A stretch of DNA of 64,000 nucleotides. It comes from Pseudomonadota bacterium. GTDB taxonomy: Bacteria > Pseudomonadota > Gammaproteobacteria > Burkholderiales > SG8-39. Position numbers and translations under genes: made by a program. This document shows, in pieces, positions 1-64,000 of the stretch. The notes below the pieces were generated by a model. It searched no databases. It saw only the letters and a program-made list of their open reading frames with translations, and was not told the origin of the DNA. How positions within the stretch are numbered: the stretch's first letter is position 1; the number at the start of each line of letters is the position of its first letter. The stretch covers positions 186,001-250,000 of the forward strand of contig CANGMI010000002.1 of assembly GCA_947455195.1 (NCBI GenBank), written 5' to 3'.

Positions 1-120
1 TAGAGTCATCGGGCAGTGCGGGTCCATGCCGCCGGTCGATCCTGCCCCCGCACGGCGTCGCGCGCATCCCCGGTCGGACACCGCGCCCGATCCGCCCTCT
101 TTTTGCAAGGCCAGACCCTC

Positions 121-987
121 ATGCCCGCCATCGAACCTGTTCAACGCCATGTTCAGTGCATCACGCCGTCGGGTCTGCACAGCCTTGCCTGGTGGGAATG
201 GGGTGACCCCGGCAATCGACGCGTACTGGTCTGTGCACACGGGCTCACCCGATGCGGGCGCGACTTCGAGGCGCTGGCGCAGGCGCTGGCCGGTCATTAC
301 CGCGTGGTCAGTCCGGATTTTCCAGGACGAGGTGCGAGTGACTGGTTGAGGAACCCGGCCGAGTACCAGGTCCCCACGTATGTCGGCGACATGGTTACCT
401 TGTTTGCCCGACTCGATGCCGAAGCGATCGACTGGGTCGGAACGTCGATGGGCGGGCTGGTCGGCATGGCGATCGCAGCGCTGCCCGACCAGCCGATCCG
501 GCGCCTCGTGCTCAACGATGTGGGCGCCATCCTGCCCGGGCTTGCGCTCGATCGCATCGGTCGCTACGTCGGATCGAATCCACGCTTCGAGTCGTTCGAG
601 GCGGCGCTGGCCTGCATTCGGCTGATCCATGCCCCGTTTGGTCCGCATGATGAGGCGCAGTGGCGGTTTCTGGCTGAGGTGGTCGTGCGCCAGAATCCGG
701 ATGGTAGTTGGCGATTGCACTACGATCCTGCCATTGCCGCTGCTTTCGCGGCGGGAGGGGGCGCTGCGGATGTCGATCTGTGGGAAATGTATGAGGCCAT
801 CCGCATTCCGGTGCTGCTCGTGCGGGGTGCCGAGTCCGATCTGGTGCCGGCGGCACTCGCACGCGAGATGACGGCGCGCGGTCCGCGCGCACGGCTTGTC
901 GAGTTTGCCGGCGTCGGGCATGCACCGACCCTGATGCAGGCCGATCAGATCGACGCGGTGCGCTCCTTTCTGCTCGACGCCGATTGA
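121..987 (+). CDS. alpha/beta hydrolase (288 aa)
   Basis: A cytoplasmic alpha/beta-hydrolase-fold enzyme, probably an esterase or C-C/ester hydrolase; the substrate is not readable. The nucleophile elbow GTSMGG places Ser109. Asp240 (ESDLVP) and His267 (GVGHAP) complete a plausible triad, and the HG of VCAHGL near residue 40 would form the oxyanion hole. The ORF track extends to a GTG at 16, but the added 35 residues are Arg/Pro-rich and unlike the family, so I start at the ATG at 121, which has an AAGG about 11 nt upstream. It converges on the acyl-CoA ligase 33 bp downstream. An intact triad makes activity likely. Confidence 0.8.
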   Translation: MPAIEPVQRHVQCITPSGLHSLAWWEWGDPGNRRVLVCAHGLTRCGRDFEALAQALAGHYRVVSPDFPGRGASDWLRNPAEYQVPTYVGDMVTLFARLDAEAIDWVGTSMGGLVGMAIAALPDQPIRRLVLNDVGAILPGLALDRIGRYVGSNPRFESFEAALACIRLIHAPFGPHDEAQWRFLAEVVVRQNPDGSWRLHYDPAIAAAFAAGGGAADVDLWEMYEAIRIPVLLVRGAESDLVPAALAREMTARGPRARLVEFAGVGHAPTLMQADQIDAVRSFLLDAD

Positions 988-1020
988 GTTGATCAGGCCC
1001 TTGGCATCACGGGCCGCCGC

Positions 1021-2646
1021 TCAAGTCGGCCAGGCGTGGCTCCCGTACTGATTGCGCAGGGCTGTCTTGAGCAGCTTGCCGGTTGCCGTGTGCGGCAGTT
1101 CGGTCGCGAGGACGACATCATCGGGAATCCACCACTTGGCCACCTTGCCCTCGAAGAACGCGAGCAGGGTGGCTCGATCGACCGCAGCGCCGGGTTTGGG
1201 CACCACGATGAGCAGGGGCCGCTCGTCCCATTTGGGATGGGCAACGCCGATGGCTGCCGCTTCGGCCACGGCGGGATGAGCGATGGCGATGTTCTCCAGA
1301 TCGATCGAGCTGATCCATTCACCACCTGACTTGATGACATCCTTGGATCGATCGGTGATGGCCATGTATCCGTCATGGTCGATGGTTGCGACGTCACCGG
1401 TGGGAAACCAGCCTTCGCGCAGGATGTCGCCGCCTTCACCCTTGAAGTAGCCGCGGGTCACCCAGGGGCCTCGCACGAGCAGGTCACCGAACGCCTTGCC
1501 ATCGCGGGGCAGTGTCTTGCCCGCATCATCGGTGATCTTCATCGAGACGCCGAAGAGCGTTCGGCCCTGCTTCTGCTTGACCGCAAAGTGCGTTTCCTCG
1601 GGTTGTTCGAGGTGCTTGGCCTTCAGCGTCCCGTAGGTGCCCAGCGGGCTCATCTCGGTCATGCCCCACGCATGCTGGCAGTCGACACCGTAGGTGTCGG
1701 CAAACTCGCGAATCATCGCAGGCGGGCAGGCCGAACCGCCCACCACGACACGTTTCAGTGTCGAGAAATGGCGCTTGTGCTGCCGCATCCAGGCAAAGAG
1801 ATTGAGCCAGACCGTTGGCACGCCCGCGCTCAGGGTGACCTTTTCCGATTCGAACAGTTCGTACAGGCTTTGCGGATCCATTGCGGCGCCGGGCATGACC
1901 AGCTTCGCGCCCACCATCGGACCGAAGTAAGGCGAGCCCCAGGCATTGACATGGAACATCGGCACCACCGGCAACAGCACATCGCGCGCCGACAGGCCGA
2001 AGACATCGGGCAACGCCGCGCCACAGGCGTGCAGGACGGTCGATCGGTGGTGGTACAGAACACCCTTGGGATTGCCGGTTGTGCCCGAGGTGTAGCACAG
2101 GCCCGAGGCAGTGTATTCGTCGAAAGTGGGCCAGGTCATCTGCCCGCTCTGGGCCTCGATCAGGTCTTCCATGCAGTGCAGGTTGGGCAACGGGATGGCC
2201 GGTCGATGCTCGCGGTCGGTCATGGCGACCCAGTGCGTGACCGTCGGGCAGTGAGCGGCGATACGCTCGACCAGTGGCGCGAGATTGATGTCGAAGAAGA
2301 TCACGCGGTCTTCGGCATGCGCGATGATGTACAGGATCTGCTCGACGAAAAGGCGCGGGTTGATCGTATGGGTGACCGCGCCGATGCCCGATATGGCGTA
2401 ATAGAGTTCCAGGTGGCGGTGGGTGTTCCAGGCGAGCGTGCCTACCCGGTCTCCACCCTCGATGCCCAGTTGCTCGAGCGCTTGCGCCAGTTGCCGGGCG
2501 CGCTGATGGCACTGGGCATAGGTGTAGCGATGGATCGGCCCTTCGATCGTGCGGGTCACGATCTCGGCGTCGCCGTGGTTTTCGCTTGCATGCTCGAGGA
2601 TCGAGGCGATGAGCAGAGGTTGATCCATCATCAGGCCGCGCAGCAT
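1021..2646 (-). CDS. fatty-acyl-CoA synthetase, AlkK/DmdB-like AMP-binding enzyme (541 aa)
   Basis: ANL-superfamily ligase that activates a carboxylic acid to its CoA thioester through an acyl-AMP. The phosphate loop [11 protein letters not shown] lies at about residues 185-195, a WGMTE adenine-site motif in the middle, and the C-terminal catalytic lysine in ATGKLLK near residue 524. The N-terminus ([16 protein letters not shown]... GPIHRYTY) is the pattern I associate with medium-chain acyl-CoA ligases of the AlkK type and with DmdB 3-methylmercaptopropionyl-CoA ligases. The track starts at 2874, but the ATG at 2646 has a GGGAGA ribosome site and matches the family N-terminus. Substrate chain length is inferred only. 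It is followed by nothing on its strand, so it may be monocistronic. Confidence 0.85.
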
Positions 2647-2791
2647 GGTGTCTCCCGTCGGTGCTGTTTTCGTAGGTGCCGTCGGATTTCGAGGATCCGC
2701 GTGCCGGAAAAGTATCCCACGAATGCGTTCGACGCCGCAGTGCCGCCCCGCAGTGACGGGCCACCCTTTCCGTGGCGTCAAGGGGGCAACC

Positions 2792-3742
2792 TCAGGTCGA
2801 TCCGCGCTCTCGATGTGTGGCGCGAAGCGCCCGGGCAAGGGGATCCTGCCGGTAGAAATGCACCAGGGCCTCATACAGGTCGGGCAGGTGTCGCGAGAGC
2901 ACCGCCGGGCCGGTAAAGAACTGCTCGCTCATCACGGCGAAGAACTCGCCGGGGTTGCTCGCCGCGTAATCGTCGATGGGAAGGGGGCGCCCGCAGCGCA
3001 CGGCGTTTTCCACGCGCGCGAACGAGCGCTCGATGGCGACCTGCCAGGCCTCGTGCGACACGCCGGGTGGTGCAGCCGGAACCCCCGAATCGCCACCGTC
3101 GACCATGGCAAGCTTGTGCGCAAATTCGTGGATCACGACGTTGTAGCCCGCTTCGCCGTTTTCGGCATCCTGCCAGGACAGGATCACCGGCCCGCCCGGC
3201 CACGCTTCGCCGGCCAGTTCTTCTTCCCAGACATGGGCGATGCCGAACTCATCGATGTCTTCGCGAACCACCTTGAACGGTCCCGGATAGATCACGATCC
3301 CGCGCCAGCCCCGGTACCAGTCCAGACCCAGTTCCAGCACTGGCAGGCAGGCCTGCAGGGCGATGCTCGCGAGCATGCGGTGCTCGAGGATGAAATCGTG
3401 GGCACCCGATACGGTCTTGTCCTGCAGGAATTGCCCTGCAAGTGCTACCAGGCGCTCGCGCTCTCCGGGTTCGAGGTCGCGAAGGAAGGCGTGCGCCTCG
3501 AGGGCCTCGTGCCAGAGATCCCGGTCGTTACCGGTATCCAGTGAGCGCCACGATCGGGCCTGCGCAAGGTCGCTCGAGGATGCGTGGCCGACCGGGGCAC
3601 CGGCCGGCCACGCGAGGCGCCACCGGCGGAGCACCCAGGCCCTCAGCCGGCCGATCAGGCGCCGCAAGGCATGCCTCGACGCCGCAGGCTCGAGTCCGGC
3701 CCTGTGCCTGGCCGTGTCCGGCTTCCGTGCGATCGATGGCAC
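2792..3742 (-). CDS. mtfA: MtfA-family zinc peptidase (M90)
   Basis: Member of the MtfA (Mlc titration factor A) family of zinc metallopeptidases. In E. coli MtfA binds the glucose repressor Mlc; elsewhere its target is unknown. The zinc site HEFAH is at about residues 205-209 and the third-ligand Glu lies in the following EFFAVMSEQFF helix. After HEFAHKL the usual Asp is Ala (HEFAHKLAM). The ORF opens at 3880, inside the upstream DMT gene. I prefer the GTG at 3742 (AAGG about 9 nt upstream), just after that gene's stop at 3774. This gives 316 aa against 265 in E. coli, the excess being a basic Arg/Ala-rich N-terminus, so the true start may be further in. Confidence 0.75.
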   Translation of the reverse strand: MPSIARKPDTARHRAGLEPAASRHALRRLIGRLRAWVLRRWRLAWPAGAPVGHASSSDLAQARSWRSLDTGNDRDLWHEALEAHAFLRDLEPGERERLVALAGQFLQDKTVSGAHDFILEHRMLASIALQACLPVLELGLDWYRGWRGIVIYPGPFKVVREDIDEFGIAHVWEEELAGEAWPGGPVILSWQDAENGEAGYNVVIHEFAHKLAMVDGGDSGVPAAPPGVSHEAWQVAIERSFARVENAVRCGRPLPIDDYAASNPGEFFAVMSEQFFTGPAVLSRHLPDLYEALVHFYRQDPLARALRATHRERGST

Positions 3743-3773
3743 GCGATCACGCCTTGCACCGAGCCCTCCGGCA

Positions 3774-4889
3774 TCAGGCGTCCTTGCGCGTGGTCGAGAC
3801 CAGCCAGACTCCCAGGCTGACCAGGAGCAGGGCAAGCAGGTGGTACAGGTGACCCTCTTCACCCAGGAACACGATGGCAAACAGTGCGCCGAGGATCGCG
3901 GTCACGTTGGAGAACATGCCGGCGATGGTATGGCCTACGCGCGGCACCGCCCAGGCGTAGCAGACATAGGCCGTGATGGAGGGAAAGAGCGCGAGGTACG
4001 CGATGGCGACGAAGGTTCGCATCTCGAAATGCGCCTGTGCGCCGCCCGCATGCTCCCAGAGCCAGAAAGGCACGCAGGCGCCGAGGCCGAAGATGCTCGA
4101 GACATACATGAATGCCATGCCACTCAGTCCGGCTGGTTTCCAGCGCAGCCCGATCGTGTAGGCTGCCCACGAGAAGATCGCCAGCAGGATGATGAGGTCC
4201 CCGCGGTTGAATTCGGCGGCAAGCAGACGCATCGGGTCACCGTGCGAGGCAATGAGTGCCATGCCCATGATCCCGGCGATCACGGCGAGCGTGAGTCTGC
4301 CCGTGATGCGATCCCCCAGCACCACGGTGCCGATGAGCACCGTGAACACCGGCGTGACGCCGTTGAGCAGCACTGCGTTCATGCCGCTCGTGTACTGCAC
4401 GCCCCAGTAACCAAGGATCGAGAACGTGCTGGTGCCCAGTACACCCAGCAGCATGAGACGTGCGGGATATCGCCGGATGATTGCCCAGTCGCGCACTGTC
4501 GCACGCAGGGCAAAGGGGGTCAGCAAGGCTGTCACCAGCACCCAGCGCCAGAACGCCAGGGCCATGGGCGGCATCAGGTCGTTCACGCCACGGGCGAGCA
4601 CCCAGTTGCCGGCCCACGATGCCGAGGCGACAACGAGTGCAATATAGGCAAGGCTGGTTTCGGTGGGGCGCTTCAACGGTTCTGGCTCGGCAACGGGGTC
4701 GATCCGCTGATCGACGGGGGGCGGTCGGGGTGGCGCGGCGGGCGGGCCCACCAGGGCTCGCCCAGCGACGGTCAGCCCGCCGACGTCGCCGGAGGGCCCT
4801 GTGCGCCGGTGCAAGGATACCGTCTGACGGTGCGGATCGGCGCGATCCGGTGCCACTGGCGTCCGGACGGGGAAATGGCCCTCTGTCAT
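3774..4889 (-). CDS. DMT-superfamily transporter (EamA domains)
   Basis: Inner-membrane metabolite exporter or permease of the drug/metabolite transporter superfamily. Two EamA halves with about ten hydrophobic segments begin at SLAYIALVVASASWAGNW and include LLLVSLGVWLV at the C-terminus. At 371 codons it is longer than the usual 290-310. The first 70 residues are Pro/Arg-rich and lack hydrophobic segments, so the real start may be an internal GTG rather than the ATG at 4889, which has no clear ribosome site. It lies directly upstream of mtfA (31 bp gap) and is divergent from relA. The transported compound is unknown. Confidence 0.75.
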   Translation of the reverse strand: MTEGHFPVRTPVAPDRADPHRQTVSLHRRTGPSGDVGGLTVAGRALVGPPAAPPRPPPVDQRIDPVAEPEPLKRPTETSLAYIALVVASASWAGNWVLARGVNDLMPPMALAFWRWVLVTALLTPFALRATVRDWAIIRRYPARLMLLGVLGTSTFSILGYWGVQYTSGMNAVLLNGVTPVFTVLIGTVVLGDRITGRLTLAVIAGIMGMALIASHGDPMRLLAAEFNRGDLIILLAIFSWAAYTIGLRWKPAGLSGMAFMYVSSIFGLGACVPFWLWEHAGGAQAHFEMRTFVAIAYLALFPSITAYVCYAWAVPRVGHTIAGMFSNVTAILGALFAIVFLGEEGHLYHLLALLLVSLGVWLVSTTRKDA

Positions 4890-4950
4890 CGCCGGTCGGT
4901 ATCATCGCGAGGTGCGTAGCGATTCCTGCGCGCGGACAGGGTCCAGGGCC

Positions 4951-7134
4951 ATGGTTGAGCGAGATCGTGAAGTGTCCTCCGGGGCGGGTGCGGGGTCGGC
5001 TGCCGGTCTGGTGACCGGCGCGGCCCTGATCGACCTCGCGCGCTCGACCGCACGGGCCCACTACGGGGCAACGACCCTGGGTACCGGCGAGGCGACGCTG
5101 GCGCACGCCGAGGCGGTGGCGCACATCATCGAAGGTTTGCGGCTCGATCCCGCTGCCGTTGCTGCAGGGTGGCTGTCCTCGATGCGATCGCAGATGCCTC
5201 GCCATCTCGACTTCGTGCGCGAACAGTGCGGGGATGAGGTGGCTACGCTCCTCGCCAATGTCGATCGGCTGCACGGTCTGCGACTGGTGACGCGAGGCGT
5301 GAGTACTCTCGAGGCAAAGGATGAGCGCACCGCGCAGGTCGAAGTGATGCGCAAGATGCTCATTGCCATGGTCGATGACATTCGCGCGGTGCTGGTCCGT
5401 CTGGCCAGCCGTACCCAGACCCTGCGCTACCTCGTCGCGTCGCGTGCGCAAGGCGCGTTGCCCTTTGCGCTCGAAGCCCGTCATGTGTTTGCGCCCCTCG
5501 CCAACCGCCTGGGCGTCTGGCAGCTCAAGTGGGAGCTGGAGGATCTGTCGTTCCGGATCATCGAACCGGACACCTACAAGCGCATTGCGGGCCTTCTCGA
5601 TGAGCGACGCGTCGAGCGTGAGGCCTTCATCGCGAGCACCATCGCAGCGCTCGAGGCTGAACTGGCCGCGGCCGGCATCTCGGCCAGCGTGAGTGGTCGC
5701 CCCAAGCACATCTTCAGCATCTACAACAAGATGCAATCCAAGGGACGCGAGTTCGATGAGCTCTACGACCTGCGCGGCGTGCGCGTGATGGTCGATGAGG
5801 TGAAGGATTGCTATACGGCGCTCGGTGTCATACACAACCTCTGGACGCCGATTCCGAAGGAGTTCGACGACTACATCTCCCGCCCGAAGTCCAATGACTA
5901 TCGCAGCCTGCATACGGCGGTGATCGGGCCTGATGGCCGCGCGCTCGAGGTACAGATCCGCACCCACGAGATGCACCGGCAGGCCGAACTTGGGGTGGCA
6001 GCGCACTGGCGCTACAAGGAGGGGCGAGCAGCCGGAAGCCCCTCGGAGCAGCGCATTGCCTGGCTGCGCCAGGTGCTTGCCTGGCGGGATGATTTCGTCG
6101 ACGCGGCCGACTGGCGCGAGCAAGCGCGACAGGCGGCGGTCGACGATACGGTCTACGTGCTCACTCCTCAGGGACGCGTGCTCGACCTGCCCCGTGGCGC
6201 AACCCCCATCGACTTTGCCTACCACGTGCATACCGACCTGGGTCACCGCTGCCGTGGAGCCCGGGTCGACGGTGCGATGGTGCCGCTCGATTACCGCCTC
6301 GAGAATGGTCAGCGGGTCGACATCATCACTGCCAAGACCGGCGGGCCGAGCGCCGACTGGTTGAATCCGAACCTGGGCTACCTCGCGTCCAATCGCGCAC
6401 GCAACAAGGTGCGTCAATGGTTCAACGCGGTCGAATTGCACGAAACCGCTGCCAGTGGCCGTGCCGCTCTCGAGCGCGAGTTGCGACGCGAGGGTCGCAC
6501 GGGTGCCAATCTCGATGCGCTGGCCGTGAAACTCGGTCACGACAAGGCCGACGACCTGTTTGTCGCGATCGGGCGCGATGAGGTGGGCGTGAATCAGTTG
6601 CGCGCAGCGATCCGCGACGAGCCAGACGTTGCACCGCCCGAGGCATCGCCGCTCACCCTCGCACGCAAACCCCGATCGGGTGCGGGCACCCGTGGGGTTC
6701 TGATAGCCGGCGTCGATGGACTGATGGTGCAGTTTGCCAAGTGCTGTCGACCCGTACCTCCGGACGACATTCGCGGATTCGTGACCCGTGGGCGGGGCGT
6801 GTCGGTGCACCGTTCCGACTGCCGCAGCCTGAAGTCGCTGGCGGTTGCCGAGCCCGAGCGTCAGGTCGAGTCGAGTTGGGCAGATGACTCGGGCAGTGGC
6901 GTCTACGCGGTCGATGTTCATGTGCGCGCGCTCGATCGACAGGGTCTTTTGCGAGACATCTCGGAAGTCTTCAGTCGTGAGCGCATCAACGTCATTGGCG
7001 TCAACACGCTCAGTCGCAATGGCACGGCCACGATGGGATTCACGGTGGAGGTCGCAGGCGTCGAAGTGCTGCGAAAAGCGCTGGCCCTCGTGAGGGAGGT
7101 GAGGGGGGTCCAGTCCGCTGGTCGGAGGCTCTGA
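4951..7134 (+). CDS. relA: (p)ppGpp synthetase RelA, synthase-only type (727 aa)
   Basis: Ribosome-associated alarmone synthetase that pyrophosphorylates GDP/GTP during amino-acid starvation. Visible in order are a degenerate HD hydrolase domain (residues ~40-180), the synthetase domain with GRPKHIFSIYNKM and YDLRGVRV, a TGS domain from about residue 398 (DDTVYVLTPQGR), a zinc-finger-like KCCRPVPPDD near 597 and a C-terminal ACT domain. The synthetase loop reads EFDDY at about 304, the acidic EXDD motif of monofunctional RelA rather than the RFKD of bifunctional Rel/SpoT. Where active enzymes carry the LLHDVVED helix there is GWLSSM, so hydrolysis is not expected. The ATG at 4951 follows an AGGG; the GTG at 4912 is a less likely start. 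Confidence 0.93.
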   Translation: MVERDREVSSGAGAGSAAGLVTGAALIDLARSTARAHYGATTLGTGEATLAHAEAVAHIIEGLRLDPAAVAAGWLSSMRSQMPRHLDFVREQCGDEVATLLANVDRLHGLRLVTRGVSTLEAKDERTAQVEVMRKMLIAMVDDIRAVLVRLASRTQTLRYLVASRAQGALPFALEARHVFAPLANRLGVWQLKWELEDLSFRIIEPDTYKRIAGLLDERRVEREAFIASTIAALEAELAAAGISASVSGRPKHIFSIYNKMQSKGREFDELYDLRGVRVMVDEVKDCYTALGVIHNLWTPIPKEFDDYISRPKSNDYRSLHTAVIGPDGRALEVQIRTHEMHRQAELGVAAHWRYKEGRAAGSPSEQRIAWLRQVLAWRDDFVDAADWREQARQAAVDDTVYVLTPQGRVLDLPRGATPIDFAYHVHTDLGHRCRGARVDGAMVPLDYRLENGQRVDIITAKTGGPSADWLNPNLGYLASNRARNKVRQWFNAVELHETAASGRAALERELRREGRTGANLDALAVKLGHDKADDLFVAIGRDEVGVNQLRAAIRDEPDVAPPEASPLTLARKPRSGAGTRGVLIAGVDGLMVQFAKCCRPVPPDDIRGFVTRGRGVSVHRSDCRSLKSLAVAEPERQVESSWADDSGSGVYAVDVHVRALDRQGLLRDISEVFSRERINVIGVNTLSRNGTATMGFTVEVAGVEVLRKALALVREVRGVQSAGRRL

Positions 7135-7160
7135 GGGTAACCCTCTGTCGGCGGTTACCC
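7135..7160 (+). terminator. hairpin after relA
   Basis: Perfect 8-bp inverted repeat GGGTAACC / GGTTACCC with a 10-nt loop starting at the base after the relA stop codon. No T tract follows, so it may be a weak or factor-assisted terminator or an mRNA 3'-end stabiliser. Confidence 0.45.
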
Positions 7161-7216
7161 CAGGGCGCTCTGGCGGCGGGCAGTGGGTTCCATCGGAGTC
7201 GACTCAAGGAAACTTC

Positions 7217-8083
7217 ATGGTTCGGGCGCCTTGTCGCTCGGATACTCGCACCATGCTGCCGATGCTCGACTCGCCCCTGCTGGCTTGCCTGGATAGCCTC
7301 CGATCCAAGCGCGCGATGCTGCGCAGCGAACGCAAGAGCGTCCGGACGCTGGTCCTGGGTGGGTCACCTGCCGACTACGGCTTTGATCCCGGTGTCTGCC
7401 CCGGCGCCTTCAACCTCGCGAGCAGGGGCGAGGACCTGCACTACGCCTTTCTCCTGTACGACAGGCTCTGGCGCAAGTTGCCGGCGCTGGCGAACATCGT
7501 CGTGTTCTATTCGGCCTTTTCTTCAGGTCATGTGTCGGAATGGAATGCCGCGCTGGACAACCACTGTCTCGCCATGAACGAGATATTCCGGTTGGGTCGG
7601 CTGTACGAGAACGAAACCATGCTGGCGCTCGCTCGCCGTCTTCGTGGTCAACTGATGGCCGACGGCGTTCCGATCCCGGGCATTCGCGGCTTCCTGCCTG
7701 GCCATGACAAGGGGTTCATGCCTGAGGCCTTCGATGGCGAGGCCATGGTGGCGGCCATCAAGGCGTTTCGCGGGGGCGCTGATGCCGATGTCTATCTCGC
7801 GCGCATGCTGATCCTTGCCCGGCATCTCGGGCATCGGGTGCTGGTCGTGGTGCCTCCCGTGCGGTCCGATGTCGTGCATGCCATGGGTCGCGATACCGGC
7901 TGGGTCTTTGGCAGCCTGCACGAGATTGTCGATGACTATCGCCCGGAGTTGTCCCTGGAACTGCTCGACTGTCATGGCGATCGTCGGTTCGGGGACGATT
8001 GTTTCGGTGACTGCAGCCATCTCGATCCGTCGGGTCAAGGGACGCGGACGCTCTCGGGTCTGATCCGGGAGCGACTGGCATGA
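7217..8083 (+). CDS. SGNH-like protein, copy 1 of a tandem pair (288 aa)
   Basis: I do not recognise a named family. The fold hints at an SGNH/GDSL-type hydrolase: an early strand TLVLGGSPADYGFD places a candidate nucleophile Ser50 where GDSL enzymes have theirs, and the C-terminal DCSHLDPSG (Asp265, His268) matches the DxxH of SGNH block V. No signal peptide or membrane segment is evident. The start has a clear AAGGA 5 nt upstream. It is a paralogue of the next gene, sharing GFDP, LARxxGHRVxVVxPPxRSD and the C-terminal CxHLxPxG block; the two overlap by 4 nt (ATGA), so they are translationally coupled. SGNH-like proteins of this look often act on polysaccharides, but that is inference. Confidence 0.7.
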   Translation: MVRAPCRSDTRTMLPMLDSPLLACLDSLRSKRAMLRSERKSVRTLVLGGSPADYGFDPGVCPGAFNLASRGEDLHYAFLLYDRLWRKLPALANIVVFYSAFSSGHVSEWNAALDNHCLAMNEIFRLGRLYENETMLALARRLRGQLMADGVPIPGIRGFLPGHDKGFMPEAFDGEAMVAAIKAFRGGADADVYLARMLILARHLGHRVLVVVPPVRSDVVHAMGRDTGWVFGSLHEIVDDYRPELSLELLDCHGDRRFGDDCFGDCSHLDPSGQGTRTLSGLIRERLA

Positions 8084-8958
8084 ACCCTTCGTCCTCCGGT
8101 CGGGCTGACGAGGACAGGCTCACCCGCACCCTGGTCCAGATACTGGCCAAGCAGCGAATGCTTCGCGAGCACAGCCCGCGCTTGCGCACGCTGGTGCTGG
8201 GCTCCTCGTACGGGGAGCATGGCTTCGACCCCGCGTTCTGTCCCGATTCCTTCAATCTGTGCCTGCGTCTTCTGGACATGCGGCATGCCTGTGCTCTCTA
8301 CGAAACCGTCGCGCCTGCGTGTCCGCGTCTGCAATCCGTCGTCGTTTTCCACGCCATTGGCTCGGGTTCCAACTTTTCCGAGCACGCCCGCAACATGGGG
8401 GAGGTGTGCGCTGCGCTCGAGGAGGTCTTCGGCCTGGGTCTGCGTTACCGCACGCCGCACCTGCTCGCCCTGCTGGAGCAGGTGCGGGGCCGCGCGGTCG
8501 GGTTGCCCGAGGACCTGCAAGGGTATGCCGGATTCCAGCCCCATCTGCTCAAGGAGTTACCGCGCGATCTCGCCTCGGCGGCCACACGCGTCGCACAGCA
8601 CCTGCGTCTCAGCAAGCGCACCGATGGGAACCTCTCCCTGCTGCGCATCCTGCTGCTGGCACGCCGACGGGGACATCGAGTCATCGTCGTGACTCCACCG
8701 GCGCGCAGCGATTATGTGAAGCTGGCGCTCGAACCCGGCAGGCGCCTCCTTCACGACCTGTCGCGGATGCTCTTTCGGGATCCGCACGGCTGTCCGGTTC
8801 AATGGATCAACGGCTTTGACAGCGGTGAGTTCGATGACGGCGACTTCGTCGACTGCGACCACCTGTCGCCCGAGGGTGCCGGCACGATGCGCCTGAGTCT
8901 GCGGATCAGCCAGGCAGTGGCGCCGGGGGGGGGCGGCGCTGGGCCGCTCGCGATCTGA
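8080..8958 (+). CDS. SGNH-like protein, copy 2 of a tandem pair (292 aa)
   Basis: Paralogue of the preceding gene and coupled to it by a 4-nt overlap. The strand TLVLGSSYGEHGFD carries GSS (Ser42/Ser43), and DCDHLSPEGAG gives Asp258 and His261, so the putative SGNH Ser and Asp-x-x-His residues are better conserved here than in copy 1, which has GGS. The middle block LLARRRGHRVIVVTPPARSD is shared between the two. The extreme C-terminus is Gly-rich. A pair retained side by side suggests two related substrates or a heterodimer; no neighbour identifies the pathway. It could also be a non-enzymatic member of the fold. Confidence 0.7.
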   Translation: MNPSSSGRADEDRLTRTLVQILAKQRMLREHSPRLRTLVLGSSYGEHGFDPAFCPDSFNLCLRLLDMRHACALYETVAPACPRLQSVVVFHAIGSGSNFSEHARNMGEVCAALEEVFGLGLRYRTPHLLALLEQVRGRAVGLPEDLQGYAGFQPHLLKELPRDLASAATRVAQHLRLSKRTDGNLSLLRILLLARRRGHRVIVVTPPARSDYVKLALEPGRRLLHDLSRMLFRDPHGCPVQWINGFDSGEFDDGDFVDCDHLSPEGAGTMRLSLRISQAVAPGGGGAGPLAI

Positions 8959-9012
8959 CAGGTCTTTCGCTCGGGGTTACGGCGCCAGACTCGATCTTGT
9001 CCCGACCGCCAC

Positions 9013-9306
9013 TCACTCCGGCCGCGGATCGAACCAGCGAAATACTGGCTCACCGATGATCCACGGGGCGAGCATGTCGGCAAGGCCATTGGCCCGGCGC
9101 CAGGCCAGATAGGCATCGTTGTGCGCCTTCGAGACCCACTTCTGGACCAGAAGCAGGCGATTGTCGCCCTGCTCTGCGAACATCTCGATGCCGAGGCAGC
9201 CATCGAAAGCGCGCGTCACGGGCAGCGCTGGTCCGAGGACCTGCTGGCAGAACGCCTCCAGCTTGCCGGGTTGCAGATGCAGTTCAAGGGTCACCAGAAT
9301 GGTCAC
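9013..9306 (-). CDS. antibiotic-biosynthesis-monooxygenase (ABM) domain protein (97 aa)
   Basis: Small single-domain protein of the dimeric alpha/beta-barrel ABM/YgiN type. It begins MTILVTLELHLQPGKLEAF, followed by DNRLLLVQKWVSKAHNDAYL, the usual pattern of these cofactor-free quinol monooxygenases. The specific reaction is unknown. It is the last gene of a minus-strand series, 24 bp after the SAF-domain oxidoreductase, so it probably handles a product of that pathway. Confidence 0.75.
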   Translation of the reverse strand: MTILVTLELHLQPGKLEAFCQQVLGPALPVTRAFDGCLGIEMFAEQGDNRLLLVQKWVSKAHNDAYLAWRRANGLADMLAPWIIGEPVFRWFDPRPE

Positions 9307-9330
9307 GGGGCAGTCTCCGTTGAATCGGGC

Positions 9331-10683
9331 TCAGGGGGAGGAGGCGCGGAGGATTTCACCTGCCATCTCGTGGCGGATCCTCCAGGCGTTGGTGCTGGTG
9401 GCAATTTCGACATCATCCCAGGACAGGCAGGTACCCTTGGCAACCGGACGGCGCAGCCGCACGTTGTGGGCCAAACCCAGTGGCAGTCCGCCGAGCGCGA
9501 GGGAGCGCGCCGAGGGCAGCAGCTTGCCCCACACGGTATAGCCACCTTCACCGTCGAGCGTTTCGCCGGCCTTCAGGTCGCGTTTTGCCGTGGCCACCAC
9601 ATCGGCATGCCAGCCCGATGCCACTCCGGTTGCCTCGCCACGCAGTGCCACCGACGCGACGCTCATGCCGACTTCGAGACCGATGAGGTGCCACCGCTTG
9701 TAGAGCGTGAAGTAGCGTCCGCTCGGGTCGGTGTGCGCGTTGTACTCCTCGAAGCAGTTGCGGATGTACTCGGTTTCGCCTTCGACCGTGACCCAGACAC
9801 CCATCCGGATGTCGTAGGGAATCACCCGCCCGTCGGGTTCGAGGCTCGAAATGACCTCGACCATGCCCTTCTTCTCGAGTACCCCGCCCTCGCTGATCGG
9901 GCGAGTGACGAACGGGATGTCCTCGACGCTCGCGCTGGGGTAGCGCAGGCCATCCGAGGGTACGGCAAGACCCGTGGCATTGGCGACTGCAGCGCTTTCG
10001 ATCGAGGGTTTCGAGCCGTCGAGAAAGCTGTTGAACATCTTGGGGTTCAGCCCCCCGCGTTCTGCCTGTGCGGGCGTGAGGCCGTAATACTCCCAGACGG
10101 TCTCCGGCGTCGATTCGGCATAGTGGGGCAACCACTTGTGGCCGCGCCCGGCCGCCACGACCGGAAAGCCACAGGTGCGGGCCCAGTCGACCAGATCGCA
10201 GATGAGCGCCGGCTGGTCGCCGAAGGCGAGCGAGTAGATGACCCCGGCGGCCCGGGCACGCGCGGCCAGCGCGGGTCCGCAGAACGCGTCAGCCTCGACG
10301 GTCACGTTGACCACGTGCTTGCCCTGGTCGAATGCGGCGAGGATATGGTCGACGGCATGCATCGGCGAGCCGGTGCATTCCACGACGACATCGATGGCCG
10401 GGTGCCGTACCAGCGCCTGCCAGTCTTCGCCGACATGGGTCGTTCCCCGCGCGAGGGCCGACTCGATCGACCCGGCACCCATGCGCTCGGGCTCCCAGCC
10501 AACCCGGATGAGGTTGGCGCGTGCTCCGGTCACCGACAGATCGGCAATGGCGGCCAGGTGGATGCCCGGGGTGCGGGGCACCTGAGCCAGATACATCGAG
10601 CCGAACTTGCCGGCTCCGATCAGGCCGACCCGAATCGGCCGCCCCTGCGTTGCGCGTTGCAGCAGTTGTGCGTGCAGGCTCAT
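9331..10683 (-). CDS. NAD(P)-dependent oxidoreductase with C-terminal SAF domain (450 aa)
   Basis: The N-terminal Rossmann fold (IRVGLIGAGKFGSMY, residues ~16-30) resembles homoserine-dehydrogenase or Gfo/Idh proteins. A central catalytic-type region includes VVECTGSPMHAVDHI and VNVTVEADAF. The C-terminal ~90 residues (ASGWHADVVATAKRDLKAGETLDGEGG) match the SAF fold also seen in antifreeze proteins, FlgA and sialate synthases. Such two-domain proteins are often annotated only as SAF-domain or homoserine-dehydrogenase-like. Its ATG overlaps the stop of the upstream dioxygenase by 4 nt, implying that the two act together. Substrate not determinable. Confidence 0.8.
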   Translation of the reverse strand: MSLHAQLLQRATQGRPIRVGLIGAGKFGSMYLAQVPRTPGIHLAAIADLSVTGARANLIRVGWEPERMGAGSIESALARGTTHVGEDWQALVRHPAIDVVVECTGSPMHAVDHILAAFDQGKHVVNVTVEADAFCGPALAARARAAGVIYSLAFGDQPALICDLVDWARTCGFPVVAAGRGHKWLPHYAESTPETVWEYYGLTPAQAERGGLNPKMFNSFLDGSKPSIESAAVANATGLAVPSDGLRYPSASVEDIPFVTRPISEGGVLEKKGMVEVISSLEPDGRVIPYDIRMGVWVTVEGETEYIRNCFEEYNAHTDPSGRYFTLYKRWHLIGLEVGMSVASVALRGEATGVASGWHADVVATAKRDLKAGETLDGEGGYTVWGKLLPSARSLALGGLPLGLAHNVRLRRPVAKGTCLSWDDVEIATSTNAWRIRHEMAGEILRASSP

Positions 10684-11555
10684 GCGCTCACCGTATCGAA
10701 GTCAGTCAGGGAAGTCTCCAGGGCACTGGCCGGCATGCCCTCTGCCCAGGGCAGCTCGATCGGTTGCGGGTTGAGCAGGCAGTCATCGGGCAGGCATTCG
10801 ATCGGGGTGAAGTCGCGGTGCGCGATGTACTCGGGTCGCTTGTGGCGACGGATGTGATTCGAGACGGCGCACAGGCTCAGGTAGACGCTCACGCGATTCC
10901 AGGGCGTGAGGTTGCTGCTCGAGGCATGGACGAGGCAGCTGTGGAAGAGAATCATCGAGCCCGCAGGGCCGGTCGGGCTCACGATGCCGCCGTGTCGCCC
11001 ACCGGCCCGGTCCACCAGCTGGCTGATGAGCCCATCATCGATGACCCAGAGCGGATAGCTGGTGGTTGCCAGGTCGTGCTGCGCGTCGATGACGCCGCGC
11101 TTGTGGCTCCCCGGTATGAACATCAGCGGGCCGTTGAAGGCATTGACTTCGTCCAGGAAGATGGCAACGTTCATGGCCTTTTCGGTCGGCATGTGATCAT
11201 CGTTGAGCCATGTGCCGTAGTCCTGATGCCACTGCCAGACATCCCCTTCGAAGGCCATCTTGCCGTTGATCTTGTACTGGTGCATGTAGACCTGCTCGCC
11301 GAAGAGATCCTCCACCGGGCGGATCATGCGCGGATGACGCCCGAGGCGTGCGAACGGTGCGTTGACCATGTGAGCCGCAAAGTTGGTGCGCACCGCATCG
11401 CTGCCTTTTTCGCGGACGTTGAAGGCGTCCCGGCGTGCATAGAGCGCCGGTACTTCGTCGTTGAGCGTGGCGACCTCGGCCGGGGTGAACAGACCCGGAA
11501 AGAACAGATAGCCATCGCGATCGAAGCGCGCGCGTTGCTCGGCGGTCAGGCGCAT
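10680..11555 (-). CDS. phytanoyl-CoA dioxygenase family protein, EctD-like (291 aa)
   Basis: Fe(II)/2-oxoglutarate-dependent dioxygenase that would hydroxylate a small substrate with release of succinate and CO2. The facial triad is visible as HQD (His110, Asp112) in VWQWHQDYGTW and His210 in SCLVHASSSN, with Arg221 in a position to bind 2-oxoglutarate. The run after the HxD, WLNDDHMPTEKAMN, echoes the ectoine-hydroxylase signature WHxEDGMP but differs at several positions, and no ectoine genes are present, so EctD itself is not supported. It is coupled by a 4-nt overlap to the SAF-domain oxidoreductase, which could act on the hydroxylated product. Confidence 0.85.
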   Translation of the reverse strand: MRLTAEQRARFDRDGYLFFPGLFTPAEVATLNDEVPALYARRDAFNVREKGSDAVRTNFAAHMVNAPFARLGRHPRMIRPVEDLFGEQVYMHQYKINGKMAFEGDVWQWHQDYGTWLNDDHMPTEKAMNVAIFLDEVNAFNGPLMFIPGSHKRGVIDAQHDLATTSYPLWVIDDGLISQLVDRAGGRHGGIVSPTGPAGSMILFHSCLVHASSSNLTPWNRVSVYLSLCAVSNHIRRHKRPEYIAHRDFTPIECLPDDCLLNPQPIELPWAEGMPASALETSLTDFDTVSA

Positions 11556-11640
11556 CGTGGGTCTCCTCTGCTGTCAGTGTCCGGTGCGCAGTTTAGGCCG
11601 ATCGGCAGTCTGGCGGAAACACCGAGGGGCGCGCCTGCCA

Positions 11641-12567
11641 TCAGGCCCCCGGTGCTGCGTGTCCGGGCTGCCGCACCGGGCGGGTGGCGAGGAGGGCACC
11701 CACCGAGACAAGCACCAGTCCGGCAAGCAGTGAGGGCGTCAGCGGTTCATCGAGCAGCGGTACGGCCGCGAGCCCCGAGAGGACAGGTACGAAGGTGGTC
11801 ATGACACCGGTGCGCTCGGGCCCGATCAGGGCAACCGCGCGCAGGAACAGTGCCATCGCGACGATCGATGCCCCAAGGCCCTGATACAGCCCTTGCAGCA
11901 GGATGGCCGACAGGGGGGCGCTGTCCATGCCCTTGGGCAGCAGTGCAAGGTACACCGGCAGGTAGGCGGCGCAGCCGGCAACCGCCATGAATCGGGTCAA
12001 CAGCCAGACATCGTAGCCCCAGATGCGCGCGAGAACGCTGTAGCAGGCCCAGGCAATACCGGACCCCAGCAGGAGGAGGTCGCCAAGAAGAACATCGGCG
12101 TGTTCGCCGCCTGCGCTTGCGAGCGGAATGGCCAGGCACAGGACACCCGCAGCGATCGGAACCAGGGCGGACAGACGGCCACGTTCGGGACGCGATCCGA
12201 GCAACACCCAGGCCATGAGCGGAATCAGGAAGGGCTGCATGCCCGAGAAGAGGATCCCCCCGTGCGCGGCCGGGGCATATTTGAATCCGCTGTAGACAAG
12301 GATCTGCGATGCCAGACCGCCGACCAGTGCCAATGTCCACAGACGAGGATCGATCCAGGTGCGGACCGGGAGCCGCAGGGAGAAGGGCAGCAGGACGAGA
12401 GCTGCAACGCCCATGCGCAGGGCCACGATGTCCCAGCCGGTGAGCGCGGTGCGACCGCCCATGCGCGACACGAGAACGAATCCCGTCCAGAGCAGCACGG
12501 CACCGAGCGCTGCCGCATATCCCTGCAGGTGGTGGCCCGTTGCATCACCGGACTTCCGGGCGGCCAT
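11641..12567 (-). CDS. DMT-superfamily transporter (EamA domains, 308 aa)
   Basis: Inner-membrane permease of normal EamA length with two repeated halves and about ten transmembrane segments (AAALGAVLLWTGFVLVSR at the start, SLLAGLVLVSVGALLA at the end). Its start lies 9 bp after the stop of the alpha/beta hydrolase, so the two are probably cotranscribed. Position between a hydrolase and an oxygenase suggests uptake or efflux of a metabolite of this cluster. Only distantly similar by eye to the other two DMT genes in the window. Confidence 0.85.
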   Translation of the reverse strand: MAARKSGDATGHHLQGYAAALGAVLLWTGFVLVSRMGGRTALTGWDIVALRMGVAALVLLPFSLRLPVRTWIDPRLWTLALVGGLASQILVYSGFKYAPAAHGGILFSGMQPFLIPLMAWVLLGSRPERGRLSALVPIAAGVLCLAIPLASAGGEHADVLLGDLLLLGSGIAWACYSVLARIWGYDVWLLTRFMAVAGCAAYLPVYLALLPKGMDSAPLSAILLQGLYQGLGASIVAMALFLRAVALIGPERTGVMTTFVPVLSGLAAVPLLDEPLTPSLLAGLVLVSVGALLATRPVRQPGHAAPGA

Positions 12568-12576
12568 GGAAGTTGT

Positions 12577-13392
12577 TCAGTTCAGGTGATGCAGGACGAA
12601 GTCGCTCATCTTCAGGAGGGCCTCATCGGCCGGTTCGGTCCCTGCATGGCGGGCCACGAAGGCATGCGGCTGGCCCAGGAACGCGTGGTATTCGACCTTT
12701 CCGCCGTGGTGTCGGTAGAGGTTGGCGAAGGCGTGCGTGCGCTCATGTTCGACGTTTTCGTCTTCGGTTCCCTGGATGATCAGCATCGGGGGCATGGCGG
12801 TTGCGCGCCCCGCATCGACGTTGAGGTGTGGATTGCCCTCGGCCATCGTGGCTTCGTCGGGCCAGAAGGCATGGTGGTTGTTCACCAGATTCTGAAGCCC
12901 GCGCGTGCGCGCCATGTGGTATCTCGCCAATGGATCGAGAATGGGCCAGCATGCGATGAGGAAGTCGAGGTGTGCGCTGGTGTTTCCCAGAGCCGGATCA
13001 GCCTCGACGAACAAGGGATCGTCCGGGCGGATTGCCGCCAGTGTGGCCAGGTGTCCGCCACTGGAGGTCCCCAGCGCACCGACGAGACGCGGCGTCAGGG
13101 CGAGCCTTGCCAGGTTGGATCGCACCCATCGGATGGCGTAGTTGATGTCTCGCACGGCAACCGGATAGCGATGCTTCGGGGCCATGCGAAAGTCGATCGC
13201 AAAGACGGCGATGCCGTGCTCGGCCAGATGCTCGTGCATCAGCACGTTGGTGAGGCGGTCGTTCTGGCTCCACGCGCCGCCATGGACTTCAATGACCAGG
13301 GCAGCGGCGGGCGTTGCCGGACGGTAGAGTCGGCCGAGTAGCGTCTCGCCATCGATGGTGCGGTAAGGGATGTCTTCGAACGTGTGGCTCAT
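12577..13392 (-). CDS. alpha/beta hydrolase of the HGGxW esterase type (271 aa)
   Basis: Carboxylesterase-like cytoplasmic hydrolase. EVHGGAW (residues ~35-41) is the oxyanion-hole motif of hormone-sensitive-lipase or kynurenine-formamidase type enzymes. GTSSGGH puts the nucleophile at about Ser110, GTEDENV supplies the acid and GQPHAFV the His. The ORF opens at 13437, but the ATG at 13392 (MSHTFEDIPYRT) fits family length and has AGG 8-10 nt upstream. Arylformamidase, ester and lactone hydrolase remain possible. Confidence 0.8.
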   Translation of the reverse strand: MSHTFEDIPYRTIDGETLLGRLYRPATPAAALVIEVHGGAWSQNDRLTNVLMHEHLAEHGIAVFAIDFRMAPKHRYPVAVRDINYAIRWVRSNLARLALTPRLVGALGTSSGGHLATLAAIRPDDPLFVEADPALGNTSAHLDFLIACWPILDPLARYHMARTRGLQNLVNNHHAFWPDEATMAEGNPHLNVDAGRATAMPPMLIIQGTEDENVEHERTHAFANLYRHHGGKVEYHAFLGQPHAFVARHAGTEPADEALLKMSDFVLHHLN

Positions 13393-13506
13393 GAGGTTAC
13401 CTGCAGCCCGTGTGACGGCATCAGCGCCGATGTCCATTGTAAGCGGGCAAGCAGGCGGGCAGGGCGGCGGGAGCGCCGCGCCTCCGCGGCCATGTACCTC
13501 GACCGC

Positions 13507-14490
13507 CTACTCCGCGGCGAGGCCCGCCTGGCGAGCCACCTTGCCCCACCGCGCGACCTCGGAGCGGATCAGTTCGCCGAACTGCTCGGGGCTGCCGCCC
13601 GCAGGTTGCATGCCCTGGCTCGACTGCTGGGCACGCATCTCGGGAATCTGCAGCAGGCGGTTGATGTGCTGATTCCACTTCTGGACGGCATCGTTCGGGG
13701 TGCCGGCGGGGGCAAGGAGCCCCACCCACGTGGCTACCTCGTAGCCGGGCAGACCTGATTCGGCGAGCGTGGGCACATCGGGTGCGAGCGGCGCGCGTCG
13801 GGCGCCGGCGCTGGCGAGTGCACGCAACTTGCCCGCCTTGATGAGCGGTGCCATGAGAAAGACGGTGTCGATGGTCATCGAGGTCTCCCCGCTCACGACG
13901 CTCATGGTCGAAGGGCCACTGCCCTTGTAGGGCACATGGACGATGTTGACGCCGGCCATCGACTTGAAGAGTTCTCCGGCCAGATGCTGACTGGTGCCAT
14001 TGCCGACCGACGAAAAGTACAGTTGCCCCGGCCTTGCCTTGGCCAGTTCGATCAGTTCGGTGACGGAGTGGGCCGGTACCTGCGGATTGACGACAAGCAT
14101 CAGTGGTATGTAAGCCACGAGCCCGATCGGGGCGAAGTCCTTCACCGGATCGAAAGGCATCCTTGCATGAACGGCGGGTAGCACCGTGAAGCTGGTGGCC
14201 ACCAGGGCGAGGGTATGCCCGTCAGGTGCCGCCTTGGCTACGAAGTCGGTGCCGATCAGCGTGCCGGCGCCTGGCTTGTTGTCGACTACCACCGGCTGGC
14301 CCCAGGTTTCATCCAGGCGCTGGATCAGCATGCGGGCGATCGGGTCGATCGCCCCCCCGGGTGGGTAGGGCACAACCAGTCTGATCGGACGGCTGGGGTA
14401 GGGTGGCGATTGCGCGCCCGCCGGCAGGGCACACAAGACGGCCAGCATGCAGGCCAGCGCGCAGGCTGCAGGCAGGGCTCTTCGGTTCAT
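13507..14490 (-). CDS. Bug/TctC-family periplasmic binding protein (327 aa)
   Basis: Secreted solute-binding protein of the tripartite tricarboxylate transporter family. Signal peptide LPAACALACMLAVLCALPAGAQS, then the family start PYPSRPIRLVVPYPPGGAIDPIARM and VVDNKPGAGTLIGTDFVAKAAPDG. Bug proteins bind carboxylates, amides or aromatic acids in a Venus-flytrap cleft; the ligand here is unknown. No TctA/TctB membrane genes occur in the window. It is the first gene of the minus-strand cluster that includes the hydrolase, DMT, dioxygenase and SAF genes, and it is divergent from the amino-acid ABC importer. Confidence 0.9.
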   Translation of the reverse strand: MNRRALPAACALACMLAVLCALPAGAQSPPYPSRPIRLVVPYPPGGAIDPIARMLIQRLDETWGQPVVVDNKPGAGTLIGTDFVAKAAPDGHTLALVATSFTVLPAVHARMPFDPVKDFAPIGLVAYIPLMLVVNPQVPAHSVTELIELAKARPGQLYFSSVGNGTSQHLAGELFKSMAGVNIVHVPYKGSGPSTMSVVSGETSMTIDTVFLMAPLIKAGKLRALASAGARRAPLAPDVPTLAESGLPGYEVATWVGLLAPAGTPNDAVQKWNQHINRLLQIPEMRAQQSSQGMQPAGGSPEQFGELIRSEVARWGKVARQAGLAAE

Positions 14491-14589
14491 GGCGTATCTC
14501 CTCGCTGCAAGCCCTGGAACGCAGATCGCTCCTCGGGCGCGACGTGAGCGGGCAATGGGCCGTGCAGTGTGCCACGATCGGGTTGCGAA

Positions 14590-14618
14590 CTGACCTGTTC
14601 GTGTTGCCCGCGTAGAAT
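14590..14618 (+). promoter_or_regulatory. candidate sigma-70 promoter for the ABC importer
   Basis: CTGACC (4/6 to TTGACA), a 17-nt spacer and TAGAAT (5/6 to TATAAT), ending 67 nt before the ATG of the substrate-binding gene and inside the 195-bp divergent intergenic region. Pattern match only. Confidence 0.35.
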
Positions 14619-14685
14619 CGAGGCCGCGCGCTGGTACGACTCGCAGTGCGCCTCGTCCGTTTCACGTCGCCCGGGAGGCTGCCTC

Positions 14686-15471
14686 ATGAATCGTCGCACG
14701 CTGGCAAAGCTGGGTTTTGTACTGGCCGCCCTGATGCCTCTGGCCGGGCATGCCCAGACCGCGCTCGAGGACGTTCTTGCGCGAAAGCAGATCGTCATCG
14801 CCATCCCCACCGATTTCCCTCCCTATGGATTCGTGGGCACTGACCTCAAGCCCCAGGGCCTCGATATCGACATGGCCCATCTCATCGGCGCCCGACTCGG
14901 GGTCGCCGTCGAACTGCTGCCCGTCACCAGCGCCAACCGCATTGCCTACCTGCAGACGCGCAAGGCGCAACTGGTGATATCCACGCTGGGCAAGAATGCC
15001 GAGCGTGAAAAGGTCATCGACTTTACCGCTGCCTATTCCCCCTTCTTTCAGGCAGTTTTTGCGGCGCGGTCGCTGCCGGTCAAGGCATTTTCCGATCTGG
15101 CGGGCAAGACGGTGGGGGTCACGCGCGGAGCGATGGAGGACATCGAACTGGCGCGGGTCGCGCCCCCCAGTGTCGACATCCGTCGATTCGAGGACAACAA
15201 CGTGACTGTCGCGGCTTTCGTGGCCGGCCAGGTTCAGGCCATCGCGACCGGGGCATCGGTGGCGGCCACGGTGATGCAGCGAAACCCGCAACTGAATGCC
15301 GAATACAAGCTCCTGCTCAAGGATTCCCCCAATTTCATCGGCGTTGCCAAGGGGGAGGACAGGCTTCGTGTTCGCGTGAACGAGATCATCGCCGCTGCGC
15401 GGGCCGCGGGTGAACTCGATCGCTTGTCTCAGCGCTGGTTGGGCAGGCCGGCAGGCGATCTCCCTCAGTGA
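14686..15471 (+). CDS. polar amino-acid ABC transporter substrate-binding protein (261 aa)
   Basis: Periplasmic receptor of the SBP_bac_3 family. The signal peptide runs to about residue 23 (ALMPLAGHAQ). The family fold is shown by IPTDFPPYGFVGTDLKPQGLDIDMA near the N-terminus and LAGKTVGVTRGAMEDIELAR in the second lobe. The start is the ATG at 14686, preceded by GGGAGG; the upstream extension in the ORF track is not coding-like. It heads a four-gene importer (receptor, two permeases, ATPase). A polar or basic amino-acid ligand is likely from the family, but the exact one is not readable. Confidence 0.88.
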   Translation: MNRRTLAKLGFVLAALMPLAGHAQTALEDVLARKQIVIAIPTDFPPYGFVGTDLKPQGLDIDMAHLIGARLGVAVELLPVTSANRIAYLQTRKAQLVISTLGKNAEREKVIDFTAAYSPFFQAVFAARSLPVKAFSDLAGKTVGVTRGAMEDIELARVAPPSVDIRRFEDNNVTVAAFVAGQVQAIATGASVAATVMQRNPQLNAEYKLLLKDSPNFIGVAKGEDRLRVRVNEIIAAARAAGELDRLSQRWLGRPAGDLPQ

Positions 15472-15532
15472 TGTCGGGGGCTCGGCCGATGACACGGGCG
15501 CCGTGCCCTGATCGTGCCGTGATGATGACGTG

Positions 15533-16213
15533 ATGGCAGCGATGGTAAGTCTGGATTTCGCGGCCGTACTCGAGCAATGGCCGCTTCTCGTGCAGGGGAT
15601 CGGCGCCACGATCTGGCTGGTCGCGCTCGCGGCGACCCTGGGGGGCTTTCTGGGGATTGCCTGTGCCTGGGCTCGTACATGGGGCCCGAAGCCACTGGCG
15701 TGGCTCGCAGCCGGCTATGTCGAGTCGATCCGCAATACCCCCTTCATCGTCCAGCTTTTCGTCATCTTCTTCGGGCTTCCGAGTGCCGGGGTACGTCTTT
15801 CACCGGAATGGGCTTCAGCCCTTGCGATGGTCATCAATCTGGGCGCCTACGCGGGCGAGATCGTTCGCGCAGGCGTCGAGGCAACGCCCAGGGGTCAGGT
15901 CGAGGCAGGGCTGAGCCTCGCCCTGACGCCCGGTCAGGTCTTTCGTCGGGTGGTCGTCCCGCCGGCGTTGGCCAGGGTCTGGCCTGCCATGGTGAGTCAG
16001 ATCGTCATCGTGATGCTCGGTTCGGCAGTCTGCGGTCAGATATCGGCCCGCGAGCTCTCGTACTTTGCCAACCTGATCCAGAGCCGCAACTTTCGGGCAT
16101 TCGAGGCCTACCTGGTAGCGACGGCGGGCTATCTCGTGCTCGCCATTGCATTGCGCCGCCTGCTGCTCTGGGTCGGGCCGCGGTTTCTTTTCGGCACGGT
16201 CTGGCGTGGTTGA
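15533..16213 (+). CDS. amino-acid ABC transporter permease 1 (HisM/HisQ type)
   Basis: Inner-membrane permease of the His/Glu/Gln/Arg family, about five transmembrane segments (GATIWLVALAATLGGFLGIA near the start). The EAA loop that contacts the ATPase reads VEAGLSLALTPGQVFRRVVVPPAL, a little diverged from the usual EAA...G. The ATG at 15533 or 15542 is more likely than the GTG at 15530. Its stop overlaps the next permease by 8 nt. Confidence 0.87.
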   Translation: MAAMVSLDFAAVLEQWPLLVQGIGATIWLVALAATLGGFLGIACAWARTWGPKPLAWLAAGYVESIRNTPFIVQLFVIFFGLPSAGVRLSPEWASALAMVINLGAYAGEIVRAGVEATPRGQVEAGLSLALTPGQVFRRVVVPPALARVWPAMVSQIVIVMLGSAVCGQISARELSYFANLIQSRNFRAFEAYLVATAGYLVLAIALRRLLLWVGPRFLFGTVWRG

Positions 16214-16868
16214 GTTCACGCTCTGGGACATCCTTCGCAACCTGCTTCTGGCGGCGCGGTGGACTGTGGCGCTCTCCCTGATCGCTTTCGTCGCCGGGGG
16301 TGCGCTCGGGCTGCTCCTGGTGCTGGCGCGGACGTTGCCGGCTGGCGCAGTCGGACGCTGGGCGGGTCGTTGTGTGGCCCTGCATGTCGAGGTGTTCCAG
16401 GGAACGCCGCTTCTCATGCAACTCTTTCTGGCCTATTTCGGGCTTGCGCTGCTGGGTCTGGAGGTATCGGCATGGCTCGCGGCAGCGCTCGCGCTGACGC
16501 TCCATGCCAGCGCCTTTCTGGCTGAAATATGGCGGGGCTGCATCGAGGCGGTGCCGCGCGGGCAATGGGATGCGGCGGCGAGCCTTGCGCTCACCCGCAG
16601 CGAGCAACTGCGCCGGGTCATCGCTCCGCAGGCGCTGCGAATTGCGATTGCACCGACCGTGGGGTTTCTCGTACAGGTCATCAAGGGAACGGCGCTTGCA
16701 TCGGTCATCGGTTTCATCGAACTGGCGAAGGCGGGAACCATGATCACCAATGCCACCTTTCGCCCGTTTGCCGTGTACGCCTGTGTGGCGGCCATCTATT
16801 TCGCGATGTGTTACCCGGTGTCGGCCTTCAGTCGGCGCCTCGAGAGGAGGTTGAATGGTGCCCGCTGA
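16206..16868 (+). CDS. amino-acid ABC transporter permease 2 (HisM/HisQ type)
   Basis: Second permease of the importer, homologous to the first. EAVPRGQWDAAASLALTRSEQLRRVIAPQALR is a clear EAA-loop region, and the membrane segments continue to the C-terminus. The ORF track opens at 16146, but that extension lies inside permease 1; the GTG at 16206 (VVEFTLWDILRNLL) gives the normal family N-terminus. The gene overlaps permease 1 by 8 nt and the ATPase by 14 nt, indicating strong translational coupling. Confidence 0.87.
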   Translation: MVEFTLWDILRNLLLAARWTVALSLIAFVAGGALGLLLVLARTLPAGAVGRWAGRCVALHVEVFQGTPLLMQLFLAYFGLALLGLEVSAWLAAALALTLHASAFLAEIWRGCIEAVPRGQWDAAASLALTRSEQLRRVIAPQALRIAIAPTVGFLVQVIKGTALASVIGFIELAKAGTMITNATFRPFAVYACVAAIYFAMCYPVSAFSRRLERRLNGAR

Positions 16869-17598
16869 ACCGATCGTGGACATACGCGGACTGCGCAAGC
16901 GCTTCGGTTCGAATGAAGTGCTGCGTGGCATCGATCTTGCCGTCGCCCCGGGCGAGGTGGTTGCCATCATCGGACGCAGTGGCTCGGGCAAGAGTACGCT
17001 CCTGCGATGCATCAACGGGCTCGAGTCGCCTGATGCGGGTACGCTTGCCATCGAAGGCAGACCCATGCGTCTGGATGACCCGCGCGCGATGCGCGACCTT
17101 CGTCAGCGGGTCGGCATGATTTTCCAGAGCTTCAATCTCTTTCCTCACCTCGATGTCGGCCACAACATCATGCTGGCGCCCGGGCTGGTGAAGGGGCGCC
17201 GTGGTGCGCAGGGAGAGGCTCGTGCGCGCCAGTTGCTTGCACGTGTGGGGCTCGATGACAAGTTCGAGGCCATGCCGGCGCAGCTCTCCGGCGGCCAGCA
17301 GCAGCGCGTGGCGATCGCACGGGCACTCGCGATGGAGCCCCAGGTGCTGCTGTGCGACGAGATCACATCGGCGCTCGACCCTGAACTGGTGGCCGAGGTA
17401 CTGGCCGTGGTCGAGATGCTGGCGTCCGAGGGCATGACCCTCCTCATGGTGACGCACGAGATGCGCTTTGCGCGCAAGGTGGCCGATCGCGTGGTCTTCA
17501 TGCACGAAGGCGCCATCCATGAAACCGGACCGGCGTCCGAGCTTTTCACCCGCCCGCAGACGACCGAGCTGCGCCAGTTTCTGGCTGCACTGGACTGA
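16855..17598 (+). CDS. amino-acid ABC transporter ATP-binding protein (247 aa)
   Basis: Cytoplasmic ATPase of the importer (GlnQ/HisP type). Walker [10 protein letters not shown] at residues 41-49, Q-loop [12 protein letters not shown] signature [15 protein letters not shown] and Walker [15 protein letters not shown] are intact, followed by the H-loop [12 protein letters not shown]. No regulatory C-terminal domain. Its stop codon directly abuts the stop codon of the convergent repeat protein with no spacer, so transcription from the two sides must interfere or terminate inside coding sequence. Confidence 0.93.
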
Positions 17599-20500
17599 TC
17601 AGGCCGACTGGATGATGGCGTCGGGCAGCAGACTCGCGATCATCGAGCTTCCGGCTGCGACCTGATCGGCGCTCAGCGTGATCGTGGCGTCGTCGCTGGC
17701 GTCGATCGAGGCGATCTTGCCGGGGGTGGCGCCGTAGAGGGCCACGAGGCTGTCCCAGCTGCCCGCGATGCCTTCGGCCGTATCCGAGATCCCGAGCGTC
17801 GTCACAAGCGAGTCGGCTGCTGCGCTCTGCGCATCGGCAGCAAGGACGCCCCTCAATGCGACCGAGCTGCCGGCAGCGAGGGTGGCCAGGACGGTGGATC
17901 CGGACTGCCACTGCGCTGCAGTCAGTGCCAGGGGTACGCTGGTGTCATCGGGCGTGATCGACGCGATCGTGCTTCCCAGTGCGGCCAGCTGGTCGAATCC
18001 CGCGGCGATGCTTGCGCTCGAGTCGGCGATGCCCATGGCACTCACCTGATCGTTGGCGGCGAATGTCTGCAGGTAGTCCATGCTGACCCCGGTGACACGG
18101 ATCGAATGGTCGTTCGAGATCTTGTCGAGCAGTGCTGCGTGATCGATCATCTGTTGCTGGCTGAGTGCAATCGCGCCACCGGGATCGGTGAGGGCAAGAC
18201 TGCGCAACGCGCTGATGCCGGCGAGGGTATCGAAGTTCGTACCGATCTCTCCACTGGAGTCCGAGATCGAGAGTCGTTTCACGTCGGGGTTGGCAGCCAG
18301 CGTTGCGGCATCGGCAACGAGAGCCCGGCTGATGGCGAGGGGGTAGTGGCCGCCATTGATCTTCTGCAAGAGGGCCGAGTAGTCCGAGAATTGCGGTGCG
18401 TCGATCTGCAGCGGTGCACCGGTGCTGGCGTCTGTAATCTGCACCGTGCTCACCAGGACGTTCTGGCGCAATGCGTCCAGCTGTCCGCCGATGCCGGCAG
18501 CCGTGTCACTCACTGCGATCGAACTCACCGCGCCCGATACGTCGCCCGTGCTGATCGTGGCTGCCTGGGAAGCCGTCGCATTGCCGACGTTGATGGTGTA
18601 GGGCGTTGCCAGGTGGTCGAGCAGTGCTGCCTCGCCCAGTACCTGGTTGGCTGTGAGCGAAAGCGCAGTGCTGTCGGTCTGGCTGACTGCGCTGCCGGAC
18701 AACTTGGTACCGATGTTGGCGAGGGTGTCCCAGTTTGCCGACAGGCGCGCACCGGTGTCGCTGACCTGGAGCGAGACCACGTGGGCGTTGCCGGCGATGG
18801 TTGCCGCGTGCCCCGCACTCACGCCGCTGACATCGGCCAGATAACCGCCTGAGATCCGGTCGAGCGTCGCAGCATTGCCGAGGAACGTGCTCTCCGACAA
18901 CTGCAGGGCGGTTCCACGGTCGGTCTGCTCGATGCTGGCCAGTTTCTTCCCCAGTCCGGCCAGTGCATTGATGCCGGAGGCGATGCCGCCGCTGTCATCG
19001 CTCACCATCAGGCTCGTGACGCGTCGGTTGGCGGTCGCGAGCGTCGCTGCATCAGCCGCGCCGATGTCAGTGATCGTGAGCGTGTAGTTGCCGCCATTGA
19101 TGAGATCGAGCACCCCCTGATTCGCGGTGAGGTTCGCATAGGACATCATGAACGGCGCTACCACGGCCATTTGCCGGATACCGGTGAGCTTGCCGTCCGC
19201 TTGCAGGGTCGCGAGGTCGGCCATGTGATTCGCAATGTTGGTGCCGGTATCTTCGACGGCAATGTGCGTCACTGCGTTGTTGCCGGCAATGCTTCGCGCC
19301 TGCGTCACGCTGGCGCCTGTCACGGCGATGCTGGCCGATGCGTCCAGGTGGGCCAGCAGGCCTTCGCGTTGTCCTGTCAGATAGCGTGATGCACTCAGCT
19401 GGAGGGGGTTCGAGTCGCTGACCGACAGTCCGGTGACCAGATTCTGCACGCTGCGGATCGAATCCCACCGAGCCGACAGACGGGCCGCCGTGTCGCTGAT
19501 GGCAATGCCGACCACGCGCGGGTCACCGGCCATCGGGACGGCCTGGTCGGCACTCACTGCCGTCAGTGTGGTGGTGTAACCGCCCTCGATCTTGCCGAGC
19601 ACTCCACGGTGTCCGATCCACGCCTGCATCGTCATGTCCAGCGACGAGCCGCCATCCTGCTGCACGATCGACCCGAGTCGGCGGCCCATGTTTCCGAGGG
19701 TGTCGAGGCCGGCTGCAATGTTGGCCGCCGTATCCTTGATGGCGACCCGATGGGCATGCGGGTTCGTGGTCAGCAGTTCCTGCGCCTGGCTCACCGAGAG
19801 GCCGGTCACCGAAAGCCCGTAGCTGTTGCCGCTGATCTTCCCCAGCACGGCCGCGTGCTCGCTGAGGTCGGTCTGGCTCATGCTCAATTCCGTCCCGCCA
19901 CCGGCAAGGGCGATGCTGGCCAGGCGGCCCTGGTCGAGAAGGTCTTGCAGGTCGCTCAGGTTCGCCGATACCTGGGCGCCTCCGTCCGAGACCGAGACGC
20001 TGGCGACATGGGCCGAACTCGATGCCAGTTCCAGGGCATCCCCGGCCGCAGCGCCGGTGATGGCGACCGACCACGCACCCGGGGTCGCGTCGAAATGGCC
20101 CAGAAGGGTCGTGCTGGCGACATACTGGTTGGCGGTCAAGCCGATGGCCGTGCCCGGGTCTGTCACCGTGACCGAGGCGACATGATTGCCAAGACGGTTC
20201 AGGAGCGTCCAGTTTCCCGACAGATTGGCCGCGCTGTCGACGAGATCGACCGAAAGTACCTTCGTGTTCCGGCTCAGACTGGTCATCTGCGAGGCGCTGG
20301 CGCCCAGAACGCGCAATTGGTACCCACTCATGACCTTGCCCAGGGCCAGCGCATCGTCCTTCACCTGGCTGGCCTGAACCGTCATCGGACTGCCATCGGT
20401 GGACGTGATGGACTTGACCTTCAGTCCCATCGCCTGCAGGGCATCGAGGTTGGTTGCGATTGCGCTGCTCGAATCCCGGATGACAACCGAGCGTATCCGC

Positions 20501-21270
20501 GCGTTGCTGGCATAGTCCAGGGTCTGCTCGACACTGGCACCGCTGATCGCGAGGGCGTAGGCGCCATTTTCGATTTTTGCGAGCGTGTTTCCATCAGCGC
20601 CAAATTGCGCGACCGTCAGGTTGATGGCTGGTGCAGCGCCCGTCAGCCGGATGGACGCCAGGCGGCCCCCGCTGCCGGCGAGGGTATTGAGCGCGTCGAT
20701 GTTGCGCTGTATGCCGATGCTGGTGTCGTGCACGTGAATCCGGTTTGCCGCGCTGAAGCGCGTGTCAGCCGTGATTGCCAGCGCTTGTGCGGCAGATGCC
20801 GAAGACACTTCGATGGTGTTTCCTGCCGTGGCGGACCAGCGACTGACAAGATTCGACCCTGCCAGCAACTGGGTTGCCGTCATCGTGAGGGCGGTGCCGT
20901 CCGATGCGCCCAGGCTGCTGATGGCGCTCGAGTTTTTCACCAGGGCATCCAGATGCTTCTGGATGTTGGCGACCGAATCGACGATCGCGACCGTGCGTGC
21001 GGTGTGGTTTGAAAGCGCGCGCACCGCCGCAGCCGCCGTCATCGCGGCCGGCGCCGCTCCCGGCGCAGCCGCGGCGCCGTAGACGGGGGAATAGCTGGCA
21101 GATGACAGGATCGACAGGGTCATGAGTGTGGACATCGGCAGACCGACCGCAAACTTGAGGCCGCTGCGTGTGCGGGTCGTGCTGGCGGCCCGTCTTGCCA
21201 GGGTGGCGGCTGTCCGGTGCCGCCGGCGCTGCGTGGCATACTGTGCAGGGTGTGGTGGCCGACGGCACAA
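17599..21270 (-). CDS. large secreted-looking protein of about fourteen ~82-residue repeats (1223 aa)
   Basis: No enzyme domain recognised. After an Arg-rich leader and a hydrophobic stretch ([21 protein letters not shown]...PVYGA) that looks like a signal peptide, the rest is a tandem array of ~80-85 residue modules. Each opens with a consensus like V-x-[IV]-x-D-[ST]-x-x-x-[IL]-x4-D-x-L (for example [34 protein letters not shown]), then SI..tD....L.LtA.Q, then LLxKIxGgYxLxVtGvSa..A. I count fourteen openings, the last module being partial. No C-terminal sorting motif, transmembrane anchor or RTX nonapeptide is visible. The start is probably the TTG at 21270 (GGAG about 7 nt upstream); ATGs at 21135 and 21123 are alternatives. 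Likely an extracellular or surface beta-rich structural or adhesive protein; inference. Confidence 0.75.
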
Positions 21271-21760
21271 TGACGGCTCCAGGCCGGGTGTCGACGCCGG
21301 CTCCCCGTGGGCTCATCCCCCTCGCGCTGTCAGGCGCGGTATCCGGTCAGGCCGGGAGCCAACCCGGGTAGTGCCATCCCGCCGGGACTGCGCCGCGAGG
21401 ACTCGAGCTACCCGTCATGCCGCCCGTCCTGTGGCTTGCGGCACGAGCGAGCACCCCGCATCGGGCATGATCGGCACGAGCCGACGGGACGCGCGGCGCA
21501 GACGATCGATTACCTTCATCAGGACGCAGAGCATGGCAGACCTACGACCGGGCTATTTCACGGTGCCCCTGCGCCCGGCAGAGCGGCAGCCTGCCATCGC
21601 GGTGCCGGCCGACTGCGAAGTCATCATCCTGGCTGACCGGCTCGTCATGTCGGGGGTCGTGTCCCGCGGGGTCGGGCAGATGCCGGCCCTGTGCGGTGCC
21701 TGAGCTGTCAATCGTGCGAGCCGTGGTTGGCAACGCCAGGTCGGCGATCGGATCGGTGTC
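21271..21760. other. 490-bp divergent intergenic region
   Basis: Lies between the start of the repeat protein (-) and the flippase (+). I see no convincing gene. A 56-codon open frame (ATG at 21533 to a TGA at 21701-21703) is in the same frame as the downstream flippase but has no recognisable product. A 10-bp direct repeat CGGCACGAGC occurs at 21439 and 21472. Both divergent promoters presumably lie here. Confidence 0.4.
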
Positions 21761-23101
21761 GTGACCTCGATGCGGCGTGTTGCTGCCGCGCTGGCGATCC
21801 TCTTCGTCGACCTTGCCGGACGATCGGTGATGGACAAGGTACTCGCACTCACCGGGGATCCGAGCCGCGTTGCGGTCTGGGCGCAATTGCAGTCCGTGGT
21901 CGAACTGGTCTGCGCAGTGTCTGCCGCCGGGGTGCTGGCGGGCTTGACCGTGCTTGTCGCGCAGGCTGCGAGTCCTTCCGAAGAGCGCCGGCTGCTGCGC
22001 GCCGCCCTCGGCCTGGCGCTCCTCGTTTCGGGTGCCTTGGCGATGATCGTCATCGCGTTTTCGCCACTGGCCTCGGTTGCCCTCGGACAGTCGGGCATCA
22101 GCGCGCTGCCCATTGCCCTTGCGGCTGCAACGGGTGTGCTGTGCGTGATGCCAGCCACGCTCAGCGCCTGGTGGCTGGGGAAGAGCCGACAGCCTGCCAT
22201 GCTCTGGCTTGCGCTGCTGGGTGCCGGCGTGGTGGCGATTGTTGCCGGCGCCGCGATGCTCGATGCCACGATCGAAAGCCTGATGATCGTCCAGTTCGCC
22301 ACGTTGCTGGTTGGCAACGCACTGGTATGGCGATACCTGCGCCGGGTCGCCGGGCTTCATTGGGCGAGTGCCGGGCAACTGCCGGAACCCGCGCAGACCG
22401 CGATGGTGCCAGGTAGCGACATGGCGGGTCGAGCCGAAGCGCAATCGGGGCGTACGACACGGCTGCGTCCACTGGTGCGATTCATCCCGGTGGGGCTCAC
22501 CATCGGCGTCATGAGTCCGGCCTCGATGCTCCTGATGCGGGCCGGGCTCGGCGAGAGCCTCTCATGGCACGAGGTCGGTCATTTCCAGGCCCTGTGGCGC
22601 CTGGGCGATTGGGTCACTGCACTCGCCTCGGGGATGCTCTCGCTCGTGTTTCTGCCACGATTGAGTGCCAGTTGGGGTAGCAACCGTTTCCCGCTCGAGT
22701 TGCGTCGATCGGCGTGGGCGGTGCTGGTACCTGCCGCCGGCTTGCTCGCGCTGCTCTTCATGGCGCAGGCGCGGCTCCTGGCGTTCCTCTACGACGCGCG
22801 GTTTGTGGTGAGCGGGGCAGCGGCAGCCTGGTTTCTGGCCGGAAGCTGGGTGCGGGTCGTGTCCTGGGTCTTCCTGTACGGTCTGTTTGCCGCACACCGG
22901 ACGCGCACCATCATGCTGGGCGAGTTCCTGTCGCTGCCCCTGTTTGCCGTGCTGCTCTGGCTTGGGCGGGAGGGCATGACACTCGAGCGCGCCGCGATGC
23001 TCTACGGCGTCACCTACCTCGTCTATGCCCTCGTGAATGCCCTCGGTCTTGCCCTGCCTTGCACCGGGGTCGTGGCGGCGCGAGGCAGGACCACGGGCTG
23101 A
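21761..23101 (+). CDS. Wzx-like polysaccharide flippase / MATE-fold membrane protein (446 aa)
   Basis: Integral inner-membrane protein with about twelve hydrophobic segments, of the oligosaccharide-flippase (MOP) type. Paired segments such as LLRAALGLALLVSGALAMIV and the charged mid-loop GSDMAGRAEAQSGRTTRLRPLVRF fit two six-helix halves. Length is normal for Wzx-type proteins. Start GTG at 21761 or ATG at 21770. No glycosyltransferase, polymerase or other surface-polysaccharide gene is nearby, so the lipid-linked substrate is unknown. It is divergent from the large repeat protein, which could be coincidental. Confidence 0.65.
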   Translation: MTSMRRVAAALAILFVDLAGRSVMDKVLALTGDPSRVAVWAQLQSVVELVCAVSAAGVLAGLTVLVAQAASPSEERRLLRAALGLALLVSGALAMIVIAFSPLASVALGQSGISALPIALAAATGVLCVMPATLSAWWLGKSRQPAMLWLALLGAGVVAIVAGAAMLDATIESLMIVQFATLLVGNALVWRYLRRVAGLHWASAGQLPEPAQTAMVPGSDMAGRAEAQSGRTTRLRPLVRFIPVGLTIGVMSPASMLLMRAGLGESLSWHEVGHFQALWRLGDWVTALASGMLSLVFLPRLSASWGSNRFPLELRRSAWAVLVPAAGLLALLFMAQARLLAFLYDARFVVSGAAAAWFLAGSWVRVVSWVFLYGLFAAHRTRTIMLGEFLSLPLFAVLLWLGREGMTLERAAMLYGVTYLVYALVNALGLALPCTGVVAARGRTTG

Positions 23102-23114
23102 GTGAGGTTCGCAC

Positions 23115-23144
23115 CGTGTCCGGATCCTTTCCGATCCGGACACG
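23115..23144. terminator. bidirectional hairpin between flippase and nitroreductase
   Basis: Perfect 12-bp stem CGTGTCCGGATC / GATCCGGACACG with a 6-nt loop CTTTCC, 14 nt after the flippase stop and between two convergent genes. No T run on either side; the symmetry and position still argue for a shared terminator. Confidence 0.6.
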
Positions 23145-23206
23145 CTGTCAATCCGATATCCGTCCGATGTTCGTCCGGTTTCGGCTCGGGCCAGGCGCCG
23201 CGCGGA

Positions 23207-23842
23207 TCAGCGAACTTCGGTCACGAAGTTTGCTCGCGAACGGCGAATCTTCTTCAGGTTCGCCAGCCAGTCCTGACCTTCATGACGGTAGCCCAGCGGC
23301 AGCAGGACCGCACTGCGCAGGCCGCGTGCGCGCAGTCCGAGGATTTCATCGACCTGGTCGGGCTTGAAACCTTCCATGGGCGTGGCATCGACCCCTTCGT
23401 TGGCAGCCGCGATGAGCGCGGTTCCGAGGCCGATGTAGGCCTGGCGCGCGGTGTGCTCGAAGTTGACCTCCGCCGGACGCGGCGGGTAAAGGCCGAGCAG
23501 CATCTTGCGGTAGTTCTCCCAGCCTTCGTTGGTGAAACCTCGCTCGGCGTTGGTGCGATCGAACAGTTCGTTGATGCGTTCGGCGGTGTGATTGTCCCAG
23601 GCTGCAAAGACGAGGAGGTGCGAGCAGTCAGTGATCTGCGGCTGGCCGTTGGCAGCCACACGCAGGCGCGCTCGCACGTCGGGGTTGGTGACCAGGATGA
23701 GTTCAAAGGGCTGCAGGCCGCTCGAGGTGGCGGTGAGCCGTACGGCTTCGAGGATGCGGTCGATCTTGTCCTCCGGCACGGCTTTGGAGGGATCCATCTT
23801 CTTGGTGGCATAGCGCCAGTTGAGCAGTTCGATCAGATTCAT
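23207..23842 (-). CDS. NfsB-like NAD(P)H nitroreductase (211 aa)
   Basis: FMN-dependent oxidoreductase of the nitroreductase superfamily. The N-terminal MNLIELLNWRYATKKMD with the early Arg/Lys pair that contacts FMN phosphate, SSGLQPFELILV and the C-terminal LGYRHEGQD are the family hallmarks, and the length fits the NfsB branch. It would reduce quinones, nitroaromatics or flavins with NAD(P)H. Transcribed alone, ending near a strong shared hairpin. A 7-bp inverted repeat just upstream (see separate entry) could be its operator. Confidence 0.88.
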   Translation of the reverse strand: MNLIELLNWRYATKKMDPSKAVPEDKIDRILEAVRLTATSSGLQPFELILVTNPDVRARLRVAANGQPQITDCSHLLVFAAWDNHTAERINELFDRTNAERGFTNEGWENYRKMLLGLYPPRPAEVNFEHTARQAYIGLGTALIAAANEGVDATPMEGFKPDQVDEILGLRARGLRSAVLLPLGYRHEGQDWLANLKKIRRSRANFVTEVR

Positions 23843-24193
23843 GCGCGCGAGCTCCGCGTGTTCGGAGATGACCGGTGCAGGTCATCGGGGATGGGTGTCG
23901 GCTGTGCGTTCGTCACCGGTGAGTGACGCTTCGACTGCCTCGAGCGCGTGATGGTACCGTATGCGTTGCCGTGAGTCGCTCGGTGGGCCACTGCGCACCG
24001 GCCCGGGTTTCATGAGCCTGTCCTGCGCTGCCTCGAGCCTGGCCGTGGCCGAGTCGGCGTTGTCGCTGCCCTGTCGCAGCCAGTCGACCGAACGATTCAC
24101 GGGGCGCGGGTCGTCCACCGCGTCAGGGTCGATCGTGAGCCGACCGCCGATGAGCGGGTGGCATGGTAGATTGCGCTCCCTTGCGGGGACTCG
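23843..24193. other. 351-bp divergent intergenic region
   Basis: Between the nitroreductase (-) and the sensor kinase (+). The short + strand frame at 23961-24197 runs into the kinase gene in another frame and shows no recognisable protein. Apart from the inverted repeat at 23867-23886, nothing could be identified. Confidence 0.4.
23867..23886. promoter_or_regulatory. inverted repeat upstream of nitroreductase, possible operator
   Basis: GATGACC-ggtgca-GGTCATC: two perfect 7-bp arms with a 6-nt spacer, 25-44 bp upstream of the nitroreductase start codon. This spacing is typical for a dimeric repressor or activator site. Confidence 0.35.
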
Positions 24194-25156
24194 GTGAACA
24201 TCATGCAGGCTTCTCGACGCGACCTGCTGGTCGTGGTCTTGCTGGTGGTCGTGGTCTGGGGGCTCAGCGCCTGGCTCGACCTGGGTGAACGGCTGTCGAA
24301 CTGGGCGGGCAGTCGTGAGCTCTACCAGGCCGATGAGTTGCCAGGCGCCGTGGTCGCACTGCTGCTCGGGCTCGTGTGGTACGCCTGGCGCCGTGTGGAG
24401 GAGGTGGAGGCGCAGATGCAAGCGGTTGCGCGGGCTGACGAGCAGTTGCGCGCGACCCTTGCGGCGAATCGTCGTCTGGCGGCTGCGCATCTGGCGCTGC
24501 AGGAAGCCGAGCGTCGTGACCTCGCCCGTGAACTCCACGACGAACTGGGCCAGCATCTGAACCTCATCAAGCTCGAGGCGGTCGCCATCCGGAACGCGAG
24601 TGCCCCGGAGAGCGATGTCGAAGGTCGAAGCGGGCGTGGTGGCAATGCCGCAGGGGCCGTTGCCATGATTCAGGCCGTCGATCACGTGCAGCGGGTGGTA
24701 CGCGAGATGCTCGGGCGTTTGCGCCCGGTTGCGCTGGACGAACTCGGGCTTCAGGCAGCGCTCGAGCATCTGGTGAGCGGATGGCGATCGCGGCACCCGG
24801 TGCCGGCCCTCGAACTGTCGGTCAAGGGCAATCTCGATCCGCACGGTGAACCGGTGCACATGGCGGTCTACCGCATCGTTCAGGAAGGACTCACCAACGT
24901 GTTGCGGCATGCCCGAGCGCGGCGCGTGATCATCGGCATCGATGCGACGAGCGCCGGGTTGCGCCTCACCGTTGCCGATGACGGCATCGGTGTCGAACCC
25001 GGTCGCCAGACCGACGGGCTCGGGTTGGTGGGCATGCGCGAACGGGTCGAGGCTCTGGGTGGCCAGATCGAGGTGGACACCGCCCCGGGACTGGGGTGCC
25101 GCATCATGGTCTGGCTCCCGTGTCCGCCGGTGGCCGCTCGGGCGGGCGCCGCATGA
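24194..25156 (+). CDS. NarL-family sensor histidine kinase (320 aa)
   Basis: Membrane-bound kinase with two predicted transmembrane helices (residues ~11-28 and ~49-65) separated by only about 20 residues, then a coiled-coil linker (VEEVEAQMQAVARADEQLRATLAAN). The HisKA_3 dimerisation domain has phospho-acceptor His115 in ARELHDELGQ. The HATPase_c domain has N box EGLTNVLRHA and G boxes DDGIGVEPG and GLGLVGMRERV. No large periplasmic sensor domain is present, so the stimulus may be sensed in the membrane. Start GTG at 24194 or ATG at 24203. The response regulator follows 24 bp later. Confidence 0.88.
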   Translation: MNIMQASRRDLLVVVLLVVVVWGLSAWLDLGERLSNWAGSRELYQADELPGAVVALLLGLVWYAWRRVEEVEAQMQAVARADEQLRATLAANRRLAAAHLALQEAERRDLARELHDELGQHLNLIKLEAVAIRNASAPESDVEGRSGRGGNAAGAVAMIQAVDHVQRVVREMLGRLRPVALDELGLQAALEHLVSGWRSRHPVPALELSVKGNLDPHGEPVHMAVYRIVQEGLTNVLRHARARRVIIGIDATSAGLRLTVADDGIGVEPGRQTDGLGLVGMRERVEALGGQIEVDTAPGLGCRIMVWLPCPPVAARAGAA

Positions 25157-25180
25157 GTGATATGGCGTGAGCAATGCGGC

Positions 25181-25831
25181 ATGAGCGATCCGGCGCCCGC
25201 GATTCGTGTGCTCCTCGTGGACGACCACGCCGTCGTCCGGGAAGGCTATCGGCGGCTGCTCGAGCGCGATCCGGCCATTGTGGTGGTCGGTGAGGCCGGT
25301 GACGGTCAGGCAGCCTATCTCGCCTTCCAGACCCTGGGTCCCGATCTGGTGGTGATGGATATCTCGCTCCCGGGCGCGAGCGGCATCGATACCCTGCGTC
25401 GCATCATGGCTCGGGAACCGCAGGCGCGGGTTCTCATGTTCAGCATGCACGAGGAGGCGATCTTTGCCCAGCGAGCGTTCCAGGCCGGGGCGAGCGGCTA
25501 CGTCACCAAGGCCAGTGCACCGGATACTCTGGTAGAGGCGGTTCACCGCGTGGCATCCGGGGAGCGCTACATCGGTCCGGACATGGCACAGACGATCGCG
25601 CTGCAATCGGTTGGCGGCGATGTCAGCGTGTTCGACGGACTGTCGGCGCGCGAGTTCGAGGTGATGCGCCTCATCGTCGCGGGTGACGGCCTTGCCCAGA
25701 TTGCGGCCAAGTTGAGCCTGAGCTACAAGACCGTGGCCAATCAGCAGTCCCTCATCCGGCAGAAGCTCGGTGTTCAGACGAATGTGCAACTCCTGCAACT
25801 GGCGGCTCGCCACGGGGTCGGCCGGTCCTGA
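25181..25831 (+). CDS. LuxR/NarL-family response regulator (216 aa)
   Basis: Cognate regulator of the upstream kinase. The receiver domain has the acidic pair Asp14/Asp15, phospho-acceptor Asp60 (VVMDISLPG) and switch Lys in YVTKASAPD. The C-terminal LuxR helix-turn-helix reads LSAREFEVMRLIVAGDGLAQIAAKLSLSYKTVANQ. The start at the ATG at 25181 (MSDPAPAIRVLLVDDH) is preferred over the ORF-track start 25157. Target genes are unknown; it is one of only two transcription factors encoded in the window. Confidence 0.9.
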   Translation: MSDPAPAIRVLLVDDHAVVREGYRRLLERDPAIVVVGEAGDGQAAYLAFQTLGPDLVVMDISLPGASGIDTLRRIMAREPQARVLMFSMHEEAIFAQRAFQAGASGYVTKASAPDTLVEAVHRVASGERYIGPDMAQTIALQSVGGDVSVFDGLSAREFEVMRLIVAGDGLAQIAAKLSLSYKTVANQQSLIRQKLGVQTNVQLLQLAARHGVGRS

Positions 25832-25924
25832 TGGACGCTGCCGGCCTGAGGCACGGTTTCCGACCGCAAAAATCGATACCATCACGCCGTGGGTCGGTCA
25901 TCAACGGTTATCGGGGGTAGCGCA

Positions 25925-26422
25925 ATGGGTTCGGTACGCATCTGGCTCGTATTGACGGTACTTGGCCTTGCAGGCTGCTCGAGCTTGCAGGTCGACCGGC
26001 TGAAGGTCGGCATGCTGGCGACCGAAATTCGTGAAAGGGCCGGAGCGCCCAGCGAGGAGCGCGTTCGCCCCGACGGGAGCCGTACCTGGTACTACGTGGG
26101 TGGATTCACCAGCTTTCAGACCTGGCGCGTGACGCTCGATCCGCGGGGCGAGGCGACCGCGGTCGAGCCCTTGTTGTCGGTGGAGAACCTGCGCAGCCGG
26201 ATCCAGCCCAAGCGTTCGCGCCGCGATGACGTTCTGACTGATTTCGGTGCACCGGGTCAGGTGCAGACCTTCCCGGCGCTCGGGGAGGAGGTCTTCAGCT
26301 ACCGGTTCCGGGACAGAACCCTCGAGACGCTGGCCGACGTTCACATCGATCGTTCGACCGGTTATGTCAAGTCGGTCGACATCTACCGCGACCCTGCCTA
26401 CTTCTCGGGCTTGTCGGATTGA
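25925..26422 (+). CDS. BamE/OmlA-like outer-membrane lipoprotein (165 aa)
   Basis: Lipoprotein with a short signal peptide and lipobox LAGC, lipidated at Cys18. The mature part begins LQVDRLKVGMLATEIRERAGAPSEERV, the K-GM...I...G-P pattern of the BamE/SmpA fold, and the C-terminal half (SRRDDVLTDFGAPGQVQTFP) looks like a second diverged copy of that pattern. It is distinct from the true bamE 0.6 kb away. Start ATG 25925, after a GGGGG run. Its end overlaps the fur stop region tail-to-tail by 25 bp. A role in envelope assembly is inference. Confidence 0.7.
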   Translation: MGSVRIWLVLTVLGLAGCSSLQVDRLKVGMLATEIRERAGAPSEERVRPDGSRTWYYVGGFTSFQTWRVTLDPRGEATAVEPLLSVENLRSRIQPKRSRRDDVLTDFGAPGQVQTFPALGEEVFSYRFRDRTLETLADVHIDRSTGYVKSVDIYRDPAYFSGLSD

Positions 26423-26895
26423 GGCGAAACGGGGCGATCGCCAGGCAGTGACAGGCTCAGCGGTTCGGGATTGTCGCGCCATTCGCAGTCCCGTTTCCGA
26501 CACTGGGCGTAAAGGTAGAGCGAGTGCGCCTGGATCAGGAACCCGCGATCGCCCGCAATCTGGGCCTGGCGTATCTCGATGTCCTCGTCGACGAACTCTT
26601 CCACGCGTCCGCAGTCGAGGCAGACCAGGTGGTCGTGGTGGCTCGAATCATTGAGTTCGAAGACCGCCTTGTCCGATTCGAAGCGGTGACGCTGCAGCAG
26701 GCCGGCCTGCTCGAACTGGGTGAGCACCCGATACACCGTGGCGAGCCCGACGTCGACGCCTTCACGACCCAGCACCCGGTAGATATCCTCCGCCGAGAGG
26801 TGACGCACCGAGGAGCGCTCGAACAGTTCGAGAATTCGCAGTCGGGGCAGTGTGGCTTTGAGCCCGCTGTTCCTGAGGTCGGCTGAGTTGGGCAA
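26398..26895 (-). CDS. fur: ferric uptake regulator Fur (165 aa)
   Basis: Iron- and zinc-binding transcriptional repressor. The winged-helix part LRNSGLKATLPRLRILELFE...SAEDIYRVL...GLATVYRVLTQFEQAGL is very close to E. coli Fur. The metal-binding region has HHDHLVCLDCG (structural Cys pair) and a second CRKRDC pair, and the tail is Pro/Ser-rich. The track frame opens at 27129, well beyond the family N-terminus. The TTG at 26895 leaves ten residues before GLKATLP, as in known Fur proteins, but has no clear ribosome site; the GTG at 26988 is an alternative. Divergent from bamE, as in other Burkholderiales. Confidence 0.9.
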   Translation of the reverse strand: MPNSADLRNSGLKATLPRLRILELFERSSVRHLSAEDIYRVLGREGVDVGLATVYRVLTQFEQAGLLQRHRFESDKAVFELNDSSHHDHLVCLDCGRVEEFVDEDIEIRQAQIAGDRGFLIQAHSLYLYAQCRKRDCEWRDNPEPLSLSLPGDRPVSPQSDKPEK

Positions 26896-26976
26896 GAGGC
26901 TGGGCGCGGGCGGGGTGGTGGGGTCCGAGGTGTGCTCGCGATCCCGCCTGGGAGGGGCGAAGCAGCCTCTTTCCGC

Positions 26977-26982
26977 TATGAT
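26977..26982 (+). promoter_or_regulatory. possible -10 element in the fur/bamE divergent region
   Basis: TATGAT (5/6 to TATAAT) in an AT-rich island (gctatgataaacacattc) within otherwise GC-rich DNA, 76 nt before the bamE ATG. No good -35 seen. The same island could be an autoregulatory Fur site, but the match to a Fur box is weak. Confidence 0.3.
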
Positions 26983-27058
26983 AAACACATTCGAGGCCCG
27001 ATCTGCCGCTGAGACCGCCTGAGTCCAGGTCAGCGGGCCCTCAGCCGGATCCTTCACC

Positions 27059-27496
27059 ATGACCGTCTTTCCTGGCCCCGTGCCCGTCCGTCTCGTGCTG
27101 ACTGCGTTGCTGGCCTTGTCAGCGATCACGCTGGCTGGATGTACCCCCTGGTGGAGTTCCTACCGGATCGATGTCCAGCAGGGCAACAACATCGACGCGG
27201 TGGCGGTCGGTCGGCTCAAGCTGGGGATGACGCGCGACCAGGTGCGCTTCGTCCTGGGAACGCCGCTGGTGACCGATGTCTTCCACGTCGATCGCTGGGA
27301 TTACGTCTATCACCGTCAGCGGACGGCTACCGCGCCCATCGAGGCGCGGCGCCTGACAGTCTTCTTCCAGTCCGATCGCCTCCAGCGCGTGGAGGGCGAG
27401 GGCTTCCCCGATGAGGTGCTGGCGCGCATTGCCGCTTCAGCCACGACAAGCCCGGCCGACCCGTCGATGCCTGCCGCGGCGGGAGGTTCGCGATGA
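27059..27496 (+). CDS. bamE: outer-membrane assembly lipoprotein BamE (145 aa)
   Basis: Component of the BAM complex that inserts beta-barrel proteins into the outer membrane. Signal peptide with lipobox LAGC gives lipidated Cys28, then [42 protein letters not shown], the diagnostic BamE core including the QGN motif. The C-terminal tail is Ala/Pro-rich and probably disordered. The stop overlaps the dapB start by 4 nt. Confidence 0.95.
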
Positions 27497-28305
27497 CGGC
27501 GTCAGCGACGATTCGTGTGGCGATCGCCGGTGCTGCCGGGCGCATGGGGCGCAGTCTGATCGAGGCGGTGCTCGCCGATGCCGAACTCTCGCTCGCGGCG
27601 GCCCTCGAACGGCCGGGTCATCCGGCCCTGGGGCGCGATGCCGGGGAGTCTCTCGGCGTCGCCACGGGCGTGCGGGTGGTCGATGACCTCGAGGCTGCGT
27701 TTGCGGTCGCTGATTGCCTGATCGATTTCACCCGGCCGGCAGCAACGCTGGCGGCGCTGGCTGTCGCCGTGCGCACCGGCAAGGCCATGGTCATCGGTAC
27801 GACCGGGTTCAGCATCGAGGAAAAGCAGGTGATCGAGGCTGCGGCACGCTCCATCCCGGTGGTGTTTGCGCCCAATATGGCGGTCGGTGTGAACGCGCTG
27901 TTCAAACTGGCCGAGATCGCTGCCGGCATTCTGGGCGATGACTTCGACGTCGAGATCATCGAGGCGCACCATCGTCACAAGGTCGACGCCCCCTCGGGCA
28001 CCGCATTGCGCCTCGGGGAGTCGGTAGCGAGGGCGCTCGGCCGCGATCTTGCAGCGGTTGCCGTGCATGGTCGGGAGGGCATCACCGGTGAGCGCGAGCG
28101 CGCGAGCATCGGCTTTCATGCGGTGCGTGGCGGCGACATCGTGGGTGACCACACGGTGCTGTTTGCCGGCATGGGCGAGCGCATCGAACTGTCGGTGCGC
28201 TCCTCCAGTCGTCTGACCTACGCCAGCGGGGCGATGCGCGCTGTCCGGTTTGCCGCGGGAAGGCCACCGGGGTTGTATGACATGCAGGCGGTGCTCGGCC
28301 TGTAA
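27493..28305 (+). CDS. dapB: 4-hydroxy-tetrahydrodipicolinate reductase DapB (270 aa)
   Basis: Cytoplasmic NAD(P)H-dependent reductase of the lysine/diaminopimelate pathway. GAAGRMGR (13-20) is the dinucleotide site. [16 protein letters not shown] carries catalytic His159 and Lys163, matching E. coli numbering. GTTGF and APNMAVGVN are also conserved. Full length. Coupled to bamE by an ATGA overlap, while carA has its own putative promoter downstream. Confidence 0.97.
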
Positions 28306-28359
28306 CGCGCGGTACCGCTCGACCCCCGTGGCGGGTGCCCGGGGGCGGGAGGCTCGCGG

Positions 28360-28365
28360 TATACT
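28360..28365 (+). promoter_or_regulatory. possible -10 element for carAB
   Basis: TATACT (5/6 to TATAAT) 41 nt upstream of the carA TTG in the 100-bp dapB-carA gap. No recognisable -35; the sequence upstream is a G/C run. Confidence 0.35.
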
Positions 28366-28405
28366 CGGCCGGTTTGGCCCGCGTGGCCAGGTCCTGGAGA
28401 CTGCG

Positions 28406-29539
28406 TTGCCTCACACCCCCCGCGCCCTTCTCGCACTGGCTGATGGCACCACCTTTCACGGTATTTCCATCGGCGCTCGGGGAAGCAGCGTTGGCGAGGT
28501 GGTGTTCAATACCGCGCTCACCGGGTATCAGGAAGTCCTGACCGATCCGTCCTACTGCAGGCAGATCGTCACACTCACCTGTCCGCAGGTCGGCAACGTC
28601 GGCATGAACCCTGACGATGACGAGTCGAGCCTGGCGGTTTGCAGTGGCCTTGTCCTGCGCGAGTGTCCGCCTGCGCCCTCGAACTGGCGCTCGCGCGAGT
28701 CGCTCTCGGCCTGGCTCGATCGACGGGGCATGGTGGCACTGGCAGGCATCGATACGCGGCGATTGACCCGTATCCTGCGTGAGCGCGGCGCCCAGAATGC
28801 GTGCATCCAGGCGGGCGACGTCGACGAGACGGCAGCCATTGCGAGTGCTCGACGCTTTGCGGGGCTGGCCGGCATGGATCTCGCCCAGTCGGTCTCCGTG
28901 AGCAAACCCTATCTCTGGCAGGAAACGTCCTGGGTGGCGCCCGGTGGTGCAGCGCGCGTGTTCGAGCGGCAGCATTCGGTCGTTGCCTACGACTTCGGTG
29001 TGAAGCGCAACATCCTGCGCATGCTGGCTGACCGCGGCTGCGCGGTCACTGTCGTGCCGGCTCGTACGCCCGCGGCCGAGGTTCTCGCCATGCGTCCCGA
29101 TGGTGTCTTCCTGTCCAACGGACCCGGTGACCCCGAGCCTTGCGATTACGCCATCGAGGCCATCGGCGCACTGCTCGCCGTGCAGACCTTGCCTGTCTTC
29201 GGCATCTGTCTGGGGCACCAGTTGCTGGCGCTCGCGTCGGGTGCGCGAACGCTCAAGATGAAGTTCGGTCACCACGGGGCCAATCATCCCGTGACCGAGC
29301 TCGACACCGGGCGTGTCCTCATCACCAGCCAGAATCACGGGTTCGCGGTGGATGAGGCCAGCCTGCCCTCCACGCTGCGCATCACGCACCGCTCGCTCTT
29401 TGACGGCACGATCCAGGGGCTCGAGCGCACCGACTGTCCGGCCTTCTGTTTCCAGGGGCATCCGGAGGCGAGTCCGGGGCCACAGGATGTGTCGGGATTG
29501 TTCGATCGTTTCGTCGCGCTCATGCGCGCGGCTCGCTGA
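28406..29539 (+). CDS. carA: carbamoyl-phosphate synthase small subunit CarA (377 aa)
   Basis: Glutaminase subunit supplying ammonia to CarB for carbamoyl phosphate (pyrimidine and arginine synthesis). Class I glutamine amidotransferase triad: Cys268 in FGICLGHQ, His352 and Glu354 in GHPEASPG. The track frame opens at 28250 inside dapB. The family N-terminus ([15 protein letters not shown]) begins at a TTG at 28406 with GGAG 6 nt upstream; no in-frame ATG fits. carB follows after 15 bp. Confidence 0.96.
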
Positions 29540-29554
29540 AGGGGCCGTCGCACC

Positions 29555-32791
<3,237 letters not shown>

Positions 32792-32797
32792 TTCCCG

Positions 32798-32803
32798 TAT
32801 ACT
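32798..32803 (+). promoter_or_regulatory. possible -10 element for greA
   Basis: TATACT in cccgTATACTgtccc, 31 nt upstream of the greA ATG and just after the carB stop. The same hexamer occurs upstream of carA. No convincing -35. Confidence 0.35.
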
Positions 32804-32833
32804 GTCCCGTTGAAGATCGACCCCGGTGACATC

Positions 32834-33310
32834 ATGAGCAAGTATCCGCTGACCAAGCATGGCGCCGAGTTGTTGCGCACCGAACTGCACCGGTTGAAGA
32901 CCGTCGAGCGGCCCGCTGTCATTCAGGCCATCGCCGAAGCCCGCGCGCAAGGTGATCTCTCGGAAAATGCCGAGTATGACGCGGCCAAGGAGCGTCAGAG
33001 TTTCATCGAAGGTCGCATCATCGAGGTCGAGGCCAAGCTCGGCAATGCCCAGGTCATCGATCCGTTGCTGCTCGACGCGGATGGACGTTGCGTCTTTGGT
33101 GCCACGGTCGAGATCCAGGATCTGGCCAGTGACGAAGTCCTGACCTATCAGATCGTGGGCGAGGACGAGGCGGATCTGAAGGCGGCCAAGATATCCGTGG
33201 TGTCGCCGCTTGCGCGCGGCCTCATCGGAAAGTCGGCGGGCGACGTCGCCGAAGTTCAGGCCCCCGGGGGCAAGCGCGAATACGAGATCATCGACGTCCG
33301 CTACGAGTAG
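32834..33310 (+). CDS. greA: transcription elongation factor GreA (158 aa)
   Basis: Binds the RNA polymerase secondary channel and stimulates cleavage of backtracked RNA. The N-terminal coiled coil contains [40 protein letters not shown] (with the tip acidic residues) and [20 protein letters not shown]. The C-terminal FKBP-like domain holds [24 protein letters not shown]. Start ATG 32834; the in-frame start at 32810 adds eight non-conserved residues. Its 3' end overlaps that of yhbY by 23 bp. Confidence 0.97.
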
Positions 33311-33842
33311 ACGCAGTACGCGCCGCGCCGCCCGTCTTGCGGGCCGCCGACGGTCGTGCTGTCGCAGTCCGACGAGCGCCGGAGCGGGCGGGTGCGGCCG
33401 TGCTGGTGGCGGTTCGCGAAGCGTTCGGGCGGGTTGCGCTCGATCGGGATGCCGTCGGGCGAGTGGCGCTGGAGCGAGTGGCGCCCGTCTCGACGCTGGC
33501 GCGCCGAGTGCTTCCAGGCCGCGCCTTGGCGGCCGCATCGGCCGTCCGCGGTCGATAGAGAATGAGCATGCGTCCCAGATGCTGCACCGGATGGGCCTTG
33601 CAGGCTTCGCAGGCCTGGGCGTACAGCAGTTCCCGCTCGTCGCGGTCGGCGCCGAGCACCCGCACCTTGATCAGTTCATGGTGTTCGAGCGCGCGGTCGA
33701 TTTCGCCGATGACCGGTGGCGACAGCGCAGCAGAGCCCACCATCACGACCGGTTCGAGCGCGTGGGCACGCGCACGCAGCGCCTTGCGTTCGGCGGGGGT
33801 CAGCGTGGGCAGTTCTTGAGGCAATTCGAGGGTGTTTTCCAT
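33288..33842 (-). CDS. yhbY: YhbY-type CRM-domain RNA-binding protein with basic tail (184 aa)
   Basis: The N-terminal ~98 residues are a YhbY/CRS1 (CRM) domain associated with the pre-50S ribosomal subunit: [27 protein letters not shown], then [18 protein letters not shown] and [13 protein letters not shown]. coli YhbY ends there (97 aa). Here another ~85 residues follow, almost entirely Ala, Arg, Ser, Thr and Pro with repeats such as [20 protein letters not shown], giving a strongly basic, probably disordered RNA-binding tail. Convergent with greA, overlapping it by 23 bp. Confidence 0.92.
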
Positions 33843-33901
33843 GAGGCATTGTACTTCAGGCGCTGCCGGCCCATGGCTCGGCTGGCGTTCGGTGTGATCC
33901 G

Positions 33902-34612
33902 ATGAGTCGACCCGACGGTGGGGGAAGGCCGGGCGCTGGCAAGCCCGGTAGCGCGGCGGCGACGCGCGCGGGTGCGCGCACCGGCAGTCAGCGGGTGCGT
34001 GGACAACGCTGGATGGACGAGCATGTCGGTGACCCGTACGTGCAGCAGGCGCGCAAGGCCGGGTACCGGTCGCGCGCCGCTTTCAAGCTGATTGAACTCG
34101 ACCAGCGCGATCGCCTCCTGCGGCCCGGGGCTCGCGTGGTCGATCTGGGGGGAGCGCCGGGCAGCTGGAGTCAGGTGGCCGCGGCGCGGGTCGGGTCTGG
34201 CGGCCTGGTGGTCGCGGTCGACCTCCTCCCGATCGACTCGATTCCCGGGGTCGTCGTGATCGAGGGTGACGCCACCACCGATCCGGTCCTCGCGCAGATC
34301 GACGCCGCGCTCGGCGGGCACCCTGTCGATGTGGTGCTCTCCGATATGGCGCCCAATATCAGCGGGGTCGCCGCCGCCGACGCATTCCGCATGGAAGCGC
34401 TGGTCGATCTGGCGATCGAGCAGGCCTTGCGCTGGCTCAAACCCGAGGGCGCCCTCGCGATCAAGCTTTTTCAAGGGGCCGGATTCGAGACCTGCGTGGC
34501 CAATCTGCGGGCTGCCTTCACGTCGGTGGCCCTGCGCAAGCCTGCGGCGTCGCGAGATCGTTCGAGCGAGACCTTTGCGGTGGCGCGGGGGGTACGCGCC
34601 AGCCGCGTGTGA
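33902..34612 (+). CDS. rlmE: 23S rRNA 2'-O-methyltransferase RlmE (236 aa)
   Basis: SAM-dependent enzyme that methylates U2552 of 23S rRNA late in 50S assembly. RSRAAFKLIELDQRD supplies catalytic Lys62, VVDLGGAPGSWSQV is the SAM motif, VVLSDMAPNISG gives the catalytic Asp, and ALAIKLFQGAGFE the second Lys. The final Glu lies in SSETFAVAR. An N-terminal ~30-residue Gly/Ala/Arg-rich stretch is longer than in E. coli. Divergent from yhbY, 59 bp apart, and upstream of ftsH as in E. coli. Confidence 0.96.
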   Translation: MSRPDGGGRPGAGKPGSAAATRAGARTGSQRVRGQRWMDEHVGDPYVQQARKAGYRSRAAFKLIELDQRDRLLRPGARVVDLGGAPGSWSQVAAARVGSGGLVVAVDLLPIDSIPGVVVIEGDATTDPVLAQIDAALGGHPVDVVLSDMAPNISGVAAADAFRMEALVDLAIEQALRWLKPEGALAIKLFQGAGFETCVANLRAAFTSVALRKPAASRDRSSETFAVARGVRASRV

Positions 34613-34733
34613 TTTTCGTAGTGATCGGTCTCGCCGGGCTTGAAACCGGCAGCGTCGACCCAATGTCGGTTAAGCTTGGAACGCCTGAAATGCGTGACGG
34701 CAACCTGCGCTCCCTGCGCCCGGAGGATTTTTC

Positions 34734-36611
<1,878 letters not shown>

Positions 36612-36628
36612 ATCGGTCACGCCTTGGC

Positions 36629-37522
36629 GTGGTCGCGCCGAGCGCGGTGACGGAAGAACTTGCTCCGGTGCGCATTCTGCGTGCCGGGGCGTATCGGCTG
36701 AACCTTGATCGACCGCTCGTCATGGGCATCGTCAACCTGACGCATGATTCGTTCTCCGATGGAGGGCGTTATCTCGAGCCCGCAGTGGCCGTCGAACAGG
36801 CGAGGCGACTGGCCGAAGCGGGCGCAGACATCCTTGATCTGGGAGCGGAGTCGACCCGGCCGGGGGCGGCGCCGGTCAGCGAGGGCGAGGAACTTGACCG
36901 GCTCTTGCCCGTACTCGAGGCGCTGGTTCCCCTGGGTCGGCCGGTTTCGGTCGACACGATGAAGGCTCGCGTCATGCGAGTGGCGATCGAAGCCGGGGCA
37001 TCGATGGTGAACGATGTGCGGGCGCTGCGCGAGCCCGGAGCCCTCGAGGCTGTTGCCGGCAGCCACGCTGCGGTGTGCCTGATGCACATGCAGGGAGAAC
37101 CCAGGACCATGCAGCACGCGCCTCAATATGACGATGTGCTCGGTGAGGTGTGCGCCTTTCTCGCCGAGCGTGCTCGAGCCTGCCGGGCGGCGGGTGTCGA
37201 GGCCGACCGGATCGTGCTCGATCCGGGCTACGGATTTGGCAAGACACCCGCACACAATCTGCACCTGCTGGCGCGTCAGCGATCGATCGCCGATCTGGGG
37301 TATCCACTGCTCGCCGGACTCTCCCGCAAGTCGCTCATCGGCCATATCACCGGGCGTGCCGTCGGTGACCGACTGGCCGGCAGTCTCGCGGCGGCTTTGA
37401 TCGCGGTGCAGCGCGGCGCTAGAATCATCCGGGTTCATGATGTGGCGCCGACACGCGATGCGCTCGCGGTATGGGCTGCCCTTGGTGAGGCCGGCCACCT
37501 ACCCATCGAGGATGCTCACTGA
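36629..37522 (+). CDS. folP: dihydropteroate synthase FolP (297 aa)
   Basis: Condenses p-aminobenzoate with hydroxymethyl-dihydropterin pyrophosphate in folate synthesis. TIM-barrel motifs are conserved: [16 protein letters not shown] (usual form NVTPDSFSDGG, so Pro is His here), [21 protein letters not shown] and GLSRKS. GTG starts at 36629 and 36647 are both possible; neither has a strong ribosome site. The final base of its TGA is the first base of the glmM ATG. Confidence 0.95.
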
Positions 37523-38880
37523 TGGCACGCAGATACTTCGGCACCGATGGCATCCGTGGCCGGGTCGGTACCGCACCGATCACCCCCGATTTCGTGATGC
37601 GCCTGGGGTTTGCCGCCGGGCGGGTCCTTGCCGGGGGCGCACGCGCCGACGGGCACTCGAGAGTCCTCATCGGCAAGGACACGCGGGTGTCCGGTTACAT
37701 GCTCGAAGCAGCCCTCGAGTGTGGTCTGTCGGCCGCCGGCATCGACGTGCTGCTCTGCGGCCCGCTTCCCACGCCGGGGGTTGCCTACCTCACGCGGGCG
37801 CTGCGCCTGCAGGCCGGCATCGTGATCAGCGCCTCGCACAACCCGTTCGAGGACAATGGCATCAAGTTCTTTGCCGCCGATGGCGGCAAGCTCGCTGATG
37901 CGATGGAAGCGGCCATCGAGGTCGAACTCGACCGTCCGATGGCCTGCCGAGCTTCGCGCGAACTGGGCAAGGCGCGTCGTGTCGATGATGCCCAGGGGCG
38001 TTACATCGAGTTCTGCAAGAGCACCTTTCCGGCCGATCTGGATCTGCGCGGTCTGCGCATCGTGGTCGATTCGGCGCACGGGGCTGCCTATCAGATCGCA
38101 CCCAATGTGCTCCATGAACTGGGTGCCGACGTCATCTCGATCGGTGACAAACCCAACGGCTTCAACATCAACGAGGCCTGTGGTGCCACCGCGCCGGACC
38201 TGCTTGCGCGCACCGTGCTGGCCGAACGGGCGCACCTCGGCATCGCGCTGGACGGTGACGCCGATCGTCTGATCATGTGCGACCAGCACGGGGTCGTCCA
38301 TGATGGGGATCAGTTGCTCTACGTGATCGTGCGTGACCGTCACCTCGAGTCGGCCGTGGCGGGGGTGGCGGGTACCTTGATGACTAACCTGGCCCTCGAG
38401 CGTGCCCTGGGTGCGATGAATATCGCCTTCGAGCGGGCCAGGGTGGGCGACCGCTACGTCCTCGAACTGATGCAGGCGCGCGGCTGGATGTACGGCGGCG
38501 AGAATTCCGGACACATCATCTGCCTCGATCGGCACACCACCGGCGATGGCATGGTGTCGGCGCTCCAGGTGCTGGCAGCCCTGGTCCGCGGCGGCCATGG
38601 ACTGGCTGAAGCGGCCGCTCCGGTCGAACTCTTTCCGCAGCGCCTCATCAATCTGCGGGTCGATCAGCCCGGTGCACTGCTCGAAGCCCCCGGTGTCGAG
38701 GCGGCTTGCCGCGAGGCGCGTGCGGTCCTCGGGGCGCGGGGACGCATCCTGCTGCGTCCCTCAGGCACCGAACCGGTGCTGCGGGTCATGGTCGAGGGTG
38801 AAGATCGGGCCGAGGTCGATGCGCTGGCCGAAGGCCTCGCGAGTACCTTGCGCGACCTCGCGCGTGCACGCGCCGAATGA
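37522..38880 (+). CDS. glmM: phosphoglucosamine mutase GlmM (452 aa)
   Basis: Interconverts glucosamine-6-phosphate and glucosamine-1-phosphate for peptidoglycan and LPS precursor synthesis. Starts with [10 protein letters not shown]. The phosphoserine is Ser104 in [18 protein letters not shown], the Mg-binding loop is ALDGDADRL, the sugar loop GGENSGHI and the phosphate loop [14 protein letters not shown]. Full length. Last housekeeping gene of the block; it overlaps the TRAP small-permease gene by 4 nt. Confidence 0.97.
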
Positions 38881-39449
38881 GCCACGAACGTGGTGAGGAA
38901 CGCGGCGATGCCGCGGCAGCCCTGACCGCACCGGTGCGGCACCTGCTCGAGGATCATCTGGCGGTGGCTGCCATGGCCTTGCTGATGGTCATCACGTTCG
39001 GCAACGTGCTGGTGCGCTACTTCACCGATCAGTCCTTTGCCTGGACCGAGGAGATATCGAGCGTCCTCATGCTCCTGATGACGCTGCTGGCGGCAGCGGC
39101 TGCCTGCGCACGCGATCAGCACATTCGCATCGAGAACCTTTTCGCCTCGGGCAGTGTGCAGCGGCAGCGGCGTCTTGCGCTCTTGTCGGCCGGTGTGACC
39201 TGGATGCTCTTCGTGGTGCTTGCCCTGCTTGGGCTTCGCATGGCCTGGGACGAATACCGGTTCGAGGAGACCTCGCCCGGCATCGGCCTGCCCAAGTGGC
39301 TCTACAGCATCTGGTTGCCGGTTCTCTGTGCGCTCATCGCCCGCCGTGCGGCGGGACGCTGGTGCCTCGAGTGGCGTCGCACGCCGACCGAGTCCACTGC
39401 TCGGGAAGCCTCGTCAGCGGCGGTCAACGGGCACGGGCCTCGTCGATGA
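38877..39449 (+). CDS. TRAP transporter small permease, DctQ type (190 aa)
   Basis: Four-helix inner-membrane subunit of a tripartite ATP-independent periplasmic transporter, supporting the large permease. Hydrophobic segments start at [21 protein letters not shown], and [22 protein letters not shown] is a typical DctQ helix pair with the conserved Trp-Thr-Glu-Glu. The ATG sits in the overlap ATGA with the glmM stop, so translation is probably coupled to glmM. The tail is hydrophilic. Confidence 0.85.
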
Positions 39450-40744
39450 CGGTCTTTCTGCTGTTTGCCGTCTTCATCGTGCTGATGATGGTCGGCGTTC
39501 CGATCGGGGTGGCGCTGGGTTTTGGCGGCCTCATTGCCATCGGTCTGTCGAATCCGGACACGCAGTTGTGGGGCCTGCTGGCGGCGCCCCAGAACCTGTA
39601 CGCGTCGATGACCAAGTACCCGCTGCTCGCGCTGCCGATGTTCGTGCTTGTCGGATCGATCTTCGATCGCTCGGGGGTGGCCTCGCGTCTGGTGACCTTT
39701 GCAGTGGCAATCACCGGGCGCGGTCCGGGCATGTTGCCGCTTGTCGCGATTGCCGTGGCGATGCTGCTCGGGGGCATCTCGGGTTCCGGACCTGCCAATG
39801 CGGCCGCCGTCGGCGGCGTCATGATCGCTGCCATGGCGCGTGCCGGATATCCGCCAGCCTTCAGTGCCAGCGTCGTGGGTGCGGCGGCGGCAACCGACAT
39901 CCTCATTCCGCCTTCGATCGCATTCATCGTCTACAGCGTACTGGTGCCTGGTGCCTCGGTGCCGGCGTTGTTTGCCGCCGGCATGGTGCCTGGCGTTCTG
40001 GCCGGTATCGCGTTGATCGTGCCGGCGGTATGGCTGTCTCGGCACCACCGATTGGGGGAGACCGGTTCGCAGGAACCTCGACCGCCATTCTGGGCAAGCC
40101 TGCGCGAGGCTATCTGGGGGCTGGTGGCTCCGGTGCTGATTCTGGGTGGGATGCGCGCAGGGTGGTTCACACCCACCGAGTCGGCCGTGGTGGCGGCGGT
40201 CTACGGGCTCTTCGTGGGCATGGTGATTCACCGCTCCATCAGGCTTGCCGACTTGTATCCGATCTTTCGCGAGGCGGCCGAACTCTCGGGCATCATCCTG
40301 CTGGTCATCGGACTGGCCTCGATCTTTGCCTACGCGGTGAGTACGCTCGGGATCGCCGATCCGTTCACCCGGATGATCGTGGGTTCGGGCATGGGCGAAT
40401 ACGGGGTGCTGGCTGCGCTGATCGTGCTGCTCATCGTGGTCGGCATGTTCCTCGACGGGGTGTCGATCTTCCTCATCTTCGTGCCCCTCCTCATGCCGAT
40501 CGTCGATACCTATCACTGGGACCCGGTCTGGTTCGGGGTGTTGCTCACCCTGAAGATCGCGGTGGGGCAGTTCACGCCACCCATGGCGGTCAATCTCATG
40601 GTGTCGTGCCGCATCGCCGGGGTGCGCATGGAGGAGACGGTGCGCTGGGTCGGTTGGCTCATCCTTGCCATGATGCTGGTGCTGGTGGCGGTCGTTGCCG
40701 TGCCCGACCTTGCCCTCTGGCTCCCGCGTCAGCTCGGGTTATGA
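39446..40744 (+). CDS. TRAP transporter large permease, DctM type (432 aa)
   Basis: Main sodium-coupled transport subunit with about twelve membrane segments. [41 protein letters not shown] and the second-half counterparts (VGMFLDGVSIFLIFVPLLMP, VAVGQFTPPMAVNLMV) are DctM hallmarks. The frame opens at 39296 inside dctQ; the ATG at 39446 overlaps the dctQ stop by 4 nt. The ORF-track 888-aa frame that overlaps this gene is the dctP frame running open upstream, not a real fusion. Confidence 0.92.
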   Translation: MTVFLLFAVFIVLMMVGVPIGVALGFGGLIAIGLSNPDTQLWGLLAAPQNLYASMTKYPLLALPMFVLVGSIFDRSGVASRLVTFAVAITGRGPGMLPLVAIAVAMLLGGISGSGPANAAAVGGVMIAAMARAGYPPAFSASVVGAAAATDILIPPSIAFIVYSVLVPGASVPALFAAGMVPGVLAGIALIVPAVWLSRHHRLGETGSQEPRPPFWASLREAIWGLVAPVLILGGMRAGWFTPTESAVVAAVYGLFVGMVIHRSIRLADLYPIFREAAELSGIILLVIGLASIFAYAVSTLGIADPFTRMIVGSGMGEYGVLAALIVLLIVVGMFLDGVSIFLIFVPLLMPIVDTYHWDPVWFGVLLTLKIAVGQFTPPMAVNLMVSCRIAGVRMEETVRWVGWLILAMMLVLVAVVAVPDLALWLPRQLGL

Positions 40745-40776
40745 TCGGCGCACAACGCGGTTTTTCTGGAGACATC

Positions 40777-41886
40777 ATGACCCATTGCCAGCTGCTGCCT
40801 GGTTTCTGCCTCGCCACCCACTCTCGGGGGGGCGGTGTGTCCGCCGTTCGCCGTGCTGTGGCCGGACTGCTCGCGGCTGGCCTGCTGCTCGGTGGTGCGG
40901 CGGTGTCGGGGCCGGTTGCGGCGCAGGCCTACAAGGCCGAGTACAAGCTTTCCACGGTTGTACCTACGTCGTTTCCGTGGGGTCGTGGGGGCGAGATCTG
41001 GGCCAACCTGGTGCGTGAACGCACGGCCGGACGCATCAATATCAAGGTCTATCCGGGGGTGTCGCTGGTGGGGGGCGACCAGACGCGGGAGTTCACTGCG
41101 ATTCGCCAGGGCGTGATCGACATGGCGGTGGGTTCGACCATCAACTGGTCCCCCCAGGTGAAGGCGCTGAACCTCTTCTCGTTGCCTTTCCTGATGCCCG
41201 ATTACGCGGCGATCGATGCGCTCACGCACGGTAGTGTCGGGACGGAAATCTTCGCCACCCTCGAGCGATCGGGCGTCGTGCCACTCGCCTGGGGCGAGAA
41301 CGGGTTTCGCGAAATCAGCAATTCGCGCCGCGAGATTCACCTGCCGGCTGACCTCAAGGGACTGAAACTGCGCGTCGTCGGCTCACCGCTTTTCATCGAG
41401 ACGATGACCGCGCTGGGGGCCAATCCGGTGCAGATGAGTTGGGCCGATGCGCAGCCTGCGCTGGCTTCCGGCGCGGTGGACGGTCAGGAGAACCCGATTT
41501 CGATCTTCGCGGCGGCCAAGCTCCACCAGGTCGGGCAGAAGTTCGTCACGCTCTGGGGCTATGTGGCCGATCCGCTCATCTTCGTGATCAATCGCGAGGT
41601 GTGGGCCAGTTGGACCCAAGCCGATCGTGAGATCGTTCGCGCGGCAGCCATCGAGGCTGGCGCTCAGGAAACTGCGCTGGCGCGCAAGGGGCTGATCGAA
41701 CCCGGCCAGCCCGAGTGGCAGGCCGTCGCCGCCAACGGGGTCACCATCACGCGGTTGAAACCCGAGGAGCGCGAGCAGTTCGTGATCGCGACGCGTCGGA
41801 TCTATGCGCGCTGGAAAGCCGAAATCGGGCCAAAACTGGTCGACGATGCCGAGCGCGCCGTCGCGGCGCGCCCGGTGCGGCGCTGA
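40777..41886 (+). CDS. TRAP transporter solute receptor, DctP type (369 aa)
   Basis: Periplasmic receptor of the TRAP system. A long signal sequence (AVRRAVAGLLAAGLLLGGAAVSGPVAAQA) precedes the mature start YKAEYKLSTVVPTSFPWGRGGEIWA. The carboxylate-binding Arg is expected in GLKLRVVGSPLFIETMTALGANPV, and ALASGAVDGQENPISIF is the strongly conserved DctP segment. Start ATG 40777 with GGAG 5 nt upstream; an ATG at 40741 overlapping dctM is the alternative. The ligand is an organic acid by family, identity unknown. Confidence 0.9.
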   Translation: MTHCQLLPGFCLATHSRGGGVSAVRRAVAGLLAAGLLLGGAAVSGPVAAQAYKAEYKLSTVVPTSFPWGRGGEIWANLVRERTAGRINIKVYPGVSLVGGDQTREFTAIRQGVIDMAVGSTINWSPQVKALNLFSLPFLMPDYAAIDALTHGSVGTEIFATLERSGVVPLAWGENGFREISNSRREIHLPADLKGLKLRVVGSPLFIETMTALGANPVQMSWADAQPALASGAVDGQENPISIFAAAKLHQVGQKFVTLWGYVADPLIFVINREVWASWTQADREIVRAAAIEAGAQETALARKGLIEPGQPEWQAVAANGVTITRLKPEEREQFVIATRRIYARWKAEIGPKLVDDAERAVAARPVRR

Positions 41887-41905
41887 GCCACCGTCGGGCG
41901 GTGGC
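41887..41905. terminator. bidirectional hairpin between TRAP operon and GST gene
   Basis: GCCACCG-tcggg-CGGTGGC: 7-bp perfect stem, 5-nt loop, beginning at the base after the dctP stop and 7 bp from the stop of the convergent GST gene. No T tract. Confidence 0.5.
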
Positions 41906-41911
41906 GACTGA

Positions 41912-42517
41912 TCAGGTCAGCCCTTCGGCTTTCATCGCTTCCTGCACCTTCGGCCGTGCCAGCATGCGGGCACGGAAGGCTGCGAGGTGCGGCCACTGCG
42001 AGAGGTCGAAATTCACCCGACCTGCCCACTGCGTCATGTTGAAGAGGTAGGCGTCGACCACGCTGAAGTGCTCGCCCATGACGTAGGGCTGCTTGGAGAG
42101 AATCTCGTTCAGCCAGGCAAAGCGGCCGCTGATCTTGCCACGGAACACCGCCTTCACGTCGTCGCTGAAGGTGGGGTTGAAGAGCGGCGAGAACTGCTTG
42201 TGCAACTCGGTGGCGATGAAGTTCAACCACTCGATCGCCTGATAGCGCTCGCGCGTGCCGGCAGCGGGAATGAGGCCTGCACCGGGGGTCTTGTCGGCCA
42301 GGTATTGCACGATGGCAGCACCCTCGGTGAGCATCGAGCCGTCATCGAGTTGCAGCGTCGGAATGTACCCCTTGGGGTTGACGGCGTAGAAGTCCTCACC
42401 TGCCTCGGTCTTGTGCGCCTTCAGATCGACCTTGATGAGGTCGCAGGCAGCGCCCGATTCGCGCACGATGATGTGCGGTGACAGCGAGCATGCGCCAGGG
42501 GTGTAATAGAGTTTCAT
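41912..42517 (-). CDS. beta-class glutathione S-transferase (201 aa)
   Basis: Cytosolic GST. The thioredoxin-fold half begins MKLYYTPGACSLSPHI with Cys10, the catalytic residue of beta-class enzymes. The glutathione site VNPKGYIPTLQLDDGSMLTEGAAIVQYL has the cis-Pro and the Thr/Glu pair. The all-helical half contains EHFSVVDAYLFNMTQWA. The ATG at 42517 matches the family start; the track extension to 42571 does not. Probably detoxification; substrate unknown. Confidence 0.92.
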   Translation of the reverse strand: MKLYYTPGACSLSPHIIVRESGAACDLIKVDLKAHKTEAGEDFYAVNPKGYIPTLQLDDGSMLTEGAAIVQYLADKTPGAGLIPAAGTRERYQAIEWLNFIATELHKQFSPLFNPTFSDDVKAVFRGKISGRFAWLNEILSKQPYVMGEHFSVVDAYLFNMTQWAGRVNFDLSQWPHLAAFRARMLARPKVQEAMKAEGLT

Positions 42518-42644
42518 GGTGTCTCCGGGAGTATGGCCAGTGGAATTTTCGGTGAGTGCCAGTGGCGCCACCGGGCAGAACTATAAACGGGTGATCGGGT
42601 CTTCGGCCTCGGCGCGACTGCCCTCGCATCGATCCACTCTGGCA

Positions 42645-43544
42645 TCAACTCGTGCGCGGCGGTCGTGCGGGCAGTTGCACGATCACGATGGCACTGAGCA
42701 CCAGCACCGCCCCCACGATCTGAAAGCCGGCCAGTCGCTCGTCAAAGAGCAGTGCGCTGCCCACGAGGACCGTGAGCGGTTCGAAGTTCATCAGGATCGC
42801 GGTTTCGCTCGCTGGTACGCGGCCCACGCTCATGAAGAAGCCGGTGACCGCGAGCGGGAACGTGATGCACACCCCGATGAATCCGACCCAGCCTGCTGGC
42901 GTATGCGGCAGCGTGAACTGATGGGTGACGGCGGCCGCGACCAGAAAGATGATGTTGGCCGTGAGCAGCATGTGCGCCGTGCGAGGGCGTGAATCACCGC
43001 CGGGAAACAGTCGCTCGGTCAGGGCGAAGATGGCGGTGAACCCGACCGCGCCGCAGGTAGCCGAGATGACGCCGGCCAGGGTGGGTTGGAGGGTGCCGCT
43101 GCCCAGTGCCAGCGCAAGCCCGCCGAAGGCGAGCACCAGCGCTGCGGCCTTGCGCGCCGTCATGCGCTCACGACCGGTCAGTGTCTGCACCAGCGCGACG
43201 AGAATCGGAAAGATGTAGAAGTTGAGAATCGCCAGCGGCGCCGGCATGTGCTCGAAGGCGTAGTAAAGACCGAAGGTGTTGGTGATGAGCAGTACGCCGA
43301 TGGCAAGGGCTCGCCAGCGCTGGGTGGGTGGCAGCATCACCGGCACCCCGGTGAGGCGCAGGAAGAGAACGAGCCAGGCGAGCGCCGCGATGGTGCGAAC
43401 GACCATGACCGACAAGGTATTGGTGCCGCCCTGATAAGCGAATTTCGCCAGCAGGGCCCCTGAGCCGAACATGAAACCGACGCCGATCACGAACAACCGG
43501 GCGCCCAGACTCGGGCGCTTCGCTGCGGTTGATGCCGTGTTCAT
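42645..43544 (-). CDS. DMT-superfamily transporter (EamA domains, 299 aa)
   Basis: Inner-membrane permease with two EamA halves and about ten helices (LFVIGVGFMFGSGALLAKFAY at the start, FQIVGAVLVLSAIVIVQLPA near the end). The start ATG is 6 bp after the stop of the basic amino-acid decarboxylase, so the two are almost certainly cotranscribed. Export of the amine product or uptake of the amino acid would fit but is inference; classical decarboxylase antiporters belong to the APC family, not DMT. Confidence 0.85.
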   Translation of the reverse strand: MNTASTAAKRPSLGARLFVIGVGFMFGSGALLAKFAYQGGTNTLSVMVVRTIAALAWLVLFLRLTGVPVMLPPTQRWRALAIGVLLITNTFGLYYAFEHMPAPLAILNFYIFPILVALVQTLTGRERMTARKAAALVLAFGGLALALGSGTLQPTLAGVISATCGAVGFTAIFALTERLFPGGDSRPRTAHMLLTANIIFLVAAAVTHQFTLPHTPAGWVGFIGVCITFPLAVTGFFMSVGRVPASETAILMNFEPLTVLVGSALLFDERLAGFQIVGAVLVLSAIVIVQLPARPPRTS

Positions 43545-43550
43545 CCCGGG

Positions 43551-45800
43551 CTATCTCACGCAGTCGACGAAGTACTCGGTACCCTTGTCGGTATCGGTGC
43601 TCACCAGACCATGGATGTCGGTCTCGAATCCGGGGAAACGCGCGTTGAAGTCGCGCGCGAAGCGCAGGTAATCGACGATCTTGCGGTTGAAGCGCTCACC
43701 CGGAATCAGCAGCGGGATGCCCGGCGGGTAGGGCGTGAGCAGCACTGCCGTGATGCGTCCTTCGAGTTCCTCGATCGGGATGCGGTCGATCTCGCGGTGG
43801 GCCATGCGAGCGAAGGCATCCGACGGTTTCATGGCCGGTTGCATGTCCGAGAGGTACATCTCGGTGGTGAGACGAGCCACATCGTTGGCCTTGTACATCT
43901 CGTGGATCTGGTCACAGAGGTCGCGCAGGCCTACCCGCTCGTAGCGCGGATTGGCCGCCGCAAACTTGGGCAGCGCGCGCCAGATCGGCTGATTGCGGTC
44001 GTGGTCGTCCTTGAACTGCTGCAGTGCGGTCACCAGGGTATTCCAGCGCCCCTTGGTGATGCCGATGGTGAACATGATGAAGAACGAGTACAGGCCGGCC
44101 TTCTCGACGATGACCCCGTGTTCTGCGAGGTACTTCGTGACGATCGATGCCGGAATGCCGGTGTTGGCAAACTTGCCCTCGACATCGAGCCCCGGCGTGA
44201 TGACGGTGGCCTTGATCGGGTCGAGCATGTTGAAGCCAGGGGCAAGATTGCCGAAGCCGTGCCAGGCCTCGTTGGCGCGCAGCATCCAGTCTTCGCGCGA
44301 GCCCACGCCCTCTGGGGCGAGGGTTTCCGGACCCCAGACCTTGAACCACCAGTCGAGCCCGAACTCGTCATCGACCTTGCGCATCGCCCGACGAAAGTCG
44401 AGCGCCTCGACAATCGACTCCTCGACGAGGGCCGTGCCGCCCGGGGGTTCCATCATCGCTGCCGCGACATCGCACGAGGCGATGATGGCGTACTGCGGCG
44501 AGGTCGAGGTGTGCATCAGGTACGCTTCGTTGAAGACGTCACGATCGAGCTTGCGGCGTTCCGAGTCCTGCACGAGGATCTGCGAGGCCTGCGACAGGCC
44601 AGCCAGCAACTTGTGCGTCGACTGGGTCGAGAAGATGAGCGGGTCATCAGGCCGCGGGCGATCACGACCGATGGCGTGCATGTCGCGGTAGAAGTCGTGA
44701 AAGGTGGCATGCGGGAGCCAGGCTTCATCGAAGTGGAGCGTGTCGATGGTGTTGCCCAGCTTGTCCTTCAATTGCTCCACGTTGTAGAGCACGCCATCGT
44801 AGGTCGACTGCGTGATGGTCAGGATGCGCGGCTTCTTGATCTTCGCTTCGCGGGCAAAGGGATTCTGATCGATCTTCTTCTGGATGTTTTCGGGGCTGAA
44901 TTCCTCGAGCGGAATCGGACCGATGATGCCGTAGTGATTGCGGGTTGGCATCAGGAAGACCGGGATGGCGCCCGTCATCGTGATGGCATGCAGGATCGAC
45001 TTGTGGCAATTGCGGTCGACCACCACGATGTCACCCGGGGCGACGCAGTAGTGCCAGACCATCTTGTTCGAGGTCGAGGTGCCGTTGGTGACGAAGAAGC
45101 AGTGGTCGGCGCTGAAGATGCGTGCTGCATTGCGCTCGGAAGCAGCCACCGGACCACTGTGATCGAGCAGTTGTCCAAGTTCTTCCACCGCGTTGCAGAC
45201 GTCGGCGCGCAGCATGTTCTCGCCGAAGAACTGATGGAACATCTGGCCGATCGGGCTCTTCAGGAAGGCAACACCCCCCGAGTGTCCGGGGCAGTGCCAC
45301 GAGTACGAACCATCCTGTGCGTAGTGCGTGAGGGCGCGGAAGAACGGTGGCGCGAGCCCGTCCAGGTAGGCCTTGGCTTCGCGGATGATGTGTCGGGCCA
45401 CGAACTCGGGCGTGTCCTCGAACATGTGGATGAAGCCATGCAGTTCGCGCAGGACTTCGTTCGGGATGTGGCGCGAGGTGCGCGTTTCGCCATAAAGGTA
45501 GATGGGGATGTCGGCATTCTTGAACCGGATCTCGGTCACGAACGCCTGCAGGCTCTTCAGTGCCGTGACCGTTTCGGCGGCAGAGCCGGCGCCGAATTCC
45601 TCATCGTCGATCGAGAGGATGAAGGCACTCGCGCGGCTTTGCTGCTGGGCGAACTGCGACAGATCACCGTAACTGGTCACGCCGAGCACTTCCCAGCCTT
45701 CTTCCTCGAGCGCCTTGGCAAGGGCTCTGATCCCGAGTCCGCTCGCATTTTCTGAGCGGAAATCCTCGTCGATGATGACTACCGGGAAGCGAAATCGCAT
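43551..45800 (-). CDS. Orn/Lys/Arg decarboxylase, fold type I PLP enzyme (749 aa)
   Basis: Decarboxylates a basic amino acid to a polyamine precursor. A wing or receiver-like N-terminal domain (VVIIDEDFRSENASGLGIRALAKALEEEG) precedes the PLP domain. The Schiff-base lysine is about Lys397 in STHKLLAGLSQAS, with HFDEAWLPHA (PLP Asp) and NGTSTSNKMVWH upstream. The C-terminal domain includes PYPPGIPLLIPGE. Length matches inducible arginine decarboxylase better than LdcC or SpeC, but which of Arg, Lys or Orn is used cannot be decided here. Start ATG 45800. The cupin gene lies 58 bp upstream. Confidence 0.92.
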   Translation of the reverse strand: MRFRFPVVIIDEDFRSENASGLGIRALAKALEEEGWEVLGVTSYGDLSQFAQQQSRASAFILSIDDEEFGAGSAAETVTALKSLQAFVTEIRFKNADIPIYLYGETRTSRHIPNEVLRELHGFIHMFEDTPEFVARHIIREAKAYLDGLAPPFFRALTHYAQDGSYSWHCPGHSGGVAFLKSPIGQMFHQFFGENMLRADVCNAVEELGQLLDHSGPVAASERNAARIFSADHCFFVTNGTSTSNKMVWHYCVAPGDIVVVDRNCHKSILHAITMTGAIPVFLMPTRNHYGIIGPIPLEEFSPENIQKKIDQNPFAREAKIKKPRILTITQSTYDGVLYNVEQLKDKLGNTIDTLHFDEAWLPHATFHDFYRDMHAIGRDRPRPDDPLIFSTQSTHKLLAGLSQASQILVQDSERRKLDRDVFNEAYLMHTSTSPQYAIIASCDVAAAMMEPPGGTALVEESIVEALDFRRAMRKVDDEFGLDWWFKVWGPETLAPEGVGSREDWMLRANEAWHGFGNLAPGFNMLDPIKATVITPGLDVEGKFANTGIPASIVTKYLAEHGVIVEKAGLYSFFIMFTIGITKGRWNTLVTALQQFKDDHDRNQPIWRALPKFAAANPRYERVGLRDLCDQIHEMYKANDVARLTTEMYLSDMQPAMKPSDAFARMAHREIDRIPIEELEGRITAVLLTPYPPGIPLLIPGERFNRKIVDYLRFARDFNARFPGFETDIHGLVSTDTDKGTEYFVDCVR

Positions 45801-45858
45801 GGATGCCTCGTGCAAGCGGTGGGGGTCGTGCCAGCCGCCGCGCGGTGGCAGTGCGGTG

Positions 45859-46434
45859 TTACCGGGGGGGCCAGACGCCGGCTTTCTCGAGCGTGATCAT
45901 GGTCTCGGTGGTGAATTCGGCCTTGGGCGCGTCGCCGCCAATCACGAACATGAGGATCGAATACTGGGTCGGATCGTTCTGGTCGTTGTTGACGTTCATG
46001 AAACGTCGCGACGCACCGGCCGGAAACGAGATGACGTCGAAAGGGCGCAGATCACTGTGCTCGACATCGCCCGCCTCGTTTTCCCAGCTGCATCGCCAGG
46101 TGCCCGTCATCGGAATGAAGGTTTCGTTGGTGTCATGGTTGTGCAGCATCGGGCCGTGACCCGGGAGCGCACGACAGTAGCCCAGGTTGAACCCCTCACG
46201 AATCTTGATCGCGGCGAGCCGCGAGGCATCGTCGCCGACGGGAGACGTGATGGCACCACCCTCATCGACCGGGGGCTGGAACCCGATGACGTTGTAGAGG
46301 ATGCGTTCGCTGCCTGGCATCTTGCTGTCGGGTAGTCCGCCATCGGATCCCACCAGACTGTCGAAGCGGGCCGTGCGTTTGTCCATTTCGGCGCGGGATA
46401 CTCCGCGACGCGGGAGGCTCTCCTGATAGGCCAT
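45859..46434 (-). CDS. cupin-domain protein (191 aa)
   Basis: Single-domain cupin. Motif 1 GHGPMLHNHDTNETFIPMTG keeps the metal ligands His98, His100 and Glu104. In motif 2 (FPAGASRRFMNVN) the usual His ligand is replaced by Arg, so a three-ligand metal site or a non-catalytic role is possible. No fused DNA-binding domain. Located upstream of, and in line with, the decarboxylase gene. Function unknown; dioxygenase, isomerase and sugar-binding roles all occur in the fold. Confidence 0.78.
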   Translation of the reverse strand: MAYQESLPRRGVSRAEMDKRTARFDSLVGSDGGLPDSKMPGSERILYNVIGFQPPVDEGGAITSPVGDDASRLAAIKIREGFNLGYCRALPGHGPMLHNHDTNETFIPMTGTWRCSWENEAGDVEHSDLRPFDVISFPAGASRRFMNVNNDQNDPTQYSILMFVIGGDAPKAEFTTETMITLEKAGVWPPR

Positions 46435-46657
46435 GGCGCAATCCTCTGGGCGGGCGCGCTGTCGCGCCGTGTCGGGCCGCCCGAGCCCATGCTCGGTGGC
46501 AGGGCGCCATCATGGGCCAAGTGGGCCGGCTGGGGCAAGTCTGCGCGTGTGACAGCGCCCGGGGTGTCGGTTTGCGGGGTGCGTTGCCCGAGGGGCGGCT
46601 CGCGGCGTACCATGACCGATCGAGGCATCAGGCCTCCCAGGTGTTCGGAGACAGGAC

Positions 46658-47323
46658 ATGAAGCTGTACGGATTCTGGCGCTCGCTGGCGACCTTCCGCG
46701 TTCGCATCGCGCTCAACCTGAAGGGCATCGCTTTTGACGAGGTGTCGGTCGACCTCATGCAAGGCGAGCAGCGTGGCGAAGCCTATCGGCAGGTCAACTC
46801 ACAGGCGATGCTGCCCGCGCTCGACATGGGCGATGGGCCCGCGCTCTTCCAGTCGCTGGCGATTCTCGAATATCTCGATGAGACCTACCCGACACCCGCC
46901 CTGCTCCCCTCGAAACCCCGCGATCGCGCTCGCGTGCGCGGTCTTGCGTTGATTGCTGTCTGCGAGGCGCATCCGCTGGTCGTGCCAAGGGTGCGTGAAT
47001 ATCTGGAGAAGGATCTGCATCTGGCTGAGCCGGTGCGGGCCGAGTGGCTGCGCCACTGGATGGATTCTGCCAGCGCGGCACTGGAACTGCGTCTGGCCAG
47101 TGACCCGGAGACGGGGCGTTTCTGCCATGGCGACGTGCCGGGCATCGCCGATATCTGTGCCGTCGCTCACGTCGCGGGCTCGGGCTTGTTTGGCTGCGAT
47201 CTCACCCCCTACCCGATGCTGCGGCGTGTCGTGGCTGAATGCCTGACGATCGAAGCGTTCGCCAGTGCGCACCCGCTGCGACAACCGGGCGCACCTGCAC
47301 ATGTCGCAGGAGGGCGCTCATGA
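46658..47323 (+). CDS. maiA: zeta-class GST / maleylacetoacetate (maleylpyruvate) isomerase-like (221 aa)
   Basis: Glutathione-dependent cis-trans isomerase family of tyrosine or gentisate catabolism. MKLYGFWRSLATFRVRIALNLKGI aligns with the zeta signature SSCxxRVRIALNLKG, but the second Ser and the Cys/Ala position read Leu10-Ala11, with only Ser9 kept. The QVNSQAMLPALDMGDGPALFQSLAILEYLDE block is typical. No homogentisate or gentisate dioxygenase or fumarylacetoacetase is nearby, so the exact reaction is uncertain. It overlaps the next gene by 4 nt. Confidence 0.75.
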   Translation: MKLYGFWRSLATFRVRIALNLKGIAFDEVSVDLMQGEQRGEAYRQVNSQAMLPALDMGDGPALFQSLAILEYLDETYPTPALLPSKPRDRARVRGLALIAVCEAHPLVVPRVREYLEKDLHLAEPVRAEWLRHWMDSASAALELRLASDPETGRFCHGDVPGIADICAVAHVAGSGLFGCDLTPYPMLRRVVAECLTIEAFASAHPLRQPGAPAHVAGGRS

Positions 47324-48303
47324 AGGCCGCCTGGTACGAGCGCAGTGGTGCAGCCCGCGATGTGCTGCGGGTTGGTGAACTGCCCGATCCGGTTCCGGGC
47401 CCGGGCGAGGTGAGGGTGCGCATCGCCACCTCGGGTATCAACCCGTCCGATGTGAAGCGGCGTGCAGCACTCACCGGCCCGCCGACCGAGCGGCGGGTGA
47501 TTCCCGATTCGGATGGCGCAGGGGTGATCGATGCAGCAGGGCCCGGGGTCGCGCTGCGCCAGGTCGGTGAGCGGGTCTACACCTACAACGCCCAGTGGCA
47601 GCGCCCCGATGGCACCAGCGCCGGGTACTGCGTATTGCCCGAGCATCTGGTCGCACCGCTTCATGACGAGAGCTTTGCGGCCGGTGCCTGCCTGGGCATA
47701 CCCGCCATGACTGCCCATCAGGCGGTCTTCTCCAACGGGGATGTGCGTGGACTCACCGTGCTCGTGACGGGGGGCGCAGGTGCCGTGGGGCACTATGCGG
47801 TGCAGTGGGCCCACTGGGGGGGGGCGCGCGTGATTGCCACCGTGAGTTCTGCCGCCAAGGCCGATCTGGCGCGGGCAGGCGGTGCCGACGCAGTCATCGA
47901 CTATCGGCAGGAGGATGTTGCCGAGCGGGTGCTTGAACTCACGGGGGGTGTCGGGGTCGACCGGGTGGTCGAAGTCGATTTCACCGCGAACGTGGCGCAG
48001 AACCTGAAGCTGGTCCGTCCCAACGGGGTGATCGCTGCGTATGCCTCGTCGGCGCGCGAATGCGTCCTGCCCTGGCAGGCCATGATGGTGCGGGGCATCG
48101 AGGTTGACGGGGTCTATGTCTACACGATGAAACCGGCCGAGCGCAACCGCGCGCTGGCCGATCTCGACGTGATGCTGCGTCGCCGCGGACTCATCCACAA
48201 CGTGGCGGCGCGTTTCCCGCTCGAAGACATCGTGGCTGCGCACGAATTGCAGGAGTCGGGCAAAGCGGTCGGCAACGTCATCATCGAGGTGCAGGGCGTT
48301 TGA
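47320..48303 (+). CDS. NADPH:quinone oxidoreductase-like MDR protein (327 aa)
   Basis: Zinc-free medium-chain dehydrogenase/reductase. The GroES-like half has EVRVRIATSGINPSDVKRR and IPDSDGAGVIDAAG. The Rossmann half has VLVTGGAGAVGHYAVQWAHWGGARVIATVSS and GGADAVIDYRQ. The Cys/His zinc ligands of alcohol dehydrogenases are absent. It would reduce quinones or activated alkenes with NADPH. Its ATG overlaps the stop of the zeta GST, so the two are coupled. Confidence 0.88.
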   Translation: MKAAWYERSGAARDVLRVGELPDPVPGPGEVRVRIATSGINPSDVKRRAALTGPPTERRVIPDSDGAGVIDAAGPGVALRQVGERVYTYNAQWQRPDGTSAGYCVLPEHLVAPLHDESFAAGACLGIPAMTAHQAVFSNGDVRGLTVLVTGGAGAVGHYAVQWAHWGGARVIATVSSAAKADLARAGGADAVIDYRQEDVAERVLELTGGVGVDRVVEVDFTANVAQNLKLVRPNGVIAAYASSARECVLPWQAMMVRGIEVDGVYVYTMKPAERNRALADLDVMLRRRGLIHNVAARFPLEDIVAAHELQESGKAVGNVIIEVQGV

Positions 48304-48509
48304 GTGCGGGCTGTAGCCGCAGTCGGGCTCGCCACCGCAACCGGAGGGGCGCAGGGTTTGTCCACCGCGCTGGTCGAGCCGGATGTTTGTCTCGGCCGTG
48401 ACCGGGCCGACGCCAGGGTCATCCTCGACACCGTTCCGGTCGTGTTCCGGGGTCCCGCGAGCGATGTACGCGACAATGACGCATGGGTCAGTCACCATCT
48501 GGGGGTGAC

Positions 48510-49703
48510 ATGACATCCACCGTTCCTGCCGTTTGTCCGAGAGGTCTCGCTGACATGCTCTTTACCTGTGTGCCTGGTTGCATCGATCCTGCCCATCGAC
48601 ATGCCCGCTCGGGCACGAGTGCCGCTGCTCGCGTGGCTGGCAAGGCCCCGCTCACCGCTGTGCCGCGACGCAAGGGGGGACTTGCCCGCGTCGATATCCA
48701 CTGCCATTACTTCAACCCCGAGATCGGTGCCGAGGTGGCTTCGCTCGATCCGATGCGTCATGAGCCCTCGGCGATCTTTGCCAACGAGATCACGCGCAAG
48801 ACCAACCACGAGCAGACGCGCGACCGTGCGGCAAAACTCTCTGGCATCGACGTGCGCCTGCGCGACATGGACCGCATGGGCATCGACATCCAGGCGATTT
48901 CGCCAGCCCCTATCCAATACCACTACTGGGCCGAGCCCGGGTACGGCGCTGACCTCGCACGTCGGGTCAACGAGCGCATCGCTGGCATCGTGGCCGATCA
49001 TCCGGACCGCTTCGTCGGCCTCGGTACCGTCCCGCTGCAGAACGCCGAACTGGCGGTGGCCGAACTCGAACGTGCCGTCGACACGCTGGGCTTGCGCGGC
49101 ATCGAGATCTGTACCAACGTCAACGGACTCAATCTCACCGATCCGTCACTGGGTCTGGAGAAGTTCTTTCGTCGGGTGCAGGATCTGGGGGTGGTGCTCT
49201 TCATGCACCCCAATGGGTACACGCACGCCGACCGTCTCACCGAGCATTACTTCAACAACGTCATCGGCAATCCGCTCGAGTCGACCGTGGCGGTGAGCAG
49301 TCTCATTTTCGACGGGGTGCTCGAACGCAATCCGAAGTTGAAGATCGTGGTGGCGCATGGCGGAGGCTATGTCGGCCACTACTGGGCGCGCATGGATCAC
49401 GCCTGGCGCGCGCGTCCCGATTGCCGCACGCAGATCAAGCGCAAGCCCTCGTCTTACCTGAAGAAGTTCTACTTCGACACCATCACCTTCGACCCGGACA
49501 TGCTGCGCCACCTCATCACGAAGTGGGGTGCTGATCACGTGATGCTCGGCACCGACTATCCGTACGACATGGGCGAGACCGATCCGCTCGGTCTCATCGC
49601 GCAGGTGTCGCGACTGCCGCGTGACGAGCGCGAGGCGATCGAGGGTGGCAACGCGGTACGGCTGCTGCGCATCGGCAAGGCACCGCGTCGGCGCAAGGTC
49701 TGA
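48510..49703 (+). CDS. ACMSD-like amidohydrolase-family protein (397 aa)
   Basis: TIM-barrel metal-dependent hydrolase or decarboxylase of the amidohydrolase_2 group (aminocarboxymuconate-semialdehyde decarboxylase, gamma-resorcylate decarboxylase). Metal ligands: DIHCHYF (His64, His66), the His of FMHPNG, that of IVVAHGGGY and the Asp of GTDYPYDMG. A family member normally has its HxH within the first ten residues. Here about 60 residues precede it, so the start may be later than the ATG at 48510 (GGGGGTG upstream). A C-C decarboxylation in ring-cleavage catabolism is the best guess. Confidence 0.82.
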   Translation: MTSTVPAVCPRGLADMLFTCVPGCIDPAHRHARSGTSAAARVAGKAPLTAVPRRKGGLARVDIHCHYFNPEIGAEVASLDPMRHEPSAIFANEITRKTNHEQTRDRAAKLSGIDVRLRDMDRMGIDIQAISPAPIQYHYWAEPGYGADLARRVNERIAGIVADHPDRFVGLGTVPLQNAELAVAELERAVDTLGLRGIEICTNVNGLNLTDPSLGLEKFFRRVQDLGVVLFMHPNGYTHADRLTEHYFNNVIGNPLESTVAVSSLIFDGVLERNPKLKIVVAHGGGYVGHYWARMDHAWRARPDCRTQIKRKPSSYLKKFYFDTITFDPDMLRHLITKWGADHVMLGTDYPYDMGETDPLGLIAQVSRLPRDEREAIEGGNAVRLLRIGKAPRRRKV

Positions 49704-49762
49704 GTGCCGTAAACCATGAGACCGGGGGGGGCGTCGCACTGTCCGGCGAGCTGCACCGAGCG

Positions 49763-50746
49763 GTGGTGTGTGTGAACGCTGCAAGGGCCTTGAGGGTCTG
49801 TCTGGTGGCCCTGATCGGGCTGGTGGCATCGGCGGCCCACGCCGCAGAACCCGCTGCACGCTCGCTGCGCCTGTTGGTGGGTTTCGCCCCCGGCGGTGCG
49901 GCCGATGTGGTGGCGCGACTCATCGGGCCGCCACTGGCTGAGCGACTCGGGCAGTCGGTCATCATCGACAATCGCGCCGGCGCTGGCGGCGTGCTGGCCG
50001 CTGCGGCGCTCGCCCGTGCCGGCAGTGATGGCCAGACCTTGCTGCTCAGTTCGAGCGGGCCGCTCGTCGTGAGCCCGTACATCATGAACACCCTTGGCTA
50101 TGACGTTGCGCGCGACCTTCAAGCGGTGAGCCTTGCAGTTCGATTCACCAACGTGGTGGTGGTGCCTGCAGGCGCGCCGATGCAGACCCTGGCCGATTAC
50201 CTGCGCACGGCCCGCTCCCGGTCAGGTGGTCTCACCTTTGCCACATCGGGCGTTGGCTCTACCGGCCACCTGGCCGGAGAACTGCTGCGCCAGCGCGCCG
50301 GGGTGCCTCTGACGCACGTGGCCTACCGGGGTGGTGGGCCGGCCATGACGGATGTGCTCGGGGGCCAGGTCGACTCGATGATCGCGACCATCTCGACGGC
50401 GCTGCCGCATGTGCAATCGGGACGCTTGCGGGCGCTGGCGGTCACCAGCGCCCGCCGTGTCGCAGCGCTGCCCGGCGTGCCCACCGTCGATGAATCGGGC
50501 TTTGCCGGGTTCGATGCGACCAACTGGTTTGCCTTCCTGGTGTCGGCCGAGGTGCCCCTCGCGACCGCCCGAACCCTCAGTGCCGCCCTTGTCGATGTGC
50601 TCTCGGCGCCACCCGTGCGTGAAGGCCTGGCACATCACGGCATGGAGGCGTGGCCGACCAGCATGGCCGAAGCGCGTGCCTGGATCGACAGGGAGTCGCG
50701 CCAGTGGGCCCGCGTCGTGCGCGAGGCAGGCATTCGGGCTGAGTGA
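49763..50746 (+). CDS. Bug/TctC-family periplasmic binding protein (327 aa)
   Basis: Signal peptide ALRVCLVALIGLVASAAHAAEP, then SLRLLVGFAPGGAADVVARLIGPPLAERLGQSVIIDNRAGAGG, the standard Bug opening. The ligand-loop GVGSTGHLAGELLRQRAGVPLTHVAYRGGGPA is conserved. GTG starts cluster at 49763-49770. It follows the amidohydrolase by 59 bp on the same strand and may supply that pathway with its substrate. No membrane partners in the window. Confidence 0.9.
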   Translation: MVCVNAARALRVCLVALIGLVASAAHAAEPAARSLRLLVGFAPGGAADVVARLIGPPLAERLGQSVIIDNRAGAGGVLAAAALARAGSDGQTLLLSSSGPLVVSPYIMNTLGYDVARDLQAVSLAVRFTNVVVVPAGAPMQTLADYLRTARSRSGGLTFATSGVGSTGHLAGELLRQRAGVPLTHVAYRGGGPAMTDVLGGQVDSMIATISTALPHVQSGRLRALAVTSARRVAALPGVPTVDESGFAGFDATNWFAFLVSAEVPLATARTLSAALVDVLSAPPVREGLAHHGMEAWPTSMAEARAWIDRESRQWARVVREAGIRAE

Positions 50747-50775
50747 TCGGCCAGCGCCCTGGCGCGGTTGGCGAA

Positions 50776-51831
50776 TCACCCCAGCGCGCTCGCCGCCTCG
50801 ATCAGCGCCCTCACCGTATGCGGCTCGATGCCACGGGTGATGAACACGAGGCGCGTGCTGTGATCCTCGCCGGGCCAGGCCGCGAGCGGTGCCGGTGGGT
50901 GGAAGACATGCTGCACGCCTTGCACCACCACCGGGTCGCCCTCGACGTTGACGATGCCCTTCACGCGCAGGAGGTCGGGCCCGCGCAATGCGGTGAGGAG
51001 TTCCATGGCAGCGGTAAAGACAGGCCAGGTGAAGGGCGTATCGAAACGCAGCGAAAAGGTCTTGATCGACCGATCGTGAATGCCCCCCAGGCGCGATCCC
51101 AGGTAGGCGGGCGCTGACGGATCGCCTGTCCTTTCGCCGGTCTTGCTGCCCGTATCAATGCCAAGAAACCGGTCGACGGCGACCGCATCGCTGCGCGCGT
51201 TGCGAAGTCCCAGATCGAGCAGGAAGGCCGGCTCGACCGCACCCATCAGCACGTCGCGCTGGGCGGCGTTGGGGTTGAGTTGATGCAGTTCAGCGCGCAG
51301 TGCCTCGTGTTCGGCGGTGGCGGCCAGATCGGCTTTGGTGACCAGCAGTCGATCGGCAATCGCTACCTGCTTCACCGCTTCGGGCTGTCGCTCGAGGGTC
51401 GAGCGGCCGTGCACCGCATCGACCAGCGTCACGATGCCATCGAGCCTGAAGTGCGTGCCGATGAGGGTGTCGAGCGCGAAGAGTTGTACCACGGGCGCCG
51501 GGTCGGCGAGGCCGGTGGTTTCCACGATGACCCGGTCGAAATCGAAGACCGCGCCCGAGCGGCGCTGGGCAAAGAGTTCGCGCAGGGTTTCCTGCAGGTC
51601 GGTGCGTACCGAACAGCAGATGCAGCCATTGGCCAGCAGCGTCATGTTCTCGGTCTGCACGCTGACCAGATCGTGGTCGATGCCCACTTCACCCAGTTCG
51701 TTGATGACCACGGCCACCCGATTCATGCCCGGGTGGGTGAGCAGGTGCGCGAGGAGGGTGGTCTTGCCCGCACCCAGAAAGCCGGTGAGTACCGTGACCG
51801 GGATGCGCCCGGCCAGCGCGTCGCGCGGCAT
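50776..51831 (-). CDS. CobW/COG0523-type metal-chaperone GTPase (351 aa)
   Basis: G3E-family GTPase involved in delivering or managing a metal ion. Walker A TGFLGAGKTT (16-25), switch region VVINELGEVGIDHDLV, the metal-binding GCICCSVR (Cys70, Cys72, Cys73), the Walker-B-like VIVETTGLADP and the G4-type VTKAD are all present, followed by a CobW C-terminal domain with a His-containing insert. The track frame opens at 52242 in the neighbour; the ATG at 51831 begins 2 bp after that gene's stop. Metal (Zn, Co or Fe) not determinable. Confidence 0.9.
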   Translation of the reverse strand: MPRDALAGRIPVTVLTGFLGAGKTTLLAHLLTHPGMNRVAVVINELGEVGIDHDLVSVQTENMTLLANGCICCSVRTDLQETLRELFAQRRSGAVFDFDRVIVETTGLADPAPVVQLFALDTLIGTHFRLDGIVTLVDAVHGRSTLERQPEAVKQVAIADRLLVTKADLAATAEHEALRAELHQLNPNAAQRDVLMGAVEPAFLLDLGLRNARSDAVAVDRFLGIDTGSKTGERTGDPSAPAYLGSRLGGIHDRSIKTFSLRFDTPFTWPVFTAAMELLTALRGPDLLRVKGIVNVEGDPVVVQGVQHVFHPPAPLAAWPGEDHSTRLVFITRGIEPHTVRALIEAASALG

Positions 51832-51833
51832 GG

Positions 51834-53087
51834 TCAGAGGTCGAGTTCCAGGCAGTAGAGACCGCCCACGAACCGATCGACCGCATAGACCACGCGCCGC
51901 TCGTCGACGAACACGTCGTTGAACTGGATGGCGCCCACCGGCGAGAGTTTCGGTGCGCCCGGCACGAAGTAGGCCACTTCCTGCGGCTGGAAGGGGTTGG
52001 TGAGATCGTAGGCGCGGATACCGGCATTGAAGAAGCTGCCGATGATGAGGTTGTCGGAGCGGAACGAAGTCTCGATCGGCAGGTTCTCGTGCAGGTTGTG
52101 GGCCCCGAAGCGCCCGCCGCGGCGGGCGAACGCGCCATGCGGTGGCGGCGGGAAGGTGCCGATCGGTACCGGGTTGGTCTCGACCCGGTTGTCGACCACC
52201 CAGACGAGCTTGGGCCAGTCGGCGCCGTCGTCCATGATGCACTCGTCACTCACGATGAGGAGATCGCGCTCGAAGAGCGGCAGCACCGTGTGGCAAAAGC
52301 CGTTGAAGGGCGGCGAGTAGCGCCACTGGCTCACCATCTTCGGCCGAGACATGTCGGCGATGTCCAGGACGATGGCACCGCCATCGATGTAGCCCACGTA
52401 GGCACGGTCGGGACGCTGCGGAAACACATTGGTGTTGTGGGCGCGAAATCCGGCGTCGAACTTGCCGGCGAGGCGGGATGGGGGTGGTGCGTCGTCGCCT
52501 TCGCGGGTCCCGGGCAACCACCAGCGCCCGACCTCGCGCGGTCGGGTGAGATCGCTCACGTCGACGATGCGGTAGAACTGATCATCGAGCGGATTGCGCG
52601 GCTGGAAGTCGGGCGCACCGCTGGACATGTGTACGGTCTTGCCATCGACGAACCAAAGCGCATGCACGCCGCGCGAGTGCGGGCCCGAGCAGTCGAAGTG
52701 CGAGATGAGGCGCGGGGTCTCGGGCACCGACACGTCGAACAGGTCGAAGCCTGCCGGCTTCAGGCCCACGGTGCTCGTCTGATAGGCCACGGCCATCACG
52801 TCACCCACCACGTCGAGCGAGTTCGAGCGCATCTTGGGGTGTGGCAATTCGGTCTGCACCACCATGCGCGGGTTGCGCGGGTCGGTGACATCGACGCCGG
52901 TGAAGTTCTTGGGCGCGCCTTCATGGGCGAGCCACAGGATGCGGCGGCCGTCGCGGGTCTTTTGCAGCGACATGCCTTCGCCCAGACCGCCGAAGCCACC
53001 CAGATCGTGGTGGCCAATGAGCCGCATGTTGAGCGAGAGGGTCTGGTCGGCGCGGGCGGCCGGGGTAGGGCTGGAGAAGGAGGCCAT
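51834..53087 (-). CDS. LVIVD-repeat beta-propeller protein (417 aa)
   Basis: Built of repeats of the LVIVD type, seen as VDVTDPRNPRMV, LFDVSVPETPRLIS, IVDVSDLTRPREVGRWW, VLDIADMSRPKMVSQW and AYDLTNPFQPQEVAYF, which together should form a seven-bladed propeller. Several His residues (LAHEGAP, FRAHNTNVF, GFCHTVLP, GAHNLHENLP) are placed as in metal-containing propellers, so a metal site is plausible. No signal peptide. First gene of a two-gene unit with the CobW GTPase 2 bp downstream. Biochemical role unknown. Confidence 0.8.
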   Translation of the reverse strand: MASFSSPTPAARADQTLSLNMRLIGHHDLGGFGGLGEGMSLQKTRDGRRILWLAHEGAPKNFTGVDVTDPRNPRMVVQTELPHPKMRSNSLDVVGDVMAVAYQTSTVGLKPAGFDLFDVSVPETPRLISHFDCSGPHSRGVHALWFVDGKTVHMSSGAPDFQPRNPLDDQFYRIVDVSDLTRPREVGRWWLPGTREGDDAPPPSRLAGKFDAGFRAHNTNVFPQRPDRAYVGYIDGGAIVLDIADMSRPKMVSQWRYSPPFNGFCHTVLPLFERDLLIVSDECIMDDGADWPKLVWVVDNRVETNPVPIGTFPPPPHGAFARRGGRFGAHNLHENLPIETSFRSDNLIIGSFFNAGIRAYDLTNPFQPQEVAYFVPGAPKLSPVGAIQFNDVFVDERRVVYAVDRFVGGLYCLELDL

Positions 53088-53171
53088 GGTCTACCGTGTT
53101 GTGGTAAGGTCAAAACACAATGATGAGAGGGTGGCCGTCAGGCTTCACCTCCGGTGGGGAGATCAACAGCG

Positions 53172-54263
53172 ATGCAAGAGCAACGCCTTCTGTCCGATTC
53201 TGATGCGGGTTCACCTGCCCTCTATCGTGCAGCAGCCACGTCATCAGCCGCGCGTCCCGCGTCATCGGGTCGGATGCTGCGGCGAAGTGCCCTCGCGGGC
53301 TTCGTCGCACTGCTTGCTCTGCCCGTGCTGACCGCGGCGCCGGCTGTTGCCCAGATGGGCAATGCATCATATCCCAGCCGCCCGGTGAAACTCGTCGCAA
53401 CCTATCCGCCCGGTGGCAGCTCCGACCTGATGGCTCGTATTCTCGCGCAGAAGCTCGCCGAGCTCTGGGGCCAGCAGGTCATCGTCGACAACCGGGCCGG
53501 TGCGGCCGGCTCGATCGGCATGGAATACGCAGCCCGCCAGCCGTCCGATGGCTACAGCTTCGTCATCGGCAATCTGGGGCCGGCCGCCGTCAATCCGCTG
53601 ATCTCTCGCCTCACCTACGATGTGGCGCGCGATTTTCTGCCGGTGTCGATGATCTGCACCGGGCCCAATATTCTGGTGGTGAACAGTGCCTCATCGATGA
53701 AGACCCTGCAGGACGTGCTTGCCGAGGCGCGTACGCGTCCGGGAACGCTCAACTTCGGCTCCGGCGGGGCTGGCAGTCTGGCCCATCTGGGCGGCGAGAT
53801 GCTCAAGCGCGAGGCGGGCATCGACATCACGCACGTGCCCTACAAGGGCGGCGTTCTGTCGGTCAACGATCTGCTGGCGGGGCAGGTGCAACTGGTTTTC
53901 TCCGATGCGCTGCCGGTCATGCAGCACATTCGTGCCGGTCGGTTGCGGGCCATCGGTACGACGGGTGCGCAACGCTCGCCGCTTGCGCCCGACATTCCGA
54001 CGTTTGCCGAGCAGGGCATGACCGGGCTGGTGGCAACCAACTGGTGGGGAGCCTTGCTGCCCGCGGGCACCCCATCGGTCATCGTCGATCGTCTGCATGA
54101 CGATCTGGTGCGTGCACTCGCCACCGCCGAGGTGCGCGAGAAGTTCGCGTTGCTTGGGGTCGAGGCTGTCTCGTCCACGCCCGACGCCTTCAAGGCCTTC
54201 ATGCAGGCAGAGACGATGCGGTACGCACGACTGGTGAAAGAGGCGGCGATCCGCGGCGAGTGA
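53172..54263 (+). CDS. Bug/TctC-family periplasmic binding protein
   Basis: Core YPSRPVKLVATYPPGGSSDLMARILAQKLAELWGQQVIVDNRAGAAGSIG is typical. The signal peptide MLRRSALAGFVALLALPVLTAAPAVAQ could start at an ATG at 53274 (329 aa). The ATG at 53172 has a GGGGAG about 10 nt upstream and adds 34 residues in front, so both starts are possible. Mature domain full length, ending KEAAIRGE. Divergent from the LVIVD-CobW unit across ~85 bp and convergent with the next Bug gene. Ligand unknown. Confidence 0.88.
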   Translation: MQEQRLLSDSDAGSPALYRAAATSSAARPASSGRMLRRSALAGFVALLALPVLTAAPAVAQMGNASYPSRPVKLVATYPPGGSSDLMARILAQKLAELWGQQVIVDNRAGAAGSIGMEYAARQPSDGYSFVIGNLGPAAVNPLISRLTYDVARDFLPVSMICTGPNILVVNSASSMKTLQDVLAEARTRPGTLNFGSGGAGSLAHLGGEMLKREAGIDITHVPYKGGVLSVNDLLAGQVQLVFSDALPVMQHIRAGRLRAIGTTGAQRSPLAPDIPTFAEQGMTGLVATNWWGALLPAGTPSVIVDRLHDDLVRALATAEVREKFALLGVEAVSSTPDAFKAFMQAETMRYARLVKEAAIRGE

Positions 54264-54279
54264 GTGCTGTCGCGAGGGA

Positions 54280-55368
54280 CTACTCGGCCTTCGCCCCGGC
54301 ACTTTTCACGACGGCCGCCATGCGGTCAAAGTCGGTCTTGAGGTAGGCGCCAAAGGCCTCCGGGCTCATGATGCGCGGCTCGATGCCCTGCTTGTTGAGC
54401 CTGTCGATCACCTCGGGCCGGCGCAGGAGTTTTTCGACTTCGCTGCTCAGTCGATCGATGGCAGCGCGCGGCATGCGTGCCGGCCCCAGAATGCCGAACC
54501 AGCTCTCGAATTCATAACCGGGCACGCTGGCGGCGATGGCGGGGCTGCCCGGGAAGAACCGGTTGGGCGTCGTGCTGGTGACCCCGATGACCCGGACCCG
54601 CCGATCGTTGATGAACGGCAGGCCGACGTTGTTGGTCACGACAAGCATGTCGGCACGGCCGGCCAGTACCTCGGTCATGGCTTCACCCATGCCCTTGGTC
54701 GGAATGGCCACGGCATCGACGCCGACCATGCCGAAGAGGTAGGCGGCCGACAGATGCCCGGCACTGCCCACCCCCGAGGTCGCGTAGTTCATGCGTCCCG
54801 GGTTGCTGCGTCCCCAGGCAACCATGTCGGCCACCGTCGTGAACGGGGCATCGCCGCGGGCAATCGCCACGTAGCTCGACATGCCGACCATGGCAACCGG
54901 TGTGAAGTCGGCCAGCGCATCGTAGTCGAGCTTGCGGTAAAGGCTCGCATTGATGTTGTGGCTGGCAGCGGCAAGGATGAGGGTGTAGCCGTCGGGTGCG
55001 GCACGAGCGACAATCGATGTGCCCAGCGTTCCGCCGGCGCCGCCGCGATTCTCGACCAGCACGTTCTGCCCGAGCGCGTCGCCCAGATCGGCATTGATGG
55101 CACGTGCAGCGGTGTCCTGCGCGCCACCGGCGGTGAACGGGATGATCAGCCGGATGGGTTTGATCGGCCAGGTGCTGGCACTCTGGGCGACGGCATCGCT
55201 GGCGGCGAGGGTCAGAGCGAGTGACGCCAGAGCCAGTGAGGCCAGAGCCAGCGACGCGAGGGGCGCCACGGCGATTGGTGCCAGGGCGACAGGACGCCGG
55301 GCGGCAGCCATCCGGGCTGCGATGGCCGAGCGAAGCGAGTGCCAGGGAGAGGGTTGACAGGCGGTCAT
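54280..55368 (-). CDS. Bug/TctC-family periplasmic binding protein, last gene of the HyuA-Bug operon (362 aa)
   Basis: Mature part from TWPIKPIRLIIPFTAGGAQDTAARAINADLGDALGQNVLVENRGGAGG, a normal Bug fold. The leader is unusually long, with a basic start and a hydrophobic core made of the peptide repeat LASLALASLALASLAL (encoded by a 15-nt tandem repeat), before the cleavage-like AVAQS. Start ATG 55368 with GAGGAG 6 nt upstream, overlapping the stop of the dehydrogenase gene. Probably binds a substrate of the catabolic operon it belongs to; membrane components must lie elsewhere. Confidence 0.9.
   Translation of the reverse strand: MTACQPSPWHSLRSAIAARMAAARRPVALAPIAVAPLASLALASLALASLALTLAASDAVAQSASTWPIKPIRLIIPFTAGGAQDTAARAINADLGDALGQNVLVENRGGAGGTLGTSIVARAAPDGYTLILAAASHNINASLYRKLDYDALADFTPVAMVGMSSYVAIARGDAPFTTVADMVAWGRSNPGRMNYATSGVGSAGHLSAAYLFGMVGVDAVAIPTKGMGEAMTEVLAGRADMLVVTNNVGLPFINDRRVRVIGVTSTTPNRFFPGSPAIAASVPGYEFESWFGILGPARMPRAAIDRLSSEVEKLLRRPEVIDRLNKQGIEPRIMSPEAFGAYLKTDFDRMAAVVKSAGAKAE
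55211..55255. repeat. three 15-nt tandem repeats in a signal-peptide coding region
   Basis: GTCAGAGCGAGTGAC, GCCAGAGCCAGTGAG and GCCAGAGCCAGCGAC in direct succession. The copy number changes the hydrophobic core of the Bug signal peptide by five residues per unit without shifting the frame. Confidence 0.75.
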
Positions 55369-56327
55369 GCGATGCTCCTCGTGCGTGGGTAGCGCTTTCG
55401 ATCCGGCTTGCGGTGCACGCCCGACATGCCTTCGAGGACGGCACACACCGCAGCGGTATCGGCCTTGGCGAGCCCTGCGGACATCGCTGCGTTGTAGATC
55501 GGCGCGCTGGCTGCAAAGAGTGGTGCTACCACCCCCAGCGAGGTGACGAAGTCACCGATGATCTTCATGTCTTTCTGCCAGACCTCGACTTTCATGGTGG
55601 CCTCGCTGTAGTCGTTCTCCACCATCATCGGGCCGCGTACGCTGAACATGCGCGAGCCACCGGCGCCACCGGCAATCACCTTGAACATCAGGGCCGGGTC
55701 GATGCCTGCCTTGCCGGCGAGGGCGAACGCTTCACCGGCGGCCACGTTGTGGATGGCTACGAGCAGGTTGGCAATGAACTTCAGTTTCGAGCCGTTGCCG
55801 AACGGGCCGACATGGAAGTGAGCGCTGCAGAACCCGTCGAACACGTGCTTGCAGCGCTCGTAGGCGGCCTCGTCGCCGCTCGCGTACAGCAGCAGGTCTT
55901 TCTTTCGCGCCTGGGCTCCGGTGCCCGAGAGCGGGCAATCGAGCAGGACAATATCGCTGGCAGCAAGACGCGCGCGTGCGCTTTCCTTGTCTTCGATCGG
56001 GAGGGTGCTCGTCTCGACGATGAGGGTGCCCGCAGCGAGCTTGCCGGCCAGAGCCTCGACGGTAACGGCGAGAGCCTTGGCCGAGGGCAGCGAGGTGATG
56101 ATGACGGCTGCCTTGCGCGCGGCGCCGAGCGCGGTGGTCGAGGGTGTGCCGCCGGCCTGGCGCAGCGCTTCGCGCGCAGCCGGGTCGATGTCATGGCCGC
56201 TGACCGCGAACCCGGCCTTCAGGAGGTTGCTGCTCATGGCCGATCCCATGATGCCCAGGCCAATCATGCCGACCGTGGGTTTGGTGGGCGTTCGGACTGC
56301 CTTCGGCGCTGAAGCGTGCTTTGTCAT
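55365..56327 (-). CDS. beta-hydroxyacid dehydrogenase, HIBADH/tartronate-semialdehyde reductase type (320 aa)
   Basis: NAD(P)-dependent oxidoreductase. TVGMIGLGIMGSAMSSNLLKAGF is the dinucleotide site, with an N-terminal extension of about 17 residues. The substrate-binding CPLSGTGAQA diverges from the usual DAPVSGG, and the catalytic helix GNGSKLKFIANLLVAIHNVAAGEAF carries the lysine. The departures suggest a substrate other than 3-hydroxyisobutyrate. It lies 19 bp after the Mo-subunit gene and overlaps the Bug gene by 4 nt, so it belongs to the same operon. Confidence 0.88.
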   Translation of the reverse strand: MTKHASAPKAVRTPTKPTVGMIGLGIMGSAMSSNLLKAGFAVSGHDIDPAAREALRQAGGTPSTTALGAARKAAVIITSLPSAKALAVTVEALAGKLAAGTLIVETSTLPIEDKESARARLAASDIVLLDCPLSGTGAQARKKDLLLYASGDEAAYERCKHVFDGFCSAHFHVGPFGNGSKLKFIANLLVAIHNVAAGEAFALAGKAGIDPALMFKVIAGGAGGSRMFSVRGPMMVENDYSEATMKVEVWQKDMKIIGDFVTSLGVVAPLFAASAPIYNAAMSAGLAKADTAAVCAVLEGMSGVHRKPDRKRYPRTRSIA

Positions 56328-56346
56328 TGCGGTCTCCTGGGGCGCC

Positions 56347-58737
56347 TCAGACCCGCCCGAGCGCAGCGAGGATGCGCTCGGGGGTAAAGGGCTGTACCGT
56401 CACGCGCGCCGCGAGCGGGGCGAGTGCATCGTTGATGGCGTTCATCACGGCAGCGGGTGCGCCGGCGGTGCCGGCCTCACCGGCACCTTTGGCGCCGAGT
56501 TCGGATGTGCGGGTCGGTGTCTGGACATGGCCGCAGACGATGTCGGGCATCTCGCCGGCCATCGGTACCAGGTAATCGCCGAGTTGCGCATTGAGCATCT
56601 GGCCTTCTTGGTCGTAGCGACACTCCTCGAAGAGCGCCGCGCCCAGACCCTGGACAACACCACCGCGCAACTGCTCATCGACCAGCAACGGATTGATCAC
56701 CGTGCCACAATCCTCGACGCACCAGTGCCCCAGCAGTTTCACGAACCCGGTATCGATGTCGACTTCGACCCATGAGGCCTGAATGCCGTTGGTGAAGGCA
56801 AACGCGTAGTCGCGCGGCACGTAGTGGCGGGTCACCATGAGCTCGGACTGGAATCCGGCCGGCAAGGTGTCGGGGCGGTAATAGCAGCTGCGTCCCAGTT
56901 CGGCGAGGGTGAGGAGTGAACGCAGCGTGAGTCGGTCGATGACGGCATCGTCGGCGACATCGAGCGTGGCGCGGTCGCAGGCGAGTATCGCGGCGGCCGC
57001 GTCGAGGATGTTGGCGCGCAGTGCACGGCCTGACTGCAGGACAGCCTCGCCGCCGATGCCGGCACCGCGAGATCCCCAGGTGCCCCCGCCGTACGGCGTG
57101 GTTGCGGTATCTCCGGTTATGACGCGTACCTTGTCCATCGAGACACCAACCGTGTCTGCCGCGATTTGCGCGAAGACGGTCTCGGTACCCTGGCCCTGTT
57201 CAGTGACGCTGCACAGGACGGTGAGGGCGCCTGTGGGTTCCAGACGCAGCGTGGCGCCGTCCTGCGAGGAAATGCGTGCGCCACCCACGCCATAGAAGGC
57301 CGCCGAGGGGTTGGTCACCTCGATCATCGCAGCGAGCCCGATACCCCGATAGCAACCCCGTTCGCGCGCGCGCGCCTGATCGGCGCGCAGGGCTTCGTAG
57401 TCCATCAGTTCGAGCAACTTGTCGAGACACTGATGGTGCGACAGTTTCTCGAAGCGGATACCGGAGGGGAAGGCATAGGGATAGGCGTCATCCGGGATCA
57501 GGTTGCGGCGCCTGAATTCGACCGGATCGATCGACAGTCGCTGCGCGGCCAGATCGACGATGCCCTCGGTGATTGCCACCGCAATGGGATGCCCCACCGC
57601 CCGGTACTGGCAGGTGACGTTCTTGTTGGTGAACACCGCATGCATGCGCGCCCGGTAGTGACTGTGCCGGTAGGGACCTCCGGTGAGGTTCACGACCTGA
57701 TTGCCTTCGATGCCGCTCGTGCGCGGATAGACCGAGTACGGGCCGATGGCGGTGAGGTCGCGCAGATCGAAGCCCAGAATGCGCCCGTCGCGGGTTGCAG
57801 CCAGCCTCACCGTGGCCTTGTGCTCGCGGGCATGGATGTCCGACACGAAGGATTCCATGCGGTCTGCCTGAAACTTCACCGGACGGCGCACCAGCATCGA
57901 GACCGCGGCGGTGCACATTTCGTCGGGGTACACGTGCACCTTGATGCCGTAGGCCCCGCCCACGTCATGACAGATCACCCGCACATTGGCCTCGGGGATG
58001 TCGAGGTGCCGGGCGAGGATGTCGTGAATCATGTGCGGCGCCTGGGTGGCGTGGTGCACGGTCAGGCTGTGCTCGGCCGGGTTGTAGTCGGCAAGGATGG
58101 CGCGGCCTTCCGGGCAGACGCCGGTATGCCGGCCGAAGTGGAAGGTCTCCTCGACGACCAGGTCAGCCGCCGCGAAGATCGCGTCGATGTCACCGGTGTC
58201 GACGGTCCGCTCGAAGCAGATGTTGTCTCCCAGTTCGGGGTGCAGCACGGGCAGGCCTGCGAGCGCAGCCTCCATGTCGACGAGTACCGGCAGGGGCTCC
58301 CACTGAATCTCGACAAGGTCGCGCGCGTCCTCGGCTTCGGCGCGGGTTTCACCGACGATGGCAACGACCGGTTCGCCTTGCCAGCAAGCCCGCTCCATGG
58401 CGAGCGGGTACTGCGTGGGTGAGCGGATGCCCTTGAGGTGCCCGAGCACCCCGACCCAGGGCTTGCACACCTGCGCGATGGCCGGCCCGTCGAAGACGGC
58501 GATGATGCCTGGCGACCGACGGGCCCGACTGCTGTCGATGCTGACGATGCGCGCGTGCGCGTGCGGGCTTCGCACGAACACCACATGGGCGAGTCGTGGC
58601 AGGCGCAGGTCATCGATGTAGACCCCACGCCCTTGCAGCAGGCGCTTCGCGTTGGGGCGCGGGTCGGCGCGACCGACATGCCCGCGGGACAGGGTCTGGT
58701 GTTCTCCCTGAACAGGCAGTTCGTCGCGGGCAGTCAT
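56347..58737 (-). CDS. molybdenum hydroxylase large (Mo-binding) subunit, xanthine-dehydrogenase family (796 aa)
   Basis: Catalytic subunit of a three-subunit molybdopterin hydroxylase that uses water to hydroxylate a carbon centre. The small a/b hammerhead domain begins RLLQGRGVYIDDLRLP. Mo-cofactor loops: HDVGGAYGIKVHVY (usual GGGFGxK), QYRAVGHPIA (form II xanthine-dehydrogenase-like proteins have AYRGAGR, true CO dehydrogenases AYxCSFR) and the catalytic Glu754 in KGAGEAGTAG. It is therefore not CO dehydrogenase. Start ATG 58737, overlapping the 2Fe-2S subunit by 4 nt. Substrate unknown; N-heteroaromatics, aldehydes and aromatic CoA esters are typical. Confidence 0.92.
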   Translation of the reverse strand: MTARDELPVQGEHQTLSRGHVGRADPRPNAKRLLQGRGVYIDDLRLPRLAHVVFVRSPHAHARIVSIDSSRARRSPGIIAVFDGPAIAQVCKPWVGVLGHLKGIRSPTQYPLAMERACWQGEPVVAIVGETRAEAEDARDLVEIQWEPLPVLVDMEAALAGLPVLHPELGDNICFERTVDTGDIDAIFAAADLVVEETFHFGRHTGVCPEGRAILADYNPAEHSLTVHHATQAPHMIHDILARHLDIPEANVRVICHDVGGAYGIKVHVYPDEMCTAAVSMLVRRPVKFQADRMESFVSDIHAREHKATVRLAATRDGRILGFDLRDLTAIGPYSVYPRTSGIEGNQVVNLTGGPYRHSHYRARMHAVFTNKNVTCQYRAVGHPIAVAITEGIVDLAAQRLSIDPVEFRRRNLIPDDAYPYAFPSGIRFEKLSHHQCLDKLLELMDYEALRADQARARERGCYRGIGLAAMIEVTNPSAAFYGVGGARISSQDGATLRLEPTGALTVLCSVTEQGQGTETVFAQIAADTVGVSMDKVRVITGDTATTPYGGGTWGSRGAGIGGEAVLQSGRALRANILDAAAAILACDRATLDVADDAVIDRLTLRSLLTLAELGRSCYYRPDTLPAGFQSELMVTRHYVPRDYAFAFTNGIQASWVEVDIDTGFVKLLGHWCVEDCGTVINPLLVDEQLRGGVVQGLGAALFEECRYDQEGQMLNAQLGDYLVPMAGEMPDIVCGHVQTPTRTSELGAKGAGEAGTAGAPAAVMNAINDALAPLAARVTVQPFTPERILAALGRV

Positions 58738-59234
58738 GCCTCGCTGGCTCCGGCGGTTGCGCGGCGCGAGGCGAGCGTGGTTTCGATGGCGTCCACGATG
58801 GCCTGGTAACCGGTGCAGCGGCAATAGTTGCCCGAAATGTGCTCGCGGATTTCCTCGCGGGTGGCCGAAGGCGATGTGGCGAGGAGTTCGCCAGCGCAGA
58901 GCAGCATGCCCGGTGTGCAGAAACCACACTGCAGCGCATTGCGCTGGTGGAAGGCGTGTTGCAGGTCGGCCAGTTCACCCGAATCGCTCACCCCTTCGAT
59001 GGTCTCGACCGACCGTCCGTCGGCCTGCACGGCCAGCATCAGGCAGCCGCGCACGATGCGACCATCGACCCGCACCGTGCAGGCGCCGCAGACGCCATGC
59101 TCGCAACCGAGATGCGACCCGGTGAGATCGAGCGCTTCGCGCAGGAAATCCACCAGGTGCTGACGCGGTTCGACCCGCTTCCTGACGACCTGCCCATTCA
59201 CGGTCAGGCAGATTTCGGCTTCAGGCAATGGCAT
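58734..59234 (-). CDS. molybdenum hydroxylase 2Fe-2S subunit (166 aa)
   Basis: Electron-transfer subunit. The plant-type ferredoxin domain binds one cluster through Cys44, Cys49, Cys52 and Cys64 (GCEHGVCGACTV...GC). The helical domain binds the second through Cys103, Cys106, Cys138 and Cys140 (CGFCTPG, CRCTGY). All eight ligands are present. Start ATG 59234 (MPLPEAEICLTVNG); the track extension to 59354 lies in the FAD-subunit gene, with which it overlaps by 14 nt. Confidence 0.95.
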   Translation of the reverse strand: MPLPEAEICLTVNGQVVRKRVEPRQHLVDFLREALDLTGSHLGCEHGVCGACTVRVDGRIVRGCLMLAVQADGRSVETIEGVSDSGELADLQHAFHQRNALQCGFCTPGMLLCAGELLATSPSATREEIREHISGNYCRCTGYQAIVDAIETTLASRRATAGASEA

Positions 59235-60102
59235 GAGGAGCGGCTCCGCCGGATAGCAGTTGGGTGACGGCTCGATCGAGCAGAACACCGGCCAGATGCT
59301 GCCGGGTAGCCGCACTCGTATACAGATCGGAGCCGGGTTGAAGATCGTGAGCAAGTGCGGCTCGCGCAGCCTGCATCACGGACGCTGCCGGTGCTCGACC
59401 TTCGAGCGCTGCCATGGCCTGGCGCGCGAGCATCGGCACGGGGCCTGCACCGACGTAGGCAAGGGCCACCTCATGCAGGAGACCCTCGGCGGGTCGGGCG
59501 AGGAGAGCCAGGCCGACGATGGCGTAGTCGCCCCGACGCCGCGAGAGTTCGAGAAACACACTGCGACGGGCCAGGGGCGTCACCGGAAATTCAATGGCGA
59601 CCAGGATGTCGGTGGGCGTCAGATCGGTTTCGTAAAGGTTGCGGAAGAACGTCCGCGCGCGAACGCGTCGCCCACCGGCAGGGCCTTGAATCACGATGGT
59701 TGCATCGAGCGCGACACAGCAGGCTGGCCATTCGGCTGCCGGGTCAGCGAACGCAACGCTGCCGCCTATGGTGCCGCTGTTGCGGATTGCGGCGTGAGCG
59801 ATCTGCGGTGCCGCCTGGGCAAGGAGTGGCAGGTGCTGTGCAACAAGGGGCGATCGTTCGATCTCGCGGTGCGTGGTCAGTGCGCCGATCGTGACTGTCG
59901 AACCGTTCAGGCGGATGCCCGACAGACCCGGTATGCGACTGATGTCGACGAGGAGCTCGGGCGCAGACAGCCGCATGTTGAGCGTGGCCATCAGCGTCTG
60001 TCCGCCGGCAATCAGCCGGGCCCGATCACCCAGTTCGGTGAGGTGAGCCAGGGCTTCCTCGACGCTCGCCACTCGCACATAGTCAAAGGCGGATGGTTTC
60101 AT
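59221..60102 (-). CDS. molybdenum hydroxylase FAD-binding subunit (293 aa)
   Basis: Flavoprotein subunit (CoxM type) that passes electrons from the 2Fe-2S clusters to an acceptor. FAD-binding motifs LIAGGQTLMATLNMRL (31-46) and NSGTIGGSVAFADPAAE are intact, as is the C-terminal CO_deh_flav_C region. No extra cluster-binding insertion. The gene starts at the base next to the SDR stop codon. Subunit order FAD - FeS - Mo is the common one in this family. Confidence 0.95.
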   Translation of the reverse strand: MKPSAFDYVRVASVEEALAHLTELGDRARLIAGGQTLMATLNMRLSAPELLVDISRIPGLSGIRLNGSTVTIGALTTHREIERSPLVAQHLPLLAQAAPQIAHAAIRNSGTIGGSVAFADPAAEWPACCVALDATIVIQGPAGGRRVRARTFFRNLYETDLTPTDILVAIEFPVTPLARRSVFLELSRRRGDYAIVGLALLARPAEGLLHEVALAYVGAGPVPMLARQAMAALEGRAPAASVMQAARAALAHDLQPGSDLYTSAATRQHLAGVLLDRAVTQLLSGGAAPHAIA

Positions 60103-60849
60103 CTATCGCCCGCCAGTCACATCGATGGTGGTACCGTGGATGTAGGATGCGGCACCCGAGGCGAGCCACACGACCGTCTCGGCGACTTCTTCGGGCGATC
60201 CGGGCCGGCCGAGCGGAATGCTCGGTGCGACGCGCCGGATCATGTCCTCGCCCCCATGCACTTCGTGCAGCGTGGTCGTGATGAGACCGGGGCGCACCGA
60301 TACGACGCGCACGCCCTCGGCACCGACCTCCCGGGCGAGACCCGCCACCATGCTGTCGATGGCCCCCTTGCTCGCGGCGTAGTGGGTCTCTTCGGGCAAG
60401 CCCCCGTGCCGAGCGGCCGCGGAACTGATCTGGACCACCACGCCGCCGGGGCCTCCGTGGCGCGTGGACATGCGCCTGATGGCCTCGCGCGTGCAGTAGA
60501 ACGTACCGAAGACGTTCACCGCAAACATGCGCTCGATGACATCGGGCGTGATGCTGTCGGCGCGGCACTGGCGCGAGACGAGACCGGCGTTGTTCACGAG
60601 CACGTCCACCCGCCCGAGACGCTGGTCGACCTCGGCGAAGAGTCGCGTGCAATCGTCGCTCGATGCCACGTCGGCCTGAACCGCGATGGCCTTTCCACCC
60701 GAGCGCTCGATGTCGGCTACCACCTCGGCCGCGGCGGCGGCATTCGATGCGTAGTTGACGCAGACCACGTAGCCGCGACGTGCAGCCAGTCGGGCGATCG
60801 CGGCACCGATGCCGCGACCGGCCCCGGTGATGATCATGACTCGGGACAT
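60103..60849 (-). CDS. short-chain dehydrogenase/reductase (248 aa)
   Basis: Classical SDR. Cofactor motif TGAGRGIG (8-15), NNAG near 86-89 and the catalytic Ser142/143-Tyr157-Lys161 (HYAASKG). VNYASNAA after the second strand suggests NADP(H) or NAD(H) equally. It would oxidise a secondary alcohol or reduce a ketone. Sits 10 bp after the HyuB-fusion gene and touches the FAD-subunit gene. In acetophenone catabolism an alcohol-oxidising SDR feeds a HyuA/HyuB-type carboxylase; this order recalls that. Confidence 0.9.
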   Translation of the reverse strand: MSRVMIITGAGRGIGAAIARLAARRGYVVCVNYASNAAAAAEVVADIERSGGKAIAVQADVASSDDCTRLFAEVDQRLGRVDVLVNNAGLVSRQCRADSITPDVIERMFAVNVFGTFYCTREAIRRMSTRHGGPGGVVVQISSAAARHGGLPEETHYAASKGAIDSMVAGLAREVGAEGVRVVSVRPGLITTTLHEVHGGEDMIRRVAPSIPLGRPGSPEEVAETVVWLASGAASYIHGTTIDVTGGR

Positions 60850-60859
60850 GGACTTCCTC

Positions 60860-63223
60860 TCAGGTCAGGTGCAGTTCGATATCGTGCAGGATGTCATCGC
60901 CCGCCCGTGCAACCTCGTTTTCGATGAGGGCGCCGCAGGCGGGGCAGAAGAACTGGCGAAACACCGGCTCATCGTCAATATACCGGCGCCAGTCGCCGAT
61001 GTTGGGGTTTGCGTGGCGGATATCGTGATCCTCGCGCACGCACTCGAGTTTGTAGTTGCCCTTGATCGGCCCGAGGTCGGCAGCGCATTTCACGCAGCAG
61101 TAGCGCGGCTTGCCACGCTCGCGGCGCACCGCGATGTTCTCGGTGGCCCGGGCCACTTCGGCACCCTTGAGGCGTTTCACGCTGCCGGCCGGGCGACAGC
61201 GGCGCGAGCGCAGGCTCTGGCGAAGGCTGGTGGTTGCCGCCTCGTCGAGCCTGCGCTCGCGAATGACGACCCCGTAGATGTCGCGCGCTGCCTCGACGGA
61301 CACCGCGTGGTGGAGGACGACATCCTCGAGCACCCGCTCCGCTTCGCGCTCAAGAGGGTCACCGAAGCCGGCAGCGGCTGACCAGATGACCGAATACACG
61401 TCAGCGGGCGCCTGTTCGAAGTTCTCCTGGCGCAGTTGCAGGGTAACTTCGCGGCCCCGCACCTCGGCGATGTCCGAGGGCATCTGGCCGCGAGCGAAGC
61501 GCTCGGCGATGTCGGTTTCCTCGCGAAACTGGTACACGTTCACGCTGCCGGGGTACCCGCCCATGATGCCCGGGGCGGTCGGTGTGGCATTGCCCGAGGA
61601 CAGGGTATCGTGGGTGATCGAGGTCGTGCCATGCGGGATGAAGCATGATTCGGCTGACATTCCGCCGCGCCAGCGCCCGGCGCCGCCCGAGTCGATGACC
61701 TCCTTGCGGTAGAGAAAGAGGAGCGGAAAGGTCTGCTCGGTGTGCTCCACATTGGGCAGCTTGCAGATCGGTGTGCGCGACTGCCCGCCGGTATTGATGC
61801 CGTCACCGGTCGAGAAGGCGCCGATGGCACCGCCAATCGGGTCGACCAGCAGGTAACCGTAGCGCTCGCCCCACTGGTCTGTCCCGCGAAAGAGGGTCGC
61901 GGGCCATTGGCTCGTACCCCCGATGCACATGATGTCGCGGCGCATGTCGGGGTCGCTGAAGAGCAGTTTCGAGAGCACGTTGTAAGTGGGGTACAGCGAG
62001 ATCTCCATCGCCTGTACCGGGGCAGTGGAGACCGAGGCGGGGTAGCTCGCGCAGTTGAAAGTGCCCGGCGTGGGGTCGAAGCGCACATGTCGCAGCGCAC
62101 CCCCGATGGCGAAGTACTGGTCCCAGCAGAGCAACTGGTTCAGGGCCACCATGATCGAACCGCGCCAGCCCGAGTAGGTGGCGTTCATCGCCCCCTCCTG
62201 ATCGGCCGTGCCTTCATTCTCGAAGACGAGTTCGGTGCCTTGCTTGCGCAAGGTGAGCATCACGCGATGGCTGCGCCGATCGCCGGGCCGACAGCACTCG
62301 ACGTAGGTGCGCTCCCGATAGATGCCATCGGGCAGGCGCTTGATCTTGTCGAGGAAGGCCTGCTCGCCATGGTCCAGGATGCGTCGCATGACGCCCTTCA
62401 CGACCTCCGGGCCGTAGCGTCGCACGAGGGCCAGCACCCGGTCGCGTGCGGTGATGTTGCCGGCCAGTTGTGCCCGGAAGTCGAGCGCCACCGCCTGTGG
62501 CTTGCGACTCGCGCGAAGGTACATTTCCTCGATGTCGCGGCGAATCTCGTTGCCCTCGATGATCTTCACCGGCGGGATGCATATGCCCTCTTCGAAGGCG
62601 CTCTCGGCCGAGCCGCAGAAGGACGACGGGGTGATGCCCCCGATGTCGTACTGGTGCAGGCAGTTGGTGACCCAACAGAAGAGCTCGCCCTCCCAGAACA
62701 CCGGGCAGATCAGCATGACGTCCTGCTGATGCGCGGCACCCACCCAGGGGTCGTTGGCGAGAAACATGTCGCCATCCCGGATGCCCGGGTTGTCGCTGCG
62801 GTTCTCCAGGATCCACTTCACCTGGGTGTCGGTGACCCCCGACATGTACTGCATGTAGGGGCCGAAATAGACGAATTCGCCATCCTCGGTGAGGATCGAC
62901 GGATTGAGGTCGAGAGCGTACATTGCGACCGGCGAACCCGAGATGCGCTGGATGGTGGCCCCGTGTTCTTCGTTGACATGCCACAGCGCGTGCCGGATCA
63001 CCTCGTAGGTGATCGGGTCGATCGATCGCCTGGCCTTGCGCTGCAGCTTCAGCGATGGCGAGATGCGCAGGGTTTCCGGCGGGACATAGCCCTGTCCTCG
63101 GCCGTCGAAGAGGGCCGGATCCATCTCGCTCACCTTGGGCCGGGCAGAGGTTCGAGTGGACGTTCGCTCTGCGGGGCGGGCAGCAGGCCGGGCGGGGCCG
63201 CCCTTCGAGGTACGTGCGTTCAT
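60860..63223 (-). CDS. HyuB-type subunit fused to an acetone-carboxylase-gamma-like zinc domain (787 aa)
   Basis: Residues ~55-650 are a hydantoinase B/oxoprolinase domain (ITYEVIRHALWHVNEEHGATIQRISGSP, GDMFLANDPWVGAAHQQDVML, QWPATLFRGTDQWGERYGYLLVDP). The family usually stops near 550-600 residues. Here a linker is followed by ~100 residues with CCVKC (709-713), Cys728, YIDDEPVFRQFFCPACGALIENEV (Cys760, Cys763), which looks like the small zinc subunit of acetone or acetophenone carboxylases. This favours an ATP-dependent carboxylase over a hydantoinase. The N-terminal ~50 residues are basic and low-complexity. Overlaps hyuA by 4 nt. Confidence 0.88.
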   Translation of the reverse strand: MNARTSKGGPARPAARPAERTSTRTSARPKVSEMDPALFDGRGQGYVPPETLRISPSLKLQRKARRSIDPITYEVIRHALWHVNEEHGATIQRISGSPVAMYALDLNPSILTEDGEFVYFGPYMQYMSGVTDTQVKWILENRSDNPGIRDGDMFLANDPWVGAAHQQDVMLICPVFWEGELFCWVTNCLHQYDIGGITPSSFCGSAESAFEEGICIPPVKIIEGNEIRRDIEEMYLRASRKPQAVALDFRAQLAGNITARDRVLALVRRYGPEVVKGVMRRILDHGEQAFLDKIKRLPDGIYRERTYVECCRPGDRRSHRVMLTLRKQGTELVFENEGTADQEGAMNATYSGWRGSIMVALNQLLCWDQYFAIGGALRHVRFDPTPGTFNCASYPASVSTAPVQAMEISLYPTYNVLSKLLFSDPDMRRDIMCIGGTSQWPATLFRGTDQWGERYGYLLVDPIGGAIGAFSTGDGINTGGQSRTPICKLPNVEHTEQTFPLLFLYRKEVIDSGGAGRWRGGMSAESCFIPHGTTSITHDTLSSGNATPTAPGIMGGYPGSVNVYQFREETDIAERFARGQMPSDIAEVRGREVTLQLRQENFEQAPADVYSVIWSAAAGFGDPLEREAERVLEDVVLHHAVSVEAARDIYGVVIRERRLDEAATTSLRQSLRSRRCRPAGSVKRLKGAEVARATENIAVRRERGKPRYCCVKCAADLGPIKGNYKLECVREDHDIRHANPNIGDWRRYIDDEPVFRQFFCPACGALIENEVARAGDDILHDIELHLT

Positions 63224-64000
63224 GTGCGGTCTCCGAAGCGGATCTCGAAGTTGCCGAAGGCATCGACCACGAGCGAGCGCCCGGGATGGATGACGACGGT
63301 CGTGTCGGTGGTCTCGACGACGGCCGGGCCCGCGATCGTGTTGCCCGGTACGAGGTGGGCACCATCGAAGATGGGGGTCGAGACCTTGCGCCGCAAGGAT
63401 TCCCAGTAGACCGGACGCGGTGCACGGTGGGCTGCCTTGGCGATGCGTCTGGTCAGTCGTTCTGCGCAGACCAGGTTGGGGCGTAGCGTGGGAGCCGAGG
63501 CGCGCAGGCGCAGGGTGACGATCTCCAGACGCGCATCGCGATACGATGAGCCGCGTCCGTACAGTTGTTCATAGCGTTCGTAGAAGCGCTCGCGAAGTCC
63601 TTCGAACTGCGAGGCCTTGAGGCGACGCTCGGGCAGGGTGACCTCTACCTCGTTGATCTGGCCGCGGTGACGCATGTCGAGCGAGAACTGGTAGCGGCGC
63701 CGCGCGCGGGCGATGCCGTCCTGATCGAGTTGCGCGATCGCGCGCGCTTCGAGCGTGGCCAGGGTTTCGTTGATGCGTTTCGCGTCGAAGGGGGATACCT
63801 GGATGTCGACCTGCTCGTGAAGGTGCAGGATGTCTGCCGAGGCAGCGCCGAACGCGCACCAGGTCGAGGCAATTTCCTTCTGCGGAATGATGACCCGCTG
63901 CACACCCAGTTCTGCACCGAAGACGCTGGCGTGCGCCGGGCCGGCACCACCAAAGGCGTGCAGCACGAAGTCGCGTGGATCAAAGCCCTTTTCCACGGTC
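63220..64000 (-). CDS. HyuA-type hydantoinase/oxoprolinase/acetophenone-carboxylase subunit, C-terminal part
   Basis: Incomplete: the frame is open to the window edge, and the annotated start at 63996 is only an internal GTG. HyuA proteins are about 690 residues, so roughly the last 260 are present. LHAFGGAGPAHASVFGAELGVQRVIIP is the conserved ATPase-domain end, followed by the C-terminal domain (YEQLYGRGSSYRDARLEIVTLRLRA, AGPAVVETTDTTVVIHPG). It works with HyuB to phosphorylate or hydrolyse amide, or enol, substrates using ATP. First visible gene of the minus-strand operon. Confidence 0.92.
   Translation of the reverse strand, partial: TVEKGFDPRDFVLHAFGGAGPAHASVFGAELGVQRVIIPQKEIASTWCAFGAASADILHLHEQVDIQVSPFDAKRINETLATLEARAIAQLDQDGIARARRRYQFSLDMRHRGQINEVEVTLPERRLKASQFEGLRERFYERYEQLYGRGSSYRDARLEIVTLRLRASAPTLRPNLVCAERLTRRIAKAAHRAPRPVYWESLRRKVSTPIFDGAHLVPGNTIAGPAVVETTDTTVVIHPGRSLVVDAFGNFEIRFGDRT

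Follow-up and report, generated by a model that had tools for sequence, protein, structure and literature searches.

A 13-gene block with a gamma-fused HyuAB enzyme and a molybdenum hydroxylase in a Burkholderiales genome: a candidate unit for nitrogen-heterocycle catabolism

Background

What compound is handled by a gene run that combines a HyuA/HyuB enzyme, a molybdenum (Mo) hydroxylase, two dehydrogenases and a Bug-type binding protein? The few characterised members of the HyuA/HyuB family are hydrolases without a gamma subunit or carboxylases with one, and the gene run could in principle belong with either. A sequence-only reading of the window (64,000 nucleotides of contig CANGMI010000002.1, positions 186,001 to 250,000, assembly GCA_947455195.1) proposed an eight-gene operon for a catabolic route with an ATP-dependent Hyu step, Mo-dependent hydroxylation and a dedicated ligand binder. 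Here, we describe the extent of the locus, the family placement of its products and the pathways that they may serve.

Methods

Open reading frames (ORFs) and junctions were recomputed, and gene contexts of relatives were read from the genome stretches around their loci. One ORF cluster (cluster 2, 28 members) was antisense to hyuA/hyuB and was set aside as spurious output of the simple gene caller. A promoter scan did not find a sigma-70-like site in L006 and returned fewer sites than in shuffled sequences, and is considered uninformative.

Results and discussion

Extent of the gene block

The recomputed ORFs at 54280-64000 form a minus-strand run of eight genes whose junctions (-4, +10, 0, -14, -4, +19 and -4 nt) are identical to those first read. 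These ORFs have coding-type third-position G+C and specific Pfam matches, which also confirmed the families assigned earlier to the CoxMSL-type hydroxylase, the dehydrogenases and the Bug protein. Extending the contig rightwards recovered the remainder of hyuA, which starts at 65331, past the window edge; L024 and L025 share this start codon. Beyond it lie a PuuE-like gene (PuuE1) and livFGMH. The run is thus real, but what was called an eight-gene operon is the downstream part of a 13-gene block truncated at the window edge, in the order livHMGF - puuE-like - hyuA - hyuB::gamma - SDR - coxMSL - HIBADH-like - bug. We infer that the 13 genes may be co-transcribed. The features of the locus are as follows.

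50776..51855, minus strand: CobW-type GTPase, metallochaperone-like, adjoining the LVIVD gene (ORF named by sequence, without a library scan)
51834..53087, minus strand: LVIVD-repeat protein (PF08309, weak, 23.0 bits)
53172..54263, plus strand: Bug0, a second Bug/TctC protein, convergent with the block (PF03401)
54280..55368, minus strand: Bug1, Bug/TctC-type periplasmic binding protein (PF03401, E=5e-54; start at 55368 with GAGGAG upstream)
55365..56327, minus strand: HIBADH-like beta-hydroxyacid dehydrogenase (PF03446/PF14833; Rossmann GLGIMG; catalytic-type Lys in GNGSKLKFIAN)
56347..58737, minus strand: CoxL-type Mo-hydroxylase large subunit (PF20256/PF02738/PF01315; signature QYRAVGHP and GAKGAGEAGT)
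58734..59234, minus strand: CoxS-type 2x[2Fe-2S] subunit (PF01799/PF00111; both Cys motifs present)
59221..60102, minus strand: CoxM-type FAD subunit (PF00941/PF03450)
60103..60849, minus strand: short-chain dehydrogenase/reductase, SDR (PF13561/PF00106; TGAGRGIG and YxxxK)
60860..63223, minus strand: HyuB, beta subunit with fused gamma (PF02538, residues 69-623; PF08882, residues 704-786)
63220..64000, minus strand: HyuA, ASKHA ATPase alpha subunit, C-terminal part in the window (PF01968/PF05378/PF19278)
65574-66482, beyond the window, upstream in the block: PuuE1
66602-67369, beyond the window, upstream in the block: livF
67392-68129, beyond the window, upstream in the block: livG
68126-69079, beyond the window, upstream in the block: livM
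69076-69951, beyond the window, upstream in the block: livH

The gap between PuuE1 and hyuA measures 242 nt at the focal locus and is partly occupied by a heptamer repeat array; this spacer is missing from the sister locus L025. Facing the block is a divergent unit that encodes an HsaA-like flavoprotein, a Bug protein and a second PuuE-like protein, followed by a WYL regulator. On the other side, Bug0 and the LVIVD-repeat protein probably belong to the same functional island as the block. Bug0 recurs beside PuuE1, CobW and LVIVD genes in L207-L209; the LVIVD gene adjoins HyuAB in L028, L030 and L125 and CoxMSL/PuuE1 in L207-L209, and CobW accompanies it in this same set of loci. A Bug protein is present, as proposed, but its role as dedicated ligand binder is weakened, since the block also encodes a Liv ABC transporter and a homologue of PuuE-type cyclic-amide hydrolases, and three Bug genes lie nearby. 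Close orthologues of Bug1 are confined to the two nearest genomes.

HyuAB belongs to a gamma-fused clade

HyuA and HyuB carry the hallmarks of the hydantoinase/ketone carboxylase superfamily. The HyuA ASKHA motifs (P1, P2 and PGP: DxGGTxTD, DxGGT and GxxPGP) are invariant in 32 relatives, and the Asp-His-Asp-His metal site of HyuB (D105/H165/D168/H190) is invariant in alignment A4 (38 sequences), with H190 at 90% or more in alignment A1. The zinc subunit anticipated earlier is present, fused to the C terminus of HyuB as an acetone-carboxylase gamma domain (PF08882, E=1.2e-9). Its cysteines 710, 713, 760 and 763 are invariant: across 80 loci, all complete relatives retain the four. The gamma region of the HyuB model has a pLDDT of about 90, and Foldseek matched the model to 5l9w_A and 5m45_A as well as to the gamma chains 5svc_C and 5l9w_C. 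According to PMC5214803, hydantoinases all lack a gamma subunit, whereas acetone carboxylase (Acx) and acetophenone carboxylase (Apc) have one. The fusion favours the carboxylase side over a plain amide hydrolase.

In the HyuB tree, gamma-less hydantoinases (Hyd) lie on one side of a branch supported at 100*, with Acx, Apc and the fused forms on the other. The fused clade is itself supported at 100* in both the HyuA and HyuB trees. Clustering of HyuA with 5-oxoprolinases, which had been named as grounds for abandoning the proposal, was not seen, nor did HyuA cluster with hydantoinases. Judged from its sequence, HyuB departs from ordinary hydantoinase subunits, and its place in the beta-subunit tree is on the side of the carboxylases; HyuAB would be an ATP-driven enzyme in which parts of known ketone-carboxylating enzymes are fused. 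Apc enzymes have four or five genes, apcABCD(E), and a second ATPase subunit, alpha', which is absent here; the block has a single hyuA, and the ApcC and ApcD models score far below cut-off. The clade spans dozens of bacteria, almost all known from metagenome assemblies only. No paper on a gamma-fused hydantoinase, or on Qor plus hydantoinase, was found in the literature searched, and as far as we could find the clade is undescribed there.

Family assignment of the partner enzymes

No operon protein passed an NCBIfam equivalog cut-off. The nearest solved relative of CoxL is quinoline 2-oxidoreductase (1t3q, 456 bits), with CO dehydrogenase-type CoxL close at 441, and these similar scores constrain the substrate class of the Mo enzyme only weakly. 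CO dehydrogenase itself was rejected for CoxMSL, which has QYRAVGHP in place of the Cu-binding CSFR loop and falls below the NCBIfam CODH cut-offs; xanthine dehydrogenase and glyceraldehyde dehydrogenase were ruled out by cut-offs and motif. PuuE1 scored 106.5 bits against the PuuE allantoinase model TIGR03212 (cut-off 424.6), but PuuE allantoinase was its nearest match in sequence as well as in fold, the latter with a TM of 0.80 at 26% identity; on this sequence and model evidence it is a relative of PuuE allantoinase rather than a member. Searches for literature on imidase/polysaccharide deacetylase and dihydroxypyridine clusters returned only general nicotine and allantoinase papers. The HIBADH-like protein has the Rossmann domain, C-terminal domain and catalytic Lys of the 3-hydroxyisobutyrate dehydrogenase family, and its best NCBIfam model was L-threonate dehydrogenase (191 bits, below the cut-off of 350). 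Imine reductase was disfavoured for this gene, as the dehydrogenase-type Lys is present.

Conservation and the pathways considered

Loss of gene order in relatives had also been named as evidence against a shared pathway. The exact eight-gene order is indeed limited to three close genomes and is lost outside the near genus, but the same set of orthologues recurs, shuffled, around HyuAB in other Burkholderiales. Recurrent partners are CoxMSL, PuuE1, the HIBADH-like protein, LivFGMH, LLM and FAD monooxygenases, an extradiol dioxygenase and an FAH hydrolase. Their co-occurrence has a hypergeometric p of about 1e-11, and about 1e-5 outside the family; both values treat genomes as independent, though they are related. 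It is therefore very improbable that eight generic Burkholderiales catabolic genes were loosely assembled here without one pathway; the restricted order and the large size of the Bug, SDR, Liv and HIBADH families would suit such an assembly, but the coding junctions overlap and the orthologues recur together in other orders, also outside the family.

We consider that the 13-gene unit has about an even chance of importing and degrading a nitrogen heterocycle, a reading suggested by the affinities of the FAD partner, PuuE1 and the Mo enzyme together with the Liv transporter, and also by the setting of a 66%-identical Mo enzyme in Methylobacterium radiotolerans described below. The FAD partner in sister loci is nearest to 2,6-dihydroxypyridine hydroxylase; urate hydroxylase was disfavoured for it by similarity scores. 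The substrate would enter via LivHMGF with Bug or another binding protein, and CoxMSL would oxidise a ring carbon adjoining nitrogen to give a lactam or imide; the PuuE-like enzyme may hydrolyse a cyclic amide bond. HyuA would then use ATP to phosphorylate an intermediate of the oxo/enol (or imidol) type, probably with a need for bicarbonate, and the activated species would pass to the HyuB metal site to be carboxylated or ring-opened. Oxidation or reduction of the open-chain hydroxy/oxo acids would fall to the SDR and HIBADH-like enzymes. The scheme is built on what the sequences show: which genes are present and in what order, that gamma is fused to beta, that ATP, metal and zinc ligands are conserved, where the clade falls and which partners recur. 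Parts of the catabolic route first proposed, with its ATP-dependent Hyu step and Mo hydroxylation, are supported, in a longer form that includes Liv and a PuuE-type hydrolase homologue. Against a nitrogen heterocycle, a carbocyclic aromatic or a cyclic ketone would fit equally with the extradiol dioxygenase, FAH hydrolase and HsaA-like flavoprotein in or near these loci, the deacetylase family to which PuuE-like proteins belong is broad, and the Mo enzyme scores almost as well to CODH-type CoxL. Among 32 long loci outside the Burkholderiales-like subclade, one had HIBADH and one CobW beside HyuAB; since most of these relatives are without the recurrent partners, an N-heterocycle is not necessarily what HyuAB itself acts on.

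A ketone carboxylase pathway is possible, though we hold it somewhat doubtful. The ketone formed from a secondary alcohol by the SDR would be carboxylated by HyuAB-gamma to a beta-keto acid, following the logic of acetone and acetophenone carboxylases; this acid would then be processed, and the Mo enzyme would act on a side product or on the ring. The gamma domain, the alpha-beta-gamma order as in acxABC, and the position of HyuB on the carboxylase side, with Apc beta and Acx as nearest folds, all argue for this. So do certain relatives: that of Rhodococcus opacus is arranged SDR-HyuA-HyuBgamma-SDR-acyl-CoA ligase, and that of Haloterrigena occurs with an AMP ligase and an acetoacetate decarboxylase family protein. 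In L095, the model for a beta-keto acid cleavage enzyme passed its cut-off, and homologues of this protein adjoin HyuAB in L098, L100 and L102. However, CoA ligase and thiolase are absent from the focal block, its Liv, PuuE and Mo genes point to nitrogen chemistry, and among NCBIfam models HyuA scores best to caprolactamase alpha (CapA; 574 bits, below the cut-off of 1000). A purine or ureide route, in which CoxMSL is a methylxanthine/purine C8-type dehydrogenase and PuuE-like and HyuAB enzymes open hydantoin-type rings, appears unlikely. Methylobacterium radiotolerans has a 66%-identical CoxL with Liv genes beside uraH, uraH, uraD, an allantoin-permease-like NCS1 symporter and a racemase, the block includes a PuuE allantoinase relative, the cluster logic resembles that of caffeine C-8 oxidation (PMC4408171), and the focal genome encodes OHCU decarboxylase and HIU hydrolase homologues. 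Those copies lie on other contigs, however, uraH/uraD homologues occur in none of the HyuAB loci searched, and the M. radiotolerans FAD partner is closer to 2,6-dihydroxypyridine hydroxylase (161 bits) than to HpxO (64 bits; 3rp8, which we take to be HpxO).

The HyuAB-gamma clade joins a carboxylase architecture to Burkholderiales contexts resembling the ring-opening of nitrogen compounds. Its study could reveal the role of gamma and perhaps a way of using organic nitrogen or ketones that has so far gone unrecorded.

Comparison with known systems

Like Acx and Apc, the focal enzyme has an alpha ATPase, a beta metal subunit that shares their fold, and a zinc gamma domain, and the gene order of AcxABC is matched as a two-gene fusion. 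It differs in that gamma is fused to the beta C terminus and a gene for alpha' or epsilon is absent. Identity of HyuB to Acx/Apc is about 22-25% on fold alignment, scores are far below NCBIfam cut-offs, and the focal sequences form their own 100* clade, apart from Acx in both trees. CapAB, N-methylhydantoinase and 5-oxoprolinase have the alpha and beta families, ATP motifs and Asp-His-Asp-His site in common with HyuAB, but are without gamma and occupy a separate branch; CapAB requires ATP and bicarbonate (PMC8453981). The caffeine C-8 cluster of Pseudomonas sp. CBB1 comprises cdhABC, tmuM, tmuH, tmuD and orf1, a putative trimethylallantoinase (PMC4408171). By gene descriptions, it shares the logic of a trimeric Mo dehydrogenase, an FAD monooxygenase and a cyclic-amide hydrolase, whereas HyuAB-gamma is not named in it and tmuH/tmuD are not near the focal locus. 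The focal CoxL clade has QYR[AG]VGHP, common to the family, where quinoline 2-oxidoreductase has AYRGVGFT. In the anaerobic indoleacetate pathway, an oxidation adjoining the ring nitrogen, a Mo step, precedes IaaCE. This Aromatoleum enzyme, compared here by citation rather than by sequence, is an ATP-dependent HyuA/HyuB lactam opener (PMC8453981) that differs from the focal system in its partners and in having no reported gamma. The pairing of a Mo hydroxylase with an ATP-dependent Hyu lactam hydrolase has a precedent in IaaCE.

Extent of the gene block

Recomputation of the ORFs reproduced the positions of the eight minus-strand genes and all seven junctions exactly. Pfam assigned their products to TctC, HIBADH-like, MoCoBD, Fer2/Fer2_2, FAD_binding_5, SDR, Hydantoinase_B and Hydantoinase_A. 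The right edge of the window (G000:C2:186001-250000) cuts hyuA, and the contig runs on beyond it. Within C2:238001-275000 (locus L006), the eight-gene operon of the sequence-only reading was found to be correct in its genes and junctions but to form part of a larger unit reaching upstream to livH. Features in window numbering are as follows.

50776-54263: CobW-type protein, LVIVD-repeat protein and Bug0, a Bug/TctC-type binding protein, left of the block; these genes recur elsewhere with the same partners
54280-64000, minus strand: the eight genes
65331: start of hyuA, outside the window
65574-66482: PuuE-like gene (polysaccharide-deacetylase family), preceding hyuA
Upstream of the PuuE-like gene, up to 69951: livF, livG, livM and livH, with several 4-nt overlaps
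From ~150 nt beyond 69951: divergent unit encoding, in order, an acyl-CoA-dehydrogenase-fold protein, a Bug protein, a second PuuE-like protein and a WYL regulator

The acyl-CoA-dehydrogenase-fold protein is nearest to HsaA monooxygenase (309 bits, below the cut-off of 450). No LivK accompanies livHMGF in the block, and three Bug proteins lie around these transporter genes. CobW and LVIVD recur together as companions, beside HyuAB in loci L028, L030 and L125 and beside CoxMSL (molybdenum hydroxylase), PuuE1 (the PuuE-like gene upstream of hyuA) and Bug0 in L207-L209. Between the PuuE-like gene and hyuA is a tandem array of 13.6 copies of a 7-bp unit, GGCACCA/GGCAACA (L006:13394-13488; 65394-65488 in window numbering, a little past the window's end). 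Its GGCACCA core occurs nowhere else in the genome, and the array is not present in relatives L024 or L025.

A gamma domain fused to HyuB

The C terminus of HyuB is an acetone-carboxylase gamma domain (PF08882, E=1.2e-9), which strengthens the carboxylase-type reading of HyuAB. Across 80 genome loci (63-96% HyuB identity), CxxC...CxxC is kept in every copy whose C terminus lies on the contig, the two exceptions being cut by contig ends. The four gamma cysteines, D105, H165 and D168 are invariant and H190 is at least 90% conserved (39-sequence alignment); all four HyuB metal ligands are invariant (38-sequence alignment), and HyuA keeps all three ATP motifs. The AlphaFold2 model of HyuB has a mean pLDDT of 76.7, and parts of its beta core are of low confidence; the gamma region reaches ~90. 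Foldseek matched the main body to acetophenone carboxylase (Apc) beta, acetone carboxylase (Acx), N-methylhydantoinase and caprolactamase B, and the tail to the Acx gamma chain and, weakly, the Apc gamma chain (E=0.016). The focal genome has five HyuA genes and a second HyuB (G000:C1:554002-556095; L023/L136) with a gamma-like tail lacking the full four-cysteine motif.

Conservation of the gene set

In exact form, the eight-gene order recurs only in two near relatives, L024 (96% HyuB identity) and L025/G180 (83%). L097/G097, from another family, carries HyuA-HyuB-NIPSNAP-SDR-CoxMSL followed by genes for an alpha/beta hydrolase, an LLM monooxygenase and PuuE1. Loci L035, L042, L047 and L053 keep CoxMSL (63-73% CoxL identity) and LivFGMH in differing orders and orientations, with PuuE1, HIBADH, LLM and FAD monooxygenase varying between them; L043 and L052 have partner genes without Cox, and L035, L043 and L052 additionally carry an extradiol dioxygenase and an FAH hydrolase. 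In other lineages (32 long loci), HyuAB stands nearly alone.

CoxL at 60% identity or more occurs in 9 of 11 fused-HyuB genomes (such a CoxL being present in 21 of 399 genomes of the order; p=2e-11) and PuuE1 at 68% or more in 7 of 11 (10 of 399; p=1e-10), and outside the window's family p is ~1e-5 for each, all values being inflated by non-independence of genomes. Judging by tree placement, the titles on MAG contigs L028, L042, L061 and L101 (such as Klebsiella pneumoniae, Candidatus Fonsibacter lacus and Bordetella parapertussis) look wrong as species labels.

Partner enzymes and possible substrates

We infer the pathway and substrate of the unit from its genes and their relatives. CoxL, whose clade carries the signature QYR[AG]VGHP, comes nearest to quinoline 2-oxidoreductase. 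The FAD monooxygenase encoded in sister loci most resembles 2,6-dihydroxypyridine hydroxylase, and PuuE1 matches PuuE allantoinase in sequence and fold. A 66%-identical CoxL of Methylobacterium radiotolerans is grouped with Liv genes beside two uraH genes, uraD and an NCS1 symporter, and a gamma-less HyuAB pair in Pleomorphomonas adjoins a gene annotated as 6-hydroxynicotinate reductase. Together these favour nitrogen-heterocycle catabolism. Ketone carboxylation by HyuAB is favoured in turn by its neighbours in Rhodococcus and Haloterrigena and by its beta-keto-acid-cleavage neighbours, and the sequences fit either reading.

In four genomes (L095, L098, L100 and L102) a member of the beta-keto acid cleavage enzyme family lies near fused HyuAB in divergent orientation, the L095 copy exceeding the NF053538 cut-off. 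The CoxMSL clade also occurs on plasmids of Dinoroseobacter shibae, M. radiotolerans and Loktanella salsilacus (L228, L229, L230), where it is accompanied by TetR and by TRAP or Liv transporters; cultured bacteria thus give access to the family.

Relation to known enzymes

HyuAB belongs to a known enzyme family and lies within a recurrent gene set, of which no description was found in the literature searched. The fused clade has SH-aLRT support of 100 in both trees. Its neighbours are haloarchaeal alpha-beta-gamma operons in which gamma is a gene of its own, and gamma-fused forms from actinobacteria, including a Rhodococcus copy that has lost the cysteines. The deep order is unsure in these quick trees with long branches. 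In the HyuB tree, which left out caprolactamase B, a branch with support of 100 separates all gamma-less hydantoinases from all gamma-bearing proteins. According to Weidenweber et al. (PMC5214803), Acx and Apc have gamma and hydantoinases lack it, and substrate classes were not separable by sequence alone. Caprolactamase is hydrolytic yet needs ATP and bicarbonate (PMC8453981), so the chemistry of carboxylases and that of hydrolases may differ less than their names imply.
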